DNA of 64,000 nt. Origin: Rhizobiales bacterium YIM 77505. GTDB taxonomy: Bacteria > Pseudomonadota > Alphaproteobacteria > Rhizobiales > Beijerinckiaceae. The stretch covers positions 1,178,001-1,242,000 of the forward strand of contig JQNH01000001.1 in the NCBI GenBank assembly GCA_000745135.1, in the 5' to 3' direction. Below the pieces are notes generated by a model, which was given only the letters and a program-made list of their open reading frames with translations, was not told the origin of the DNA and ran no database searches. Positions within the stretch are counted from its first letter, which is position 1. Each line of letters begins with the position of its first letter. Shown piece by piece: positions 1 to 64,000 of the stretch. The translations under genes were made by a program, and so were the position numbers.

Positions 1-515
1 TCTACGGCAAGCAGGAATGGTTGGCGAAGATGCCGCCCTATCAGGGCGGCGGTGAGATGATCAACGAGGTGCGCTGCGAGGGCATCACCTATAACGAGCC
101 GCCGCACCGGTTCGAGGCTGGGACGCCCCCGATCGTCGAGGCGATCGGCTTGGGGGCAGCGGTGCGCTTCATGATGGCGCTTGGCCGCGAGCGCATTCAG
201 GCTCATGAGGCCGCGCTGTCGGCCTACGCCCACGAGCGGCTCGGGGCGATGAATTCCCTGCGCATCATTGGCCGCGCCAAGGAGAAGGGGGCGATCCTCT
301 CGTTCGAGATGAGGGGGGCGCATGCCCATGACGTGGCCACGGTCATCGACCGCCAGGGCGTCGCCGTGCGGGCCGGCACCCATTGCGCCATGCCGCTGCT
401 CGACCGCTTTGGTACGACCTCTACCTGCCGCGCGTCCTTCGGCCTCTACAACACGGTGGCCGAAGTGGATAAGCTGGCCGAGGCGCTGCAGAAGGCCGAA
501 ACGCTGTTTGCGTGA
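1..515 (+). CDS. sufS: Cysteine desulfurase SufS, C-terminal part (5' end outside window)
   Basis: PLP-dependent enzyme that takes sulfur from L-cysteine as a persulfide and passes it to the SUF Fe-S cluster scaffold in the cytoplasm. The reading frame is open from base 3 and the start lies upstream, so about 170 C-terminal residues are visible. The segment MPPYQGGGEMI is typical of the SufS/CsdA group. The catalytic loop reads RAGTHCAMPLL, with the persulfide cysteine codon at 384-386. sufT follows after 111 bp and sufA lies about 2.5 kb downstream, consistent with a suf operon running into the window from the left. Family assignment is secure; only the N-terminal PLP-lysine half is unseen. 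Confidence 0.95.
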   Translation, partial: YGKQEWLAKMPPYQGGGEMINEVRCEGITYNEPPHRFEAGTPPIVEAIGLGAAVRFMMALGRERIQAHEAALSAYAHERLGAMNSLRIIGRAKEKGAILSFEMRGAHAHDVATVIDRQGVAVRAGTHCAMPLLDRFGTTSTCRASFGLYNTVAEVDKLAEALQKAETLFA

Positions 516-626
516 GGACAACGTCACCCGATGGCTGCGGAGGCAGCCTCTGGAGCTGCCTGAGGCGACCATTGCGATCGTTGCTCGCCTTGCTTGGTGG
601 AATGACGTGGAAATTGGAAGGGAACG

Positions 627-1013
627 ATGACCGAAGCGAGTCCACCTGAAGGTTCGGCGCCGAACTCGCCCGAGGTTGGGCTCGGGTCCGGCATTCCTCC
701 GGAAGAGCTCGACCGGCTGACGGATGATATCATTGCCGCCCTCAAGACCGTCTACGATCCCGAGATCCCCGCCGACATCTACGAACTCGGCCTCATCTAT
801 CGGGTCGACATCGACGACGAGCGCAACGTGACCATCGACATGACGCTGACCGCTCCCGGCTGCCCGGTGGCCGGCGAGATGCCAGGTTGGGTCGAGAACG
901 CGGTTGCCAGTGTTCAGGGTGTGAAGGATGTGAAGGTCAACATGGTCTTCGATCCGCCCTGGGATCAGAGCCGCATGTCTGACGAGGCCCGGGTGGCCCT
1001 TGATATGTGGTGA
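627..1013 (+). CDS. sufT: SufT-type Fe-S assembly protein (DUF59/MIP18 family)
   Basis: A 128-residue protein of the DUF59/MIP18 family, whose SUF-linked members (SufT) act as accessory factors in Fe-S cluster maturation. The family motif DPEIP is at residues 44-48, followed by YELGLIY. The conserved cysteine of the TAPGCP motif is at residue 79, and the usual DPPWDQSRMS end is present. The first ~35 residues are a Pro/Ser-rich, poorly conserved extension. The ATG at 627 is preceded by AAGGGAACG. It sits directly after sufS, and its last 7 bases overlap the next gene (amn). A PaaD-like ring-hydroxylation role is excluded by the suf context. Confidence 0.92.
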   Translation: MTEASPPEGSAPNSPEVGLGSGIPPEELDRLTDDIIAALKTVYDPEIPADIYELGLIYRVDIDDERNVTIDMTLTAPGCPVAGEMPGWVENAVASVQGVKDVKVNMVFDPPWDQSRMSDEARVALDMW

Positions 1014-2467
1014 CCGGGAACTTGCTCACGCCCGAACAGGCCGTCGACCGGTTGGAGGCTCTTCATAGCGAGGCCTCAGGGGCTCTGCGCGCGGCACTGG
1101 AGCGCTTCATCGCGGATCGCACGCCGCCAAGCTTGGAAGAGCGCGCTCGTTTCCGCTATCCGGAGCTGCGCCTCATCTACGAGCCGACGGGCCCCAACCC
1201 GTCGATCAAAAGGGCCTATGCCAAATTCCAAGGCCCTGGTGTCTATGCTACTACCGTTACCCAGCCCGGATTCTTCCGCCGCTATCTCCTCGAGCAGCTC
1301 CATCCCCTCGTGAAGGATTATGGGGCGCGCATCGAGGTCTCGGTCAGCACACAGGAAATTCCTTATCCTTACGTTTTTGAACGGGGGGACGAGCTCGCCC
1401 GGGGACCTCTCTCGGCAGCCGAGCTCGCCTATCACTTCCCAAGCCCTATCCTTTCAACGGTGGGCGACGAAGTCGCGGATGGGGTGTGGGTGGCCGCCGA
1501 AGGCGAACCCTTCCCGCTGGCGCTGTTCGATGCCGTGAGGGTCGACTATTCGCTGCGCCGCCTCGTCCACTACACCGGAAACGACTGGCGCTGCATCCAG
1601 CCTTGGATCCTCCTCACCAACTACCACCGCTATGTCGACCAGTTCATCCGCTGGGCGCTTGCGGAGATCGCGTCGGGCGGCCCCTACTGCCGTCTTGTGC
1701 TGCCGGGGGGCGTCACGGTGGAGCGCGGGATGACCTCGGACGAGGCATCCCACCGCGCGGCCGAGACGCCCTGGCACCGCTACCAGATGCCCGCCTACAG
1801 CCTGTTGCGGGAGGACGGACAGGGCGGGGTGACGCTCGTCAACATCGGAGTAGGCCCCTCCAATGCCAAGACCATCACCGACCACCTGGCGGTGCTCCGA
1901 CCCCATTGCTGGCTCATGGTGGGCCATTGTGGGGGCCTGCGGCAGTCGCAAACCATCGGCGATTACGTCCTTGCCCATGGCTATTTGCGCCGTGATCGTA
2001 TCCTTGATGGCCTCGTCCCGCCGGATGTGCCGGTCCCGGCGCTCGCCGAGATCCAGGTGGCGCTGCAGGAAGCGGCGGCCCAGGTGACAAAGGAGCGGGG
2101 AGAGGCCCTGAAGCGCCGCCTGCGCACCGGAACCGTCGTCACCTACGACGATCGCAACTGGGAGCTCCGTTGGAGCCAGGAGCGGCGACGCATCAATCTC
2201 TCCCGTGCGATCGCCGTGGACATGGAGAGCGGCACCATCGCCGCACAAGGCTATCGCCTGCGCGTGCCCTACGGCACCCTTCTGTGCGTGTCCGACAAGC
2301 CGCTGCACGGTGAAATCAAGCTCCCCGGCGCTGCCAATGCCTTCTATGAGCGGGCGGTGGGGGAGCACCTCATGATCGGCCTTGCGGCGATTGACATCCT
2401 CCGCGACCAGCTCACTTCGCTGCATTCGCGAAAGCTCAGAAGCTTCGACGAGCCGCCTTTCCGGTGA
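1007..2467 (+). CDS. amn: AMP nucleosidase
   Basis: Cytoplasmic enzyme that hydrolyses AMP to adenine and ribose 5-phosphate. The 486 residues match the usual Amn length. The N-terminal Amn-specific domain (about residues 1-180, including RFRYPELRL and YAKFQGPGVYATTVTQP) is followed by a purine-nucleoside-phosphorylase-like catalytic domain (residues ~275-470, with NIGVGPSNAKT, VGHCGGLR, VDMESGTIAAQGYR and LCVSDKPLHGE). The start is GTG at 1007 or the adjacent GTG at 1010; both overlap the end of sufT, so translation is probably coupled. Finding amn inside a suf operon is unexpected; a link through adenine-nucleotide homeostasis is possible but unproven. Confidence 0.95.
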   Translation: MVTGNLLTPEQAVDRLEALHSEASGALRAALERFIADRTPPSLEERARFRYPELRLIYEPTGPNPSIKRAYAKFQGPGVYATTVTQPGFFRRYLLEQLHPLVKDYGARIEVSVSTQEIPYPYVFERGDELARGPLSAAELAYHFPSPILSTVGDEVADGVWVAAEGEPFPLALFDAVRVDYSLRRLVHYTGNDWRCIQPWILLTNYHRYVDQFIRWALAEIASGGPYCRLVLPGGVTVERGMTSDEASHRAAETPWHRYQMPAYSLLREDGQGGVTLVNIGVGPSNAKTITDHLAVLRPHCWLMVGHCGGLRQSQTIGDYVLAHGYLRRDRILDGLVPPDVPVPALAEIQVALQEAAAQVTKERGEALKRRLRTGTVVTYDDRNWELRWSQERRRINLSRAIAVDMESGTIAAQGYRLRVPYGTLLCVSDKPLHGEIKLPGAANAFYERAVGEHLMIGLAAIDILRDQLTSLHSRKLRSFDEPPFR

Positions 2468-2471
2468 GGCG

Positions 2472-2900
2472 ATGGCTGATCGACCCCCTCCTAAGCTGAA
2501 CGGCGTGCTCGAGACGGCGCTTTACGTGGACGATCTCGCGCGGGCAGCGCGCTTCTACGAGAAGGTGCTCGGGCTGACCGTCCTGGCTCAGGACGCCCGC
2601 TTCCGCGCCTACGACGCTGGGCCGGGGAGCGTGCTCCTCGTCTTCCAGCGCGGAGCAACGCTCGACACGGTCACCCTGCCGGGCGGTACAATCCCGCCTC
2701 ATGACGGCCACGGGCCGCTGCATGTCGCCTTCGCCGTCCCTGGGGACGAACTGGGGGCCTGGGAGGCAAGGCTCGCCGAGAACGGCGTTGCCATCGAAGG
2801 GCGCACGCGCTGGCCGCGTGGCGGAGAGAGTATCTATTTCCGCGACCCTGACGGGCATCTCCTGGAGTTTGCGACCCCAGGTCTATGGGCGACCTATTAG
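2472..2900 (+). CDS. Glyoxalase/bleomycin-resistance (VOC) family protein
   Basis: A 142-residue single-domain protein of the vicinal oxygen chelate superfamily. It opens with a typical VOC strand (LETALYVDDLARAARFYEKVLG) and ends with the metal-site segment YFRDPDGHLLEFATPG. The conserved His near the middle (HVAFAVPGDEL) and the Glu of LLEF are candidate metal ligands. The ATG at 2472 lies 4 bp after the amn stop, so it is probably co-transcribed with amn. VOC proteins include glyoxalases, dioxygenases and antibiotic-binding proteins, and the sequence alone does not show which substrate this one acts on. Confidence 0.88.
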   Translation: MADRPPPKLNGVLETALYVDDLARAARFYEKVLGLTVLAQDARFRAYDAGPGSVLLVFQRGATLDTVTLPGGTIPPHDGHGPLHVAFAVPGDELGAWEARLAENGVAIEGRTRWPRGGESIYFRDPDGHLLEFATPGLWATY

Positions 2901-3024
2901 CTGCGAGGCTGGGACGGCAAGCGACGCCCTCGACGAAGGGCGTGAGAATCCTTACATGTCTGCCGATATTCTTGGCCGAACCCTCGATCTGCCCGGGCCT
3001 TGAACCCGGTCGCGGGAGAGACGC

Positions 3025-3405
3025 ATGCCCCTGCCGAGCCTGAAGGTCGTCACCCTGACGGATGCGGCCGCAAACCGTATCAAGGAGATCATCGCCAAGG
3101 CCGACCGGCCGATCGCCGGTGTGCGCGTCGGCGTGAAGAACGCCGGCTGTGCCGGCATGTCCTATACCATGGAATACGCCGAGGCTCCGAAGCCTGGTGA
3201 GGATGTCGTCGAGGACAAGGGCGTGAAAGTCTTCATCGACCCGAAGGCCGTGCTCTTCCTCCTCGGCAGCGAAATGGACTTCCAGACCACGAAGCTCTCA
3301 TCGCAGTTCGTGTTCAACAACCCGAACCAGACCGGTGCTTGTGGCTGCGGCGAATCGGTCGCCATCACGCCTGCAAAGCCTGAACGGCTCCAAGCCGCGG
3401 AATAG
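3025..3405 (+). CDS. sufA: Fe-S cluster assembly A-type carrier SufA
   Basis: A-type carrier (HesB/IscA/SufA family) that holds and delivers Fe-S clusters to apoproteins. The 126-residue protein has all three conserved cluster cysteines: Cys42 in KNAGCAGMSY, and Cys106 and Cys108 in the GACGCGES tail. The ATG at 3025 is preceded by GGGAGAGACGC, a good ribosome site. It closes the suf block, separated from VOC by 124 bp that contain no gene. The extended N-terminus and the tail after Cys108 are typical of alphaproteobacterial SufA proteins. Confidence 0.95.
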   Translation: MPLPSLKVVTLTDAAANRIKEIIAKADRPIAGVRVGVKNAGCAGMSYTMEYAEAPKPGEDVVEDKGVKVFIDPKAVLFLLGSEMDFQTTKLSSQFVFNNPNQTGACGCGESVAITPAKPERLQAAE

Positions 3406-3467
3406 CCGCGACTTCCGCGCTACGGCCGGCCCGGGAGATCGGCATTGCGCCTGCTCCCCGAGAGCGG

Positions 3468-4055
3468 TCACGGTGCCGAAAGACTCGTCGCGATCCGATA
3501 GGCGAGGGCGGTCCGTCCCGAAGGGCGATAGACCGTGTTGATCGCCGCCCGGTCCATGAGTTCCGCTGCCTGCGGCATGCCCATCTCGGCGTAAAAGGCG
3601 CGGACCTGCGCTGTGCCATCATACGCAAGGACGCTGGGGTTGCGGGCATCGCCGCGGCGCCGTGCCGGGTGGAAGCCAAGCCCGGTCATGCTTGAATGTC
3701 CCTCATGAACGCGCTCGCCATGGACGTAGTGGCGCCGCACGCCTCCCGCGAACACGAAGGTGCAGGCGCTGTCGCAGACGGTTCTGTCTGCGAGGACCGC
3801 CGTGGCAAGACCCGCCCGGCGCACCATGCGCCCGATGGCGATCGCCGATTGTACGACGCCGCCATGGCTGTGAAGGTAGAGGATCCGAAGGGGTCGCGTC
3901 CGTGGCTGCATGAGGAAGGCGGCGAACTTAGCCTCATCCTCCGCGTCGAAGCTCCCTGTAAGGTAAGCCGTGTCGCCGCGCTCCGTCATGGAGATGCTCC
4001 ACGCGGGCGTCGCGGCGAGGAAAGCAGCGGCGATCAATCCGATGAGGTGTAGCAA
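3468..4055 (-). CDS. Exported ClpP/crotonase-fold protein (COG3904-like), function unknown
   Basis: The conserved part looks like the predicted periplasmic ClpP-like family (COG3904). A hydrophobic signal-like segment (LLHLIGLIAAAFLAATPAWS) leads into a domain with LHSHGG, IGRMVRRAG and CDSACTFVFAGG; the Ser of CDSAC sits where ClpP-like proteins carry a nucleophile. The frame is open to 4295, but the upstream ~80 residues are low-complexity and overlap the divergent gene at 4283. I therefore prefer a TTG start at 4055, preceded by GGGGG, which places the signal peptide at the N-terminus (about 195 residues). The true start is uncertain. No substrate or partner can be inferred from neighbours. 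Confidence 0.7.
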   Translation of the reverse strand: MLHLIGLIAAAFLAATPAWSISMTERGDTAYLTGSFDAEDEAKFAAFLMQPRTRPLRILYLHSHGGVVQSAIAIGRMVRRAGLATAVLADRTVCDSACTFVFAGGVRRHYVHGERVHEGHSSMTGLGFHPARRRGDARNPSVLAYDGTAQVRAFYAEMGMPQAAELMDRAAINTVYRPSGRTALAYRIATSLSAP

Positions 4056-4282
4056 AGAGAAAACCCCCGAGCTTTTGGCAATGTTCTTCTGAGGAAAGAA
4101 GAAATACGAATCGATTGTCGTCGAAGGATGAGTGCTCTGGACCCGCTCCGTCAACGGAAGAAAGCTGAACCCCAAAGATCGGCGGAGTTGCGGCGAAGCC
4201 GCGGCCGGAGCATTGGTGCCGGCTTGACCTGCTGCCGTCCATTCTGAAGGTGGCGTGCAGGATGAATCGGGTGGGGCGGAGC

Positions 4283-4585
4283 ATGAAGCGGGCAATTCTC
4301 ATCATGGCAGTCATGCTTGCGTCTGGCGGGGTGGCTGAGGCGCAGCCGGCGAATTCGGGGCCGGGCGGCTTGTCGGACAGCGAGATGCGCGAACTCCTGG
4401 ATGCCGTGAAAGCGACCAGCCGCGCGGTGCGGGAAAATGTGGAATATAACCGCGTCGTACCGGATATCCTGACGCAGATCCTCGCCAAGCTCGACAAGCT
4501 TGAGAACAAGCTCGACAAGATCGAAAACAAGCTCGACAAGATCGATGACACGATCAAGCGGGAGGCGCGCCGCAACGGACGCTGA
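4283..4585 (+). CDS. Small exported coiled-coil protein, function unknown
   Basis: A 100-residue protein that I do not recognise as a named family. It starts with a signal peptide (MKRAILIMAVMLASGGVAEAQ, cleavage probably after AEA). A helical region follows that ends in exact heptads, KLDKLEN, KLDKIEN and KLDKIDD, before a basic tail RREARRNGR-like. Leu and Ile at a/d spacing predict a short coiled coil, so it may oligomerise in the periplasm. The ATG at 4283 is preferred over the upstream in-frame ATG at 4250 because GGGGCGGA precedes it and it places the signal peptide at the N-terminus. It is transcribed divergently from the ClpP-like gene. Confidence 0.65.
   Translation: MKRAILIMAVMLASGGVAEAQPANSGPGGLSDSEMRELLDAVKATSRAVRENVEYNRVVPDILTQILAKLDKLENKLDKIENKLDKIDDTIKREARRNGR
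4487..4549 (+). repeat. Three tandem 21-bp repeats coding for heptads
   Basis: Three consecutive 21-bp units at 4487-4507, 4508-4528 and 4529-4549, each beginning AAGCTCGACAAG, encode the heptads KLDKLEN, KLDKIEN and KLDKIDD. The units differ at only a few positions. Because the unit length is seven codons, copy-number change would lengthen or shorten the coiled coil without breaking the frame. Confidence 0.85.
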
Positions 4586-4790
4586 GGCGGCGCAACCTTC
4601 CCGCGCGTTGACGAGAGCCTCGGCATCCCCTTAATCGAGGCATGCCCTGGGCTGGACCGGCCCGAGAGCATGACCCTGGAACGAGGCTGTGGTCGCACCG
4701 CCTCCGTCGTGCTCTGACATCTTGGAACAGATCGCCCTTCAGGGTTCCGGATCAAGCCGATCGGAAGCCATTGGGGTTCAGGAGGAGCCT

Positions 4791-6077
4791 ATGACGGATC
4801 GTACGCCCGGCTTTCACACCCTCGCCATTCACGCCGGGGCGGCCCCGGACGCCGCCACCGGCGCCCGGGCGACGCCGATTTACCAGACAACCTCCTTCGT
4901 CTTCGACGATGTCGACCACGCCGCCTCGCTTTTCGGGCTGCAGGCCTTTGGCAACATCTACACCCGCATCGGCAATCCGACCTGCGCGGTGCTCGAGGAA
5001 CGGGTGGCGGCGCTCGAAGGGGGCACCGCGGCCCTCGCCGTCGCGTCGGGCCACGCGGCCGAGTTCCTGACCATGCACGCCCTCATGCAGCCAGGGGACG
5101 AATTCATCGCCGCAAGAAAGCTTTACGGCGGTTCTATCAACCAGTTCAACCATTCCTACAAGAACTTCGGATGGAACGTGGTCTGGGCCGAGACCGACGA
5201 TCCTTCCACCTTCGAGGCGGCGATCACGGAACGCACCAAGGCGATCTTCGTCGAGTCCATCGCCAATCCCGGCGGCGTGATCGTCGACCTCGAGGCCATC
5301 GGGGCGATCGCCAAGAAGCACAAGATCCCGTTCATCGTCGACAACACGATGGCCACCCCTTACCTCATCCGGCCCTTCGAGTACGGCGCCGACATCATCG
5401 TGCATTCGGCCACCAAGTTCCTCGGGGGACACGGAAATTCCATCGGCGGCGTGATCGTCGACGGCGGCTCCTTCAACTGGATGGGCGATGATCGCTACCC
5501 GATGCTGTCGAAGCCGCGGCCCGAATATGGGGGCATGGTGCTCGCCGAAACCTTCGGCAATTTCGCCTTCGCCATCGCGACCCGGGTGCTCGGCCTGCGC
5601 GATATGGGGCCGGCGCTGTCGCCTTTCAACGCGTTTCTCATCTTGCAGGGGATCGAGACGCTGCCGTTGCGCATGCAGCGCCATTCGGACAATGCGCTCA
5701 AGGTGGCGGAGCACTTGGCCGGCCATAAGGCCGTGAGCTGGGTGAGCTATCCCGGCTTGCGCACCGACCGCTACCACAACCTCGCCAAGCGCTATTGTCC
5801 GAAGGGAGCGGGAGCGGTCTTCACCTTCGGGCTGCATGGCGGCTATGACGCCGGCGTGCGGCTTGTCTCGAACCTTAAGCTCTTCTCGCATCTGGCGAAT
5901 ATCGGCGACACGCGTTCGCTCGTCATCCATCCGGCCTCGACCACTCATCGGCAGCTCACGGACGAACAGCGCCGCATCGCCGGGGCGGGCCCGGAGGTGG
6001 TCCGCCTTTCGATCGGGCTGGAGGACCCGGAAGACCTGATCGCCGACCTCGATCAGGCCCTCGAGGCGGCCGCTTGA
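4791..6077 (+). CDS. metY: O-acetylhomoserine sulfhydrylase (aminocarboxypropyltransferase)
   Basis: PLP enzyme of the Cys/Met metabolism family that makes homocysteine from O-acetylhomoserine and sulfide. The 428 residues match MetY. Visible landmarks are HAGAAPDAATGARATPIYQT near the start, YTRIGNPT, and SATKFLGGHGNSIGG with the Schiff-base lysine. HPASTTHRQL and GAGPEVVRLSIGLEDPEDLI near the C-terminus are also family-typical. The start ATG at 4791 has a strong GGAGGAG at 4781-4787. I looked for a SAM-II riboswitch upstream and found none. It works with hom further along the window in methionine synthesis. Confidence 0.95.
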   Translation: MTDRTPGFHTLAIHAGAAPDAATGARATPIYQTTSFVFDDVDHAASLFGLQAFGNIYTRIGNPTCAVLEERVAALEGGTAALAVASGHAAEFLTMHALMQPGDEFIAARKLYGGSINQFNHSYKNFGWNVVWAETDDPSTFEAAITERTKAIFVESIANPGGVIVDLEAIGAIAKKHKIPFIVDNTMATPYLIRPFEYGADIIVHSATKFLGGHGNSIGGVIVDGGSFNWMGDDRYPMLSKPRPEYGGMVLAETFGNFAFAIATRVLGLRDMGPALSPFNAFLILQGIETLPLRMQRHSDNALKVAEHLAGHKAVSWVSYPGLRTDRYHNLAKRYCPKGAGAVFTFGLHGGYDAGVRLVSNLKLFSHLANIGDTRSLVIHPASTTHRQLTDEQRRIAGAGPEVVRLSIGLEDPEDLIADLDQALEAAA

Positions 6078-6113
6078 GCAGGCCAAGCCGTTCAGAAATA
6101 TTTCAAAAGAGAC

Positions 6114-6156
6114 GGAAACGCGCCAGGAAATGGCGGGCCCGCCATTTCCCGTTTCC
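6114..6156. terminator. Long palindrome behind metY, possible bidirectional terminator
   Basis: GGAAATGGCGGG (6126-6137) is followed directly by its exact reverse complement (6138-6149), giving a perfect 24-bp palindrome. It is framed by a second inverted pair, GGAAACG (6114-6120) and CGTTTCC (6150-6156). It lies 36 bp after the metY stop. There is no run of T on either side, so a simple intrinsic terminator is not certain; a protein-binding or cruciform-forming site is the alternative. Confidence 0.5.
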
Positions 6157-6201
6157 AATGCCTCCTCTTTGACCGTTGGAGCGGGCGCGGGTCCGGCGAC
6201 G

Positions 6202-6279
6202 CTACCGGGCGAGGACCCAGGCCATGGCGAGAAGCGGGGCCACCGCGCCGAGGAACAGGCAGACGACATTCGCCACCAT
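6202..6279 (-). CDS. Possible 25-residue membrane peptide
   Basis: A 26-codon minus-strand frame encodes MVANVVCLFLGAVAPLLAMA followed by WVLAR and a TAG stop. The peptide is almost entirely hydrophobic with a positive C-terminal end, as in single-span small membrane proteins. CCGGAG lies 8-9 bases upstream of the ATG. It sits alone in the 367-bp gap between metY and the LssY-C gene, which otherwise contains only the palindrome. There is no homology evidence, so this is a candidate only. Confidence 0.35.
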   Translation of the reverse strand: MVANVVCLFLGAVAPLLAMAWVLAR

Positions 6280-6444
6280 GGCGGAATCTCCGGGCTCGAC
6301 CCTCTCCCAGGATCCTCATACCGCCTTGTCGTTTCCGCTTGATGACGTCCGTGTTGCGGGAGCGCAACATGGACGATTTGCGCGACGGCGCTGATCGGCG
6401 CATCCTGGCCAGGAACCGGCGCTGCCGGGCCCCGGGCCGAGCCG

Positions 6445-7251
6445 ATGAGGTTGTGGCGCAAGTCTCGCCTCCATGGCGTCGTGCTGGCCATCGCCGCCGG
6501 CGCCGGGGGCTATGCGGCTCTTGCCTATCTTCTCCTGCCGGCCTTCTGGACAAGCTACGAGCGGGCGCGCAGGCCCCCGGGACAGCCGATGGTCACCCAT
6601 ACGGCGCAGGGCCTGCCGGGCGACCCTCTCAACATCGGCCTTGTCGGCACGCGAACGGAGGTCGTGCGCGCCATGGCTGCCGCCGGCTGGTCGGCGGCGG
6701 CTCCGATCACGCTCCGCTCGAGCCTTGAGATCATCGACAGCGTCCTCCTCGACCGCCCCGACCCCACCGCCCCGGTGAGCGCGCTCTACTATGACGGTCG
6801 GCCGGAGGACCTTGCCTTCGAGAAGGAGGCGGGCCGCAGCGCCGATCGGCGCCATCACCTCCGCCTGTGGGAGCAGAAAAAGCCCGGTGCCGATGGCCGT
6901 CCCCTGTGGCTCGGGGCCGCGACCTTCGATGCCGGGCTCGGCCTCAGCCGCTACACCGGCGCCGTCACCCATCGCATCGCGCCGGACGTCGACGCCGAAC
7001 GGGATCGGTTCGTGGCGGACCTCGTCGGTGCCGGCGTGGTCGAAGTCGTCGATCGTCTTCCGGGCATCGGGCCGGTGCGGCGCGGCCGCAACGGGGAGGG
7101 CGATCCCTACTTCACGGACGGCGATATCCGCATCTGCCGCTTGAGGCGCGTCGGCGAAGACCGATCCGAACCCGTCCACGGACGGGATTCCGGCATCCTG
7201 CAGCGGGCGAGGACGGCCCTCGCGCGGGCCGTTGCCCGCCTGTGGCCGTAG
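6445..7251 (+). CDS. LssY C-terminal domain protein, membrane anchored
   Basis: A 268-residue protein with one N-terminal membrane segment (residues ~11-32, GVVLAIAAGAGGYAALAYLL). The rest resembles the LssY C-terminal domain, found at the end of Legionella LssY and in stand-alone alphaproteobacterial proteins. Typical pieces are PGDPLNIGLVGTRTEVVRAM, AAGWSAAAPITLRSSLEI and THRIAPDVDAERDRFVADL. The molecular function of the domain is not established. Here it lacks the PAP2 phosphatase part of full LssY. The ATG at 6445 gives the membrane anchor at the N-terminus. The kinase gene follows after about 100 bp in the same direction. Confidence 0.75.
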   Translation: MRLWRKSRLHGVVLAIAAGAGGYAALAYLLLPAFWTSYERARRPPGQPMVTHTAQGLPGDPLNIGLVGTRTEVVRAMAAAGWSAAAPITLRSSLEIIDSVLLDRPDPTAPVSALYYDGRPEDLAFEKEAGRSADRRHHLRLWEQKKPGADGRPLWLGAATFDAGLGLSRYTGAVTHRIAPDVDAERDRFVADLVGAGVVEVVDRLPGIGPVRRGRNGEGDPYFTDGDIRICRLRRVGEDRSEPVHGRDSGILQRARTALARAVARLWP

Positions 7252-7353
7252 CGCGCCCCGCGGGACGGCGCCGCCGCCCATGCCTTGCGCGCCGAGCAGT
7301 GCCCGTGGCAGCTTCGGTGCCGCGGTCGCCGGGGCCGCGTTCTCGAGAGCGGC

Positions 7354-9423
7354 ATGAAGCTCACGCATCGCCTGTTCGGGCTCGCTCTCGTCGCGCTGGC
7401 GCCGGCCATCGGACTGCAGATCTACAACGAGCTCGCCCTGCGCGACGCCCGGGAGGCGGAGGTCCGCGAACTCGCCCTGCGCACCGCCCGCCAGGCTGCC
7501 TCCGAGATCGAGCGGGTGTTCGAAGGGGCACGCTACCTCCTTACGGCTCTGGGCCAAGAGGCTTCCGTTCAGGCTTTCGAGACGCAAGGCTGCACGGCCT
7601 ATCTTGCCAGGGTGAAGGCGGAGATGCCGCATGTGGCGTTCCTCGCCGCCTTCGACCTCGAGGTCCGCGAGCGCTGCCGCCAGGAGCCGGTGTCGGACGA
7701 GCCGAGCTTCGCGGACGCAGCCTTCGTCAGGGAGGCCTTGGCGACGGGCGATTTCGTCATTGGCGAGTACACCCAGGACCGCGTCCTGCGGCAGCCGATC
7801 CTTCCCCTCGCGCAACCCCTGCGGGATGCCTCCGGCCGGGTCAGCGGCGTCATCGGGGCCGCGCTTCACCTCGATGGACTTGCCACGCGCCTTGCGGAGC
7901 GGGGCGTTGCTCCGGGCGGGTCGGTCACCGTCGCCGACAAGCGCGGCATCATCCTTGCGCGCGTCCCGATGGCAGAGCGTTTCATTGGCACGCGCATCCC
8001 TGAGCAGTTCCAGTATCTCCTGCAAGCCCCCGAACCCGGCGTGCTCGACGTGGTCAGCCAGGACGGCGTGCGGCGCGTCCTCGGCTACATCCCGGTCGGC
8101 GTGAGTCCGAAGGGCGTCTATGTCAGCGCCGGCCTCTCGGTGGAGGAAGCCTATGCGGCCGTCGATCGGGCCGCGCGGCGGGGCTTGCTGTTGATCGCCG
8201 TCGGCGCAGCGCTCGCCCTGCTCGCGGCCTGGGCGGTCGGCCGTCGTTTCATCGCCGGGCCGGTGCAGCGCCTGCTCGATGTTGCCGACGCCTGGCGCGC
8301 CGGGCGCCTCGACGCCCGCACGAGGCTCGAAGCGGACCAGGGGGAGTTCGGCCGCTTGGGGGCTGCCTTCGACGGGGTCATGGCGGCGCTCGCGGCGCGC
8401 GAAAGCGCGCTCAAGGAAAGCGAGAAGCGCTTTCGGGAGCTTGCTGACAGCGTCCCGGTGTTGATCTGGCTTTCAGGGCCCGACAAGGGAGGCACCTACT
8501 TCAACAGGCCGTGGCTCGCCTTCACCGGGCGCCCGCTCGAGGCCGAGCTCGGCTCCGGCTGGCTCGACTCCGTCCATCCCGACGATCAAGCGGCCCTCGA
8601 GGTCTGCCGGCAGGCCTTCGAATCCCGCCAGCCGTTCCAGGCGGAGTTCCGGATGCGGCGCCACGATGGACAGTGGCGCTGGCTCCTCGACACCGGGGTG
8701 CCGCGGTATGGAGGCGGCAATTTCCTGGGCTTCATCGGTTCGTGCGTCGATATCACCGAGCGCAAGGAGGCGGAGGAGCGCCAAGTCCTTCTCTTGCATG
8801 AGCTGAACCATAGGGTGAAGAACACCCTGGCAACCGTGCAATCGCTTGCCTCGCAGTCCCGCAGGGCCGAGAGCCCGGAGGACTTCCACAGCGCCTTCGA
8901 GGCCCGGCTCCTCGCCCTCTCCAAGACCCATGACCTTCTCACGGAGCAGAATTGGAGCGGGGCGTGGCTCTCCCGCCTCCTCGCCCACGAGATGTCTCCC
9001 TACTCGGATCCGGCCGGCCGCAGTCGCCTGGCGGTGAGCGGCACGGACGTCTACCTCGAGCCCCGGGAGGCGTTGGCGCTCGGCATGGCGCTTTATGAAC
9101 TGGCGACCAATGCCGCAAAATACGGGGCGCTCGCCAGGCCGGAAGGGAGCGTGGAGGTGAGGTGGGAGGTCTGCTCGAGGCCAGGGCGCCGCGCGCCGCG
9201 GCTGCGCCTCACCTGGACCGAGCAGGGCGGCCTCGAGGTCCACCCGCCGCGGCGGCAAGGCTTCGGCACCCGCCTGATCGACCGCAGCATCCGCCTGGAA
9301 CTCGGGGGACAGGTGGATCTGGATTTCGATCCTGCCGGCTTGAGGGTCACCATGGAGGTTCCCCTGCCGGGGCGCACATCCGAGGCCGGGCGGCGTTTCA
9401 GGGCCGACGCCCTGCCGGTATGA
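7354..9423 (+). CDS. Membrane sensor histidine kinase, PAS + HWE family
   Basis: A 689-residue sensor kinase. The order is membrane segment 1 (residues ~5-22), a ~245-residue periplasmic sensor region of Cache type, and membrane segment 2 (~272-290, LLLIAVGAALALLAAWAVG). A HAMP linker (~291-345), a PAS domain (~360-475, ending in FIGSCVDITERKEAEE) and an HWE kinase core follow. The phospho-acceptor motif is HELNHRVKNTLA, with the acceptor His at about residue 486. The HWE signature WTE is in LRLTWTEQGG, and the N-box is ALYELATNAAKYGAL. I chose the ATG at 7354 because it begins the first membrane helix. No response regulator is adjacent, so its partner is unknown; HWE kinases often serve light or general stress responses. 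Confidence 0.92.
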   Translation: MKLTHRLFGLALVALAPAIGLQIYNELALRDAREAEVRELALRTARQAASEIERVFEGARYLLTALGQEASVQAFETQGCTAYLARVKAEMPHVAFLAAFDLEVRERCRQEPVSDEPSFADAAFVREALATGDFVIGEYTQDRVLRQPILPLAQPLRDASGRVSGVIGAALHLDGLATRLAERGVAPGGSVTVADKRGIILARVPMAERFIGTRIPEQFQYLLQAPEPGVLDVVSQDGVRRVLGYIPVGVSPKGVYVSAGLSVEEAYAAVDRAARRGLLLIAVGAALALLAAWAVGRRFIAGPVQRLLDVADAWRAGRLDARTRLEADQGEFGRLGAAFDGVMAALAARESALKESEKRFRELADSVPVLIWLSGPDKGGTYFNRPWLAFTGRPLEAELGSGWLDSVHPDDQAALEVCRQAFESRQPFQAEFRMRRHDGQWRWLLDTGVPRYGGGNFLGFIGSCVDITERKEAEERQVLLLHELNHRVKNTLATVQSLASQSRRAESPEDFHSAFEARLLALSKTHDLLTEQNWSGAWLSRLLAHEMSPYSDPAGRSRLAVSGTDVYLEPREALALGMALYELATNAAKYGALARPEGSVEVRWEVCSRPGRRAPRLRLTWTEQGGLEVHPPRRQGFGTRLIDRSIRLELGGQVDLDFDPAGLRVTMEVPLPGRTSEAGRRFRADALPV

Positions 9424-9458
9424 ACAAAGCCCTGCCGAGAGGCGGGCGAGGAGGCTTC

Positions 9459-9986
9459 CTACTGCGGCCGGTTTATGGTGAGCTTTTGCACGCCTCGACC
9501 TGCAAGGGCCGGCTTCTTCGCAGACAGGATGCGCGAGTTGACCCCCTGCCAGGAAATCTCGCCGGAGAGCCGGCCATACTCGATCTTGGGGCAGCGGTTC
9601 ATCACCACCTCGACCCCCCTGGCTTCGGCGCGCTTGGCGGCCTCGTCATTGCGCACCGAGAGCTGCATCCAGATCACCTTGGGGAGCGGATCGAGGGCAA
9701 GGGCCTCGTCGGTGATCGGTCCCGCAGCGGCCGAGTTGCGGAAGATCTCCACCATGTCGATCGGCTTCGGCACATCGGCGAGGCGGGCATGGACGGGCAG
9801 GCCCAGGATCTCTTGACCGGCGAGTCCCGGATTGATGGGGAAGACCTCGTAGCCGCGCTCCGAGAGATACTTCGTCACGATATAGCTCGGCCGGGCCGGG
9901 TTCTGGGAGGCTCCGACGAGGGCGATGGTCTTCACGGACTTGAGGATGCGCCGGATGTAGTCGTCCGGGTAGGCGTCGTGGTTCAT
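9459..9986 (-). CDS. CoA-binding protein (COG1832, YccU-like)
   Basis: A 175-residue protein that is mostly a single CoA-binding Rossmann domain. VKTIALVGASQNPARPSY near the N-terminus forms the nucleotide-binding loop, followed by YLSERGYEVFPINPG, VDMVEIFRN-like strands and VMNRCPKIEYGRL at the C-terminus. Family members bind CoA in crystal structures, but their physiological role is unclear. The frame is open upstream to 10205, but the ATG at 9986 begins the conserved domain. It runs convergently into the end of the sensor kinase, with only 35 bp between them. Confidence 0.85.
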   Translation of the reverse strand: MNHDAYPDDYIRRILKSVKTIALVGASQNPARPSYIVTKYLSERGYEVFPINPGLAGQEILGLPVHARLADVPKPIDMVEIFRNSAAAGPITDEALALDPLPKVIWMQLSVRNDEAAKRAEARGVEVVMNRCPKIEYGRLSGEISWQGVNSRILSAKKPALAGRGVQKLTINRPQ

Positions 9987-10185
9987 GGCCGGTAGGTAAG
10001 CGACGGGCGCGCGAAGCACAATCCGCCGCGGCGCTGCTTTATGGCGCCCGACCACAAGGCGCGGCATCGAGGCAGCCCTTTTGATGGCGCGGCAGCAAGA
10101 GGAGCCGCTTTCGCGGCATCTTATTGCGCTTCCGTCCCTGACAGCCTTCCACGGCGCTTGCGCTCCGTTCCAGGGAAGCAGCGCC

Positions 10186-10851
10186 TCAATTCCGCCCCGT
10201 GTCACGAGGCGGCGAGGGTGCGGCGCGGCCTGCCTCGAGCCGGACCACCTCGCGGGTGAGACGAGAAATCTCGGCCGCCGAGTGGCTCACATAGACGATC
10301 GGGAGAGCGGAGTGATCCCGCAGGCGCTCGATATAGGGCAGCGTCTCCGCCTTGCGGGCCTCGTCGAGAGAGGCAAGGGGCTCGTCCATGAGCAGCGCGC
10401 GCGGCGAGGCGAGGAGCGCCCGTCCGATGGCGACGCGCTGCTTCTCGCCCCCCGAGAGGGTCGCCGGGCGCCGGTCGAGCAGCGGCGCAAGGCCAAGGAG
10501 ATCGACGATCTCGCCCAAGCTGTTGAAGCGCACGCGCCGCGGCGCAAGCCAGCGCCCATAAAGAAGATTCTGGCGCACGGTGAGATGGGGGAAAAGGCGT
10601 CCGTCCTGGAACACATAGCCGAGGCGCCGCTTGTGGGGCGGCAGGAAGATCCCGGCTGCGGTGTCCGTGAGAACCTCGCCCGCCACCACCACCTTGCCCT
10701 CGCGCGGGCGGATGAGACCGGCGATGATGTGGAGCACCGTCGTCTTCCCCGAGCCGGACGGCCCGAAAAGCGCGACAAGGCGTGCCTCGCTCATGAAAGC
10801 GAGGTCGAGCACGAAATCGCCCTGCGCATGCCTTGCGGCGAAGGTGATCAT
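10186..10851 (-). CDS. modC: Molybdate ABC transporter ATPase, short form
   Basis: ATP-binding subunit of the high-affinity molybdate importer. The 221 residues contain Walker A (GPSGSGKTT), the Q-loop ([12 protein letters not shown]), the ABC signature ([15 protein letters not shown]) and Walker B ([12 protein letters not shown]). The protein stops soon after the H-loop (VYVSHS) and lacks the C-terminal molybdate-binding Mop/TOBE domain of full-length ModC (~350 residues). The ATG at 10851 shares one base with the modB stop (TGATG), so the two are translationally coupled. Order is modA-modB-modC on the minus strand. Specificity for molybdate rather than sulfate rests on modA and modB. Confidence 0.9.
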
Positions 10852-11543
10852 CACGACAGGCGCCCGGCGCCAAGGGCCCGGCGGGTGAGGAGTTCCGAGG
10901 CCACCACGGCGACGAGCGCGATGGCGATGGCGACGAGGCTCAAGCGGAGCGCTCCGGCGTCGCCCCCCGGCGCTTGCGTATAGGCGTAGATGGCGGCAGG
11001 CAAGGTCTGGGTCTCGCCCGGGATCGCCGAAACAAAGGTGATCGTGGCGCCAAACTCCCCCAGCGCCTTCGCGAAAGCCAGCACGAGACCGGCCATGACG
11101 CCCGGCAGGGCGAGGGGCAGGGTGATGGTCGCGAAGACCAGGACCCGGTTGGCGCCGAGCGTGGCAGCGGCTTCTTCGAGCCGTCGATCCACCGCTTCGA
11201 TCGAGAGACGGATGGCGCGCACCATAAGGGGGAACGCCATGACCCCGGCGGCGAGCGCTGCGCCGGTCCAGCGGAAGGAGAAGACGAGGCCGCAGCAGCT
11301 CTCGAGGGCGGTCCCCACAGGCCCGCGCCGGCCGAAGGTCAGGAGCAGGAGATAGCCCGTGACGACCGGCGGCAACACCAGCGGCAGATGGACGATTCCG
11401 TCCAGGACGGCGCGGCCCGGAAAGCGGCCGCGCGCCAGCGCATAAGCCACCCCGATCGCCGCCGGCAGGCTGACGAGCGCCGCGACGCTGGCGACCTTGA
11501 GGCTGAGCCTCACTGCCACCCACTCTTCTGGGCTGAGCGCCAT
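10851..11543 (-). CDS. modB: Molybdate ABC transporter permease
   Basis: Inner-membrane permease of the molybdate importer, 230 residues with about five or six hydrophobic helices. The start [18 protein letters not shown] is characteristic of ModB. The cytoplasmic EAA loop that docks with ModC is [20 protein letters not shown], followed by [18 protein letters not shown], a ModB hallmark. It lies 9 bp downstream of modA and overlaps modC by one base, so the three form one operon. Confidence 0.95.
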
Positions 11544-11552
11544 GGCGGTCTC

Positions 11553-12320
11553 TCAGTCGAGGGTCGAGAAGCCCTCGCGGGCGAAGACGGCTGCCGCGGC
11601 AGGGGCGCGAAGAGCCGCAAGGAAGCGGGAGGCGTCGGCGGTCCTGGCAGTGTCGGTCAGCGCCACGGAGTAGACGATGGGGGGATGGCTCTGCGCCGGA
11701 AACCGGGCCACGACCGACACCTGGGGGTCGGCCCGGGCGTCGGTTTCATAGACGATGCCGAGGGGCGCCTCGCCGCGAGACACGAAGGTGAGGGCCGCGC
11801 GGACATTCTCGGCCTCCGCCAGCCGCCCCTTCACCTCCTCCCAGAGCCCGAGATGCTCCAGGGCCGCCTTGCCGTACTTGCCGGCGGGAACCGTGGCCAC
11901 GCTCGCCATGGCAAGACGGCCGCCGTCGAGGGCGGCGGCGAGCGCTCCAGGCTGCAGGCTGAGGGGCGCCGCGCGGCCTGCCGGCGCGATCACCACCAAG
12001 CGGTTGGCGAGGAGGTCGACCCGGGTCCCGGGCCGGATGTGGCCGCGGCTTTCGAGATAGTCCATCCAGTTGCGGTCGGCGGAGATGAAGATGTCCGCCG
12101 GTGCTCCCTGGGCGATCTGCCGGGCGAGCGCCGAGGACGCCGCGTAGGAGACGGCCACCCGTTTGCCGGTCTCGCGCTGGAAGCCGGCGGCGACGGCATC
12201 GAGCGCGTTCTTGAGGCTCGCGGCCGCAAACACGACGACCTCGGCGTTCTGGGCCCGTGCGGCGCCCGCGAGGAAGGCGAGGGGAAGCGCAAGGACGAGA
12301 GCGGCGAGCCGGTGCCACAT
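11553..12320 (-). CDS. modA: Molybdate ABC transporter periplasmic binding protein
   Basis: Periplasmic molybdate-binding protein, about 255 residues. The signal peptide [20 protein letters not shown] ends at ARAQ. The mature protein begins [19 protein letters not shown], with the Ser of AAASL and the later [11 protein letters not shown] providing typical oxyanion-binding residues; [15 protein letters not shown] is also family-conserved. An in-frame GTG nine bases further upstream (12329) is the alternative start. The 165 bp between this gene and the enoyl-CoA hydratase stop should hold the operon promoter; I saw no clear ModE site there. Confidence 0.93.
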
Positions 12321-12485
12321 AGGACTCACGTTGGAGCGCAGGTTTGTGAGAGGATGAGGGGCTCCCGCCGGAGCCGGGGCCGCGCCTCTGCTCGCCAGCG
12401 GACGCGAGCCTCCTCCTTTTCAGAGGCCACCCACATGGTCAAGGCCGTCGGGGAGCGAACAAGCGGGCTGTGAGACGTTCCGTGG

Positions 12486-13292
12486 CTAGCATCCCTGCCA
12501 CTGCGGCGCGCGCTTCTCCAGGAAGGCGCCGATGCCCTCCTCCGCGTCGCGAGCCAGCATGTTCTCGACCATGACCTGCGAGGCGTAGTCATAGGCTTCG
12601 GACAGCCCCATCTCGAGCTGTTCATAGAAGGCCCGCTTGCCGATCTTGAGCGTGAGCGGAGACTTTGCGGCGATGCGTGCTGCGAGACCTTGCGCCTCCG
12701 CCATCGCCTCGCCCTTCGGGACGACGCGGTTGACGAGGCCCATGCGCAGCGCGTCCTCGGCTCCCACCATCTCGCCCGTGAGCAGCATCTCCATGGCGTG
12801 TTTGCGGGCGAGGTTCCGCGACAGCGCGACCATCGGCGTCGAGCAGAACAGGCCGATCTGCACCCCGGGCGTGGCGAACCGCGCATCGGAGCCGGCCACC
12901 GCAAGGTCGCAGCTCGCCACCAGCTGGCAGCCGGCGGCCGTCGCTATGCCCTCGACGCAGGCGATCACCGGCTGCGGCAGTCTCACCACCTTCTGCATCA
13001 TGGCCGAGCAGCGCTGCATGATCTGCGCGAAATAGGCGCGGCCGCGGTCCGGATCGGACCGATGCGCGGACAACTCCTTCAGGTCGTGCCCCGAGGAGAA
13101 GACCGGCCCCTCGGCGGCGAGGATGACCACCCGCACCGTTCCATCGGCGGCGATGGCGTCGAGCTCTCGCGAGAGCGCATCGAGCAACGCCTCCGAGAGG
13201 GCGTTGCGGGCGGCGGGCCGGTTGAGGGTCAGCGTCGCCACACCGTTCTCGTCGGCGCGCAGGAGAGGGGAGGCGGGAACGTGGACTGTCAT
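12486..13292 (-). CDS. Enoyl-CoA hydratase/isomerase family protein (ECHDC3-like)
   Basis: A 268-residue crotonase-fold protein expected to hydrate enoyl-CoA esters or carry out a related acyl-CoA reaction. The oxyanion-hole motifs are FSSGHDLKEL and EGIATAAGCQLVASCDLAVA. The segment GLFCSTPMVALSRNLARKHAMEMLLTG-type is closest to the ECHDC3-like group rather than to PaaG or FadB. The ATG at 13292 is chosen over the much longer open frame because it starts the conserved domain. It is followed by modABC in the same direction. The exact substrate cannot be told from sequence. Confidence 0.88.
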   Translation of the reverse strand: MTVHVPASPLLRADENGVATLTLNRPAARNALSEALLDALSRELDAIAADGTVRVVILAAEGPVFSSGHDLKELSAHRSDPDRGRAYFAQIMQRCSAMMQKVVRLPQPVIACVEGIATAAGCQLVASCDLAVAGSDARFATPGVQIGLFCSTPMVALSRNLARKHAMEMLLTGEMVGAEDALRMGLVNRVVPKGEAMAEAQGLAARIAAKSPLTLKIGKRAFYEQLEMGLSEAYDYASQVMVENMLARDAEEGIGAFLEKRAPQWQGC

Positions 13293-13424
13293 CGAGAACC
13301 CCCGGGCGGTCTGGCAAGCTCCTCCGCCATTGTCGGCACCCGCCGCCGAGAGGCAAGCGCGGCCTTTCTTGACATCGCCCGGAGGCGACGCAGAGTGGAG
13401 CATCATCCTCAAGCGAGCTCGACC

Positions 13425-13715
13425 ATGCGCTTTCCTCTCGTGGCCGCCCTGATCCTTTGCGCGGGCGCCGCCGGCGCTCAGACCGGGGGCGCTGACGCGA
13501 CCGCTCCCTCGGTGAGGGGAGCGGGGACAGCGGCGCAACCCTCGCAGCCCCTCCGGCCGCGTCAGCCGACGCCCGCCCGCACAGCCCCGACGGGCGCCTC
13601 CGACCCGACGGTCGAGCAGGAGGCCAAGAAGGCGCGAGAGGCCGCCGAGCGACGCCTTCGCGAGCGCGAGCGCAACCTCAGCCGCACCTTGAAGAGCATC
13701 TGCCTTGGTTGCTGA
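13425..13715 (+). CDS. Small exported Pro/Thr-rich protein, function unknown
   Basis: A 96-residue protein with a clear signal peptide (MRFPLVAALILCAGAAGAQ). A low-complexity Gly/Pro/Thr-rich linker (residues 20-62) is followed by a charged helix EQEAKKAREAAERRLRERER-type and a C-terminal CLGC motif. The helix is predicted to form a short coiled coil. The two C-terminal cysteines could bind metal or form a disulfide. No family is recognised. It is transcribed divergently from the enoyl-CoA hydratase and lies 27 bp before the thioesterase gene. Confidence 0.6.
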   Translation: MRFPLVAALILCAGAAGAQTGGADATAPSVRGAGTAAQPSQPLRPRQPTPARTAPTGASDPTVEQEAKKAREAAERRLRERERNLSRTLKSICLGC

Positions 13716-13742
13716 GCTCAGCGCGCGCTCCTGTCCGCTTCC

Positions 13743-14198
13743 ATGGAACCGATCGTGAGCCCGCCCCGCGCCGCGGCGCCGGCGATGACCGCCGCCGAGG
13801 TCGAAGCCTTCCTCGACCGCGAGTTTCCGCAGATCCATTTCGGCGGACGCACTTATCGGGTTGAGGCGGTCGGTCCGCTCTCGTCGCGCCTGCGGATGGC
13901 CTATCACGAGCGCCATATCCGGCCGGGCGGCACCATCTCCGGTCCGGCGATGATGGCGCTGGCGGACCTTGCCTTGTATGTGGCGATCCTGGCCCAGATC
14001 GGGCCGGTGGCGCTGGCCGTGACCACCAACCTCTCCTTCAACTTCCTCCGCAAGCCGGGCCAGCGCGACCTTGTGGCCGAGTGCCGCCTCATGAAGCTCG
14101 GCAAACGCTTGGCCGTGGGCGAGGTGAGCATCTTCACCGACGGCGAGCCGGAGGTGGTCTGCCACGCCACGGGGACCTACTCGATCCCGGATCGCTGA
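13743..14198 (+). CDS. PaaI-family hot-dog thioesterase
   Basis: A 151-residue protein of the PaaI-like thioesterase group, which hydrolyses acyl- or aryl-CoA esters. The hot-dog core is visible as RPGGTISGPAMMALADLALYVAIL and the following strand ALAVTTNLSFNFLRKPG. ATG 13743 is in frame; a second ATG at residue 15 is possible. It precedes rplM-rpsI, an arrangement I believe is common in Hyphomicrobiales, but the ribosomal genes have their own promoter. Confidence 0.85.
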   Translation: MEPIVSPPRAAAPAMTAAEVEAFLDREFPQIHFGGRTYRVEAVGPLSSRLRMAYHERHIRPGGTISGPAMMALADLALYVAILAQIGPVALAVTTNLSFNFLRKPGQRDLVAECRLMKLGKRLAVGEVSIFTDGEPEVVCHATGTYSIPDR

Positions 14199-14293
14199 CA
14201 CGAACGACTGCCCGTTCGACGGTACTATGATACCGCCATGCCGAAACCCATGAAAAACAAGCTTTTGCGGCGATCGTGATCGGGCGAAAACGA

Positions 14294-14322
14294 TTGACAA
14301 TCCCTGCCGTTCCGCCTATCTG
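14294..14322 (+). promoter_or_regulatory. Predicted sigma-70 promoter for rplM-rpsI
   Basis: TTGACA at 14294-14299 is a perfect -35 element. After a 17-bp spacer, TATCTG at 14317-14322 matches a -10 element at four of six positions. The promoter is about 85 bp upstream of rplM, which leaves a short 5' leader containing the hairpin at 14332-14354. Confidence 0.7.
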
Positions 14323-14331
14323 CCCGCCATC

Positions 14332-14354
14332 GCCGCCGCGGCTTTCGCGGCGGC
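14332..14354 (+). other. Leader hairpin upstream of rplM
   Basis: GCCGCCGCG (14332-14340), a GCTTT loop and CGCGGCGGC (14346-14354) form a perfect 9-bp stem in the predicted rplM leader. There is no U-run after it, so it is not a terminator. A role in L13-type autoregulation is possible but not shown. Confidence 0.45.
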
Positions 14355-14407
14355 TTGTCGTTTCGGAGGAAGGGGCGCCGAGCGCTCCGCACACGGGATC
14401 AAGCGCG

Positions 14408-14869
14408 ATGAAAACCACTTCGCTGAAGCCCGCCGACGTCGAGAAGAAGTGGGTCGTGATCGACGCGAAGGGGCTGGTGGTCGGCCGTCTCGCCTCGATC
14501 GTCGCCATGCGTCTGCGCGGCAAGCACAAGGCCGCCTACACGCCCCACGTCGATTGCGGCGACAACGTCATCGTCATCAACGCCGACAAGGTCGTCTTCA
14601 CCGGCCGCAAGCGCGAGCAGAAGGTGTATTACCACCACACCGGCTATCCGGGCGGCATCAAGGCGCGCACAGCCAAGCACATCCTCGACGGCCGCTTTCC
14701 CGAGCGCATCGTCGAGAAGGCGGTGGAGCGCATGCTGCCGCGCGGTCCCTTGTTCCGCCAGATCCTCGGCAACCTTCGCGTCTACAAGGGCGAGGACCAT
14801 CCGCATGCGGCGCAGCAGCCCGAAGTGCTCGACGTCGCCGCCCTCAACCGCAAGAACGTGAGAGCTTGA
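14408..14869 (+). CDS. rplM: 50S ribosomal protein L13
   Basis: Early-assembling protein of the large ribosomal subunit, 153 residues. Typical stretches are [36 protein letters not shown] and [29 protein letters not shown] near the C-terminus is the L13 family signature region. The ATG at 14408 gives the standard N-terminus. It forms the usual operon with rpsI, whose start follows the stop by 5 bp. Confidence 0.98.
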
Positions 14870-14874
14870 ACACC

Positions 14875-15351
14875 ATGGCGACTCTCCAGTCCCTCGCCGA
14901 ACTCGGGCAGCAGGCCCAACCCGCTGCGCCGGAAGCGCCGAAGCACGAGCGCAAGGTCGACGCTCAGGGGCGCGCCTATGCCACGGGCAAGCGCAAGGAC
15001 GCCGTGGCGCGCGTCTGGATCAAGCCGGGACCCGGCAAGATCGTCGTCAACGACAAGCCCCTCGAGCAGTATTTCGCCCGTCCCGTGCTGCGCATGATCC
15101 TGCAGCAGCCCCTCCACGTGGCCAACCGCCATGGCCAGTTCGACATCACCGTCACGGTGACGGGAGGCGGCCTTTCCGGCCAGGCCGGCGCGGTGCGCCA
15201 CGGGATCGCCAAGGCGCTCACCCACTACGAGCCGGAGCTGCGCGGGCCGCTCAAGAAGGAAGGTTTCCTCACCCGCGACGCCCGCGTCGTCGAGCGCAAG
15301 AAGTACGGCAAGAGGAAAGCTCGCCGCAGCTTCCAGTTCTCCAAGCGCTGA
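14875..15351 (+). CDS. rpsI: 30S ribosomal protein S9
   Basis: Small-subunit ribosomal protein whose C-terminal tail reaches the P-site tRNA, 158 residues. The N-terminus carries a non-conserved extension of ~35 residues, common in alphaproteobacteria. The S9 domain begins at [19 protein letters not shown] and includes [19 protein letters not shown]. The expected ending [17 protein letters not shown] is intact, including the last Lys-Arg that touches tRNA. A strong intrinsic terminator follows. Confidence 0.98.
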
Positions 15352-15372
15352 GCGCGACGAGGTGTCGTTGAA

Positions 15373-15403
15373 AGGGGCGGCGTCGGCCGCCCCTTCTGTT
15401 TTT
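15373..15403 (+). terminator. Intrinsic terminator after rplM-rpsI
   Basis: AGGGGCGGC (15373-15381), a GTCG tetraloop and GCCGCCCCT (15386-15394) form a perfect 9-bp GC-rich stem. It is followed by TCTGTTTTT, 21 bp after the rpsI stop. Confidence 0.92.
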
Positions 15404-15458
15404 ACATCTTGAAAAGGTGGATCGGCCGAGAGGCCGGCCCGATGAATTCTTTCAATTC

Positions 15459-15474
15459 TTAACGTGGCTTTTAC
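15459..15474 (+). promoter_or_regulatory. Putative CtrA-binding site upstream of the chemotaxis receptor
   Basis: TTAA-CGTGGCT-TTTAC matches the alphaproteobacterial CtrA consensus TTAA-N7-TTAAC with one mismatch. It is about 50 bp upstream of the receptor ATG. A further half site, TTTAACC, lies nearer the gene at about 15503-15509. CtrA control of motility genes is well established in the class. Confidence 0.5.
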
Positions 15475-15521
15475 CCGACCCTCAGCCTGCTAGCTGCCTC
15501 ATTTAACCTTGAGTCGGAAGC

Positions 15522-17192
15522 ATGCGCATCGGGACAAAGATCTTCGCGCTCGTCGGCGCGCTCGGCGCCGTCATCGTGGCGGTGGCAGCCATCGGGATTA
15601 CCACGGTCCAGACCTATGACGCCGTCGTCGACGATGTGAAGAGCACCGCGACGCGCGCGCTCTATAGCGAGCGGCTCAACCGCCTCGTGACCGCCGTGGT
15701 CATGGATTCGCGCGGGATCTACATGGCGCGGGATACGGCCGAGGCGAAGCGGTTCGGCGACGGCGTGGTGAGCGCTCTGGCCGAGATCGACGCTCTCCTC
15801 AAGCAATGGGATGCGATCGTTCCGCCCTCCGATCGCGCCGCCTTCGACCAGCTCCGCAAGAACGCGGAGACCTTCAAGGCCTTCCGCACCGAGACCGCCC
15901 GACTCGGCCGCGAGGTCTCCCCGCAAGCGGCCAACGAGCAGGGCAACAACGAGGCCAACCGCGCCAGCCGCAAGGCCTTTCAGGACAGCATCGATGCCCT
16001 CACCAAGGCGACGATGCAGGCCGTCGAGACCATCGACCGCCAGACGGAGGATCTTTACCAGGAGCGCCTTGCGCTCCTGCTCATCCTCGCCCTCGGAGGA
16101 GCCGCCGTTGCGCTCCTGTTCGGAGCGTTCTTCGGCTACCGCCAGATCGCCCAGCCCCTGAAGCGCGTCACCGCCGCCATCCAGAAGCTTGCGTCTGGCG
16201 ACTACACGCTTCCGAGCGTGCGCGAGACCAGGGATGAGGTGGGCGATATCTGGAAAGCCATGCGCGTCTTCGCCGGCGCGATGCAGGAGGCGGAGCGCCT
16301 GCGCCTCCAGCAGGCGGATGTCGAAAAGGAGCTCGCCGCGCGCCGCAAGGCCGAGATGCAAGGGCTCGCCAGCGAGTTCGAGGGTAGCGTCGGCGGCCTC
16401 GTCCAGCATCTCTCTGCGGCGGCACAGCAGATGGAGGCCACCGCCCGCTCCATGGCCGCGACCGCCCAGCAGACCAACGCCCAGTCGCAGTCGGTCGCCG
16501 CGGCCGCGGAGCAGACCTCGACCAACGTCCAAGCGGTCGCCGCCGCCACCGAGGAGCTTGCCGCCTCGGCTCACGAGATCGGCAGCCAAGTGTCGCATAC
16601 CTCCCGGGCGGCGGCGCTTGCCGTCGAGAATGCGCGCCGCACCAACGAGCGGGTGCAGGCCCTCGCGGAAGGGGCGCAGAAGATCGGCGATGTGGTGGCG
16701 CTCATCAACACCATCGCGGGCCAGACCAATCTCCTGGCGCTCAACGCCACTATCGAGGCGGCCCGGGCCGGCGAGGCCGGCCGCGGCTTTGCCGTGGTGG
16801 CGGCCGAGGTGAAAGAGCTCGCCAACCAAACCGCGCGGGCGACCGAAGAGATCGCTTCCCAGATCGCCCATATCCAGGAGGCGACGAAGGAGGCCGTCGA
16901 GGCGATCCGCGCCATCGGCGCCGGCATCGACGAGGTCCATCAGGTGGCGACCGGCGTCGCGGCAGCCGTGGAGCAGCAGCAGGCCGCCACTCAAGAAATC
17001 GCGCGCAACGTGAGCGAAGCGGCCCGCGGCACGCATGAGGTGAGTGACACCATCACCCAGGTGCAGAGCGCCGCAACCCACACCGGCTCAGCCGCCTCCC
17101 AGGTCCTGGCGGTGGCCGGAGAGCTCGCTCGCAATGCGATGAAGCTGCGCCAAGAGGCGGAGATGTTCCTGCAGAGCGTGCGCGCGGCCTGA
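15522..17192 (+). CDS. Methyl-accepting chemotaxis protein
   Basis: A 556-residue transmembrane chemoreceptor. Membrane segment 1 is at residues ~7-30. A helical periplasmic sensor of the four-helix-bundle type (~31-185) is followed by membrane segment 2 (~188-207, [20 protein letters not shown]). A HAMP domain (~208-262) and a long signalling coiled coil come next. The hairpin tip that binds CheA/CheW reads [20 protein letters not shown], then [19 protein letters not shown]. No C-terminal CheR/CheB-tethering pentapeptide is present. The ligand cannot be predicted. Its stop is 3 bp from the end of the convergent sigma factor gene. Confidence 0.95.
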
Positions 17193-17195
17193 CAG

Positions 17196-17804
17196 TCAGC
17201 GGCCCCAACTGGCGACCTGAAAGAGCCGGTCGGAGCCGATTTCGGCGGAATCCTCGTAGCCGAGAAGCTCGATGAGCCGCGTCCGTGCCCGATTGACGCG
17301 GCTCTTGATGGTCCCGACCTTGGTGCCGCAGATCTGGGCGGCTTCCTCGTAGCTGAAGCCCTCGGCGCCGATCAAAAGGATCGCCTCCCGCTGGTCCGGG
17401 GAGAGCTTGCCGAGCGCCAGGCGGAAATCCTCGAATTCGAGGCGCCCGCCCTGTTCAGGGATGCTCGAGAGACGGGCGGCCAAGGCGCCGTCCGCGTCCT
17501 CCACTTCACGCCGCCGCTTGCGGTAGTTGGTGTGGAACTGGTTGCGCAGGATCGTGAACATCCAGGCCTGGAGGTTGGTGCCCGGCTGGAACTGATCGAG
17601 ATAGCTCAGCGAGCGGACGATCGTGTCCTGGACGAGGTCGTCGGCCTGTTCCACCGTGCCCGTCAGGGATATGGCGAAAGCGCGCAGGTGCGGCACCGCC
17701 TTGAGAAGGGCCGTCCGCAATTCGCCATCGAGGGGCTTCGGCCGTCGGTCCTCCTTCTGGAGATCCAATGACCTCTCCCGTCGCGGCGCTTGCGTTGTCG
17801 TCAT
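17196..17804 (-). CDS. ECF sigma factor, EcfG-like (general stress response type)
   Basis: A 202-residue extracytoplasmic-function sigma factor. Region 2 is [20 protein letters not shown] through [20 protein letters not shown]. Region 4 is [20 protein letters not shown], then [20 protein letters not shown]; this wording is typical of the EcfG/ECF15 group that runs the alphaproteobacterial general stress response. A GGAAC-N17-CGTT promoter match just upstream supports this and suggests autoregulation. I chose ATG 17804 over the in-frame GTG at 17837 because the GTG lies almost at the predicted transcription start. The usual partners NepR and PhyR are not in the window. Confidence 0.9.
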
Positions 17805-17847
17805 GACTGCCGTCCCGACCCGCCGCTCATGCGGCACCCCTTACCGC

Positions 17848-17873
17848 AACGCCGCTCCGGCAAGCCTTGTTCC
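17848..17873 (-). promoter_or_regulatory. EcfG-type promoter upstream of the sigma factor gene
   Basis: On the minus strand GGAAC (17869-17873) is followed by exactly 17 bases and CGTT (17848-17851). This is the published general-stress-response promoter pattern of alphaproteobacteria (GGAAC, 16-18 bases, CGTT). It lies about 44 bp upstream of the sigma ATG at 17804. Confidence 0.6.
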
Positions 17874-17913
17874 GCGCCGATCGACTTCGCTTCTCTTGAC
17901 TTGGGTGCGCTCT

Positions 17914-18045
17914 CGCGCCAGAGCCGTCGTCCATGGGATGCAGGGCCCTCCACCTCCGATGCCGATCCTGTGCCGCTGGGGCGCGATCGCGACGACGCAC
18001 GCCTGACGTCCGTCCGTGAGCCGCGCCAGCCGCGGCTTCTTTGTT
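17914..18045 (+). promoter_or_regulatory. Candidate transcription attenuator in the argC leader
   Basis: AGCCGCG (18019-18025), a CCAGC loop and CGCGGCT (18031-18037) followed by TCTTTGTT form an intrinsic terminator about 72 bp upstream of argC. The octamer CGCGCCAG, which covers most of the terminator's left arm and loop (18022-18029), also occurs at 17914-17921. Between the copies, CTGGGGCGCG (17976-17985) can pair with either one. That is the 1-2 / 2-3 / 3-4 pairing logic of an attenuator. An open frame ending TGA at 18004-18006 with GTG 17905 as a possible start crosses segment 1 and has Arg codons at positions 2, 4 and 6. No clear promoter or ribosome site was seen for it. Confidence 0.45.
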
Positions 18046-18116
18046 GCTTGATCCTCAAGCATTGTGTTGCGGCCGCACCGCGCCATATCGGTGGCAGGAG
18101 GCCGCGGGAGACACCC

Positions 18117-19082
18117 ATGCCAACCACCCTGAACAGCCAGAGGGCGACCACCAAAGCGGCTTCCGTCTTCATTGACGGGGAGGCGGGCACCACCGGCCTT
18201 GGCATTCGGGACCGCCTGCTGACGGTCGAGGGCGTCGCCATCCGGAGCATCGCTCCAGAGCGGCGCAAGGATCCGGCGGCGAAGAGATCACTTCTTGCGG
18301 AGGTCGATCTCGTCATCCTGTGCCTGCCGGACGAGGCCGCTCGGGAGACGGTGGCCATGGTAGACGAACTGGGCCCCGCCGGACCTCGGATCCTCGACGC
18401 TTCGACGGCGCATCGCGTGGCGCCCGGCTGGGTCTACGGCTTTCCGGAGCTGGCCCCGGGGCATGCACAAGCCATCGCCGCCGCGCGGCGGGTGGCGAAC
18501 CCCGGCTGCTATCCCACGGGGGCGATTGCCCTCATCCGGCCCCTCGTCGATGCAGGTCTTTTGCCCAGCGACTACCCCGTCACCATCAATGCGGTGAGCG
18601 GCTACAGCGGGGGAGGTCGCTCCATGATCGAGGCCTACGAATCGGGCAGCGCGCCGGCCTTTGAGCTCTACGGCCTCGGCCTGGAGCACAAGCATGTGCC
18701 CGAGACCATGGCCTATGCCAAGCTCACCCGGCGGCCGATCTTCGTTCCGTCGGTCGGCAATTTCCGGCAGGGAATGCTGGTGAGCGTTCCGCTTCATCTC
18801 GACACGCTCCCCGGGCGGCCTTCGCCCCGCGACCTCGAGGCGGCGCTTGCGGAGCGTTACCGGGGCTGCGATCTCGTCCGCGTTGTTCCGACGCTCGCCG
18901 AGGGCAAGCCGGTGCAGCGGCTCGAGCCCGAAGCGCTCAACGACACCGACAGGCTGGAACTGCGCGTCTTCGGCCACGAGGCGCACGCCCACACGCTTCT
19001 CGTCGCCCGCCTCGACAACCTGGGAAAAGGCGCGTCCGGCGCCGCCGTCCAGAATGTCAAGCTGATGCTGGGGCTGGCCTAA
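18117..19082 (+). CDS. argC: N-acetyl-gamma-glutamyl-phosphate reductase
   Basis: NADPH-dependent enzyme that reduces N-acetylglutamyl phosphate to the semialdehyde, step 3 of arginine synthesis. The 321 residues fit the shorter type 2 ArgC. The nucleotide loop is [13 protein letters not shown]. The active-site cysteine is in [14 protein letters not shown], and the substrate-site histidine is probably in the GLEHKHVPE segment. ATG 18117 has GGGAG at 18106-18110. The region upstream carries the attenuator-like structure, and a degenerate intergenic repeat follows the stop. Confidence 0.95.
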
Positions 19083-19433
19083 GGCTACCCACCTCTCCCA
19101 AGAGGAGAGATCGCGCCGAAGGGCGGCAACGTGCTTCACTTCTCCCAGAGGGAGAGGTCAAGTGCGCGGCCGTGCGCTGCGTAAGGGGCGAGCCCTGTCC
19201 GGACATCGAGGTTCGGTGCCAATTTGCGCTTGTGGTTTGGCACTATCTTCTCCACACCCTCCCCCTCTTTCCCGGATGCGTGGAGCGCCTGAAAGGCGCG
19301 GAACGCAGTCCGGGGCGGAAGCGCAAGGACTCCGCTGCGCAGCAGCGCCGCTTCGGCGCGACCTCCTGAAAGGAGAGGCGAGCGGCGGCGCGGCTGCGCC
19401 TCACCTCTCCCGAGCGGGAGAGGTCGCCACGGC
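19083..19433. repeat. Intergenic palindromic repeat cluster between argC and the FAH-family gene
   Basis: No gene is supported in this convergent 351-bp gap. It holds short inverted repeats of the CTCTCCC...GGGAGAG kind near 19090-19110, 19141-19158 and 19402-19424. It also holds a longer piece (about 19255-19360) whose reverse complement recurs at about 58551-58645; CTTTCCCGGATGCGTGGAG at 19267-19285 is an exact inverted copy of 58610-58628. These are typical non-coding repeats of GC-rich Hyphomicrobiales genomes. Confidence 0.75.
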
Positions 19434-20312
19434 TCAGCGGCCGCTCGTGTCCACCGCGTGCCGGTGGTCGGAGAAGGCGACGACGCGCTGTTCCTGGACG
19501 CCGAGCTTGTCGATGCCGAGCCGCACCACGTCGCCGGCCTTGAGGAACTGCGGCGGCTTCATGCCGAGCCCGACACCGGGCGGCGTGCCCGTGGTGATGA
19601 GGTCGCCGGGCTCCAGGATCATGAAATGCGAGATGTAGGAGACGAGCTGGGCACAGTCGAAGATCATGGTGTTGGTGTTGCCCGTCTGCATGCGCTTGCC
19701 GTTGACGTCGAGCCACATGCCGAGGTTCTGCACATCGCCCACCTCGTCCGGAGTCACGAGCCAGGGGCCGATCGGCCCGAAGGTCGGGCAGCCCTTGCCC
19801 TTCATCCACTGGCCGCCGCGCTCGAGCTGGTATTCGCGCTCGGAGACGTCGTTGCAGATGCAGTAGCCGGCCACATAGTTGAGCGCCTCGTTGGCGGCGA
19901 CATAGGACGCGCGCTCGCCGATGACGATGACCAGCTCCACCTCCCAGTCCGTCTTCTGAGAATGGCGGGGAAGGATGATGTCGTCGTTCGGTCCGACGAT
20001 GCAGGAGGGTGCCTTGTTGAACAGGATCGGCTCCGACGGAATGGGCGAGTTCGTCTCCTTGGCATGATCGACGAAGTTGAGGCCCACGGCGATGAAGTTC
20101 CCGACCTTGCCGACGCAGGGGCCAAGGCGCGTTCCGGCGGGAACGAGGGGCAGGGTGCTGGGGTCGAGGGCGGAAAGCCGCGCAAGGCTTTCGCGCGAGA
20201 GCGCCGGACCCGCGACATCCGGAATGACCCCGGAGAGGTCCCGGATCTGTCCTTCAGCATCGACGAGCCCGGGCTTCTCCTGTCCTGCCGGGCCGAAACG
20301 GACGAGTTTCAT
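19434..20312 (-). CDS. Fumarylacetoacetate hydrolase family protein
   Basis: A 292-residue FAH-fold enzyme, a family that cleaves or isomerises beta-diketo acids such as fumarylpyruvate, diketo-deoxy sugars and hydroxyheptadienedioate. Metal-site residues appear in KTDWEVELVIVIG (acidic cluster) and in ICNDVSEREYQ. The C-terminal loop GDLITTGTPPGVGLGMKPPQ is a family hallmark. The first ~70 residues are the variable N-terminal domain. ATG 20312 is preceded by a good GGAGG. Wording is closest to the 2,4-diketo-3-deoxy-L-fuconate hydrolase / ureidoglycolate lyase-like branch, but neighbours give no pathway, so the substrate is left open. Confidence 0.88.
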   Translation of the reverse strand: MKLVRFGPAGQEKPGLVDAEGQIRDLSGVIPDVAGPALSRESLARLSALDPSTLPLVPAGTRLGPCVGKVGNFIAVGLNFVDHAKETNSPIPSEPILFNKAPSCIVGPNDDIILPRHSQKTDWEVELVIVIGERASYVAANEALNYVAGYCICNDVSEREYQLERGGQWMKGKGCPTFGPIGPWLVTPDEVGDVQNLGMWLDVNGKRMQTGNTNTMIFDCAQLVSYISHFMILEPGDLITTGTPPGVGLGMKPPQFLKAGDVVRLGIDKLGVQEQRVVAFSDHRHAVDTSGR

Positions 20313-20687
20313 GGGCGGTCCTCCATCAATGGGGCACTCATGCCGGGGCGGAACGCAGGGCGCAAGCCCAGCGGCGGCGATGGGGAAGGGCGCAGCTGTT
20401 GCGCTTCTGCCACGGTGCTCAGGATTTCATCATGGGCGACGGGGCCGGCGTCACGAGGACGGTCGGATGAATACTATGGTCGTCCTGCCGATTCCTTTCT
20501 GGAATCCAATGAGGCGGATCCGAAAGGGCGAAATTCTAGGTTGAATACGTAGTTTTCGGCAGGAATACGCAATAAAGCCTGACTCGCCGCCGGCATTGCG
20601 GCAAAAAAGCGACATTGGCAGGATGCGCTCCGCTTCGCTGCCCATGGAATCGGGCGGCCAATCACAAGAGTGGGGTGGGATCTCTTC
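20313..20687. promoter_or_regulatory. Divergent upstream region with GAATACG direct repeats
   Basis: This 375-bp gap separates the FAH-family gene from the FadL-like gene and contains no credible gene. GAATACG occurs at 20543-20549 and again at 20563-20569, exactly 20 bp apart, in a locally AT-richer stretch (about 20505-20585). Two half sites on the same helix face suggest a dimeric regulator site for one of the flanking promoters. No clear sigma-70 hexamers were identified. Confidence 0.35.
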
Positions 20688-22067
20688 ATGCGGGTTTTGA
20701 ACCGTACCGTCGCCGTTGCGGCGGTCTCTATGGCGGCGCTCCTCGCCGCCGGCAGCGCGCAGGCGAGCTCGTTCTATATTCGGACCGGGCAGAGCGCCGA
20801 GGGCCTCGGTATGCAGTTCGCCGGCGCGGCCGCTGGCGGCGTTGGGCTTGGTTCGATTGGCTGGAACCCGGCGACCATTACCATGTTCCCAGGGCGCAAC
20901 AGCCAGTGGAACGCCAGCTATCTGCGACCCCAGGCCGAGTACGACCTGCTGTTCACGAACGTCTCGGCCAATCCGGCTTCGCCGCTCTTCGGGACGCCGA
21001 TCGGGTCGGGCGAGATCGGCGGCAACGGCGCCTTCGTTCCCGCCTCCTATAGCAATTGGCAGCTCACGGACCGCCTTTGGATCGGCCTCTCGACCGGCGC
21101 GCCGTTCGGCCTGCGCTCGAAGCCCGACAATTTCAACTTCGCGGGACAGACCTACGGCCGTTCCGCCAAGGTCTCGACGATCAACGTCTCGCCGATGGCC
21201 GGCTACAAGGTCACCGACTGGCTGTCGATCGGCGCGGCGCTGCAAGTCCAATACATCAAGGTGGCCCTCCGACAGGCCATCTCGCCGCGGCCCTTCGCTC
21301 CGAACCTTAACCTGGAGGGCGACGCGATTGAGCTCGGCTATCGGTTCGGCGCGACAATCACGCCCTGGCAGGGCGGCACCATCGGCCTCGGCTATCGCTC
21401 GGCCACCTTCAACGAGCTCGAAGGCCATGTGGAATCCGCGCTGCCCCTGCTTCCCACCTCAGCCGGGGCGATCTTCTTCGGCCAGAATCGGCTGAAGGCC
21501 AAGCTGAACCTGCCGGAGGTGGTGAGCGTCGGCTTCTCCCAGCAGCTCGGGCCGCAGTGGCAGGTGCATCTCGGCTTCGAATACGAGAACTGGAGCCGCT
21601 TTAAGCGCGTCCCCTTCATTCTCGAGCGCACCGGGCTGCCGTTCAGCAGCGCTAACTTCGTCTATGATGATTCGTTCTACATCTCGGCCGGCGTGGAGTA
21701 CGCCTGGAATCCGAACCTGACGCTGCGCGCCGGCATTTCCTACGAGTGGTCGGCAGTGAACGATCGAGTGCGTCAGATCCTCATCGCCGACAACGATCGC
21801 CTCGGCCTGTCGATCGGCGCGAGCTACAAGTGGAACGAGAAGCTCAGCATCGACGCGAGCTACGCCCATTACTTCATCAAGGACGCGCCCACAGCCATCG
21901 CGCCGGCGGGGAGCATCTTCAATCCTGCCGGCAACCCCGCCTTCAATAACATTGTCTTCGTGGGCGAGGCGGAGCCGACGCTCGACGTGTTCTCGGTCGC
22001 GCTCACCTACCGCTGGGACAATCCCAAGGTGGCGATCCCGGCTGAGCCGATCGTGCGCAAGTACTGA
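20688..22067 (+). CDS. FadL/OmpP1-family outer membrane transporter
   Basis: A 459-residue outer-membrane beta-barrel of the FadL/TodX family, which brings long-chain fatty acids or other hydrophobic compounds across the outer membrane. The signal peptide is MRVLNRTVAVAAVSMAALLA, ending in QAS. The plug region begins SSFYIRTGQSAEGLGMQFAG and GLGSIGWNPATIT, the conserved FadL N-terminal motif. The barrel strands are long and aromatic-rich and end in a C-terminal strand closing with RKY. I chose ATG 20688 (after GTGGGAT) over 20670 because the signal peptide then begins properly. The PHA synthase next door fits a lipid-carbon theme but is on the other strand. Confidence 0.92.
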   Translation: MRVLNRTVAVAAVSMAALLAAGSAQASSFYIRTGQSAEGLGMQFAGAAAGGVGLGSIGWNPATITMFPGRNSQWNASYLRPQAEYDLLFTNVSANPASPLFGTPIGSGEIGGNGAFVPASYSNWQLTDRLWIGLSTGAPFGLRSKPDNFNFAGQTYGRSAKVSTINVSPMAGYKVTDWLSIGAALQVQYIKVALRQAISPRPFAPNLNLEGDAIELGYRFGATITPWQGGTIGLGYRSATFNELEGHVESALPLLPTSAGAIFFGQNRLKAKLNLPEVVSVGFSQQLGPQWQVHLGFEYENWSRFKRVPFILERTGLPFSSANFVYDDSFYISAGVEYAWNPNLTLRAGISYEWSAVNDRVRQILIADNDRLGLSIGASYKWNEKLSIDASYAHYFIKDAPTAIAPAGSIFNPAGNPAFNNIVFVGEAEPTLDVFSVALTYRWDNPKVAIPAEPIVRKY

Positions 22068-22091
22068 AAGAGACAGGCGTCAAGCAAGACG

Positions 22092-22120
22092 AGGGCCGGC
22101 GGTGACGCCAGCCCTTCTTT
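22092..22120 (+). terminator. Intrinsic terminator after the FadL-like gene
   Basis: AGGGC-C-GGCG (22092-22101), a GTGA loop and CGCC-A-GCCCT (22106-22115) form a stem with one internal mismatch, followed by TCTTT. It lies 25 bp after the gene's stop, in the convergent gap before phaC. Confidence 0.8.
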
Positions 22121-22172
22121 GTTGCGGGCAGTCATGGTTGGAGGCTGCCGTGCCGGCGGTCGTTGCGCCGCC

Positions 22173-23981
22173 TCAGGCCTTCACCTTCACATATTCCCCT
22201 GGCGCGTCGCAAAGGGGTTTCAGCTTGCCGTCTCCCGGCGTGCGGGCCGGGACGCGCTCGGGCGCCTGGCGCTCGAGCCATTCGAACCAGTAGGGCCACC
22301 AGGAGCCGGGGTTCTCCTTGGCGTTGGCGAGCCAGGCGTCGTAATCGCCCTTCGGCGGCCCGTCGGTCCAGAACTGGTACTTCGGCTTCGTCGGCGGATT
22401 GACCACCCCCGCGATATGCCCGGACCCCGCCACCACATACTCCACCTCGCCGCCGAAGCACTTGGAGCCGACGAAGACGGAACGGGCGGGGGCGATGTGG
22501 TCCTCGCGCGTCGCCAGGTTGAACACCGGCACCTTCACCTTTTTCAGGTCGAGCCGGACATTGTCGATCACCATCTCGCCCCGGCTCAGCTTGTTCTCGA
22601 GGTAGCAGTTGCGCAGGTAGAAGGAATGGTTCGCGCAGGGCATGCGCGTCGAATCCGAGTTCCAGTAGAGGAGATCGAAGGGAAGGGGCGGCTTTCCCTT
22701 GAGGTAGTTGTTGACGACATAGGGCCAGATGAGATCGTTCGGCCGCAGCATGTTGAAGGCGTTCGCCATGCGCGAGCCTTCGAGATAGCCGCGCTGCTTC
22801 ATGCTGGCCTCGATCGCCTCGATCTGCTCCTCGTCGACGAACACCTTGAGGTCGCCCGCATGGGTGAAGTCGACCTGGGTGGTGAGGAACGTGGCGCTCG
22901 TGATGCGATCGTCGCCCGTGGCTGCCATATAGGCGAGGGCGACGGCAAGAAGCGTGCCGCCGACGCAGTAGCCGACCGCCGCCACCTCCCGCTCGCCCGT
23001 GGCAGCCTCGACGGCGTCGAGGGCCGCGAAGACGCCTTCGCGCATGTAGTCGCTGAAATCCTTGTTGGCGTGCCGCTCGTCCGGGTTGACCCAGGAGATG
23101 CAGAACACGGTCAGCCCCTGCGCCACCGCCCAGCGGATGAAGCTCTTCTCGGGGTTCAGGTCGAGGACATAGTACTTGTTGATCCAGGGCGGCACGATGA
23201 GGAGCGGGCGCTTGAGCACCGTCTCCGTGGTGGGGGCGTACTGGAGAAGCTCGATCAGGTCGTTGCGGAACACCACCTTGCCGGGGGTGTTGGCGAGATT
23301 GACGCCGACCTCGAAGCGTTCCGGATCGGATTGCCTCAGCTTCAACTCGCCCTTGCCGGCCTCGATGTCCTCCGCGAGCATCCTCAGGCCGCGGACGAGA
23401 TTGGCGCCGTTCTCCTCGATCGTGGTGCGCAGGAGTTCCGGGTTGGTGGCGAGGAAGTTCGACGGGGAGAGGGCGCTTGCGAGCTGCTTGACGTAGAACT
23501 GGGCCTTGTGGCGGGTGTGCTCGTCGAGGCCCTCCGCCTCGTCGACGAGCTTCTCGGCCCAGCGCGAGGTGATGAGATAGGCTTGCTTGAGGAAATCGAA
23601 GATCGGGTTCTCCGACCATTCGGGGTCCTGGAAGCGCGTGTCCTTGGGGTCGGGCTTCTCCACGGGCGGCGCTGCCTCGCCCTGCATGCGGCGCAATGTG
23701 GCGGCCCACAGGTCGAGGAAGCGGCTGCCGAGCCGGCTCTGAGCCTCCAGAGCCTTTTGGGGGTCGGCAAGCCAGTATTCGGCCACGTGGCCTAGGGTCT
23801 TGACGACCTCGGCCACTTCGTCGGCGAGACCCGTCGGCGCACGCCGTTCCTCGAGCGGCTTGAGATAGGCCGCCGTCGCCTTGCCGGCCTCCTCGACGAG
23901 GAGCGCAAGATTGCGAGACAGCGCCTCGAAATCCGGCGCCGCGATGCGCGCCGTGCCACTCTCGATCCTTTGCTCGCTCAC
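22173..23981 (-). CDS. phaC: Class I poly(3-hydroxyalkanoate) synthase
   Basis: Polymerises (R)-3-hydroxyacyl-CoA into polyhydroxyalkanoate on the granule surface. The 602 residues match class I PhaC. The N-terminal PhaC domain includes [14 protein letters not shown] and [10 protein letters not shown]-like text ([20 protein letters not shown]). The lipase-like box is GYCVGGTLL, with the catalytic cysteine at residue ~339. Later landmarks are [18 protein letters not shown], the Asp of [10 protein letters not shown] and the His of [15 protein letters not shown] 23981 is well placed. An IS element ends 89 bp upstream, so the promoter region is shortened or replaced. No phaA/phaB or phasin gene is nearby. 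Confidence 0.96.
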
Positions 23982-24067
23982 CCGCCGTTCCCTCCGCTGC
24001 CGGCGCCTCCTTGCAGATCGCGCGCCGTCTTTTGGTCATTTTATATGGATTTGCCCATGAGCGCTGC

Positions 24068-24517
24068 CTAGGTAGTGGACTCATTAGCTCGGGTCCACAG
24101 ACGGGCTGAGGCGAGGGCGACGGCTGAGAGGAAGTTGCGGGCGAGCTTGTCGAAGCGTGTGGCGATCCGGCGGAAGTGTTTGAGCTTACAGAAGAAGCGC
24201 TCGACGAGGTTGCGCTGGCGGTAGAGCGCCGGGGCGACGGAGCGTTGGACCTTGCGGTCGCGGCAGGTCGGGATGTGGGCCTCGCCGCCGGCCTGGCGCA
24301 CCAGGTCGAGGATCGCCTGAGCGTCGTAGCCCCGGTCGGCGACGAGCGCCTTGGCGGGAGGCAGGTCGGCCAGCAGGACTGGAGCGAGGGTCTTGTCGGA
24401 GGCCTGCCCTGGCGAGACGACGAGGCGGAGGGGCAGCCCTTGCTCGTCGACGACGGCGTGGATCTTGGTCGTCAGTCCTCCACGAGAACGGCCGATGGCG
24501 TGATCCGCGCCCCCTTT
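24068..24517 (-). CDS. IS5-family transposase, second frame (orfB, made by frameshift)
   Basis: C-terminal half of the transposase in the -1 frame relative to orfA. Past the slippery site it reads GGADHAIGRSRGGLTTKIHA, the family's conserved join. It holds the second catalytic Asp in LVADRGYDAQ and the Glu in NLVERFFCKLKHFRRIATRF. No independent start is needed or obvious. The final stop TAG (24068-24070) lies in the CTAG target sequence just outside the element rather than in the element itself. Confidence 0.85.
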   Translation of the reverse strand, partial: KGGADHAIGRSRGGLTTKIHAVVDEQGLPLRLVVSPGQASDKTLAPVLLADLPPAKALVADRGYDAQAILDLVRQAGGEAHIPTCRDRKVQRSVAPALYRQRNLVERFFCKLKHFRRIATRFDKLARNFLSAVALASARLWTRANESTT

Positions 24518-24905
24518 TTACCGCCGGCCGCGTGCTGATGGGCGCGCACGATGGAGGAGTCGATCAGGTGCAGAGACCCTGGCGACTTGGCCGCGAGCGC
24601 CTCGAACACCTTGAGCCAGACGCCCTGCTTGGCCCACCTGTTGAAGCGGTTGTAGACAGTCGTGTACGGCCCGTAGCGCTCCGGCAGGTCGCGCCACGGC
24701 GAGCCGGTGCGCAGCACATAGAAAATGCCGTTGAGCACCCGCCGGTCATCGACCCGCGCCACCCCGCGCGGCTTGTTCGGCAGAAGCGGCTCGATCAACC
24801 GCCACTCCGTTTCCGACAGATCGTATCGCGCCATGACCAAGCCTCCCGTCCAGGAGCCTTGAATCACCCCACACAATCCGCTTCAACCTTTATGAGTTCA
24901 GAACC
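24071..24905 (-). mobile_element. Insertion sequence of the IS5 family, IS427 group
   Basis: The element is about 835 bp with a two-frame DDE transposase on the minus strand. Its ends are imperfect inverted repeats: GGTAGTGGACTCATTA (from 24071) and, inverted at the other end, GGTTCTGAACTCATAA (from 24905), 12 of 16 matching. Both sides are flanked by CTAG (24068-24071 and 24905-24908), which fits the YTAR/TA target of the IS427 group. Both frames look intact, so it may be active. It is inserted between phaC and a lipoprotein gene. Confidence 0.88.
24472..24834 (-). CDS. IS5-family transposase, first frame (orfA)
   Basis: N-terminal half of the transposase, 120 residues to its own stop. It begins MARYDLSETEWRLIEPLLPN, the helix-turn-helix/DUF4096 region of IS5 transposases. 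It carries the first catalytic aspartate in HLIDSSIVRAHQHAAGG. The zero-frame tail after GGKKG (ARITPSAVLVED) is not transposase-like, and the family sequence continues in the -1 frame. The heptamer A_AAG_GGG at about 24511-24517 (minus strand) is a classic slippery site, so a full enzyme of about 255 residues is expected from programmed -1 frameshifting. Confidence 0.88.
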   Translation of the reverse strand: MARYDLSETEWRLIEPLLPNKPRGVARVDDRRVLNGIFYVLRTGSPWRDLPERYGPYTTVYNRFNRWAKQGVWLKVFEALAAKSPGSLHLIDSSIVRAHQHAAGGKKGARITPSAVLVED

Positions 24906-24946
24906 TAGAACACAACCTGCGACGAGCGATCGCGTTCGGAGGACCC

Positions 24947-25300
24947 ATGAGGCGCTGGCCCGCCTGTCTGCTCAAGCTTCCGCTCGCCCTCGGGGCGCTC
25001 CTGCCGGCCGCCTGCTCGGGCGACGTCAACCCCGTGCGCGACGTCGCTGTCGCCGCCGGCGTCGGCTCGGACCGGAAGGAGGCGCCGGAGTTCGTGGCCC
25101 GGTCGCGGCCGCAGAATATCGACTACATGCCGGTGGGCGTCTCGGCCCCGCCCCGGGCGGTCGCTGCCAAGCCCGCTGCGGCCGTGAAGGCGAAGGAGGC
25201 GGAGATGGACGCGGTCCGTGCCGCCAACGAGGCGCGCGCCGCGGCCGCCCGCCAGGCCGGCGCGACTCCCGCGCCCACGGTCCCGGCACGCAGCCCGTGA
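24947..25300 (+). CDS. Small lipoprotein, function unknown
   Basis: A 117-residue protein with a lipoprotein signal. LKLPLALGALLPAACSGD contains the lipobox LPAAC, with Cys at about residue 23 as the lipid-modified residue. The rest is Ala/Pro/Lys-rich and low in complexity after a short conserved-looking DYMPVGVS segment. A GGAGG at 24937-24941 precedes ATG 24947. The gene starts about 40 bp from the IS end, so its native promoter may have been moved away. No function can be assigned. Confidence 0.75.
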   Translation: MRRWPACLLKLPLALGALLPAACSGDVNPVRDVAVAAGVGSDRKEAPEFVARSRPQNIDYMPVGVSAPPRAVAAKPAAAVKAKEAEMDAVRAANEARAAAARQAGATPAPTVPARSP

Positions 25301-25378
25301 TCCGGGCTGTCACGAACGCCTTGAGATGCTAAACGAATCGATGCCGCGCCGCTTCGGCCCCAGGGGAATGCTTCGGTC

Positions 25379-26596
25379 ATGAGCGATTTCCATCGCATCA
25401 AGCGCCTGCCGCCTTATGTGTTCGAGCAGGTCAACCGCATCAAGGCGCAGGCCCGCGCTCAAGGCGCCGACATCATCGACCTCGGCATGGGCAATCCGGA
25501 TCTGCCGGCGCCCGCGCATGTGGTTCAGAAGCTCTGCGAGACGGCCGGCAAGCCCCGCACCGACCGCTACTCGGCCTCCAAGGGCATCGCCGGGCTCAGG
25601 CGAGCCCAGGCGGGCTATTATGCCCGTCGTTTCGGCGTGAAGCTCGACCCCGAGACCCAGGTCATCGCCACCCTCGGGTCGAAGGAGGGCTTCGCCAACA
25701 TGGCGCAGGCCATCACCGGGCCCGGGGACGTGGTCCTGGTTCCTGATCCGAGCTACCCCATCCACGCCTTCGGCTTTCTGATGGCGGGCGGCGTCATCCG
25801 TTCGGTGCCGGCCGAGCCGACGCCGGCCTTCTTCCCGGCGCTCGAGCGGGCAGTGACGCGCTCGATCCCGAAGCCCATCGCGGTGGTCGTGTGCTATCCC
25901 TCGAACCCGACCGCCTATGTGGCCACCCTCGACTTCTACCGGGATCTTGTCGCCTTCGCGAAGCGGCACGACCTGATCCTTCTGTCGGATCTCGCCTATG
26001 CGGAGGTCTATTTCGAAGGCGAGCCGCCGCCCTCCGTCCTTCAGGTGCCGGGCGCCATGGACGTGGCGGTGGAGTTCACCTCCATGTCCAAGACCTTCTC
26101 CATGGCCGGCTGGCGCATCGGCTTTGCGGTCGGCAACGAGCGCCTGCTCGCCGCGCTCGCGCGCGTGAAGTCCTATCTCGACTATGGCGCCTTCACGCCG
26201 GTGCAGGTGGCCGCGACGGCCGCCCTCAACGGCCCCGAGGACTGCATCCATGAAATGCGCGCCACCTACAAACGGCGACGGGACGTGCTCGTGGAGTCTT
26301 TCACCAAGGCCGGCTGGCCGATCCCGTCGCCGTCCGCCTCCATGTTCGCCTGGGTCCCGATCCCGGAGAGATTCCGCTCCCTCGGCAGCCTCGAATTCTC
26401 GAAGCTCCTGGTGGAGAAGGCCGATGTGGCGGTGGCGCCCGGGATCGGCTTCGGCGAGCAGGGCGACGACTATGTCCGCATCGCCCTTGTCGAGAACGAG
26501 CAGCGCATCCGCCAGGCGGCACGCAACATCCGCCGCTTCTTCGAGAACGCGGACCAGACCCTCCACAACGTGGTGCCGTTCGCAGCGGCCGGCTGA
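25379..26596 (+). CDS. Aminotransferase of the AlaC / LL-diaminopimelate aminotransferase-like group
   Basis: A 405-residue class I/II PLP aminotransferase. The text IIDLGMGNPDLPAP, then YPSNPTA and SMSKTFSMAGWRIGF, with the Schiff-base lysine at residue ~238, is typical of the AlaC (alanine-forming) / DapL-like group. The substrate-carboxylate arginine is in YVRIALVENEQRIRQA. Similar proteins are often annotated LL-diaminopimelate aminotransferase in Hyphomicrobiales, but a dapA gene at the end of the window suggests a normal DAP route, so the alanine role is at least as likely. hom lies downstream on the same strand, 231 bp away. Confidence 0.85.
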   Translation: MSDFHRIKRLPPYVFEQVNRIKAQARAQGADIIDLGMGNPDLPAPAHVVQKLCETAGKPRTDRYSASKGIAGLRRAQAGYYARRFGVKLDPETQVIATLGSKEGFANMAQAITGPGDVVLVPDPSYPIHAFGFLMAGGVIRSVPAEPTPAFFPALERAVTRSIPKPIAVVVCYPSNPTAYVATLDFYRDLVAFAKRHDLILLSDLAYAEVYFEGEPPPSVLQVPGAMDVAVEFTSMSKTFSMAGWRIGFAVGNERLLAALARVKSYLDYGAFTPVQVAATAALNGPEDCIHEMRATYKRRRDVLVESFTKAGWPIPSPSASMFAWVPIPERFRSLGSLEFSKLLVEKADVAVAPGIGFGEQGDDYVRIALVENEQRIRQAARNIRRFFENADQTLHNVVPFAAAG

Positions 26597-26745
26597 GCAT
26601 CCTTAACCTCTCCTGAAGGAGAGGGCGCCGCGCGGCGGCGGGTGAGGTGTGCGCCGCATCCAAAAAGGCGCCGGCCCTCACCCGGTCACGCCTGCCGGCG
26701 TGCCTCGACCTCTCCCGCTTGCGGGAGAGGTGAGGCGTGGCTGCG
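26597..26745. repeat. Palindromic intergenic repeat between the aminotransferase and hom
   Basis: CCTCTCCTGAAGGAGAGG at 26612-26629 and CCTCTCCCGCTTGCGGGAGAGG at about 26709-26730 (22 bp; arms CCTCTCCCGC and GCGGGAGAGG) are near-perfect palindromes. GGTGAGGTG and CCCTCACCC blocks lie between them. The parts are the same as those of the array at 59822-60285. No gene is supported in this gap. Confidence 0.75.
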
Positions 26746-26827
26746 CTTCCTTGATCCGCCTTGCGAACCGTTGCAGAAGACCCGCTCATCTTTCGGCCGA
26801 ACGGCCGCTCAACTCGCGGGACTGCCC

Positions 26828-28150
26828 ATGATCGAGCCTCTTCGGGTCGGCGTTGCCGGCCTTGGCACCGTCGGCGCGTCGGTGGTGCGCATTCTCGCCC
26901 GACAGGACAACGCCCTTGCCGACCGGGGAGGGCGGCCCGTCCGCGTCACGGCCGTCTCCTCCCGCGACCGCACGCGCGACCGGGGGCTGGACCTCTCCCG
27001 CTATGCCTGGATCGACGATCCCGTCGCGCTCGCCCGCTCGCCCGAGGTCGATTGCGTCGTCGAGCTCATCGGGGGCAGCGAGGGGGCGGCAAGGGCGACG
27101 GTGGAGGCCGCGATCGCCGCCGGCAAGCACGTCGTCACCGCCAACAAGGCGCTTCTCGCCAAGCATGGGCTGGCGCTCGCCCGGGCGGCCGAGGCGCAAG
27201 GGACGGCCCTCTGCTTCGAGGCCGCGGCGGCCGGCGGCATCCCGGTCATCAAGACCTTGCGCGAGGCCCTGCACGGCAACGCGGTGCGGCGCGTCTATGG
27301 GATCCTCAACGGCACCTGCAACTACATCCTCACCCGCATGGAGCAGGAGGGCCTGTCCTTCGCCGAGTGTCTGAAGGACGCCCAGCGGCTCGGCTATGCG
27401 GAGGCGGACCCGACCTTCGATGTCGAAGGCTTCGACACCGCCCACAAGCTTGCCATTCTGACGAGCCTCGCCTTCGGCGTCGAGATCGACGCCGACGCCA
27501 TCTACGTGGAAGGCATCTCCAAGATCTCGACCCTCGACCTGCGCATGGCCGACGAGCTCGGCTATCGCATCAAGCTCCTCGGCGTCGCCGAGCGCACGAA
27601 GACGGGCATCGAGCAGCGTGTGCACCCGACCATGGTGCCGAAATCCTCCTCGATCGCTCAGGTGACGGGCGTGACCAACGCCGTCACCATCGATGCCGAT
27701 GCCGTGCGGGAATTAACCCTCATCGGGCCCGGGGCCGGCGGCGAGGCGACCGCCTCGGCGGTCATCGGCGACATCGGCGACATTGCGAGCGGCGCCGTCC
27801 GGCCGCCCTTCGGACGCCCGGTCGCGCGGCTTGAAAGGGCGCAGCGCGCGCCCATGCAGCGGCACGAAGGGGGCTACTACATTCGCCTCACCGTGCCGGA
27901 TCGGCCGGGCGTGGCGGCCGGCGTCGCAACTCACATGGCGGCACAGGACATCTCCATCGAGAGCATCCTGCAGAAGCGCTCCGAGCTTGCCGCCACGAAA
28001 GACCCGCACGGCAAGTCCGGGGCGCCCGTGCCGCTGGTGCTCGTCACCTATGCGGCCGAGGAGGCCGCGATCCGCGCGGCCCTGGACAAGATCGCCGCCG
28101 ACGGGCTTATCTCGGAGCCACCCCAGGTCATCCGCATCGAGCGGGAGTGA
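26828..28150 (+). CDS. hom: Homoserine dehydrogenase
   Basis: NAD(P)H-dependent reduction of aspartate semialdehyde to homoserine, the branch point to threonine and methionine. The 440 residues include the Rossmann start RVGVAGLGTVGASVVRIL and KHVVTANKALLAKHG. The family signature region is GILNGTCNYILTRMEQEG, then YAEADPTFDVEGFDTAHKL. A C-terminal ACT domain (residues ~355-440, YYIRLTVPDRPGVAAGVATH) is the expected site of feedback control by threonine. ATG 26828 is the first in-frame start before the domain. glpX follows after 42 bp, a pairing seen in other Hyphomicrobiales. Confidence 0.96.
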   Translation: MIEPLRVGVAGLGTVGASVVRILARQDNALADRGGRPVRVTAVSSRDRTRDRGLDLSRYAWIDDPVALARSPEVDCVVELIGGSEGAARATVEAAIAAGKHVVTANKALLAKHGLALARAAEAQGTALCFEAAAAGGIPVIKTLREALHGNAVRRVYGILNGTCNYILTRMEQEGLSFAECLKDAQRLGYAEADPTFDVEGFDTAHKLAILTSLAFGVEIDADAIYVEGISKISTLDLRMADELGYRIKLLGVAERTKTGIEQRVHPTMVPKSSSIAQVTGVTNAVTIDADAVRELTLIGPGAGGEATASAVIGDIGDIASGAVRPPFGRPVARLERAQRAPMQRHEGGYYIRLTVPDRPGVAAGVATHMAAQDISIESILQKRSELAATKDPHGKSGAPVPLVLVTYAAEEAAIRAALDKIAADGLISEPPQVIRIERE

Positions 28151-28192
28151 TCGTCGCGAATCCCCATTCGCCAACGAGGAGCGAAGCCGCCC

Positions 28193-29203
28193 ATGAGCGC
28201 GCAGAACAACGCCGCCATCACCGTTGAACCCGGCAAGGTCATCGAGCGCATTCTCACCCTCGAACTCGTCCGCGTTACCGAGCGCGCCGCGGTGGCCTCG
28301 GCCCGGCTGCGCGGCAAGGGCAATGAGAAGGCGGCCGACCAGGCCGCGGTCGACGCCATGCGCCGCGAGCTCAACCGCCTGCCGATCGACGGCACCGTGG
28401 TGATCGGAGAGGGCGAGCGCGACGAGGCGCCCATGCTCTTCATCGGCGAGAGGGTCGGCAACCGGCAGGGACCCAAGGTCGACATCGCTGTCGATCCGCT
28501 GGAGGGAACGACCCTTTGCGCCAAGGACATGCCAGGCTCCATCGCCGTCATGGCCATGGCCGAAGCCGGCACCCTGCTTGCGGCCCCGGACGTCTACATG
28601 AACAAGATCGCCATCGGCCCCGGCTACCCGATAGGGGTCGTAGACCTCGATGCGAGCCCTGAGGAGAACATCCACAACCTCGCCAAGGCGAAGGGCGTCA
28701 AGCCGAGCGAGATCACCGCGCTCATCCTCGACCGGCCGCGGCACACGGAGCTCATCGCCGCCGTGCGCAAGACGGGAGCGGGCGTCCGCCTCATCACCGA
28801 TGGCGACATTGCCGGTGTCATCTTCACCACCATGCCCGAGAAGACGGGCATCGACATCTATCTCGGCATCGGGGCGGCGCCGGAGGGCGTGCTCGCGGCG
28901 GGCGCGCTCCGCTGCATCGGCGGCCAGATGCAAGGCCGGCTCATCCTCGACACGGAGGAGAAGCGGGCTCGTGCGGCCGGCATGGGCGTCACGGATCCCA
29001 ACAAGAAGTACGACATGACCGAGATGGCCCGGGGCGATGTCATCGTCGCCGCGACCGGCGTGACGGATGGGGCGCTGCTCAAGGGCGTGCGCTTCGGCAA
29101 GGACATGATCGAGACCGAGACGGTGGTCTACCGCTCGGCAACCGGCACCGTGCGCCGCATCCAGGCCGAACACCGGGAGCTTGCCAAATTCCACCTCGAC
29201 TGA
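28193..29203 (+). CDS. glpX: Class II fructose-1,6-bisphosphatase
   Basis: Metal-dependent phosphatase of gluconeogenesis and, in autotrophs, of the Calvin cycle. The 336 residues carry the GlpX landmarks VIGEGERDEAPMLFIGE and DIAVDPLEGTTLCAKDMPGS, the metal-binding region, then LILDRPRHTELI and GAAPEGVLAAGALRCIGGQM. GAGGAG precedes ATG 28193. In many Hyphomicrobiales glpX follows hom as here and recJ comes next; recJ is absent here and a GNAT gene is found instead. Confidence 0.96.
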   Translation: MSAQNNAAITVEPGKVIERILTLELVRVTERAAVASARLRGKGNEKAADQAAVDAMRRELNRLPIDGTVVIGEGERDEAPMLFIGERVGNRQGPKVDIAVDPLEGTTLCAKDMPGSIAVMAMAEAGTLLAAPDVYMNKIAIGPGYPIGVVDLDASPEENIHNLAKAKGVKPSEITALILDRPRHTELIAAVRKTGAGVRLITDGDIAGVIFTTMPEKTGIDIYLGIGAAPEGVLAAGALRCIGGQMQGRLILDTEEKRARAAGMGVTDPNKKYDMTEMARGDVIVAATGVTDGALLKGVRFGKDMIETETVVYRSATGTVRRIQAEHRELAKFHLD

Positions 29204-29368
29204 GGTTCGTCCTTTTCGCGCGCGGAGGGCGAGCGGAGGCGGGCCCTGGAGAGCGTTCCGGGCGCTCGCCCCCAAGCTCTCACGATCACCGCCTTCATGC
29301 GTTTTGACGGATTGCGTCAAACCCATCGTGATCGGGGGAGCCCTGGAACGACGCTGGGGGGGGTGCCG

Positions 29369-29815
29369 ATGCCGAAGATCGTGGTCCGTCCCCTCCGCCG
29401 GGACGAGCGCGAGGCCTGGGAGCCGCTCTGGCAGGGCTATCTCAGGTTCTACAAGGCCAGGCTGAAGCGGGAAGTCACGGACCGCACCTGGGCGCGGCTG
29501 CACGATCCGCTGGAGCCGATGCATGTGCTCGGCGCCTTTCTCGGCGGCAGGCTCGTCGGCATCGTCCACTACATCTTTCACCGGTCCACCTGGACGATCG
29601 GCAACTACTGCTACCTCCAGGATCTCTTCACCGCGGAGGAGGTGCGCGGCCTGGGGGTCGGGCGGGCGCTCATCGAGGCGGTTTACGAGCGCGCGCAAGA
29701 GGCGGGCGCAAGCCGCGTCTACTGGTTGACCCACGAGACGAATGAGAGTGCGCGCGCCCTCTACGACAAGGTGGCCGACTACCCGGGCTTCGTGCAGTAC
29801 CGGAAGCTGTTCTGA
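29369..29815 (+). CDS. GNAT-family N-acetyltransferase
   Basis: A 148-residue protein built of a single GNAT domain that transfers an acyl group from acyl-CoA. Motif A, which binds the CoA pyrophosphate, is YLQDLFTAEEVRGLGVGRAL. The C-terminal part WLTHETNESARALYDKVADY is motif B. ATG 29369 lies after a run of G that can serve as a ribosome site; an upstream in-frame ATG at 29297 adds a poor N-terminus. The substrate cannot be predicted. Confidence 0.88.
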   Translation: MPKIVVRPLRRDEREAWEPLWQGYLRFYKARLKREVTDRTWARLHDPLEPMHVLGAFLGGRLVGIVHYIFHRSTWTIGNYCYLQDLFTAEEVRGLGVGRALIEAVYERAQEAGASRVYWLTHETNESARALYDKVADYPGFVQYRKLF

Positions 29816-29951
29816 TGTCGGTCCAGAGCCCGTCATCGTCTCCTGACGGACAGGGACCGTGCGGGATCCGAGCCTGGCCGAGGTGGGGAGGCGGCGAGCG
29901 CCATTGACGGCGGCATTTTCGCTCGCCACAAGGCGCGCCCGAGCTACCGTC

Positions 29952-31043
29952 ATGCGCGTCGACCTGTTCGATTTCCACCTGCCTGAGGATCGCATCGCGC
30001 TCCGACCGGTCCAGCCGCGCGACGCCGCGCGGCTCCTCGTGGTGCGGCCCGGAGGGGCGCCGGAGCTCGAGGACCGCATCGTCCGCGACCTGCCCGAGGT
30101 GCTGCGCCCCGGCGACGTGCTTGTCTTCAACGACACCAAGGTCATCCCGGCCCGCTTGCACGGAATCCGGGTCCGCGGCGAAGCTGCAGCCAGGATCGAA
30201 ATCCTGCTCCACAAGCGGGAAGGTGCCGACCGCTGGCGCGCCTTCGCGCGGCCGGCGAAGCGCCTTGCCGTCGGCGACCGGCTGCGATTCGGGGACGTGT
30301 CGGAGGGTGTCGCCTGCGAGCTCGCCCGCCTCGATGCGGAGGTGGAGAAGAAGGGTGAAGGGGGCGAGATTCTCCTGCGCTTCGCCTTCGCCGGCCCCTT
30401 CCTTGACGAAGCGATCGCGCGCCTCGGGGAAATGCCCTTGCCGCCCTACATCGCGGGCAAACGGCCGGCGGACGAACGCGACCGGGTCGATTATCAGACC
30501 GTCTACGCCCGGGCCGAAGGCGCGGTGGCGGCTCCCACGGCCGGGCTGCATTTCACCGAGGATCTCCTGCGCCGCTTGGCCGAGCGAGGGGTCGAGACCG
30601 CCTGGGTCACGCTGCATGTGGGGGCGGGGACCTTCCTGCCGGTGAAGGCGGAGGATACGGCCGACCACCGCATGCATGCGGAGTTCGGCGTCCTGACCGC
30701 CGAGGCAGCCTCGCGCCTCAACGCGGCGCGGGCCGCCGGAGGACGAATCGTTTCGGTCGGCACGACCTCCCTCAGGCTCCTCGAGAGCGCCGTCAATGCG
30801 GACGGCGTCCTTCAACCCTTCTCAGGGGAGACAGACATCTTCATCGCCCCGGGCCACCGTTTCCGGGCCATCGATGCCTTGATCACCAACTTCCACCTGC
30901 CGCGCTCGACCCTGTTCATGCTCGTCAGCGCCTTTTCCGGGCTTGAGCTCATGAAGCGGGCCTACGCCCACGCGATCGGTCACGGATATCGCTTCTATTC
31001 CTATGGAGACGCATGCCTCCTCTTTCCCGAGGACGGGCGTTGA
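29952..31043 (+). CDS. queA: tRNA preQ1(34) S-adenosylmethionine ribosyltransferase-isomerase
   Basis: Converts preQ1 at the wobble base of tRNA to epoxyqueuosine by transferring the ribosyl part of SAM. The 363 residues start [20 protein letters not shown], with [17 protein letters not shown] soon after. The QueA signature regions [20 protein letters not shown] and [20 protein letters not shown] follow, then [20 protein letters not shown]. tgt begins 26 bp after the stop, so the two queuosine genes form an operon. Confidence 0.97.
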
Positions 31044-31068
31044 CCAGCGGCATGCCGACGGAGCCCTC

Positions 31069-32238
31069 ATGACCGACAGCTTCAGCTTCGCCGTCGCCAA
31101 GACCGACGGCGCGGCGCGCACCGGCGAAATCCGCATGCCGCGCGGCGTGATCCGCACCCCCGCCTTCATGCCGGTCGGCACGGCGGCGACGGTCAAGGCC
31201 ATGTATCCCGACCAGGTGAAGGCCCTCGGCGCGGACGTCGTCCTCGGCAACACCTATCATCTCATGCTGCGCCCCGGGGCGGAGCGGGTGGCGGCGCTTG
31301 GCGGGCTGCACAAGTTCATGAACTGGCCTTACCCGATCCTCACCGACTCCGGCGGCTTCCAGGTCATGTCTTTGGCGCAGCTGAGGAAGATCGACGAGAC
31401 CGGCGTCACCTTCCAGTCCCACATCGACGGCTCGACGTATGTGCTGACGCCCGAGCGCTCGATCGAGATCCAGGGCCTCCTCGGCTCCGACATCCAGATG
31501 CAACTCGACGAGTGCATCAAGCTTCCCTGTCCCGATGAGGCGGCGGAGAAGGCCATGCGCCTGTCGCTGCGCTGGGCCGAGCGCTGCCGCGTCGCCTTCG
31601 GCGAGCAGCCGGGACGGGCGATGTTCGGCATCGTGCAGGGCGGGGCGGTGGAGAGGCTGCGTGTCGAGAGCGCTCGCGCCCTCGTCGCCATGGACCTCAA
31701 GGGCTATGCCATCGGCGGGCTTGCGGTCGGCGAGCCGCAGAGCGTCATGCTGCGCATGATCGAGACGGTCGAGCCGCATCTGCCAACCGACAAGCCGCGC
31801 TACCTTATGGGCGTAGGCACCCCCGACGACATCCTCGAGTGCGTCCGGCGCGGCATCGACATGTTCGACTGCGTGCTGCCGACCCGCGCCGGGCGCCACG
31901 GCACCGCCTATACGCGCTTCGGCCGCCTCAACCTCAAGAACGCCTGCCACGCCGACGACCCGGAGCCCATCGACGCCGCCTCCAAGTGCCCGGCGACGAG
32001 CGGCTACTCCAAGGCCTATCTTCATCACCTCGTCCGCTCGAACGAGATCCTCGGCATGATGCTGCTGACCTGGAACAACCTGGCCTATTACCAGGAGCTT
32101 ATGGCGGGTCTGCGCAAGGCGATCCAGGACGGCCGCCTCGAGGACTTCATCGGCGAGACCAAGGAAGGCTGGCGCAAGGGCGAGCGGGACCGCGCCGAGG
32201 CCGAGCACGCCAGGATCCCGCCCTCGCACGCAGACTGA
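31069..32238 (+). CDS. tgt: tRNA-guanine transglycosylase with a degenerate zinc site
   Basis: Exchanges guanine 34 of GUN-anticodon tRNAs for preQ1. The 389 residues keep the catalytic features: [30 protein letters not shown] and the nucleophile loop [17 protein letters not shown]. The structural zinc site is not kept. Where bacterial Tgt has CxCxxC and a later His, this protein has Ser305, Cys307, Thr310 and Asn336 ([17 protein letters not shown], then [10 protein letters not shown]). Only one of four ligands remains. The fold around it looks intact, so the enzyme is probably active without zinc, but this is inference. Start ATG 31069 follows queA by 26 bp. Confidence 0.96.
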
Positions 32239-32245
32239 AGACACC

Positions 32246-34642
32246 TCAAGGGACGGCGCGCAGATGCCGGATCGGGCGGCCCGGCGCGATCATCTCCGCC
32301 GCGGCGACGATGCCTTGCGTGTCGATGCCGTAGTGCCGATAAAGGTCCTGGATCGAGCCCGTCTGCCCGAAATGTTCGACGCCGAGCGAGCGGGTACGAT
32401 GACCTTTCACCGCCCCGAGCCAGGCGAGCGTCGCCGGGTGGCCATCCAAGACCGTCACCAGGGCGCAATGGGGCGGCACTTCGGCCAACAGGCGCTCGAT
32501 ATGGCTGCGGGCATGGACGAGGCCGCGCTCGCGGGCCCGCTGCGCCGCCGTCCAGCCGGCGTTGAGGCGGTCTGCGGAGGTGACGGCGAGAAGGCCCACG
32601 TCGCGCCGGTCCTCCGCCATCAGGCCCACCGCGGCGATGGCCTCGGGGGCGACGGCGCCGGCATAAGCCACCACCACCTCCGCGTTCGGCCCCGGCTTTC
32701 GCATCCAATAGGCGCCGTCGACGATGTCCTGGCAGAGCTCAGGCGTCAGCTCGCGCTGCGGCTGCTCGACGACGCGGGTGGACAAGCGAAGATAGACCGA
32801 GCCGCCGGTCTCGTCGCGCAGCCATGAGCGCTCGTTGGGCTCTCCGTCACCGTTGCGCTGCACATATGCGAAGGCGAAGCGCAGGATGGCGCCCAGCTCG
32901 TCGACGAAAGCCGGCTCGAAGGCGACAAGCCCGTCCTGGGACAGGCCGATCAGCGGCGTCCCGATGGACTGGTGCGCCCCGCCCTCGGGGGCGAGTGTGA
33001 CCCCGGATGGCGTCGCCACGAGGATGAAGCGCGCGTCCTGGTAGCAGGCGTAGTTCAGCGCATCGAGGCCGCGGGCGATGAAGGGGTCGTAGAGCGTGCC
33101 GATCGGGATGAGGCGCTCGCCGAACAGGGAATGCGACAGCCCCAGAGCCGAGAGCAGGATGAACAGGTTCATCTCGGCGATGCCGAGCTCGATGTGCTGG
33201 CCCTTGGGGCTGAAGTCCCAGGCATAGGTCGAGGGGATGCGCTCCGCCTTGAAGACGTCCTTCATCTCCTCGCGGGCGAAGAGGCGGCGCCGGTTCACCC
33301 ACGGCCCGAGATTGGTCGACACGGTCACGTCGGGCGAGGTGGTGACGATGCGATCGGCGAGCGGCAGGTCGGAGCGCGCAAGCTCGTTGAGGATGAGCCC
33401 GAAGCCGGCCTGGGTCGACAGCGCCGCCTGCTTCGGAACCGGCAGGCTCTCCGGCACGGGGACCGCGGGCGCCTGGAGCCGCCGCGCGCCCTTGGCGTTG
33501 AACGGCACCTGGTCGAGGAAGCGCTGCAACTCCTCCGGGGCGATCCGCAAGCCCTCGAACCGGTCCCACTCGTGGCCGGGACGCACGCCGGCGCTGGCGC
33601 GGTAGCCCTCCATCTGGGCGGGAGTGAGCAGCCCCGCGTGGTTGTCCTTGTGGCCGGCGATGGGCAGGCCGAAGCCCTTGATGGTGTAGGCGATGAACAC
33701 CACCGGCCGGTCGTGGTCGATCGACTCGAAGGCCTGGAGCAGGCTCGGCAGGTCGTGGCCGCCGAGATTGGTCATGAGCCGCGCCAACTCCTCGTCCGAG
33801 CGCCTCTCGATGAGGCGCGTGACGGGGCCCTGGTCGCCGAGATCGTCGAGGAGGCGCCGGCGCCAAGCGCCGCCGCCCTGGAAGGTGAGAGCGGAGTAGA
33901 GCTGGTTCGGCGCCTTGTCGATCCATTCGCGCAGGCGCTCGCCGCCCGGCTCCTTGAAGGCGGCCTCCAGGAGCGAGCCGTATTTGAGGGTGACCACCTC
34001 CCATCCGAAGGCCCGGAACAGGGCCTCGAAGCGGGCATAGAGCCCCTCGCGGATCACGGCGTCGAGGCTCTGGCGGTTGTAGTCGATGATCCACCAGGTG
34101 TTGCGCAGGCCCTGCTTCCAGCCCTCGAGCAGCGCCTCGAAGATGTTGCCTTCGTCCATCTCCGCGTCGCCGACGAGGGCGATCATGCGGCCCTCCGGCC
34201 GCCCCGGTGCCCAGCCATGCGCCTTGACGTAGTCCTGGACGAGGGAGGCAAAGAGCGTCTGCGCGACCCCGAGGCCCACGGAGCCGGTCGAGAAGTCCAC
34301 GTCGTCCACGTCCTTGGTGCGCGAGGGATAGGACTGGGCGCCCTTGTAGGCGCGGAAGCCCTCGAGCTTCTCCCGCGTCTGATGGCCGAAAAGGTACTGG
34401 ATGGCGTGGAACACCGGGCTCGCATGGGGCTTCACCGCCACCCGATCCTCAGGGCGCAGGACGGCGAAGTAGAGGGCGGTCATGATGGTGGCCAGCGAGG
34501 CCGACGAGGCCTGATGGCCGCCCACCTTCAGGCCGTCCTCGTTCGGTCTCAGGTGATTGGCGTTGTGGATCATCCAGCTCGAGAGCCAAAGCACCTTGCG
34601 CTCGAGCTCGGAGAGGTAGGGCAGGCGGGGATCGGCGGTCAT
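32246..34642 (-). CDS. Homodimeric AceE-type 2-oxo-acid dehydrogenase E1 / transketolase-like enzyme
   Basis: A 798-residue thiamine-diphosphate enzyme of the COG2609 group, which includes AceE, the E1 of pyruvate dehydrogenase. N-terminal text is LRPNEDGLKVGGHQASSASL. The cofactor motif is GDAEMDEGN followed about 30 residues later by the Asn of WWIIDYNRQS. The pyrimidine-binding half contains IELGIAEMNLFILLSALGLS and the C-terminal domain has VVAYAGAVAPEA. Alphaproteobacteria normally use the split PdhA/PdhB E1, so this is a second type, and no E2 or E3 gene is adjacent. It is about 90 residues shorter than E. coli AceE, so its exact substrate and partners are uncertain. It is convergent with tgt. 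Confidence 0.85.
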   Translation of the reverse strand: MTADPRLPYLSELERKVLWLSSWMIHNANHLRPNEDGLKVGGHQASSASLATIMTALYFAVLRPEDRVAVKPHASPVFHAIQYLFGHQTREKLEGFRAYKGAQSYPSRTKDVDDVDFSTGSVGLGVAQTLFASLVQDYVKAHGWAPGRPEGRMIALVGDAEMDEGNIFEALLEGWKQGLRNTWWIIDYNRQSLDAVIREGLYARFEALFRAFGWEVVTLKYGSLLEAAFKEPGGERLREWIDKAPNQLYSALTFQGGGAWRRRLLDDLGDQGPVTRLIERRSDEELARLMTNLGGHDLPSLLQAFESIDHDRPVVFIAYTIKGFGLPIAGHKDNHAGLLTPAQMEGYRASAGVRPGHEWDRFEGLRIAPEELQRFLDQVPFNAKGARRLQAPAVPVPESLPVPKQAALSTQAGFGLILNELARSDLPLADRIVTTSPDVTVSTNLGPWVNRRRLFAREEMKDVFKAERIPSTYAWDFSPKGQHIELGIAEMNLFILLSALGLSHSLFGERLIPIGTLYDPFIARGLDALNYACYQDARFILVATPSGVTLAPEGGAHQSIGTPLIGLSQDGLVAFEPAFVDELGAILRFAFAYVQRNGDGEPNERSWLRDETGGSVYLRLSTRVVEQPQRELTPELCQDIVDGAYWMRKPGPNAEVVVAYAGAVAPEAIAAVGLMAEDRRDVGLLAVTSADRLNAGWTAAQRARERGLVHARSHIERLLAEVPPHCALVTVLDGHPATLAWLGAVKGHRTRSLGVEHFGQTGSIQDLYRHYGIDTQGIVAAAEMIAPGRPIRHLRAVP

Positions 34643-34748
34643 AAGGGCGTCGGCGCTTTTCTGTGTGCCGCAAGGTTAGGCCAACCGGGCGGGAGGAGCC
34701 ACCCTTCCGTCAGCGCTGGCGCCTCTCAAGGGCTCGTCCCCCGAACGG

Positions 34749-34777
34749 TTGACCCGCCGGGGCCTTGGGCCTATGTC
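34749..34777 (+). promoter_or_regulatory. Predicted promoter of tRNA-Lys
   Basis: TTGACC (34749-34754), a 17-bp spacer and TATGTC (34772-34777) form a sigma-70-like promoter. The mature tRNA starts 14 bp after the -10 element, an expected distance for a stable RNA gene. Confidence 0.65.
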
Positions 34778-34790
34778 CCGAGCACCCTCC

Positions 34791-34866
34791 GAGCGCGTAG
34801 CTCAGCCGGTAGAGCATCTGACTTTTAATCAGAGGGTCCTGGGTTCGAGTCCCAGCGCGCTCACCA
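34791..34866 (+). tRNA. tRNA-Lys (anticodon TTT)
   Basis: A 76-nt tRNA including an encoded CCA. The acceptor stem pairs GAGCGCG (34791-34797) with CGCGCTC (34856-34862). The anticodon loop CTTTTAA carries TTT at 34824-34826. The T-arm is CTGGG-TTCGAGT-CCCAG. All arms pair without mismatch. Confidence 0.98.
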
Positions 34867-35226
34867 AGAAAATCAAGGGGTTAGCCGTACACCGAGGAGA
34901 ACGGGAGAAGAACATGCGACCCCTAAAATGGGTCTCAAAAGTCTCACGTGCGACTTTCGTTCTCGCGGCATCTGAATGCGGACGGGCACATCGATCTTCG
35001 ACCAACCGATCGAGGCCGATCGCTTTGCTCGGTCCAGCGACCATGACACCCGGCATCGCAGGGTTCTCGCCGCGTGTCGGTCGGAGGAGGTGTGGTCGCT
35101 GTGGCGACGGCGATCCTTCTGCTTCACGCGCCTGCCCGCCCTGCGGCCCGGAGGGCTGGTCGCGGCGGGATCGAGGCGCTAAACGGCAGCGACAAAAGCG
35201 CATTTGTCGGGAAAGAGAGGCTGCCC
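34867..35226. other. 360-bp region after tRNA-Lys without a supported gene
   Basis: Frames here have no recognisable domain or codon pattern. Directly after the tRNA CCA is AAATCAAGGGGTTAGCC, the sort of AT-leaning sequence often left beside tRNA genes by past integration, but no second copy of the tRNA 3' end was found in the window. The aldehyde dehydrogenase reading frame can be extended upstream to 35074, but that extension looks non-coding. Confidence 0.4.
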
Positions 35227-36660
35227 ATGTATCCGAATGTCTTGCTCCACATTGCCGGGACCTGGCGCGGGGCCTCGACGGGAGAGGCGATTCCGGTCCT
35301 CAACCCCGCGACGGCCGAGCCCATCGGCACGGTGCCAGTCGCAAGCCGCGCCGATCTCGACGAGGCCCTCGATGCGGCAAAGCGCGGCTTCAGGGCCTGG
35401 CGGGCCGTCTCGGCTTACGAGCGGGCCAAGATCATGAAGAAGGCGGCGAACCTCCTGCGCGAACGGGTGGAGGACGTCGCTCGCATCATGACCCTGGAGC
35501 AGGGCAAGCCCTTGGCCGAGGCGAAGCTCGAGATCATGAACGGCGCGGACACCATCGAGTGGTTTGCCGAGGAGGGCAAGCGCGCCTATGGCCGGGTCGT
35601 CCCCGCTCGCGCCGAGGGCGTCCTCAACATCGTCACCAAGGAGCCGGTTGGACCTGTCGCCGCCTTCACGCCCTGGAATTTCCCGATCAACCAGGCTGTC
35701 CGCAAGGTGTCGGCAGCGCTGTGCACCGGTTGCTCGGTGATCCTCAAAGGTCCGGAGGACACGCCGGCGAGCTGCGCCGAGCTCGTCAAGGTGTTCCTGG
35801 ACGCCGGGGTGCCAGGCGACGTGATCGGGCTTGTGTTCGGCCGCCCGGCAGAGATTTCCGAATACCTGATCCCGCATCCGGTGATCCGCAAGGTGTCCTT
35901 CACCGGCTCGACGGCCGTCGGCAAGCAGCTTGCGGCGCTCGCCGGCCAGCACATGAAGCGCGTGACCATGGAGCTCGGCGGCCACGCGCCGGCGATCGTG
36001 TTCAAGGACGCCGACGTGGCCAAGGCAGTGAAGCTCCTCGGAGCCGCGAAATATCGGAACGCAGGCCAGGTCTGCATCTCGCCCACGCGCTTCCTCGTCC
36101 ATGACTCCATCTTCGAGGAGTTCGTCGACGGCTTCGTGCAGGTGTCGCGGAGCATCAAGGTGGGCGACGGGCTGCAGCCGGACACCAAGATGGGTCCGCT
36201 CGCCCATGCCAGGCGCGTGGAGGCCATGGAGGCCTTCGTTGCCGACGCCAAGGCGAAGGGCGCCGAGCTTCGCACCGGCGGGAGCCGCATCGGCAATCAA
36301 GGGTATTTCTTCGAGCCGACCGTCTTCACCGACGTGCCGCTCGATGCGCGCATCATGAACGAGGAACCCTTCGGGCCGGTTGCCGCCATCCGCCGCTTCA
36401 AGGACGAGGAGGAGGCCTTCGAGGAGGCGAACCGTCTGCCTTACGGCCTCGCCGCCTACGCTTACACGCGCTCGGCCGAGACCGCCACGAAGCTCGGTTC
36501 GGTCATCGAGAGCGGCATGGTGTCCATCAACCACCACGGCCTCGGTATTCCGGAGCTGCCTTTCGGTGGCGTGAAGGACTCAGGCTATGGCAGCGAGGGC
36601 GGCAGCGAGGCGATCGAGGCGTATCTCAACACGAAGCTCGTCTCGCAGGCGGCTCTCTGA
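35227..36660 (+). CDS. NAD(P)-dependent aldehyde dehydrogenase (succinate-semialdehyde dehydrogenase-like)
   Basis: A 477-residue ALDH that oxidises an aldehyde to the acid. [20 protein letters not shown] provides the NAD-binding Asn, and [12 protein letters not shown] is the coenzyme loop. The general-base Glu is in [12 protein letters not shown], and the catalytic Cys is in [12 protein letters not shown]. The sequence resembles the GabD / succinate-semialdehyde branch ([10 protein letters not shown], then [13 protein letters not shown]), but substrate specificity among these enzymes is hard to read from sequence. ATG 35227 has an AAAGAGAGG ribosome site. It converges on a GST gene 17 bp away. 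Confidence 0.9.
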
Positions 36661-36677
36661 GCCGCTTTTCGGACCTG

Positions 36678-37298
36678 TCAGGTGATCGGTGTGACGAGCA
36701 CCTTGGCCGCGGCGGGGCGCTCCCGAAGCGTGCGGTGAAAGCGCTCCAAATTCGGGCGCGGCTCGCGCTGCACGGGCAGGTTCAGCCAGCGGTGGACGGC
36801 AGCGCCCACCGCGATGTCGCCCATGGTGAAGGCTGCGCCGGCGACGTAGGTGCGGTCGCCCATATGACGGTCGAGCAAGGCGGCGAAGGGCTCCGCCTTG
36901 GCGATCGCTGCCTCGACGATCGACCGGTCCCGCTGTTCCGGAGACGTGCGGAAGAGCTGGTGGAAGGCCGGCCCCATGGCGGGCGTGAAGGCGGTCGCTT
37001 GCCAGTCCATCCACCGGTCGGCATCGGCGCGCTCTCGCAAATCCGTCGGCCACAGGCTCCCGGCGCCGTGCTTTGCCGCAAGATAGCGGACGATGGCGTT
37101 CGACTCCCAGAGGACGAAGCCGTCCTCCTCGATGACTGGCACGAGGCCGTTCGGGTTGAGCTTCCGGTATTCGGGCGTGTTCACGATCCCGAACGGCCCG
37201 CCCGCGTCGACCCGTTCATGGGGCAGGCCGAGCTCCTCCAGCGCCCAGACGACCTTCTGCACATTGATGGAGTTGAGGCGGCCCCAAAGTCTGAGCAT
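36678..37298 (-). CDS. Glutathione S-transferase family protein
   Basis: A 206-residue cytosolic GST. The thioredoxin-like N-domain has LWGRLNSINVQKVVWALEEL with a Ser as the likely catalytic residue (RLNSIN). It also has LVPVIEEDGFVLWESNAIVR, the glutathione-binding segment. The helical C-domain includes YVAGAAFTMGDIAVGAAVHR, the usual N-capping box region. ATG 37298 is chosen because the 21 residues upstream are not GST-like. The physiological substrate is unknown. Confidence 0.9.
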   Translation of the reverse strand: MLRLWGRLNSINVQKVVWALEELGLPHERVDAGGPFGIVNTPEYRKLNPNGLVPVIEEDGFVLWESNAIVRYLAAKHGAGSLWPTDLRERADADRWMDWQATAFTPAMGPAFHQLFRTSPEQRDRSIVEAAIAKAEPFAALLDRHMGDRTYVAGAAFTMGDIAVGAAVHRWLNLPVQREPRPNLERFHRTLRERPAAAKVLVTPIT

Positions 37299-37522
37299 GG
37301 CGAGACGGCTTCCCTTCGCAACGGATCCGCAGAGTAGGCGCGGATGGCACGATAAGGTCAAGGCGGATCGATAGGTTTCAGCTCCGGACAGATAGCGGGT
37401 GAGAAGAGCCTTCCTCGCGCAAGAACAAGATTAGAATTGAAATAAATATAAAGAAACGCCGATCTATTTACATTTCAGAAATTCGGAAATAAGCGGAAAT
37501 CCTAGCATTTTTGGGGATGACA

Positions 37523-37807
37523 ATGTCGAGATTCATTCTTGCCGCTGTAACGGCGCTGCCGTTTTGCACACCCGCTGCTGCTCAAGGGCTGGCTCACTGC
37601 CCGCTCACCTATGAGATCTTCGAGCATGTCGTTCCTCACTTGGATCTTCAGGCATGCCCCAGGGACTTGGCGCGAGACGGAGCCTTTTGTCGCGCGAGCG
37701 CCGGCCACGACGACCTGCATGTGTTCGTCTTTGCCGAAAGGGGCGACCAATGCCTCCTGTCCTCGAAGAGGTACGGCCCTGGGGAGTATGAGTTCGTGAT
37801 CAAGTGA
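37523..37807 (+). CDS. Small exported cysteine-containing protein, function unknown
   Basis: A 94-residue protein with a signal peptide (MSRFILAAVTALPFCTPAAA, cleavage before QG). The mature part has four cysteines (HCPLTYE, QACPRDL, AFCRAS, QCLLSS), suggesting two disulfides in the periplasm. ATG 37523 is preceded by GGGGATGACA; the in-frame ATG at 37517 is an alternative. The upstream ~90 bp is unusually AT-rich for this genome, so the region may hold a promoter or be a recent acquisition. I do not recognise a family. Confidence 0.6.
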   Translation: MSRFILAAVTALPFCTPAAAQGLAHCPLTYEIFEHVVPHLDLQACPRDLARDGAFCRASAGHDDLHVFVFAERGDQCLLSSKRYGPGEYEFVIK

Positions 37808-37909
37808 GGGTTGCCAAGCCTCCGCGCCCTGCGCGAGCGCTGCCTTCCTCTTCTCTTTCCCGCGCACATCGCTACTCTGCAACCTGGGCTGGCGTGAGGG
37901 TGGCGTCAC

Positions 37910-38659
37910 GTGCGGGCAGGGTCACATGGCGGCCGATGGCGGACGCCCATCGCGACGTGCCTCGTCATTCTTGGGGCGCCATCCTCGGCCCGATCGGATG
38001 AGGCTCTTCGCTCGCAGGCGGAGGCCGCGGCCGAGATTCGAACGGTCCTGTTCGGAAGTCTCGATGCTGGCCGCTCGGGCTTCTTGACCTTCGGGGTGAA
38101 ACGCAGTCTCGGCCCCTCCCTCGATCGGAGCGGGCCGGTCATGATGGTCGTGGCGGGAGCGGGCGGGGCGCCACAAGCCGAAAAGGAATCCCGGCTCCTG
38201 TCGATCCGCGGAACGAGCCAGGTGAACGGGCTGATCGGCTACCAGTGGGCCCTCGAGCGGACGATGGTGGCGGCGTTTCTCGGTCTCGAGGCGGAGCGGG
38301 AGGCCCCGCGGCGTGAGGTCGACGGCTTTCGGAGCCGCACCGGTCTTCGCGCCCAGGCGGAGCTCTGGTCGCACCCGACCGAGCGCTCGCTCGCCACGGC
38401 GACGATCATCCTGGGCTCCGCCCGGCCGCATGTCTGGAGCCGGATCGCCGCTGGTTATGACCTCCTCGAGACCGGCGTTTTCCTGGGCCCCGAGGCGACC
38501 TACTACGCCTCGGACGGCTATGACGAATGGCGCCTCGGTCTTCACGCCACCGGCCTGCGCTGGCGCCGCTTCCATCTCCGCCTCTCCGGGGGCTACTGGC
38601 AGGCGAGCGACGACCGCCGCGGCGCCTATGTGGCGTTCGGCGTTCACACACGCCTCTGA
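37910..38659 (+). CDS. BcsS-like outer-surface protein
   Basis: A 249-residue exported protein resembling the BcsS family, named for its link to bacterial cellulose synthesis in Hyphomicrobiales. The signal peptide ends near PSSARSD. The family pattern VLFGSLDAGRSGFLTFGVKR is followed by alternating strands ending in GAYVAFGVHTRL, as in a small beta-barrel. The start is GTG 37910. No cellulose synthase genes (bcsA, bcsB) are nearby, so a cellulose role is only suggested by the family name. Confidence 0.7.
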   Translation: MRAGSHGGRWRTPIATCLVILGAPSSARSDEALRSQAEAAAEIRTVLFGSLDAGRSGFLTFGVKRSLGPSLDRSGPVMMVVAGAGGAPQAEKESRLLSIRGTSQVNGLIGYQWALERTMVAAFLGLEAEREAPRREVDGFRSRTGLRAQAELWSHPTERSLATATIILGSARPHVWSRIAAGYDLLETGVFLGPEATYYASDGYDEWRLGLHATGLRWRRFHLRLSGGYWQASDDRRGAYVAFGVHTRL

Positions 38660-38749
38660 TCCTTACCCTGACAGCTGGTCCTCGCCCGTCGCGCTCCTGT
38701 CGAGGCTCCTGGAGGGCGGCGTTCGTCGGCTCGGGGCTTTGAACGCCGA

Positions 38750-39574
38750 TCATGGCCCCGGGAAGAGCGCCTGTGTCCGGCCGGAAAGGAAGTAGCCGAC
38801 AAGGCCCAGCCACTCCTTCGCGGCAAGGTCGGTGCGGCGCAGCCCCTCGCTAAGCGTGCCGAAGGGGCGCATTGCGTCTTCCGATCCGGCGGTGCGGTAA
38901 TCCACAGGGTACGCGACAACGTCCAGGCCTGCGGCCCGGAAGGCACCGATCGCACGGGGCATGTGGTAGGCCGAAGTGATGAGCCACCAGGCATCGGACG
39001 GCGTCCGCGCGGCTCCCCGATCCGGCGCGGAGCGCAGGAGCGCCGCCGTCGCCCGAGCGTTCTCGCTCGTCGTCCGCGAGCCATCCTCCACGATCAGGCG
39101 TCCGGGCGCCACGCCGAGGAGGCCGATGCGGCGCCGAATGATCTCGGCCTCCGGAAGAGGAGCCCTGTTGGAGAGCCCGCCGCTTCCGCCGGAGACTACG
39201 AGCTTCGCTTCAGGATAGCGGCGGGCCAGTTCGAGCAGCGTGATGATGCGGTCTGCCGCCTCGTTGACTTCAAGACTTCGTCCCGGCAGCGACGACAGCC
39301 GATCCTCCACGCCACCCCCGAGCACGATGATGCCGAAGGGCGCCGGTGCGTCGTCCGCCGGTTTGGCGAAGCGATCCTCAAGGGGGATGATGAGCCAGTT
39401 GCCGACCGGCCCAAGGCCGCAGGCGAAGAGGCCCGCAACCCCGAAACCAGCGATCCTTCGGCCAAGCTTCGCGCGCCCGGTCCGGGCGAGACCAACTCCA
39501 ACTCCGATCAGAATGGCGAGGACGGTCGAGGGCGTCGCGAAAAGCCAAGCGATTTTCGAGGCATAGTAGAACAT
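38750..39574 (-). CDS. YdcF/ElyC-family membrane protein (DUF218)
   Basis: A 274-residue protein with two N-terminal membrane segments (residues ~10-32 and ~38-60) and a DUF218 domain. The domain shows GIIVLGGGVEDRL, KLVVSGGSGGLSN, EDGSRTTSENARATA and WWLITSAYHMPRAIGAFRAA, all typical of the YdcF/SanA/ElyC family. ElyC affects envelope and peptidoglycan precursor metabolism in E. coli; the biochemical activity is not settled. It lies 7 bp downstream of ivd on the same strand, so the two are probably co-transcribed. Confidence 0.88.
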   Translation of the reverse strand: MFYYASKIAWLFATPSTVLAILIGVGVGLARTGRAKLGRRIAGFGVAGLFACGLGPVGNWLIIPLEDRFAKPADDAPAPFGIIVLGGGVEDRLSSLPGRSLEVNEAADRIITLLELARRYPEAKLVVSGGSGGLSNRAPLPEAEIIRRRIGLLGVAPGRLIVEDGSRTTSENARATAALLRSAPDRGAARTPSDAWWLITSAYHMPRAIGAFRAAGLDVVAYPVDYRTAGSEDAMRPFGTLSEGLRRTDLAAKEWLGLVGYFLSGRTQALFPGP

Positions 39575-39581
39575 CCGGCGC

Positions 39582-40754
39582 TTACGCCGTCTTGGCGAAC
39601 AGCTCGCGCCCGATCAGCATGCGCCGGATCTCGCTGGTGCCTGCGCCGATTTCGTAGAGCTTTGCATCCCTCAAGAGGCGCCCCGTCGGGTAGTCGTTGA
39701 TGTAGCCGTTCCCGCCGAGGAGCTGGATGGCGTCGAGCGCACATTGCGTCGCCTTCTCGGCCGCAAAGAGGATCGCGCCAGCGGCGTCCTCGCGGGTGGT
39801 TTCGCCCCGGTCGCAGGCCTTGGCGACGGCATAGACATAGGCCTTGGCCGCGTTCATGGTGACATACATGTCGGCGAGCTTGCCTTGCACGAGCTGGAAT
39901 TCGCCGATCGGTTTTCCGAACTGCTTGCGCTCATGGACGTAGGGCATGACGACGTCCAAGCAGGCCTGCATGATGCCCAAGGGGCCCGCGGAGAGCACCA
40001 CCCGCTCATAGTCCAAGCCGGACATGAGCACGTTCACACCCTTGCCGACCTCGCCGAGAACGTTCTCCTCAGGAACTTCGCAGTCCTCGAAGACGAGCTC
40101 GCAGGTGTCCGAGCCGCGCATCCCGAGCTTGTCGAGCTTCTGGTGCGTGGAGAACCCCTTGAACCCCTTCTCGATAATGAAGGCGGTGATGCCGCGCGGG
40201 CCGGCCTCTGGGTCCGTCTTGGCGTAGACGACCAGCGTCTCGGCGACCGGACCATTGGTGATCCACATCTTGTTGCCGTTGAGGATGAAGCGGTCGCCCT
40301 TCTTTTCGGCTCGTGTCCGCATGGAGACGACGTCGGAGCCCGAGCCGGGTTCGGACATCGCAAGGGCGCCCACATGCTCGCCGGAAATGAGCTTCGGCAG
40401 GTACCGGCGCTTCTGAGCGTCGGTGCCGTTGCGACGGATCTGGTTCACGCACAGATTGGAGTGCGCTCCGTAAGAGAGCCCCACCGAGGCGGAGGCGCGG
40501 GAGATCTCCTCCATGGCCACGCAATGCTCGAGATAACCGAGGCCGGCGCCGCCGTACTCCTCCTCGACCGTGATGCCGTGAAGACCAAGGGCCCCCATCT
40601 CTGGCCACAGGTCGCGAGGGAAGGTGTTGGTCCGATCGATCTCGTCGGCGCGAGGAGCGATCCTGTCCTCGGCGAAGCCGCGCACCGTCTCGCGGATGGC
40701 ATCGGCGGTCTCGCCGAGATCGAAGTTGAAGTCGCGGCGGGCGTTCGGAATCAT
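39582..40754 (-). CDS. ivd: Isovaleryl-CoA dehydrogenase
   Basis: FAD enzyme of leucine breakdown that oxidises isovaleryl-CoA to 3-methylcrotonyl-CoA. The 390 residues match acyl-CoA dehydrogenases throughout: [38 protein letters not shown] and [20 protein letters not shown]. The catalytic Glu is in the IVD-specific position, [15 protein letters not shown], instead of the usual C-terminal site. The C-terminus is [20 protein letters not shown]. No mccA/mccB or liuC neighbours are present. The gene is divergent from the prolyl oligopeptidase gene. Confidence 0.94.
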
Positions 40755-40925
40755 AGGCGAATCCTCTCTGCGCCTCGTTGCGGAGGCCGATCTTGAAGCC
40801 GTTATAGCAGCGCCGGGCAGTTGTCAGGAGCGGCTGCATCGAGGAGAGGAGGGCAGGATGAAGAGCGATTTCGAGGAGCGCGCGAATCGCACTCGCTGTC
40901 CAACGATTGCCCTGGGGAAATCTCG

Positions 40926-42986
40926 ATGAACGCCCTCCGCGAGCCCACCGACCCTTATCTCTGGCTCGAGGAGGTGGAGGGCGAAGACGCGCTGGCCTGG
41001 GTGCGCGCGCGAAACGAGGAAACCCGCCGGGCGCTCTGCGACGAGGCCTTCGAGGCGGACAGGGCGGCCATCCACGACATCTCGACCCGGCCGACCAACA
41101 TCCCGTTCATCACCCGCCGCGGCGCTCACGTCTACAACTTCTGGCAGGACAAGGAGCATGTCCGGGGTCTGTGGCGACGCACGACTCTGGACGACTATCG
41201 AAGCCCGGAGCCGGCCTGGGAAGTGGTTCTCGACCTCGACGCCCTTGCCAAGGAAGAGGGCGAGGACTGGGTGTGGAGAGGCTGCACGACCTTCGAGCCT
41301 GAGCATCGCCTGGGGATCGTGAGCCTGTCGCGGGGCGGGGCGGACGCCGTGGTGATGCGCGAGTTCGACCTCGTCGAGAAGCGCTTCGTCGCGAACGGCT
41401 TCTTCCTCCCGGAAGCCAAGGGGGGCGCGAGCTGGATCGACGCCGACACGCTGCTGGTCGCCACGACGCTCGGCGAGAACGCCGCCACGGCCTCCGGCTA
41501 TCCGCGGCTCGTGCGCCGCTGGCGTCGGGCAACTCCCTTCGAAGAAGCATCGCTCGCCTTCGAGGGCCAGGCGAGCGACGTGTGGGCGTCCGGCAGCGTG
41601 GACCGGGAACCCGGGTTCGAGCGCATCTTCTTCCGCCGGCAGATCACCTTCGAGGAGGGAGAGAGCTACCTTCTCAAGGACGATGGCGCGCCGGTGCGCA
41701 TCGATCTGCCCCTCGACGCCGCATTCGACGTGGAGCGCGACTGGCTTTTTGTGAAGCTCAAGTCGGACTGGGCGCTTCCAGAGCATACCTATCCGGCCGA
41801 CGCGTTGCTCGTCATCTCCTTCTCGGCTTACCTCGCCGGTGATCGGGATTTCACGGTGCTGTTCGAGCCCGCGCCGCGCCGGGTTTTGGCGAACTTCTGG
41901 TGGAGCCGCAGCCGCCTCATCCTCACCGTCCTCGACAACCTGGCGAGCCGCATCGAGCTTGCAAGCCCACGGGAAGGGGGCTGGACGATCGCGCCGCTCG
42001 AAGGCCTGCCTGCGGAGGCGAGCCTGAACGCCTGGGCGCTCGATGCCGGTCAGCTCGGCCGCACGGATGAGTTTCTGGTGTCGGTTTCGAGCTTCCTTGA
42101 GCCGACGAAGCTCGCGCTTGTGCAGCCGGACAAGGTCATCGAGACCTTGAAGGAGGCGCCTTCGGCCTTCAACCCCGCTGGTCTTGCGGTGACCCGGCAC
42201 GAAGCGCTCTCCGCAGACGGCGAGCGCATTCCGTATTTTCAGATCGGTCCGAAGCAGGCGGACGCTCCTCGCCCGACCGTGCTCGTCGGCTATGGCGGGT
42301 TCTCCGTGTCGCTCACCCCTTCTTATCTCGGGGCGATCGGCAAGGTGTGGCTTGAGCGGGGCGGCGTGTGGGTTGTCGCCAACATCCGCGGCGGCGGCGA
42401 GTTCGGTGCGGCTTGGCACAAGGCGGGGGTCCGCGCTGGCAAGAAGCTGTCGCATGACGACTTTGCCGCCATCGCCGCCGACCTCGTCGCACGCGGCGTG
42501 ACCGCGCCTCGTCAGCTCGCCGCCTATGGCGGCTCGAACGGTGGCCTTCTCGTCGGCAACATGCTGACGCGTTATCCGGAGCGCTTCGGAGCGATCTGGT
42601 GCGTGGTGCCGCTCCTTGACATGCGGCGCTACACGAAGCTCCTCGCAGGCCCGAGCTGGATCGCCGAATATGGCGATCCGGACAAGTCCGAGGATTGGGC
42701 CTTCATGCAGGGCTTTTCAGCCTACCACAACCTCGAGGCGGGGCGCGCCTACCCGCCCGCCCTCATCGTCACGTCGCGGCGGGACGACCGGGTGCATCCC
42801 GGCCATGCGCGAAAGACGGCGGCGAGGCTGATAGCCCTCGGACAGCCGGTGTTGTTCTATGAACCCGACGATGGCGGGCACGGCGCCGCCAACAAGGACC
42901 AGGCGGCGTTCTTGAGCGCTCTGGGGTTCAGTTTCCTGCGCAAGACGATCGCGGCCGGCAGCGACGACAAGGCGCTCACGGTCTGA
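40926..42986 (+). CDS. Prolyl oligopeptidase family serine peptidase (S9A)
   Basis: A 686-residue S9A peptidase with an N-terminal seven-bladed propeller and a C-terminal alpha/beta hydrolase domain. It starts in the POP style (DPYLWLEEVEGEDALAWVRA). The catalytic triad is Ser in AYGGSNGGLLVGNM, Asp in TSRRDDRVHPGHA and His in DDGGHGAANKDQ; the oxyanion region ANIRGGGEFGAAWH is intact. It probably trims short proline-containing peptides in the cytoplasm or periplasm. No signal peptide is visible. ATG 40926 is chosen over the open frame upstream to 40821. Confidence 0.92.
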   Translation: MNALREPTDPYLWLEEVEGEDALAWVRARNEETRRALCDEAFEADRAAIHDISTRPTNIPFITRRGAHVYNFWQDKEHVRGLWRRTTLDDYRSPEPAWEVVLDLDALAKEEGEDWVWRGCTTFEPEHRLGIVSLSRGGADAVVMREFDLVEKRFVANGFFLPEAKGGASWIDADTLLVATTLGENAATASGYPRLVRRWRRATPFEEASLAFEGQASDVWASGSVDREPGFERIFFRRQITFEEGESYLLKDDGAPVRIDLPLDAAFDVERDWLFVKLKSDWALPEHTYPADALLVISFSAYLAGDRDFTVLFEPAPRRVLANFWWSRSRLILTVLDNLASRIELASPREGGWTIAPLEGLPAEASLNAWALDAGQLGRTDEFLVSVSSFLEPTKLALVQPDKVIETLKEAPSAFNPAGLAVTRHEALSADGERIPYFQIGPKQADAPRPTVLVGYGGFSVSLTPSYLGAIGKVWLERGGVWVVANIRGGGEFGAAWHKAGVRAGKKLSHDDFAAIAADLVARGVTAPRQLAAYGGSNGGLLVGNMLTRYPERFGAIWCVVPLLDMRRYTKLLAGPSWIAEYGDPDKSEDWAFMQGFSAYHNLEAGRAYPPALIVTSRRDDRVHPGHARKTAARLIALGQPVLFYEPDDGGHGAANKDQAAFLSALGFSFLRKTIAAGSDDKALTV

Positions 42987-43002
42987 AGGGCAAGGCCTGT
43001 TC

Positions 43003-43860
43003 TCACTTGCCGTTGCAGAGCCCCTGCGCGGCCAGGCGATGATGGTGGCGCGGGTCGCAATCGGTCGCGATGAATTTCGCCCATTCGGCCGCGCCGCCAT
43101 AGAAAGCGTTGCGGTCCACGTCGCCGCGAATGCCCGGCACGCGGCCTGTGGTCGTGTACTGCCACATGAACCACTGGCGGCCGTTGTAGCGCTCATGGGG
43201 CTCGGCGGCGACGCTGCGAAGCCAGTGGGGATAGTCCTCGAACTCGCCTTCGAGCACGTCCTTGTGGAAGGTGATGTCCGTGTAGATGATCGGGCGCTTG
43301 CCCGTGTGCCGCTCCATCTCGCGCAGCATCACCTGGATCGCGGCGAGCGCCTGCTCCCGCGGCACCTTGCGGGGGCAAGTGCGCGAATGTCCGTTCCACT
43401 CGAGGTCCAGAACCGGAGGCAGGGCCTCGGGATCGGCCGGCACGTTCCGTTTGAACCACTGCGCCTGCTCATGGGCAGGGCGACACCAATACATGAAGTG
43501 GTAGGCGCCCCGCGGCACGCCGGCGCGCCGCGCGCCGTACCAGTTCTCAAGGAAGCGCTCGTCCACGTGGTCGCCTCCCTCGGTCGCTTTGATGAAGGCG
43601 AACTGGGTGCCGGCCGCCTTGACCGAGGCCCAGTCGATCTTGCCCTGCCATTTCGACACGTCGATGCCGTGGATCGGCAATTCATGGGCGCGGGCGACCC
43701 TCGGGTGAGGCTTGGCGTCGCTCTTCGCGGGATAGTAGCCCTGCTGCTGGCCGGCGCAGGACGCAAGCGCGAGGGCCGCGCCGAGAACCGCCGCCGGCGC
43801 GGCTCGCCGAACAGCATGGAGGACGGTCTCCGCACGGAGGCTCGGCGGGAGGAAGGTCAT
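43003..43860 (-). CDS. GH25 lysozyme-like lipoprotein
   Basis: A 285-residue exported glycoside hydrolase family 25 protein expected to cut the peptidoglycan glycan strand. A lipobox-like ALALASCAG follows the hydrophobic signal, so it is probably a lipoprotein. The GH25 domain begins PIHGIDVSKWQGKIDWASVK and contains QFAFIKATEGGDHVD, PPVLDLEWNG with the catalytic acidic pair, and WMWQYTTTGRVPGIRGDVDR-type text (MWQYTTTG). The C-terminal CDPRHHHRLAAQGLCNGK is a short extension. An in-frame GTG at 43866 is the alternative start. Confidence 0.9.
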   Translation of the reverse strand: MTFLPPSLRAETVLHAVRRAAPAAVLGAALALASCAGQQQGYYPAKSDAKPHPRVARAHELPIHGIDVSKWQGKIDWASVKAAGTQFAFIKATEGGDHVDERFLENWYGARRAGVPRGAYHFMYWCRPAHEQAQWFKRNVPADPEALPPVLDLEWNGHSRTCPRKVPREQALAAIQVMLREMERHTGKRPIIYTDITFHKDVLEGEFEDYPHWLRSVAAEPHERYNGRQWFMWQYTTTGRVPGIRGDVDRNAFYGGAAEWAKFIATDCDPRHHHRLAAQGLCNGK

Positions 43861-43971
43861 AGGCACGGGGACTTACGCAACACAATGGCTAGCCAATGCC
43901 AGACCGCCGGTTAACAGGGGTTTGACGCGGAATGCGCACAAGGCGGGAAGCTGTGGCCCTGCTGCAACTTG

Positions 43972-45384
43972 TCAGCCGAGCCCGAACCAGAGCGTCGCAA
44001 GTCCCAGAAAGGTGAAGAAGCCGACCACATCCGTGACCGTGGTGACGAAGGGGCCAGACGAGACGGCGGGATCGACGCCAAGCCTGTCGAGCACGAGCGG
44101 GATCAGAATGCCCCCAAGGGCCGCCGCGGTGAGCACGGTCAGGATGGCGAGGCCGACAACCACGCCGAGGTCGCGCACGCCGAACCAGGCCACGGCGACC
44201 GACCCCAGCACGAGGGCGAAGCCAAGGCCGTTCAGAAGGCCAACCGCCAGCTCACGGCGGACGAGGCGGGAGGCATTGCTTCGGCGCAGCTCTCGGGTGG
44301 CGAGCGCGCGCACGGTCACCGTCATGCTCTGCGTGCCGGCGTTGCCGCCCATGGACGCGACGATCGGCATGAGCACCGCCAGAGCCACCATCCGCTCGAT
44401 CGATTTCTCGAAGAGGTCGATGACATTGGCGGCGATCAGCGCCGTGACGAGATTGGCGAACAGCCAGGGAAAGCGGCTTTTCACCGTGTCCCACACGGTG
44501 TCGGACAGCTCCTCTTCCTCGCCCACACCGCCCAGCGCCTTGATGTCGGCATCGGCCTCCTCCTGGATGACGTCGACGATGTCGTCGATCATGATGACGC
44601 CCACGAGCCGGTGCGCCTCGTCGACCACCGCCGCCGAGACGAGGTTGTAGCGCTGGAAGAGCCGCGCCACGTCTTCCTGGTCGTCGGTGGCGCGGACCAC
44701 GTCCGGCTCCTCGCTCATGATCTCGCGGATCGTCACCGGCCGTTTGGAGCGCAGGAGCTTGTCGAGCGGCACCGTGCCGACGAGGTGATAGCCCGGGTCG
44801 ACCACGAAGATCTCATAGAAGGTTTCGGGCAGATCCTCCGTCTCGCGCATGAAGTCGATCGTCTGGCCGACGGTCCAGAAGGCCGGCACCGCGATGAACT
44901 CGGTCTGCATCCGCCGCCCGGCGGAGTCCTCCGGATAGTCGAGGGAGCGCTGCAGGGTGATCCGCTCGCCGGCCGGAAGCTTCTCCAGGATCTCGGCCTG
45001 GTCCTCCTCGTCGAGGTCCTCGAGGATGTAGACCGCGTCGTCCGACTCGAGCTCGCGCATGCCCTCGACGACGGTCTCCGGCTTGAGCTGCTCGAGGATC
45101 TCCTCGCGGACGGCGTCGTCGACTTCGGTGAGGGCGGCGAAATCGAAGTCTTCGCCAAGAAGCTCAATGAGCCGCGGGCGCTGCTCCGGGCGAAGGCACT
45201 CGATGAGGCCGCCAAGGTCGGCCTCGTGCAGATCCGCTGTCAGAGCGCGGACGCGCAGCGCATCGCCGGTGTCGATCGCATCGGCGACGGCGGCGACGAA
45301 AGCTCCATCGATCTCGCCCTGGTCGTCCCGGAAGGGCGGGACGGCGGGAGGCGTGCGGAGCGCGTCGGAATCGACCTCCACCAT
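43972..45384 (-). CDS. mgtE: Magnesium transporter MgtE
   Basis: A 470-residue Mg2+ channel. An N-terminal superhelical domain (residues ~20-140, with LHEADLGGLIECL and AEILEKLP repeats) is followed by two CBS domains (~150-275, including VGTVPLDKLL and LVGVIMIDDIVDVIQEEADA). Five membrane helices (~310-470) come next. The pore helix text is VLMPIVASMGGNAGTQSMTV with the Mg2+-lining Asp in LDRLGVDPAVSSGPFVTTVT. Magnesium binding between the CBS domains is known to gate the channel. No Mg2+ riboswitch was recognised in the short upstream region. Confidence 0.96.
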   Translation of the reverse strand: MVEVDSDALRTPPAVPPFRDDQGEIDGAFVAAVADAIDTGDALRVRALTADLHEADLGGLIECLRPEQRPRLIELLGEDFDFAALTEVDDAVREEILEQLKPETVVEGMRELESDDAVYILEDLDEEDQAEILEKLPAGERITLQRSLDYPEDSAGRRMQTEFIAVPAFWTVGQTIDFMRETEDLPETFYEIFVVDPGYHLVGTVPLDKLLRSKRPVTIREIMSEEPDVVRATDDQEDVARLFQRYNLVSAAVVDEAHRLVGVIMIDDIVDVIQEEADADIKALGGVGEEEELSDTVWDTVKSRFPWLFANLVTALIAANVIDLFEKSIERMVALAVLMPIVASMGGNAGTQSMTVTVRALATRELRRSNASRLVRRELAVGLLNGLGFALVLGSVAVAWFGVRDLGVVVGLAILTVLTAAALGGILIPLVLDRLGVDPAVSSGPFVTTVTDVVGFFTFLGLATLWFGLG

Positions 45385-45480
45385 CGGCTTGTCCTGCGGA
45401 TCCGGGCAATGCGCCGGGTTTTATGAGGGCGGGCCGCCGAGCGCAACCAAGGAGGCCATCTCGAACTGCGCGGACGCAGG

Positions 45481-45535
45481 TGGTGCGGACGGCGGGGATC
45501 GAACCCGCACGGGCGAGGCCCGAGGGATTTTAAGG
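45481..45535 (-). other. 3' half of a displaced tRNA-Leu (integration scar)
   Basis: Read on the minus strand, this fragment begins in an anticodon loop (CCTTAAAATCCC). It continues through a long class II variable arm, a full T-arm (GCGGG-TTCGATC-CCCGC) and the acceptor strand CGTCCGC, and ends ACCA. The 5' half is missing, and the sequence differs from the intact tRNA-Leu 23 bp away. A break in the anticodon loop is what tyrosine recombinases leave when an element replaces the 3' half of its target tRNA. Confidence 0.75.
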
Positions 45536-45557
45536 CTACTGAAAGGCGGCTGTTCGG

Positions 45558-45646
45558 TGGTGCGGGCGACGGGACTCGAACCCGTAAGCCATTGAAAGGG
45601 CAGCGAATTTTAAGTCCGCCGTGTCTGCCAATTCCACCACGCCCGC
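45558..45646 (-). tRNA. tRNA-Leu (anticodon TAA)
   Basis: A class II tRNA of 86 nt plus CCA on the minus strand. The acceptor stem pairs GCGGGCG (45640-45646) with CGCCCGC (45562-45568). The anticodon loop CTTAAAA gives TAA at 45610-45612. A long variable arm and the T-arm ACGGG-TTCGAGT-CCCGT are present, and CCA is encoded at 45558-45560. Confidence 0.95.
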
Positions 45647-45743
45647 GTCACACCGGAAGGGTCTCGTCACAGGATTTGTGACGGTTTGGTCACGGTCACA
45701 GATCGGTAGATTACAAGTACCTCCCTATCTACTTGCAGTGTAG

Positions 45744-46903
45744 TCACTGCACCGTTTCAGGACGCTTGATGTCCTCAGCCTTGATCCCGCTGGGGAGGAT
45801 GCCAGCCTCGGCCAGCATCCGAATGGCCTCAGCGAGGGTGACTTTTTCGTCGGTTGCCTTCTCTATGTCCAGTACCTCCGCCGCTGCGTTGAGGTTATGC
45901 GGCGCAAGGTGGGCGCACCGCGCGGTTGTTTCGAGGACCCGTGTGTCCCATCCAGTCCCGGACGACATCAATCGGCACTCGTTCTGGACTGTCCAAGACG
46001 CGCAAGTGTGACGGCAGATGTATAGGACGAAGTGCGGGTCGTTCGTCATGCCAAGGTGCGCCCATGCCCGGTCCTAGACTTAGCGCATCCAGAAGTTATG
46101 TAGGGGAACAGCTTGGCATTCGGTGCAGTCACTGCACTTAGATGTCTCTCGAAGATGCGCCTGACCCGTCTCTCATGTAAATGGTCCGGGATTTCTTGGT
46201 TTTAGTGATGTTAGTCAAAATCGTGATCGTCCCGACCTTCATGTTTACGTTGATAAGGTGAGCCGATACAGCTCGCTAGGGCGGAAGCCTGTATCAATCA
46301 GGACCTCGATCACGTCCGCACGATCGTGCTTTTCCCATTGCCGCAGGAGTTCGACGAGAGCCCTTTCTTTGTGCGGAGTGAGCCAGCGAATCCGGCCTTC
46401 ATCTCCGTTCCTTGCGGTCAATCGTCGGCTTATACGCGATGACCCAAGGCTCAAAGGCGAATTTCAGGGTCTTGGATAAGACTGCAAGCTTCCGATTGAT
46501 AGTGCCATTCCAGTTCACTTGAGCCTCCAAGTGCTTGATGAACCCGTCGATGGCATCCGTGTCGATCTTGATGGAGGGGCATGTCCTTCCCGAAATACTT
46601 CTCGACCGTTCGCATGTTGAGGAGGCACTTGGCCTCGCTTGGGGTGCCCTTCCAGTATTTCCAGAGGTGCGCCGGAGCATCGTTCTAAGTGGCATCGCCA
46701 CGGACATGGAACCGTTCCGATTTTAGTTGCAGTTGCTCGACCGTTACCCTTTGGGCGTGAATTAGATCGTCCCAAAGGGCTGCGGCCTTGGCCTCCAATT
46801 CCAACGCCTGGGCGTCCGCCTTTCTGCCGAACGTCTCCCTTATGCGCTCACCGTTGACGGTAATATCCGCCTGCCAAGAGTATCCACGTTGATGCATCGG
46901 CAT
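45744..46903 (-). pseudogene. Degraded tyrosine-recombinase (phage-type integrase) gene
   Basis: Pieces of one integrase occur in order but in different frames. The N-terminal arm-binding part is MPMHQRGYSWQADITVNGER (from 46903). The core-binding part is IDGFIKHLEAQ, then NGTINRKLAVLSKTLKFAF. The catalytic start is RIRWLTPHKERALVELLRQW, then DTGFRPSELYRL with the first catalytic Arg. A strand follows (VGTITILTNITKTKKSRTI), and the end contains ICRHTCASWTVQ with the His-x-x-Arg box, and CAHLAPHNL. Frame changes between nearly every block and internal stops show it is dead. Its start overlaps the MarR-like gene by one base. Confidence 0.85.
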
Positions 46904-47229
46904 TATGCAGCCTCCGCTTCTAGGTGACGGGTCAGGGCGCGGATGAACCGCTCCCCATCGGGAGTGAGCTTGGCGACCTTGTTGCGACGATCCATCGGGT
47001 CCTCGAAATAGGTCACCAAGCCCCGGCCATGCTCCTTCGACAAGAGCGCGACGTTACGCGACACCGCGGCCTTCGACAGGCCGGAGAGCTGTGTAAGCTC
47101 TTTCAGGCTGATTCCAGGCTTCCTGGCGATCAGCAGAAGGATCAGGGCAATTTGCGTTGGCAGTTCGGGATCAATCCTCCGAAATTCTTCGATCACATGG
47201 ATCACTTTGGTGAGGGGTGATGGGGCCAT
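46903..47229 (-). CDS. MarR-like winged-helix regulator
   Basis: A 108-residue DNA-binding protein. The winged helix is ALILLLIARKPGISLKELTQ, then LSGLSKAAVSRNVALLSKEH. The wing is GLVTYFEDPMDRRNKVAKLT, with the Asp-Arg-Arg typical of MarR proteins. Its stop overlaps the start of the ruined integrase gene (TAATG), so both probably arrived together as part of a small integrative element. The frame is intact, so it may still be expressed. Its ligand and targets are unknown. Confidence 0.8.
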   Translation of the reverse strand: MAPSPLTKVIHVIEEFRRIDPELPTQIALILLLIARKPGISLKELTQLSGLSKAAVSRNVALLSKEHGRGLVTYFEDPMDRRNKVAKLTPDGERFIRALTRHLEAEAA

Positions 47230-47511
47230 TGGATGCTCCGCTTACGGGTCGGCTCTCTGAGAAAGAGGGGGCCAGGCAAGTCAGAGGTAGAGGGTCCTAC
47301 CCACAGGTCCAAGGGCCCCGATTCAGTTTCAATTTGCCACCTTATCCCTGTTCTGTCACGGTCTCATTGAAGGAACAAATCAATCCGAGCGAGCCCGATA
47401 TAATGATACGCTGACATGAGCTTTTATCTCCTGGCGTACTGATATGAATATGACCGCCACGTCCGCCTGAAGGGCTGGGTTAGCGGGGGGCCGTTTCAGG
47501 TGCAAGCGCGG

Positions 47512-48690
47512 TCAGGGCCGCCAGCCATAGATCCATGCGTGGCGATCGACCATCCCCGTCGCCCCAAGCGCGCCGATGATGCGGTCGCGCAGGAAGGCGA
47601 GAGGTGAGGGGGCGTGATAGGCTAGGCCGTTCTGGCGAGCGGCGCGTTGAATCTTGCGGGCGCGCGGCAGGCGCTGCGCCTCGTAGGCTCTGAGCGCGGC
47701 CGCTGCGTCCGGCGCCTCGCTCAAGGTTCGCGCAAGCACCGCCGCATCCTCGATGGCGAGCGCTGCCCCCTGAGCCAGGAAGGGAAGGACGGGATGGGCC
47801 GCATCGCCAAGGAGCGCAAGCCGCCCCTTCGCCATGTGCCCGGCCGTGAGATCGAAGAGGGACCACAGGAGCCACTCGGAGGGCTGCGCGAGAAGAGCGC
47901 GCAGCGGGGCCGCGGCGTCTGCGAAGGTTTCGAGCAAGGCCGGGCGGTCCCCTGGCGCGGCCCAGCCCTCCACCGGCTCAGGCCGCGCCTCCACCACCAC
48001 GATGTTGAGGAGCCGCCCGCCGGCGATGGCATAATGCACCACATGGCCCTGAGGGCCGAGCCACAGGCCGGTCTCCTGAGCGGGGAGGCCGGGCGGAGCG
48101 GCTTCGGCCGGAAGGGTGGCGCGCCAGGCGGCAAAGCCCTTGTACGACGGCAGACGGCTGTCTCCCGCGGCTCGGCGCAGCTTGGACCAGACGCCGTCGG
48201 CTGCGACCACCACATCGGCTCCGACCATCTCCTTCGCGCCGCTCGCCGAGAGGAGCGCCACCCGCGCCTCGCTGCTGTCCTGGGTCACGCCCGTCGCCGT
48301 GCGGCCCATGAGCAGCCTGACGTTCTGCCGGCTGCGCACCGCATCCAAAAGGATCGTCTGCAGATCGGCACGGTGGATCACGAGGTAGGGGGCGCCGAAG
48401 CGCCCGCGCAGGGCCGGGCCGAGTTCCACCTCGCCGATGGTTCGCCCCGACCGCAAGGCGCGGATCGCCACTCGGCTGGGCTCAGCCGCGGCCCGGCGCA
48501 GCGCCGGGCCAAGGCCCAGGTCGACAAGGATGCGGCTGGCGTTCGGCGAGAGCTGAAGGCCGGCCCCGACCTCCGAAAAGCCCGTCCGGCGCTCGACGAG
48601 CGTCACCTGCCAGCCGCGGTCGGCGAGGGCAAGGGCGGCGGTGAGCCCTCCAATCCCTGCGCCGGCGATCAGCGCCGTGCCTGCCTGCAC
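47512..48690 (-). CDS. FAD-dependent monooxygenase (salicylate hydroxylase-like)
   Basis: A 392-residue flavoprotein hydroxylase of the PHBH fold. The ADP-binding motif is ALIAGAGIGGLTAALALADR. The conserved DG motif is VVAADGVWSKLR, and the second FAD motif is GRLALLGDAAHPVLPFLAQG. It resembles salicylate- or 3-hydroxybenzoate-type hydroxylases, but the substrate is unknown. The start is probably GTG 48690, which begins just before the first strand; the open frame to 48771 overlaps the zf-CHCC gene. It follows that gene by 19 bp on the same strand. Confidence 0.88.
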   Translation of the reverse strand: MQAGTALIAGAGIGGLTAALALADRGWQVTLVERRTGFSEVGAGLQLSPNASRILVDLGLGPALRRAAAEPSRVAIRALRSGRTIGEVELGPALRGRFGAPYLVIHRADLQTILLDAVRSRQNVRLLMGRTATGVTQDSSEARVALLSASGAKEMVGADVVVAADGVWSKLRRAAGDSRLPSYKGFAAWRATLPAEAAPPGLPAQETGLWLGPQGHVVHYAIAGGRLLNIVVVEARPEPVEGWAAPGDRPALLETFADAAAPLRALLAQPSEWLLWSLFDLTAGHMAKGRLALLGDAAHPVLPFLAQGAALAIEDAAVLARTLSEAPDAAAALRAYEAQRLPRARKIQRAARQNGLAYHAPSPLAFLRDRIIGALGATGMVDRHAWIYGWRP

Positions 48691-48709
48691 TGCCGATCCG
48701 CCAGTCGCT

Positions 48710-48997
48710 TCAGCGCAGGCCGCTGCCCCGGGCGCCGGCCACGTCGAACGGAGTCTCCTCCTGCTCCACATAGAGGCATTCGCGAGGCTCGGCCTCGCTC
48801 GGCCTCAGATCCGCCCGGTATCTGTAGAGCGTCGAGCAATAGGGGCAGATGGCCTCGTCCTCGGAGCCCATGTCGAGGAACACATGGGGATGGTCGAAGG
48901 GAGGCTTCGCCCCGATGCACATGAATTCGCGCGAGCCGAGGTAGATGGTGCTGACGCCCGCCTCGTTGTGGAAATGGGGAATGCCGGTCTCGGCCAT
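48710..48997 (-). CDS. Zinc-finger domain protein (zf-CHCC, NDUFS6-like)
   Basis: A 95-residue protein with a zf-CHCC domain, related to the NDUFS6 subunit associated with respiratory complex I. PHFHNEAGVSTIYLGSREFMCIGA gives the Cys/His part (STIYLGSREFMC). FDHPHVFLDMGSEDEAICPYC supplies the remaining His and the CPYC knuckle, so the four zinc ligands appear complete. In alphaproteobacteria such proteins occur apart from the nuo operon, as here. It precedes the FAD monooxygenase. Confidence 0.85.
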   Translation of the reverse strand: MAETGIPHFHNEAGVSTIYLGSREFMCIGAKPPFDHPHVFLDMGSEDEAICPYCSTLYRYRADLRPSEAEPRECLYVEQEETPFDVAGARGSGLR

Positions 48998-49130
48998 CGT
49001 CCTGTCCTGAACCGAAGGCTGCCGAAGCGAGCCTTCCTCGAAAGTCGGTGCGCACCATAGTCAGTGCCGAACGGGAGGCAAGGGCAAGGACGCAGCAGCC
49101 TCTTCCTCTCACGGGCGGACATGACCCGCC

Positions 49131-49160
49131 AAACAAAGAGCGCCGGCGTTGGCCGGCGCT
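49131..49160 (-). terminator. Intrinsic terminator of groES-groEL
   Basis: On the minus strand AGCGCCGGC, a CAAC loop and GCCGGCGCT form a perfect 9-bp stem (49139-49160). CTTTGTTT follows. It lies 25 bp after the groEL stop. Confidence 0.9.
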
Positions 49161-49184
49161 CCTGGAGGACGATGGGCCGATAGA

Positions 49185-50858
<1,674 letters not shown>

Positions 50859-50883
50859 TCAGCGGCGGCCTCGACCCATCGGC

Positions 50884-51198
50884 TCAGGCCGCCTTCCGGC
50901 GCGCCTCCCGCTCCTCCAGCACGCCCATGATGTCGGACTCCTTCATGATGAGGAGGTCCTCGCCGTCGATGCGCACCTCCGTGCCCGACCATTTGCCGAA
51001 CAGCACCCGGTCCCCGACCTTCACGTCGAGCGGGGTGATCTTGCCGTTCTCGTCCCGAACGCCCGGACCGACGGCGACGACCTCACCCTGTTGAGGCTTC
51101 TCCTTGGCGGTATCGGGGATGATGATTCCGCCAGCCGTCTTCTCTTCGGCCTCGAGGCGGCGGACGACGACGCGGTCATGCAAAGGACGCAGCTGCAT
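50884..51198 (-). CDS. groES: 10 kDa co-chaperonin GroES
   Basis: Lid of the GroEL chamber, 104 residues. It starts [20 protein letters not shown] and carries the mobile loop [40 protein letters not shown] is also typical. The C-terminus [10 protein letters not shown] is slightly extended. ATG 51198 is preceded by GGAGGACCCGAG. First gene of the groESL operon. Confidence 0.98.
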
Positions 51199-51336
51199 CT
51201 CGGGTCCTCCAAAAGTCGAGACAGAATGGGAACAGCCCCGGCCTGAAGCGGCCGGCCCAACACCGCAACCGCCAAGCCTGGCCAACCGCGAGTTAGGTGC
51301 GTTCGCGCCACGCTTCAAGAGGGGCCGCGCGAGAAT

Positions 51337-51363
51337 TTAGCACTCCCCCGCCAACAGTGCCAA
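51337..51363 (-). promoter_or_regulatory. CIRCE operator (HrcA site) upstream of groES
   Basis: TTAGCACTC, nine bases, CAGTGCCAA matches the CIRCE inverted repeat TTAGCACTC-N9-GAGTGCTAA at 16 of 18 positions. It is about 140 bp upstream of groES. HrcA bound here represses the operon until heat shock, as known in other alphaproteobacteria; hrcA is not in the window. Confidence 0.92.
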
Positions 51364-51519
51364 CCGAACGCCGGCGGGCTTGGCAGCAGCCATAAGCACC
51401 TGCTGCTAACTATTTGGAACAAAACGGAAAATTCAACATTTCCCTTGAGGCTGGGCTGTAGCCCAGGCACGATGGATGAGGATGGCACGCCATCCTGCGC
51501 CGCGATTGGAGGAGCGCGA

Positions 51520-51807
51520 ATGCAAGAAAGGAGCAGCATGGTCTCTGAGGCGTTCATTCGTCAGCTCGAGGGTTACGGGCTGACCACGGCCACCATCCTG
51601 TACCATTTGCCCGATCACCCGGGGCTCCTGCAGACCTTCATCTGGCAGGAGTATGATCTCGCACCTCAGTTCCCGATGCTGGTGAAGTTCCTCGACTTCT
51701 GGCGCCGGGAGCTTGAAGGTCCGCTGCATTCGGTCACCGTGACGCATTCGCGCCTCATCAAGCCGGCCGAGTTCAAGGCCGTGGACGGGGTTTTCACGCT
51801 GCATTAG
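51520..51807 (+). CDS. usg: Usg-family protein
   Basis: A small conserved alphaproteobacterial protein of unknown role, named from its linkage to tryptophan genes in related species. Its body reads EAFIRQLEGYGLTTATILYH, then LPDHPGLLQTFIWQEYDLAP and FPMLVKFLDFWRRELEGPLH, which matches Usg throughout. Two starts are plausible: ATG 51520 (95 residues, GGAGGAG at 51509-51515) and ATG 51538 (89 residues, AAAGGAG at 51527-51533). No trp genes are adjacent. Confidence 0.88.
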   Translation: MQERSSMVSEAFIRQLEGYGLTTATILYHLPDHPGLLQTFIWQEYDLAPQFPMLVKFLDFWRRELEGPLHSVTVTHSRLIKPAEFKAVDGVFTLH

Positions 51808-51910
51808 GCCACGCGCCTGCGGGGCTCGGACGCAGCGCCGTCGGGCTTGGCGGGCGGCCGCTTCTGGGCTACACGGACGCCCGCCCCCCGTTCCTGAGCC
51901 CGGCTGGGTC

Positions 51911-52561
51911 TTGTTTCCTGAAGCATCTTCTCACGCTTCGCGCTTTCACCGGCGCGGCTCGCGTTCCTTCCCGAAGGCGCGCACATCGCAGATCCTGGCC
52001 GAGCTGGTGGCCCAGCCTGGCGATCGGCTGACGGTCGGCGACATCGTCGCGGCCTTGCGCGATCGCGCCTTTTCCCTCCTGGTCGTCGTGCTCGGCCTGC
52101 CCAACTGCTTGCCCATGCCGCCGCCGATCCCGCTCGTCTGCGGGCTTCTTCTGGCGCTCGTGGCCGTGCAGATCGCCGCCGGCCGCCCCACGCCCTGGCT
52201 GCCGCGCGGCCTGCTGCACCGCTCTATTTCAAGGCAGGACGCGGAACGGGCCATCATGCGGGCGCTGCCGATCCTGCGCCAGCTCGAACGCTGGTCGCGT
52301 CCGCGAATGGCGCTGTTCGAGACCCCCTTGGCCATGCGCCTCGTCGGGCTGCTTCTGCTCGGGCTGGCCTTGGGGCTCTTGTTTGCGGCCCCGATCATCG
52401 GCCAGATCCCGTTAGGCGTCGCCGTGTGTCTCGTGGGGCTTGGCCTCGTCGAGCGCGACGGCGTCGTGGTGCTCGCGGGCTTTGCGGTCGGAACCTTCGG
52501 GCTTGTCCTGAGCCTGGGGTTTGTGTGGGCGATCGTGGCGGGGCTTGACCGCGTGCTGTAG
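51911..52561 (+). CDS. ExoD-family membrane protein
   Basis: A 216-residue membrane protein of the ExoD family (exopolysaccharide synthesis, ExoD). The motif GDRLTVGDIVAALRDRAFSL is followed by LLVVVLGLPNCLPMPPPIPL, the signature Pro-rich turn between the first helices. Further helices lie at ~residues 150-172 and ~175-210. ExoD affects exopolysaccharide and symbiosis in Sinorhizobium; its biochemical activity is unknown. The first ~25 residues are poorly supported, and a later start (for instance near 51980) is possible. Confidence 0.85.
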   Translation: MFPEASSHASRFHRRGSRSFPKARTSQILAELVAQPGDRLTVGDIVAALRDRAFSLLVVVLGLPNCLPMPPPIPLVCGLLLALVAVQIAAGRPTPWLPRGLLHRSISRQDAERAIMRALPILRQLERWSRPRMALFETPLAMRLVGLLLLGLALGLLFAAPIIGQIPLGVAVCLVGLGLVERDGVVVLAGFAVGTFGLVLSLGFVWAIVAGLDRVL

Positions 52562-52570
52562 AGCAGTTCC

Positions 52571-54745
52571 CTACGCGGCCGAGGCGCCCTCGGTCCGCGG
52601 GGCAAGCCCGAGGAGGACGTCGATCTCGTCCGGGGGCAGGGGCTTCGAGAAGAGATAGCCCTGGAGCTGATGGCAGCCGAGGGCCTGCAGGAACCGGTGC
52701 TGTTCCTTCGTCTCGACCCCTTCCGCCGTGACCGTGAGGCCGAGAGCCCGGCCGAGGTGGACGATGGAGTGGACGAGGATGGCGGACTCGCCCGTCGCCT
52801 CCATGCTCTCCAGGAAGGAGCGGTCGATCTTGATCTTGTCGAAGGCGAAGCGGCGCAGATAGATCAGGCTCGAATAGCCGGTGCCGAAGTCGTCGAGCGC
52901 GAGGTTCACGCCGAGGGCCCGCAACTCCATCATGGCCGCCTCGGCGGCGTCCGCATCCTCGACGACGACCCCTTCCGTCAGCTCGATCTCGAGGCGGTTC
53001 GGCTCGAAGCCCGTCTCCTTGAGAACGCGCATGACGCTTGTCACGAAGTCCCGGTGCCGGAACTGGATCGGGGAGACATTCACTGCGATCCGGAGGCCCG
53101 GCCAGCGCAGGCCGTCCTGGCAGGCCCGGCGCAGCACCCATTCGCCGAGCGGGATCACGAGGCCGCGCTCTTCCGCGATGGAGATGAAGCGCGCCGGGTT
53201 GATCAGGCCCTGCTTGTGGTGCGGCCACCGCACCAGGGCCTCGAGGCCGACGATGGTCTTGCCGTCGGCGGAATAGATGGGCTGGTAGTGCAGGCAGAGC
53301 CCGTCCTGCTCGATGGCCTGCCGCAGGTCGTCCTCCACCGTCTTGCGCATCCGGATGGTCTCGTCCATCTGGCTCGCGAAGAAGCGGTAGCGGTTCCGGC
53401 CCTCGCTTTTCGCCTGGTAGAGGGCGGTGTCGGCAAGGCGCATCAGCTCCTCGCGTTTCAGGCCGTTTTCCGGCGCGAGCGCGATGCCGACCGAGACGCC
53501 GACCGTGACCGGCGTCCCGAGGATCTCGAAGGGCTGGGTCAACGAGTCGAGCACGCGGCGCGCCAATGCTTCGGCGTCGTGGCTCGTGCGGACATTGGTC
53601 TGGATGATGGCGAACTCGTCGCCGCCGAAGCGGGCGAGGGTGTCTGTCGCCCGCAGGAGATCCTCCAGGCGGTGCGCCACCTTCTTGATCAGCTCATCGC
53701 CGGCCTGGTGGCCATAAGTGTCGTTCACGTCCTTGAAGCGGTCGAGGTCGAGGAACATGACCGCGAGCCCGCCGCCGGTCCGGCTGAGGCGGGCGAGCTC
53801 CTGGTCGAGGCGCTCGCTGAACAGGAGGCGGTTCGGCAGCCCGGACAGCGGGTCGCGGCCCAGGAGCCGCTGCGCATGCTCCTCGCTGCGGGCAAGGTCG
53901 CGGGCGATCCAGCGGATATAGCCGATCACGAAGGCGAACAGGGCGAGGGCGACCAGGGAGCCGAAGAGGGTCAGCGGCACCAGCCGCTCGCGCATGAGGT
54001 CGCCCGGGCGCTCGGGCCGCCAGGTGAGGTAGGCGGTGGTGTTGCCGCGGGCGTCGCGCATGGCAAGGCCGATGCGCTCGCCGCTCGGCGCGCCGGTCTC
54101 AAGCATCAGCCCATCGATGCCGTGCAGCTCGGCGATCTTGGTCAGATCGCCGGGGGAGAGGCGCCTGTAGGCCACCGCGATGGGAAGGCGGCCCGACGGT
54201 TTCGCTGTCCCATCAAGCGCCGCGGGCAGGGCGGCGGCGGCCACGAGGGAGCTGCCGTCGACGATCAGCCGGGACACGGCCAGATCGCGCGGGCGGACCC
54301 CGGGGGCCGAGGCGTCTATCGTCTCCAGATTGCGACGCACCGCCTGGATCAGCGGATCGAGAAGGAATGTGGCTTTCTCGGCGGACGCCTCCGGCTCCGC
54401 AACCGGGACGAGTTCGCCGGTCGCCTCCAGGAGATAGGCTCCCGAGAACTCGGGAAATCGGCCCCTGCGCGAAGGCGCCGCGCCGCCCGGCGCGGCAATG
54501 GCCGGCGCAAAATCCGGGCTGATCGCCGCGAGCCGCCCCTCGAAGTCTTCGAGCGTCTGCTCCAGGGCGGCCATGAGCTGGACGCGCTGGCGGTTGCCCG
54601 CGTTCTCGTTGGCGGTGTCGCTCGTCCAGAGGACGGTCGCAAAGACGATTCCGAGGGTGAGGATGAGCAGTGTCGCGGTCGGCCATACGAGCCGCGACAT
54701 CAGCGCTCCATAGGAGCGGCGGGAAAACAGCGAAATCGTCGACAT
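52571..54745 (-). CDS. Membrane GGDEF-EAL protein (cyclic di-GMP enzyme)
   Basis: A 724-residue protein predicted to make and/or degrade cyclic di-GMP. The order is membrane helix 1 (residues ~15-38), a ~210-residue periplasmic sensor, and membrane helix 2 (~255-275, LTLFGSLVALALFAFVIGYI). A GGDEF domain (~290-450) and an EAL domain (~465-715) follow. The GGDEF motif is intact (ARFGGDEFAII). The EAL motif (GLEALVRWPHH) and the DDFGTGYSSL loop are also intact, so both activities are possible. ATG 54745 is chosen over the TTG at 54781. No neighbouring gene reveals its output. Confidence 0.95.
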   Translation of the reverse strand: MSTISLFSRRSYGALMSRLVWPTATLLILTLGIVFATVLWTSDTANENAGNRQRVQLMAALEQTLEDFEGRLAAISPDFAPAIAAPGGAAPSRRGRFPEFSGAYLLEATGELVPVAEPEASAEKATFLLDPLIQAVRRNLETIDASAPGVRPRDLAVSRLIVDGSSLVAAAALPAALDGTAKPSGRLPIAVAYRRLSPGDLTKIAELHGIDGLMLETGAPSGERIGLAMRDARGNTTAYLTWRPERPGDLMRERLVPLTLFGSLVALALFAFVIGYIRWIARDLARSEEHAQRLLGRDPLSGLPNRLLFSERLDQELARLSRTGGGLAVMFLDLDRFKDVNDTYGHQAGDELIKKVAHRLEDLLRATDTLARFGGDEFAIIQTNVRTSHDAEALARRVLDSLTQPFEILGTPVTVGVSVGIALAPENGLKREELMRLADTALYQAKSEGRNRYRFFASQMDETIRMRKTVEDDLRQAIEQDGLCLHYQPIYSADGKTIVGLEALVRWPHHKQGLINPARFISIAEERGLVIPLGEWVLRRACQDGLRWPGLRIAVNVSPIQFRHRDFVTSVMRVLKETGFEPNRLEIELTEGVVVEDADAAEAAMMELRALGVNLALDDFGTGYSSLIYLRRFAFDKIKIDRSFLESMEATGESAILVHSIVHLGRALGLTVTAEGVETKEQHRFLQALGCHQLQGYLFSKPLPPDEIDVLLGLAPRTEGASAA

Positions 54746-54913
54746 CTTGCCTCGGCTTTGCCGGCGGCCGAGTGTCGACAAGCTTTATTTAAATCAGGTT
54801 GAGGGCCGGGGCGTGATCGCCCGGTCCCGCGGCGGCAGGGAAGCATCTTGTCCTTCGCGGGAGGTTCGGCCGAGAATGCGTCGCTGGCGGGAGGCCCCGC
54901 AAGGGAGGCGGCG

Positions 54914-56557
54914 ATGCTCGACCGATACGGCTATGCAACGCACGAGGTTCTCAACCAGCCCTCGCCCCTTGAGGATTACGACGCCTATGCCAGCGACGGG
55001 ACGCTGACGGCGATCGTGAAGGCCTTCGGCGCCGGCTGGGCGGAGGACCGGCTTGTCGAGGCCGGGCGCACCGTCGGCAGCGCCCATGTCCAGAACCTTG
55101 CCCGCCTGGCGAACCGTTACGGGCCCGAACTGCGCACCCATGATCGCTTCGGCCGGAGGATCGACGAGATCGAGTTCCACCCCGCCTGGCACGAGCTCAT
55201 GTCGCTCGCCATCGGGCAGGAGACGCATTCCCTCTCCTGGACCGAGCGCCGGCCGGGGGCACAGGTCGCGCGCGCCGCGCTCGCCTACCTCTGGAACGAG
55301 GGCGAGAACGGGATCATGTGCCCGATCCTGATGACCTATGCGTCGGTCCCCACGGTGCGCGGCAACCCGATGCTCGCTGCGGAGTGGGAAGGGAAGATCC
55401 TTTCGAACGCGTATGACCGGCGCCAGATCCGCGCTGCCGACAAGACGGGCGTCACGATCGGCATGGCGATGACGGAGAAGCAGGGGGGATCGGACTTAAG
55501 GCAGACGCAGACCTATGCCGAACGGGAGGGCGAGGGCTGGCGAATCGTCGGTCACAAGTGGTTCTTTTCCGTTCCCCATTCCGACGCTTTCATCACCCTG
55601 GCGCGGACCGAGGCCGGCGTCTCCTGCTTCTGGGTCGCCGGCTGGCTGCCCGACGGCAGCCGCAACCGCATCATGGTGCAGCGCCTGAAGGAGAAGGCGG
55701 GGAACCGCTCGAACGCCTCCTCGGAGGTCGAGTTCCGCGGCGCCTATGGGACGCTGATCGGGGAGGAGGGGCACGGAATCCGGCAGGCGATCAGCATGGG
55801 GCATTTGACCCGGCTCGAATGCGCCATTTCCTCCGCCGGCATCATGCGGCAGGCGGTGGCGCAGGCCGCCCATCATGTGAGCTATCGGCGCGCTTTCCAG
55901 AAGACGCTCATCGACCAGCCGATGATGGCGAATGTCGTTGCCGATCTGCACCTCGAGGCCACGGCGGCTGCCTGGCTCGTCTTCCGCCTGGCGGCGGCTC
56001 TGGACCGGGACAGCGAGAATGAGCGGCTCCTCAACCGGATCGGAGCGCCGATCGCAAAATATTGGATCTGCAAGCGGGCCGTGCCGGTGGTGGCGGAGGC
56101 CCTCGAATGTCACGGGGGCAACGGCTTCATCGAGGATCATCTGATGGCGCGGCTCTATCGCGAGGCGCCCCTGAATGGCATCTGGGAAGGATCCGGCAAC
56201 GTCATCGTCCTCGACGTGCTGCGGTCCATGATGCGCGAGCCCGACAGCGTGCCGGCCCTCCTCGCGGAGATCCGCGCAGGAAAGGGGCAGGATCGCCGCC
56301 TCGACGCCGCCATCGACACCCTCGCGGATGACCTGCGAGATCTCGCCCGCCACGAGGGCCAGGCCCGGCGGCTCGTCGAGCGGCTGGCGGTGGTGCTCTC
56401 GGCGAGTCTTCTGGTGAGACATGCGCCGGATGCGGTGGCTGATGCCTTCATCGCCAGCCGCCTCGAAGGGGGATGGAGCGGCGCCTTCGGCACGCTGCCC
56501 CGGTCCGTCGATGCGGCGACGATCGCGCGGATGGCGCCGCCCGCCGGGGCTGGGTGA
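54914..56557 (+). CDS. Acyl-CoA dehydrogenase of the AidB type
   Basis: A 547-residue flavoprotein related to E. coli AidB, which is induced by alkylation damage and binds DNA. The N-terminal AidB-specific domain (residues 1-170, GYATHEVLNQPSPLEDYDAY and HPAWHELMSLA) is followed by the acyl-CoA dehydrogenase core. GMAMTEKQGGSDLRQTQT, HKWFFSVPHSDAFI and ECHGGNGFIEDHLMARLYRE are AidB-like. ATG 54914 has GGGAGGCGG. AidB proteins show weak isovaleryl-CoA dehydrogenase activity; whether this one guards DNA is not shown. It is not next to an ada/alkB operon. Confidence 0.88.
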   Translation: MLDRYGYATHEVLNQPSPLEDYDAYASDGTLTAIVKAFGAGWAEDRLVEAGRTVGSAHVQNLARLANRYGPELRTHDRFGRRIDEIEFHPAWHELMSLAIGQETHSLSWTERRPGAQVARAALAYLWNEGENGIMCPILMTYASVPTVRGNPMLAAEWEGKILSNAYDRRQIRAADKTGVTIGMAMTEKQGGSDLRQTQTYAEREGEGWRIVGHKWFFSVPHSDAFITLARTEAGVSCFWVAGWLPDGSRNRIMVQRLKEKAGNRSNASSEVEFRGAYGTLIGEEGHGIRQAISMGHLTRLECAISSAGIMRQAVAQAAHHVSYRRAFQKTLIDQPMMANVVADLHLEATAAAWLVFRLAAALDRDSENERLLNRIGAPIAKYWICKRAVPVVAEALECHGGNGFIEDHLMARLYREAPLNGIWEGSGNVIVLDVLRSMMREPDSVPALLAEIRAGKGQDRRLDAAIDTLADDLRDLARHEGQARRLVERLAVVLSASLLVRHAPDAVADAFIASRLEGGWSGAFGTLPRSVDAATIARMAPPAGAG

Positions 56558-56952
56558 GACGGCGCCCGTCCCACCTCCAAGAACGGCAATCAAGAACGGC
56601 GCTGATCGCGGCCCGTCCGGTGTTTTGGTTAACGCTTCCTTTACGTCTCTTTGCGCCGGGGTCCGGATTCGTGCGGCCTCGCCGCAACGCGAGTGGCGTT
56701 TGTGCAACAGCGCCTTGAAATGCCGCCGTTGGGCCGGTCCGGAGGGCTTTGGTCGGTTGATTGGAATCGCTCCATCGATATTGTGACGGTCGCGACGGGG
56801 GCGCCCCGGTCGTGATTTGGCTCAGCTTCAAGCGGGGGAACCGGTGGGGGGGCCAAATGCCAGGGGAAAAGGGACAAGTGGTTCAAAAGCCTCGTTCGAG
56901 GCTGTCGAGACACCGAGCCCGCCCCAAGGGTCTCGAAACTTTGGAGGTCAGA
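56558..56952 (+). promoter_or_regulatory. Long porin upstream region with CtrA-like site and promoter
   Basis: This 395-bp gap has no gene. TTAA-CGCTTCC-TTTAC at 56629-56644 is a CtrA-like site of the same type as the one before the chemotaxis receptor. TTGATT (56757-56762), 16 bp and TATTGT (56779-56784) form a likely sigma-70 promoter, which leaves a ~160-nt 5' leader. TTGGAGGTC just before the ATG is the ribosome site. A leader of this length is common for abundant porins, where small RNAs may act. Confidence 0.45.
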
Positions 56953-58419
56953 ATGAAGCTCGTTAAGAGCCTTCTCCTCGGATCCGCCGCGGGTATCGCC
57001 GCGGTGTCCGGGGCACAGGCCGCCGATCTTCCGGTGCGGAAGGCGGCTCCTGTGGAATATGTTCGCGTGTGCACCGCTTATGGGGCCGGGTTCTTCTACA
57101 TCCCGGGCACGGACACCTGCTTGCGCATCTCGGGCCGTGTCCGCGCCGAGTATCGCTGGCAGGACAGCGAGACGCGCGTCGGTGATACGCTCGGCTGGCG
57201 TGCCCGCGCCCGCTTGAATCTCGACGCCCGCACCGCCACCGCCTACGGCACCCTGCGGACCTTCATCCGCTACGAGCTCACCCGGAACTCGGGCGTGTAC
57301 GGCGCGGTTCAGCAGCAGGCTTCGGGCGGCGTTGCCCAGAACCTCACGGTCGACCTGAACAAGGCGTTCATCCAGTTCGCCGGGATCACCGCCGGCCGCG
57401 CCACGTCGTTCTTTGACTTCTACGCCAACGACCTGAACTGGGGCGGTCTGCCGACGGGTTCCGACACCTACGGCAACGATCCGGTCGTGCTCGCCTATAC
57501 CGCCAGCTTCGGCGCCGGCTGGTCCGCGACGATCTCGTTGGAAGACCCGGCGTCCCGCCGCGTCACGGGCGCGTTCTTCGGTCCGTTGGTCGGCCCTGCC
57601 GGAGTGGTCTACCCCTTCATCCCGCAGGCGCACATCTACGCCGGACAGCGCGTGCCTGAGGTGGTCGCCAACGTCCGCGTCGATCAGGCCTGGGGCTCGG
57701 CTCAGCTCGCTGGTGCGATCCACCAGATCAACTCGTCGAACCTGATCGCTCCGAATCCGGTTGGTCCGCTCGCGGGTCTTCCCGCCGTCATCCCGGATAC
57801 CGAGTACGGGTTCGCGATTTCGGCTGGCCTGAAGGTCAACCTGCCGATGATCGCTCCGGGCGACGTGCTGTGGCTGCAGGGCACCTACGCCGACGGCGCC
57901 GTCAACTATCTTGGCTTCGGCAACGCGGGCACGCTCCGTCAGGGTGGCCAGAACCCGCTCGTCGCCAACCTGTCGGATGCCTATGTGGCGCCGAATGGGG
58001 ATGTCGACACGGTCAAGGGCTGGAACATCACCGCAGCGCTCCTGCACTACTGGACCCCGCAGATCCGCCAGTCGGTGTTCGGCACCTACGGCCAGCTCGA
58101 GGTTCCGGGCTTCGCGACCTCGGCCTTCGTCGTCGCTCCGGGCGCCCCGGCCGGCGCCCCGGCCACGGTCTTCCCGGGCAGCTTCGCCGCCGACTTCGAC
58201 TACTGGCAGATCGGCACGAACCTGATCTGGTCGCCGGTGCGCGATCTCGACATCGGCGTCGAGGTTCTCTACCGCACGATCGATCCGAACCGTCGCGTGA
58301 TCGACCTCACCTCGGCTCCCATCGCGCCGGGCGTGGGCGTGGCGGCCGCTCCGGTCTTCCGGACGATCGACAAGGACGACGCCTTCGAGGCTCGCCTGCG
58401 CATCCAGCGCGACTTCTGA
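56953..58419 (+). CDS. Alphaproteobacterial porin (Omp2/porin_2 family)
   Basis: A 488-residue general outer-membrane porin of the Brucella Omp2 / Rhizobium RopA type. The signal peptide MKLVKSLLLGSAAGIAAVSG ends in AQAAD. The conserved start ADLPVRKAAPVEYVRVC is followed by the family's N-terminal hallmark AYGAGFFYIPGTDTCLRISG and then RVRAEYRW. The disulfide pair (VRVCTAYG and DTCLRISG) is kept. The rest alternates barrel strands and loops and ends with the terminal strand FEARLRIQRDF, whose final Phe is needed for assembly. A strong terminator follows. Confidence 0.95.
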   Translation: MKLVKSLLLGSAAGIAAVSGAQAADLPVRKAAPVEYVRVCTAYGAGFFYIPGTDTCLRISGRVRAEYRWQDSETRVGDTLGWRARARLNLDARTATAYGTLRTFIRYELTRNSGVYGAVQQQASGGVAQNLTVDLNKAFIQFAGITAGRATSFFDFYANDLNWGGLPTGSDTYGNDPVVLAYTASFGAGWSATISLEDPASRRVTGAFFGPLVGPAGVVYPFIPQAHIYAGQRVPEVVANVRVDQAWGSAQLAGAIHQINSSNLIAPNPVGPLAGLPAVIPDTEYGFAISAGLKVNLPMIAPGDVLWLQGTYADGAVNYLGFGNAGTLRQGGQNPLVANLSDAYVAPNGDVDTVKGWNITAALLHYWTPQIRQSVFGTYGQLEVPGFATSAFVVAPGAPAGAPATVFPGSFAADFDYWQIGTNLIWSPVRDLDIGVEVLYRTIDPNRRVIDLTSAPIAPGVGVAAAPVFRTIDKDDAFEARLRIQRDF

Positions 58420-58445
58420 TCGGCTCAACCCGATTGGCTCCTCAG

Positions 58446-58473
58446 GGCCCCGGCTTCGGCCGGGGCCTTTTTT
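58446..58473 (+). terminator. Intrinsic terminator after the porin gene
   Basis: GGCCCCGGC (58446-58454), a TTCG tetraloop and GCCGGGGCC (58459-58467) form a perfect 9-bp stem. It is followed by six T. It lies 27 bp after the stop. Confidence 0.97.
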
Positions 58474-58550
58474 GTTCGATCTTTTGGCAATCCGCTCGCG
58501 CCCTGGGCCGAGCCGGCCGAAGCCCGAGCCCCGCGGGATCGCTCGCAATA

Positions 58551-59030
58551 CGGTGCTGCTTCGCAGCAAGTTGTTGCGCTGGGTTCCGGACCGCGTTCCG
58601 CGCTTCGCGCTCCACGCATCCGGGAAAGCGGGTGGAGGGTGAGAAGGGTGGCGCCTCGCCGCCGCAAGATCCCTCCCCGCGAGGGGAGGGCCGAGTCGCG
58701 CCGGAGGCGCGGCCGGGGTGGGGCGGCGGCGCTACGTTCTGAGACGTCGCGCCGCCGCCCCTTCCGACCTCCGCTTCGCTCCGGCCACCTTCCCCTCGCG
58801 GGGAAGGATGGCGCCGCCCCTCCCTCCCCGCGAGGGGAGGGCCGACTCGGGCGAAGCCCGAGCGGGGCGGGGTGGAAGCACCAACACTCGAGAAGTTGGC
58901 GCCGCCGCCCCATCCGTCGGCCTTCGGCCGCCACCTTCCCCTCGCGGGGAAGGATCGCGCGGCCGCCCCTTCCGTCAGCCTGCGGCTGACACCTTCCCCT
59001 CGCGGGGAAGGATCGCGGCGCCGCTTCTTG
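58551..59030. repeat. Cluster of palindromic intergenic repeats downstream of the porin
   Basis: No gene is supported in this ~650-bp gap. It contains five ~20-bp palindromes of two related types: CCCTCCCCGCGAGGGGAGGG at 58671-58690 and 58822-58841, and CCTTCCCCTCGCGGGGAAGG at 58788-58807, 58934-58953 and 58992-59011. They are joined by GC-rich spacers with further inverted repeats. At its left edge (58551-58645) is a reverse copy of the repeat found at about 19255-19360. Confidence 0.85.
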
Positions 59031-59130
59031 CGATCTTCGCTCCGGGACCTCTGCCGCAATGCCGCCCCTAAGCTGCGCTGATGTCCCGTGCTCGTGGCCG
59101 CGATGGCTGCGAAGGAGGGGTGGAGGTTCG

Positions 59131-59763
59131 ATGCGGTTTTCCCGTGGACGGGCGCTTGTTCTTGGCTCTGTCGTGATGGTTGGCGGAGCGGCTGCTCTCG
59201 GCGTGAGCTTGATGCTGCACGGGCCGGATCCTGAGCCTGCGACGGCGTCCGCAACGCGACGTGAGATCGCTCGGCCCGAGGGGCAGGCGGAGGTTGCTGC
59301 TGTGCCGAGCACCCCTGCGCCGGTCGCTTCCGTTGCCGCTCCCGTCGCTCCCGAGGACGCCACCGGCTCGCTGCCCGGATCCGTGCGTCCCGCGCCGTTC
59401 CATTTTTCGGCAAAGCGCGTCCCCGGCGCCATCGTGCTGAGCGGCCTTTATCCGGACGAGGCGACGAGAGAACAGGTCCGCCGCATGGTGGAGGAACGCT
59501 TCTTTGAGGAGCGGATCGTCGACGAGGCGCGGCTCGGGCCAGGGGCACCGCCGAATTTCCTCGCCGGCGTGCGCGCCGGGCTCGACCAGCTTTCCCATCT
59601 CGCCTCTGGCGAGGCCTCCGTGACGGGCGCGAGCCTGCGCCTCACGGGCGAGGCGCTCTATGAAGAAACCGCCGAGCGGATGCGAGCGAGCACCGCAAAG
59701 CTCACTCCGAAAGGCTGGACCGTCGTGGCCGACATCCGCCTGCGGGAGAGCGCGGACGAATAA
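59131..59763 (+). CDS. Membrane-anchored BON-like domain protein
   Basis: A 210-residue protein with one N-terminal membrane segment (residues ~8-28, LVLGSVVMVGGAAALGVSLM) and an Ala/Pro-rich linker. The C-terminal domain resembles the BON-type repeats found in alphaproteobacterial OmpA-like proteins. IVLSGLYPDEATREQVRRMV, DEARLGPGAPPNFLAGVRAG and LRLTGEALYEETAERMRA fit that pattern. BON domains bind membranes or carbohydrate. The peptidoglycan-binding OmpA part is absent. ATG 59131 is preceded by GGAGG at 59122-59126. Function unknown. Confidence 0.65.
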   Translation: MRFSRGRALVLGSVVMVGGAAALGVSLMLHGPDPEPATASATRREIARPEGQAEVAAVPSTPAPVASVAAPVAPEDATGSLPGSVRPAPFHFSAKRVPGAIVLSGLYPDEATREQVRRMVEERFFEERIVDEARLGPGAPPNFLAGVRAGLDQLSHLASGEASVTGASLRLTGEALYEETAERMRASTAKLTPKGWTVVADIRLRESADE

Positions 59764-59821
59764 TCCTTGGCCGACCCCCCTTTGGCCCCATGTCCTCGCC
59801 TCCTCCGCCATGACACCGCCC

Positions 59822-60285
59822 CACCTCTCCCAAGGGGAGAGGTCGGCGAGCGTCAGCGAGCCGGGTAAGGGGAGAGCCCTGTCCGGAGAGGGCGCACACC
59901 TCACCCGACCCTCCGCTGCGCTCCGGTCGACCTCTCCTTCCAGGAGAGGTGACGCACGGCGCCGCTGCTCCACCTCTCCCCGGTGGGGAGAGGTCGGCGA
60001 GCGCCAGCGAGCCGGGTGAGGGGCGGTGCCCTGTCCGGAGAGGGCCACACCTCACCCGACCTCCGCTGCGCTCCGGTCGACCTCTCCTTCCAGGAGAGGT
60101 GACGCACGGCGCCGCCCCACCTCTCCCCGGTGGGGAGAGGTCGGCGAGCGCCAGCGAGCCGGGTGAGGGGCGGTGCCCTGTCCGGAGAGGGCTACACCTC
60201 ACCCGACCTCCGCTGCGCTCCGGTCGACCTCTCCTTCCAGGAGAGGTGATGCGCGAAGCGAGCCGGGTGAGGGGGAGAGCCCTGT
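59822..60285. repeat. Three tandem copies of a ~148-bp palindromic repeat
   Basis: Units begin CACCTCTCCC at 59822, 59971 and 60118, so the period is 149 then 147 bp; the third runs to about 60249 and a partial tail follows to 60285. Each unit holds two palindromic blocks, CCTCTCCCCGGTGGGGAGAGG and CCTCTCCTTCCAGGAGAGG (the first is 21 bp with arms CCTCTCCCC and GGGGAGAGG), linked by GAGCCGGGTGAGG and CCTCACCCGAC. Units 2 and 3 differ at only a few positions. The 571-bp gap holds no supported gene. Confidence 0.9.
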
Positions 60286-60334
60286 CGAGATCCACCGCAA
60301 GGCCTTCCCGCGAAGCAGCGCTGTCATGGCCGGC

Positions 60335-61249
60335 TCACCCCTCGAGCATGGCGATGAAGCGCTTGATCCTCTCGATGAGGTCCTGTCCCGTGAGAAGCGG
60401 CGCGTGGCCCTGGCCCGGCACGGTGACGGCGGTGAGACGCGGATGGGCTTTCGCCATCGCGGCGAGCGTCTCGGCGGAGAGAATGTCCGAGTTCGCGCCG
60501 CGGAGCACCAGGACGGGCACCCGCTTCAGCCCCTCGAACAGGTGCCAGAGCGGCGGCAGCGGAGCCTCGAGGTCCACCGCCTCCATCGTCTTCATCAGGG
60601 CTGGATCATAAGCAAGGACAAGACGCCCGTCCGCCTCCCTCCAGGTGGCGCGTGCGAAGTGCAGCCACTCCTCAGGGCTCAGCGAGGGGAACTGCGCGCT
60701 GAGAAGATGCCGCAGGATCTCGGCCGCCTGCGGAAAATCCTTCGGCTGCGGCAGCTTGCCGACATAGCCGCGAATCCGCACCAGCCCCTTGGCCTCGATC
60801 ACGGGGCCGATGTCGTTCAGTACGGCACCGCGGATCAGCGCCGGTCGGGCGGCCGCGATTGCCATGGTGATGAGCCCGCCGCGGGAAGTGCCAACGAACG
60901 CGGCTTCGTGAACGCCCGCGGCGGTCAGCACCTGGAGGACGTCGTCAAGCTCCCGCTTGATCTCGTAGTTGCGCCAGTCGCGATCGTGGTCGGAGCGGCC
61001 CCGGCCCCGATAATCGAGCGCGAGCACGCGGCGCGGCCGCTCCTCGTCCTGCGACAGAGCAAGCGCGAGATCGTGGAAATCGGCCGAGGTGCGGGCGAGC
61101 CCCGGCAGACAGACCACCGGCAGGGCCGAAGCGGCGCGCGGGCCGTAGTCTCGCGCGAACAGCCTCAGCCCGTCGCCTGAAGAGACGTAACACTCGGCAT
61201 ACGCCTCCACGGTCGGAACCGGATCATCGCGTGGCGATATGGCGCCCAT
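60335..61249 (-). CDS. Alpha/beta hydrolase
   Basis: A 304-residue alpha/beta-hydrolase-fold protein. The oxyanion region is VVCLPGLARTSADFHDLA. The nucleophile elbow is FVGTSRGGLITMAIAAARP, the acidic residue is probably in LRGANSDILSAETL, and the catalytic His is in VPGQGHAPLLTG. DYRGRGRSDHDRDWRNYEIK is typical of the epoxide-hydrolase/esterase branch. The substrate is unknown. Its start lies inside the last 26 bases of slt, so the two are translated from one message. Confidence 0.9.
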   Translation of the reverse strand: MGAISPRDDPVPTVEAYAECYVSSGDGLRLFARDYGPRAASALPVVCLPGLARTSADFHDLALALSQDEERPRRVLALDYRGRGRSDHDRDWRNYEIKRELDDVLQVLTAAGVHEAAFVGTSRGGLITMAIAAARPALIRGAVLNDIGPVIEAKGLVRIRGYVGKLPQPKDFPQAAEILRHLLSAQFPSLSPEEWLHFARATWREADGRLVLAYDPALMKTMEAVDLEAPLPPLWHLFEGLKRVPVLVLRGANSDILSAETLAAMAKAHPRLTAVTVPGQGHAPLLTGQDLIERIKRFIAMLEG

Positions 61250-63353
61250 CCTCCACGATCCGGAACGGGCCGCTCCGCCCGAGGTCGCTCTCCGTCAAGA
61301 GCGCGCTGACCTCGCCCAGGCGGTGCCGGTACACTTGCAGGTTCTCGAGCACCCGTTGGACGTAATTGCGCGTCTCGGAGAAGGGGATGCGCTCGATCCA
61401 GTCGACAGGGTCGACATGCGGCCGCCGCGGATCCCCATAAGCATCGATCCATTTCTTCACGTTGCCGCCGCCGGCATTGTAGGAGGCGATGGCGAGGATG
61501 AGGTTGCCGCGCCAGTCCTCCATGAGCTCGCCCAGATGGGCAGAGCCGATCTTCGCATTGTAGGACGGATCGTCGATCAGCTTGTCGAGGTTGAAGCCGA
61601 TGCCGAAGCGCTTGGCCGTGCGCTTGGCTGTCGCCGGCATGAGCTGCATCAGGCCCCGAGCGCCGGCGTGGGACATGGCTTTCGGATCGAAAGCGCTCTC
61701 CTGCCGCGCGATGGCATAGACCATTGCCTTGTCGCTGCGTCCGCCGACGGGCTCGAAGCTCGGGATGCCAATCGTCGGGTAGGCGTGCAGGTCGAGGGGC
61801 AGGCCCCGCTGAACGGCGGTCTTGCCCACCGCCAGGAGCGCCCGGGCATCGCGATGCTCGGCGGCAAGATCCCCAAGAGCGTCGATCTCCGCAGGATCGC
61901 CGAGGCGGTGCGCGAGATCGATATAGAGGGGGAGGGCGAGATCGCCGGCGCCCATCTTGTAGAGCAGGCGGATGGCGCGCACGGCGTGGGAGCGGTGAAA
62001 GGCCTGCCGCTCCGCCTCGGATAGTTCCGGCGCCTGGCGCAAGGCCAGGGAGTCGCCGGTCCTGGCGAGCGCCAGCTGGCCATAATAGGTCACCGGATGG
62101 GCCGCGGCCCGCGCGTAATGGCGTCGCGCCACCTCCTCGGCGCCGATCGCCTCGGCCGCCCGGCCTTGCCAATAGGCCATGCGCGCCACCGAGATCGGGG
62201 TCTCGGCAACCCGGGCGGCGGCGCGGAAGTGCACGGCCGCCGAGGCGGGATCGTCAAGGAAGCGGAGCGCGATCCATCCGGCGTGGAACTCGGCCTCGAT
62301 GCGCTGGGCTGCGCCCTCGGCCGCGTGATGGCGCACGACCTCATAGGCTTTCGCGGCGTCCCCATCATCGAGGAGCTTGCGGGCGACGAGGCGACGTTCG
62401 ACCCACCACTCGTCCCCATCCGCAAGCAGGTCGGGGTCGCGGGGGGCTCCGGCGATCACGGCGGCCGCTTCCGCCGCCTTGTTGTTGCGCCGCAGATGCT
62501 GGACGCGCGAGAAGAGGTAGGACGTGTCGGAGCGGAGCGCCTCCGGCACCGCCTCCAGGACGGCGCCGGCGCGCTTCGACCCCTCGGAGACGGCGACGCG
62601 CGCCTTGACGAGGGCGCCGTAGTCCTTGCCGGACGCCTTCGCGGCGAGGGCCGCCGCCCGGCGTGCCGCGTCCCAGTTCTCCTTGAACAGCATGCGCTCC
62701 ATGCGAGCGCGATGATCGGCTTCGGTCAGGGCACCGCCGAAGCGTGCGAGGATCTTGGCCTCGAACTCCCGTCCGAAAGCATCCTTGCGCCAGGTCTCGC
62801 GGATGAGCGCCATCGCATCGCGCTCCAGCCCGTCCGCCTGAAAGGCAAGGGCGAGGGCGAACTTTCCCGCGGGGCTGATCGGGCGCTGCGTCGCGAAGAA
62901 GGCCCGGACGACGGCAGGGGGCTTGCGGTCGAACAGGAGCGCTTCCTCGGCGCGGCGCCGCAACTGCGTGCCGATGGGCCAGCTCTTGTCCTCCCGGACG
63001 AAGCGGACGATCCGCTCGAAGCTCACGATCGCGCCGCTGCGGATGGCAAGCCACTCGCAGAGGAGCCGCGCCGCGGGATCCTCGATTCCGGTCCGCAGAC
63101 GGTCGCCTTCGGCGACGTTGCCCCGACGATAGGCCTCGACCGCCTGCCTGAGCACGGTAAGGTCAACCGCAGGTTCGGCCGGCGTGGGGACATCCGCGGC
63201 GGCCACGCGCCCGAAGGCGACGTCGTCCACCATGGCCAGCGTCTGCGAGCCCGCCTGGGCGGCAGCCGCGATCGGGGAGAATGGGGCGCCACCGAGCGCA
63301 AGAAGGAGCGCTGCGCCGAGCGCGCGCGGCAGGTAACGCGTCGCAATGACCAT
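61224..63353 (-). CDS. slt: Soluble lytic murein transglycosylase
   Basis: Periplasmic enzyme that cleaves peptidoglycan with formation of 1,6-anhydromuramic ends. It has 709 residues with a signal peptide (MVIATRYLPRALGAALLLAL). A long helical superhelix as in Slt70 (residues ~60-540) is followed by the SLT catalytic domain. The catalytic Glu is in YAIARQESAFDPKAMSHAGA. RGLMQLMPATAKRTA and ILAIASYNAGGGNVKKWID are the two other family signatures. It is divergent from dapA, a pairing common in Hyphomicrobiales. Confidence 0.95.
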   Translation of the reverse strand: MVIATRYLPRALGAALLLALGGAPFSPIAAAAQAGSQTLAMVDDVAFGRVAAADVPTPAEPAVDLTVLRQAVEAYRRGNVAEGDRLRTGIEDPAARLLCEWLAIRSGAIVSFERIVRFVREDKSWPIGTQLRRRAEEALLFDRKPPAVVRAFFATQRPISPAGKFALALAFQADGLERDAMALIRETWRKDAFGREFEAKILARFGGALTEADHRARMERMLFKENWDAARRAAALAAKASGKDYGALVKARVAVSEGSKRAGAVLEAVPEALRSDTSYLFSRVQHLRRNNKAAEAAAVIAGAPRDPDLLADGDEWWVERRLVARKLLDDGDAAKAYEVVRHHAAEGAAQRIEAEFHAGWIALRFLDDPASAAVHFRAAARVAETPISVARMAYWQGRAAEAIGAEEVARRHYARAAAHPVTYYGQLALARTGDSLALRQAPELSEAERQAFHRSHAVRAIRLLYKMGAGDLALPLYIDLAHRLGDPAEIDALGDLAAEHRDARALLAVGKTAVQRGLPLDLHAYPTIGIPSFEPVGGRSDKAMVYAIARQESAFDPKAMSHAGARGLMQLMPATAKRTAKRFGIGFNLDKLIDDPSYNAKIGSAHLGELMEDWRGNLILAIASYNAGGGNVKKWIDAYGDPRRPHVDPVDWIERIPFSETRNYVQRVLENLQVYRHRLGEVSALLTESDLGRSGPFRIVEDGRHIATR

Positions 63354-63447
63354 GACGTCTGCCCCCGCGAAATGGACCGTCCATGGTGAGGACGGCCGGT
63401 TTGAGAAAACGCTAACCTCAACGTCTCTTTGCCAATCGCCGGCCGGT

Positions 63448-63476
63448 TTGCGCCTTGGCGCGGCTCATTCTATGTG
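63448..63476 (+). promoter_or_regulatory. Weak promoter candidate for dapA
   Basis: TTGCGC (63448-63453), a 17-bp spacer and TATGTG (63471-63476) resemble a sigma-70 promoter, about 85 bp upstream of dapA in the slt-dapA divergent gap. Both hexamers deviate from consensus. Confidence 0.3.
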
Positions 63477-63560
63477 TCCTCGGAAGAGGCCCCTCATGCT
63501 GCTCCGGCCGCCGGGAACGCGCAAGGGGCGCGCCAACAAGGACGGCCCGAAGGATTTTCC

Positions 63561-64000
63561 ATGGCCCAGGACCGACATCTCAGAGGTTCGCTCACGGCCC
63601 TCGTCACTCCCTTCCGTAACGGCGCCCTCGACGAGGAGGCGCTGCGCGCCCACGTCGATTGGCAGATCGAGAACGGGACGGACGGCCTCGTCCCGGTGGG
63701 AACGACGGGCGAGAGCCCGACGCTCACCCACGACGAGCACAAGAAAGTCGTGGAATGGTGCGTAAATGAGGCGAGGGGGCGGGTGCCGGTGGTGGCGGGC
63801 GCCGGCTCCAACAACACCGCCGAGGCGATCGATCTCGCCCGCCATGCCGAGCAGGCCGGGGCCGACGCCCTCCTCGTCGTCACCCCCTACTACAACAAGC
63901 CCTCCCAGGAGGGTCTCTATCGGCACTTCAAGGCGATCAACGACGCCGTCGGGATCCCGATCATCATCTACAACATCCCGCCGCGCTGCGTGATCGACAT
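63561..64000 (+). CDS. dapA: 4-hydroxy-tetrahydrodipicolinate synthase, N-terminal part (runs past window)
   Basis: First committed enzyme of lysine/diaminopimelate synthesis, condensing pyruvate with aspartate semialdehyde. About 146 residues are visible before the window ends. [20 protein letters not shown], then [20 protein letters not shown] with the substrate-binding TTGES motif, and [20 protein letters not shown] with a catalytic Tyr are present. The Schiff-base lysine would lie beyond the window. Start ATG 63561. Confidence 0.97.

Follow-up and report, generated by a model that had tools for sequence, protein, structure and literature searches.

An arginine-codon leader and terminator upstream of argC in alphaproteobacteria: a probable family of transcription attenuators, and one copy that has lost its stop codon

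Background

In Rhizobiales bacterium YIM 77505, an intrinsic terminator lies in front of argC, in the gap that separates this gene from a divergently transcribed sigma factor gene, and no gene is found close upstream of it on the plus strand. What such a terminator may serve for was asked by analyzing the locus within a stretch of 64,000 nucleotides (the window). The first-pass annotation had taken the terminator, a repeated octamer and a segment complementary to it for a transcription attenuator of argC, with arginine as the likely signal. The control of arginine synthesis in alphaproteobacteria lacking ArgR is not settled in the literature found, and an argC attenuator is a concrete and testable answer. 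ArgR (PF01316) was found in none of the 21 genomes searched, this genome included, while control genomes were positive; an arginine-sensing RNA device would therefore fill a gap.

Results

The terminator, both octamer copies and the complementary segment were recovered as annotated, all inside the gap (Table 1). The window terminator (18018-18038) was one of three matches in a scan of 2.4 kb, against 1.4 expected, and by itself is not significant, the density of the scan being near chance. The region had also been proposed for folding, and the 17890-18050 RNA proved no more stable than shuffles (z = +1.32). The significance of the element comes from its conservation in relatives, because terminator and fold alone stand at chance level. 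On the minus strand, a GGAAC-N17-CGTT sequence resembling an EcfG promoter is found 5' of the ECF sigma factor gene (17848-17873); it is weak by itself, as three sites of this type occur in the window against 0.85 expected.

Table 1. Features of the argC leader region and flanking genes in the window
Feature	Position	Strand	Remarks
Sigma factor gene (ECF)	17199-17807	minus	divergent from argC
-35 element TTGACT, leader promoter	17896-17901	plus	37 nt 5' of leader ATG; homology with relatives
Octamer CGCGCCAG	17914-17921 and 18022-18029	plus	
-10-like CAGAGC	17919-17924	plus	promoter alignment; relatives mostly CATANN
Leader ORF, start ATG 17933	17933-18019	plus	8 Arg in 28 codons; homologous leaders in relatives
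Arg control codons CGA-TGC-CGA (RCR), segment 1	17957-17965	plus	aligns with RRR of relatives
Complementary segment CTGGGGCGCG	17976-17985	plus	
Segment 2, GGCGCG, putative antiterminator arm	17980-17985	plus	pairs with 18022-18027; conserved just before the stop
Codon 21, CGA	17993-17995	plus	stop TGA in relatives (G001, others); stop lost here
Intrinsic terminator (segments 3 and 4, T-rich tail)	18018-18045	plus	hairpin -13.3 kcal/mol; 7 U in 9 nt
Terminator arms	18019-18025 (AGCCGCG), loop 18026-18030, 18031-18037 (CGCGGCT)		followed by TCTTTGTT
argC, N-acetyl-gamma-glutamyl-phosphate reductase, TIGR01851 type; regulated gene	18117-19082	plus	401.7 bits, cut-off 229.85

A single common module was found 5' of argC in Microvirga, Bosea, Chelatococcus and others. 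It is made up, in this order, by a TTGACA promoter, an AUG about the expected transcription start, a leader some 20 codons long that contains an Arg cluster (RRR, RR or RCR), a stop and, 22-31 nt further, a GCCGCGCC/GCGCGGC terminator. In a genome of the same genus (G001), argC lies behind an unrelated collagen-like gene and the module is kept, with promoter TTGACG-N17-CATACG, an ATG 6 nt on, the leader MAPTSALRCRPAAAPARSR followed by a stop, and terminator GAGCCGCGCCCAGCGCGGCTTTTTCTT. The same layout is seen in Microvirga, Bosea, Chelatococcus and one Rhizobiales MAG, MTTNPTRRRSEQAAPARPR and MSQSLVIIRRRMTAAPARVR, each followed by a stop, being examples of the leaders. Many argC-bearing relatives are without the module.

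A survey of the sequences 5' of argC throughout the family yielded a table of thirty-seven leaders, the window included. They vary in size from 12 to 28 codons, all have RR, RRR or RCR, and their Arg content, counting one leader per genus, is 27%. The first Arg of the main cluster is almost always CGA, and the cluster is separated from the stop by 30-39 nt. In relatives an intrinsic terminator resides between leader and structural gene, and the distance from stop to terminator is 22-31 nt in all but two of the leaders, the window being one of these exceptions. In each of 34 relatives TTGAC occurs 35-38 nt 5' of the leader ATG (1.6% expected, over 17 nt); by the usual promoter spacing, transcription should start at or beside the leader AUG. 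Likewise, trpL of S. meliloti is leaderless, its transcript beginning at or next to the AUG (PMC10117765).

A covariance model (R1) made from 34 relatives, the window left out, matched the window at 17919-18045 with 49.5 bits (E = 1.4e-12), the next-best match in the window scoring 12.8 bits. Of the family's 397 genomes, 113 had matches above 45 bits; they belong to at least 14 genera. Outside the order, 385 genomes of the class yielded four matches, scoring 72-90 bits; three lie at argC and one at argD. In the loci fetched, strong matches lie 5' of TIGR01851-type argC, or of TIGR01850-type argC in genus g54 (L246-L260) and in G023 (L285), so that the leader does not go with one type of ArgC only. 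Two strong matches, in two families, precede argD (acetylornithine aminotransferase): G660 has the leader at argC in addition, and G784 is a genome from outside the order. Of the matches of about 27-40 bits that were inspected, including a second one in this genome (C1:2258318-2258469), most proved to be ordinary terminators located after genes and devoid of Arg leaders. Rfam at gathering score gave tRNAs only in the window, and no match in ten related loci.

Conservation in relatives had been chosen beforehand as the test of the attenuator, and the finding of a conserved module, together with the R1 match, speaks for the attenuator of argC. Leaders with Arg codons 5' of both argC and argD likewise point to arginine as the signal. 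In one genome (G613, L244), an Arg leader, MSPYAINRRRQFENPARARGR followed by a stop, and a terminator precede a RidA-like gene rather than an arginine gene; the RidA-like gene was identified by eye, no NCBIfam match being obtained at the cut-off used.

In most leaders the best partner of the 5' arm of the terminator is located 9-18 nt 5' of the stop. For the duplex formed there by segments 2 and 3 the mean is -13.1 kcal/mol, whereas dinucleotide shuffles give -7.7 +/- 0.6. The proposed pairing of a segment with the terminator is thus retained, at 17980-17985 with 18022-18027, and is conserved in relatives. In relatives antiterminator and terminator would be mutually exclusive, and a ribosome at the stop would mask the antiterminator arm; covariation is thin. 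Pairing of the Arg cluster (segment 1) with the region from the stop onward was 0.46, against 0.19 +/- 0.05 in shuffled sequences, and the hairpin so formed would be the one opened by a stalled ribosome. The RNAalifold consensus is essentially the terminator. As to the compensatory changes looked for in the paired segments, one terminator pair is A-U instead of G-C in 10 of 36 sequences. Antiterminator columns are nearly invariant and most terminator columns do not vary, which limits the support from covariation. The relatives, moreover, do not count as independent samples.

The usage of Arg codons sets leaders and structural genes apart. The 189 Arg codons of the leaders are 84 CGA, 71 CGC, 24 CGT, 8 CGG and 2 AGG; the 582 found in argC at the same loci are 271 CGC, 241 CGG, 36 AGG, 25 CGT, 6 AGA and 3 CGA. 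CGA accordingly makes up 44% of Arg codons in leaders and 0.5% of those in the neighbouring argC genes. Bacteria decode CGU, CGC and CGA with tRNA-Arg(ACG); this set accounts for 95% of leader and 51% of argC Arg codons (Fisher p = 1e-31), and for 91% with one leader per genus (p = 2e-13), both p values being optimistic because the sequences are related. The CGA located directly 5' of TGA adds to the CGA count, and may serve RNA pairing too. From this bias the tRNA isoacceptor that serves as sensor can be predicted.

Two other readings of the Arg cluster were dropped. Cysteine was considered as the signal, RCR being found in the window and G001; this fits neither the RRR of most relatives nor the identity of the genes, argC and argD. 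The cluster might also encode the C-terminal end of ribosomal protein S9, a frequent upstream neighbour of argC; this was discarded because several Microvirga have a separate terminator 5' of the leader promoter.

The window copy features leader ORF, Arg codons, antiterminator arm and terminator, as judged with a model that excludes it, and departs from the family in three points: stop codon, -10 and partner of segment 1. Since the conserved TGA is CGA here, the ORF reads on to the TGA at 18017-18019, onto the terminator, and the distance from stop to stem is 0 nt, against 22-31 nt in relatives. The placement of the stop that keeps the terminator clear of the ribosome is thus lost. The longer leader acquires a second Arg run (codons 18 and 20-22). 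The -35 of the leader promoter is in place; its -10 looks weak, because CAGAGC replaces the CATANN of most relatives. Segment 1 also lacks its post-stop partner, which in G001 is CGGC.

Two parts of the initial proposal have to be moved. The leader frame drawn from GTG 17905 lies in the putative promoter, the leader supported by homology being Arg-rich, in a different frame, and located at 17933-18019. Segment 1, placed at 17914-17921, falls between the likely -35 and -10; it is best taken as promoter DNA, because homology puts the -35 at 17896-17901, the -10 near 17919-17924 and the start near 17933.

Discussion

The Arg-rich leader gene and terminator found 5' of argC in many alphaproteobacteria are probably an arginine-sensing switch. 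We put at roughly 80% the probability that they form a conserved family of ribosome-mediated transcription attenuators, which make expression of argC, or in certain species of argD, depend on the availability of charged arginyl-tRNA. Promoter, near-start AUG, Arg cluster, stop, antiterminator arm, terminator and arginine gene are all present; from this anatomy we infer ribosome stalling, switching and a response to arginine. When arginine is scarce, the ribosome would stall on the Arg cluster, barring segment 1 from the hairpin with the post-stop region; segment 2 (GGCGCG) would then pair with segment 3 (CGCGCC), the terminator would be blocked and argC transcribed. When arginine is ample, the ribosome at the stop would mask segment 2, and the terminator would form, leaving only a leader RNA of about 110 nt.

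In the window copy, with CGA in place of the stop, the ribosome would run into the terminator, and arginine repression is therefore predicted, for this single genome, to be weakened or lost; the leader may no longer be switching. In Salmonella, moving the stop of the speF leader downstream abolished arginine control (PMC6386406), and weakened or lost attenuation is predicted for the window copy on this ground also. The same result, along with the distance of 0 nt and the weaker -10, makes it doubtful that the family is an arginine attenuator of which the window copy still works, the second Arg run adding control and the ribosome clearing the new stop in time, although ATG, Arg cluster, segment 2 and a terminator of -13.3 kcal/mol are retained and the copy scores 49.5 bits. 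A leader having lost its stop is a natural test of how the position of the stop codon matters.

The main product might instead be a small RNA that acts in trans and has its 3' end at the terminator, like rnTrpL of S. meliloti, control of argC being secondary. A leader RNA of the size expected here would suit it, and a dual function, as attenuator and as sRNA, has been described for rnTrpL (PMC10117765); the strong linkage to argC and argD and the conserved antiterminator pairing suit control in cis and render this unlikely, the two readings being compatible rather than exclusive. Still less probable is a uORF sensing poor translation in general rather than arginine, as at the DUF1127 gene of S. 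meliloti: an attenuating uORF leader answering translation inefficiency is known in the class (PMC12218461), and CGA is rare in these genes, but the Arg clusters and the attachment to two types of argC and to argD indicate arginine. That the hairpin is a plain terminator, or the product of chance, with no regulatory role, is scarcely credible. Such a reading would suit the chance-level density of terminator-like sites and the unremarkable fold; it is disfavoured because the module is conserved, terminator, promoter, leader and argC being found together across genera despite different upstream genes, and in the window no plus-strand gene close upstream would need terminating.

Beyond the attenuators themselves, we slightly favour a wider picture, in which leader-peptide attenuators rather than a repressor run the arginine regulon: leaderless, associated with both types of argC and with argD in several alphaproteobacterial orders lacking ArgR, relying largely on CGU/CGC/CGA codons read by one isoacceptor, and with feedback having decayed in lineages, such as the present one, whose leader has lost its stop.

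In the open literature no attenuator of bacterial arginine biosynthesis was found, an earlier description in older subscription literature being possible; the kind is absent from both Rfam and the open literature searched. The fungal arginine attenuator peptide, an arginine-responsive upstream ORF 5' of an arginine gene, is only an analogy to the argC leader, and differs in acting on translation, in eukaryotes, through arrest of the nascent peptide. Among precedents, the rhizobial trp attenuator, the speF Arg-codon leader and the cysS uORF motif come closest. The S. meliloti trp attenuator (trpL, rnTrpL, peTrpL), and the trp type generally, likewise combine a short leaderless ORF with control codons, an attenuator RNA and a biosynthetic gene (PMC10117765), featuring Trp codons and trpE where the argC family has Arg codons and argC or argD. 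The speF leader of Salmonella (orf34, DUF2618) also senses arginine by consecutive Arg codons, and the position of its stop matters (PMC6386406); unlike the argC family, it controls ornithine decarboxylase via RNase G-dependent mRNA decay and Rho, whereas the argC family features a different peptide and an intrinsic terminator 5' of an arginine gene. The speF-leader core HIRR is found in none of the 37 leader peptides, and the module resides 5' of argC or argD, not speF. The uORFC-8-2 motif of cysS in Rhodobacterales is likewise an alphaproteobacterial uORF attenuator proposed by comparison, with stalling at Cys codons and read-through (PMC8632094); it differs by its Cys codons, by the tRNA synthetase gene and by the order in which it is found.

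Further variation was observed around these genes. In the window, imperfect CTCTCCC/GGGAGAG stretches, possibly a dispersed repeat, were noticed by eye 3' of argC (19090-19170). Arg-rich ORFs directly follow the argC promoter at L158 (G136), L197 (G017) and L144 (G100), encoding MTTPIRIIRRRARR, MTTIRYRR and MSTRAALRRRRA, each followed by a stop; they have no canonical terminator, and may be an alternative use of the same sensor. A clear Arg leader was found at none of the argD upstream regions inspected in this genome and its relatives, and in most of them a hairpin directly follows the promoter. Several argD upstream regions (L300, L293, L289, L299, L305, L309, L314 and L317) have a TTGAC promoter closely followed by a GCCGCCC hairpin and a T-rich run; neither a leader ORF nor an Rfam match was seen in these regions, which may hold a separate control element.
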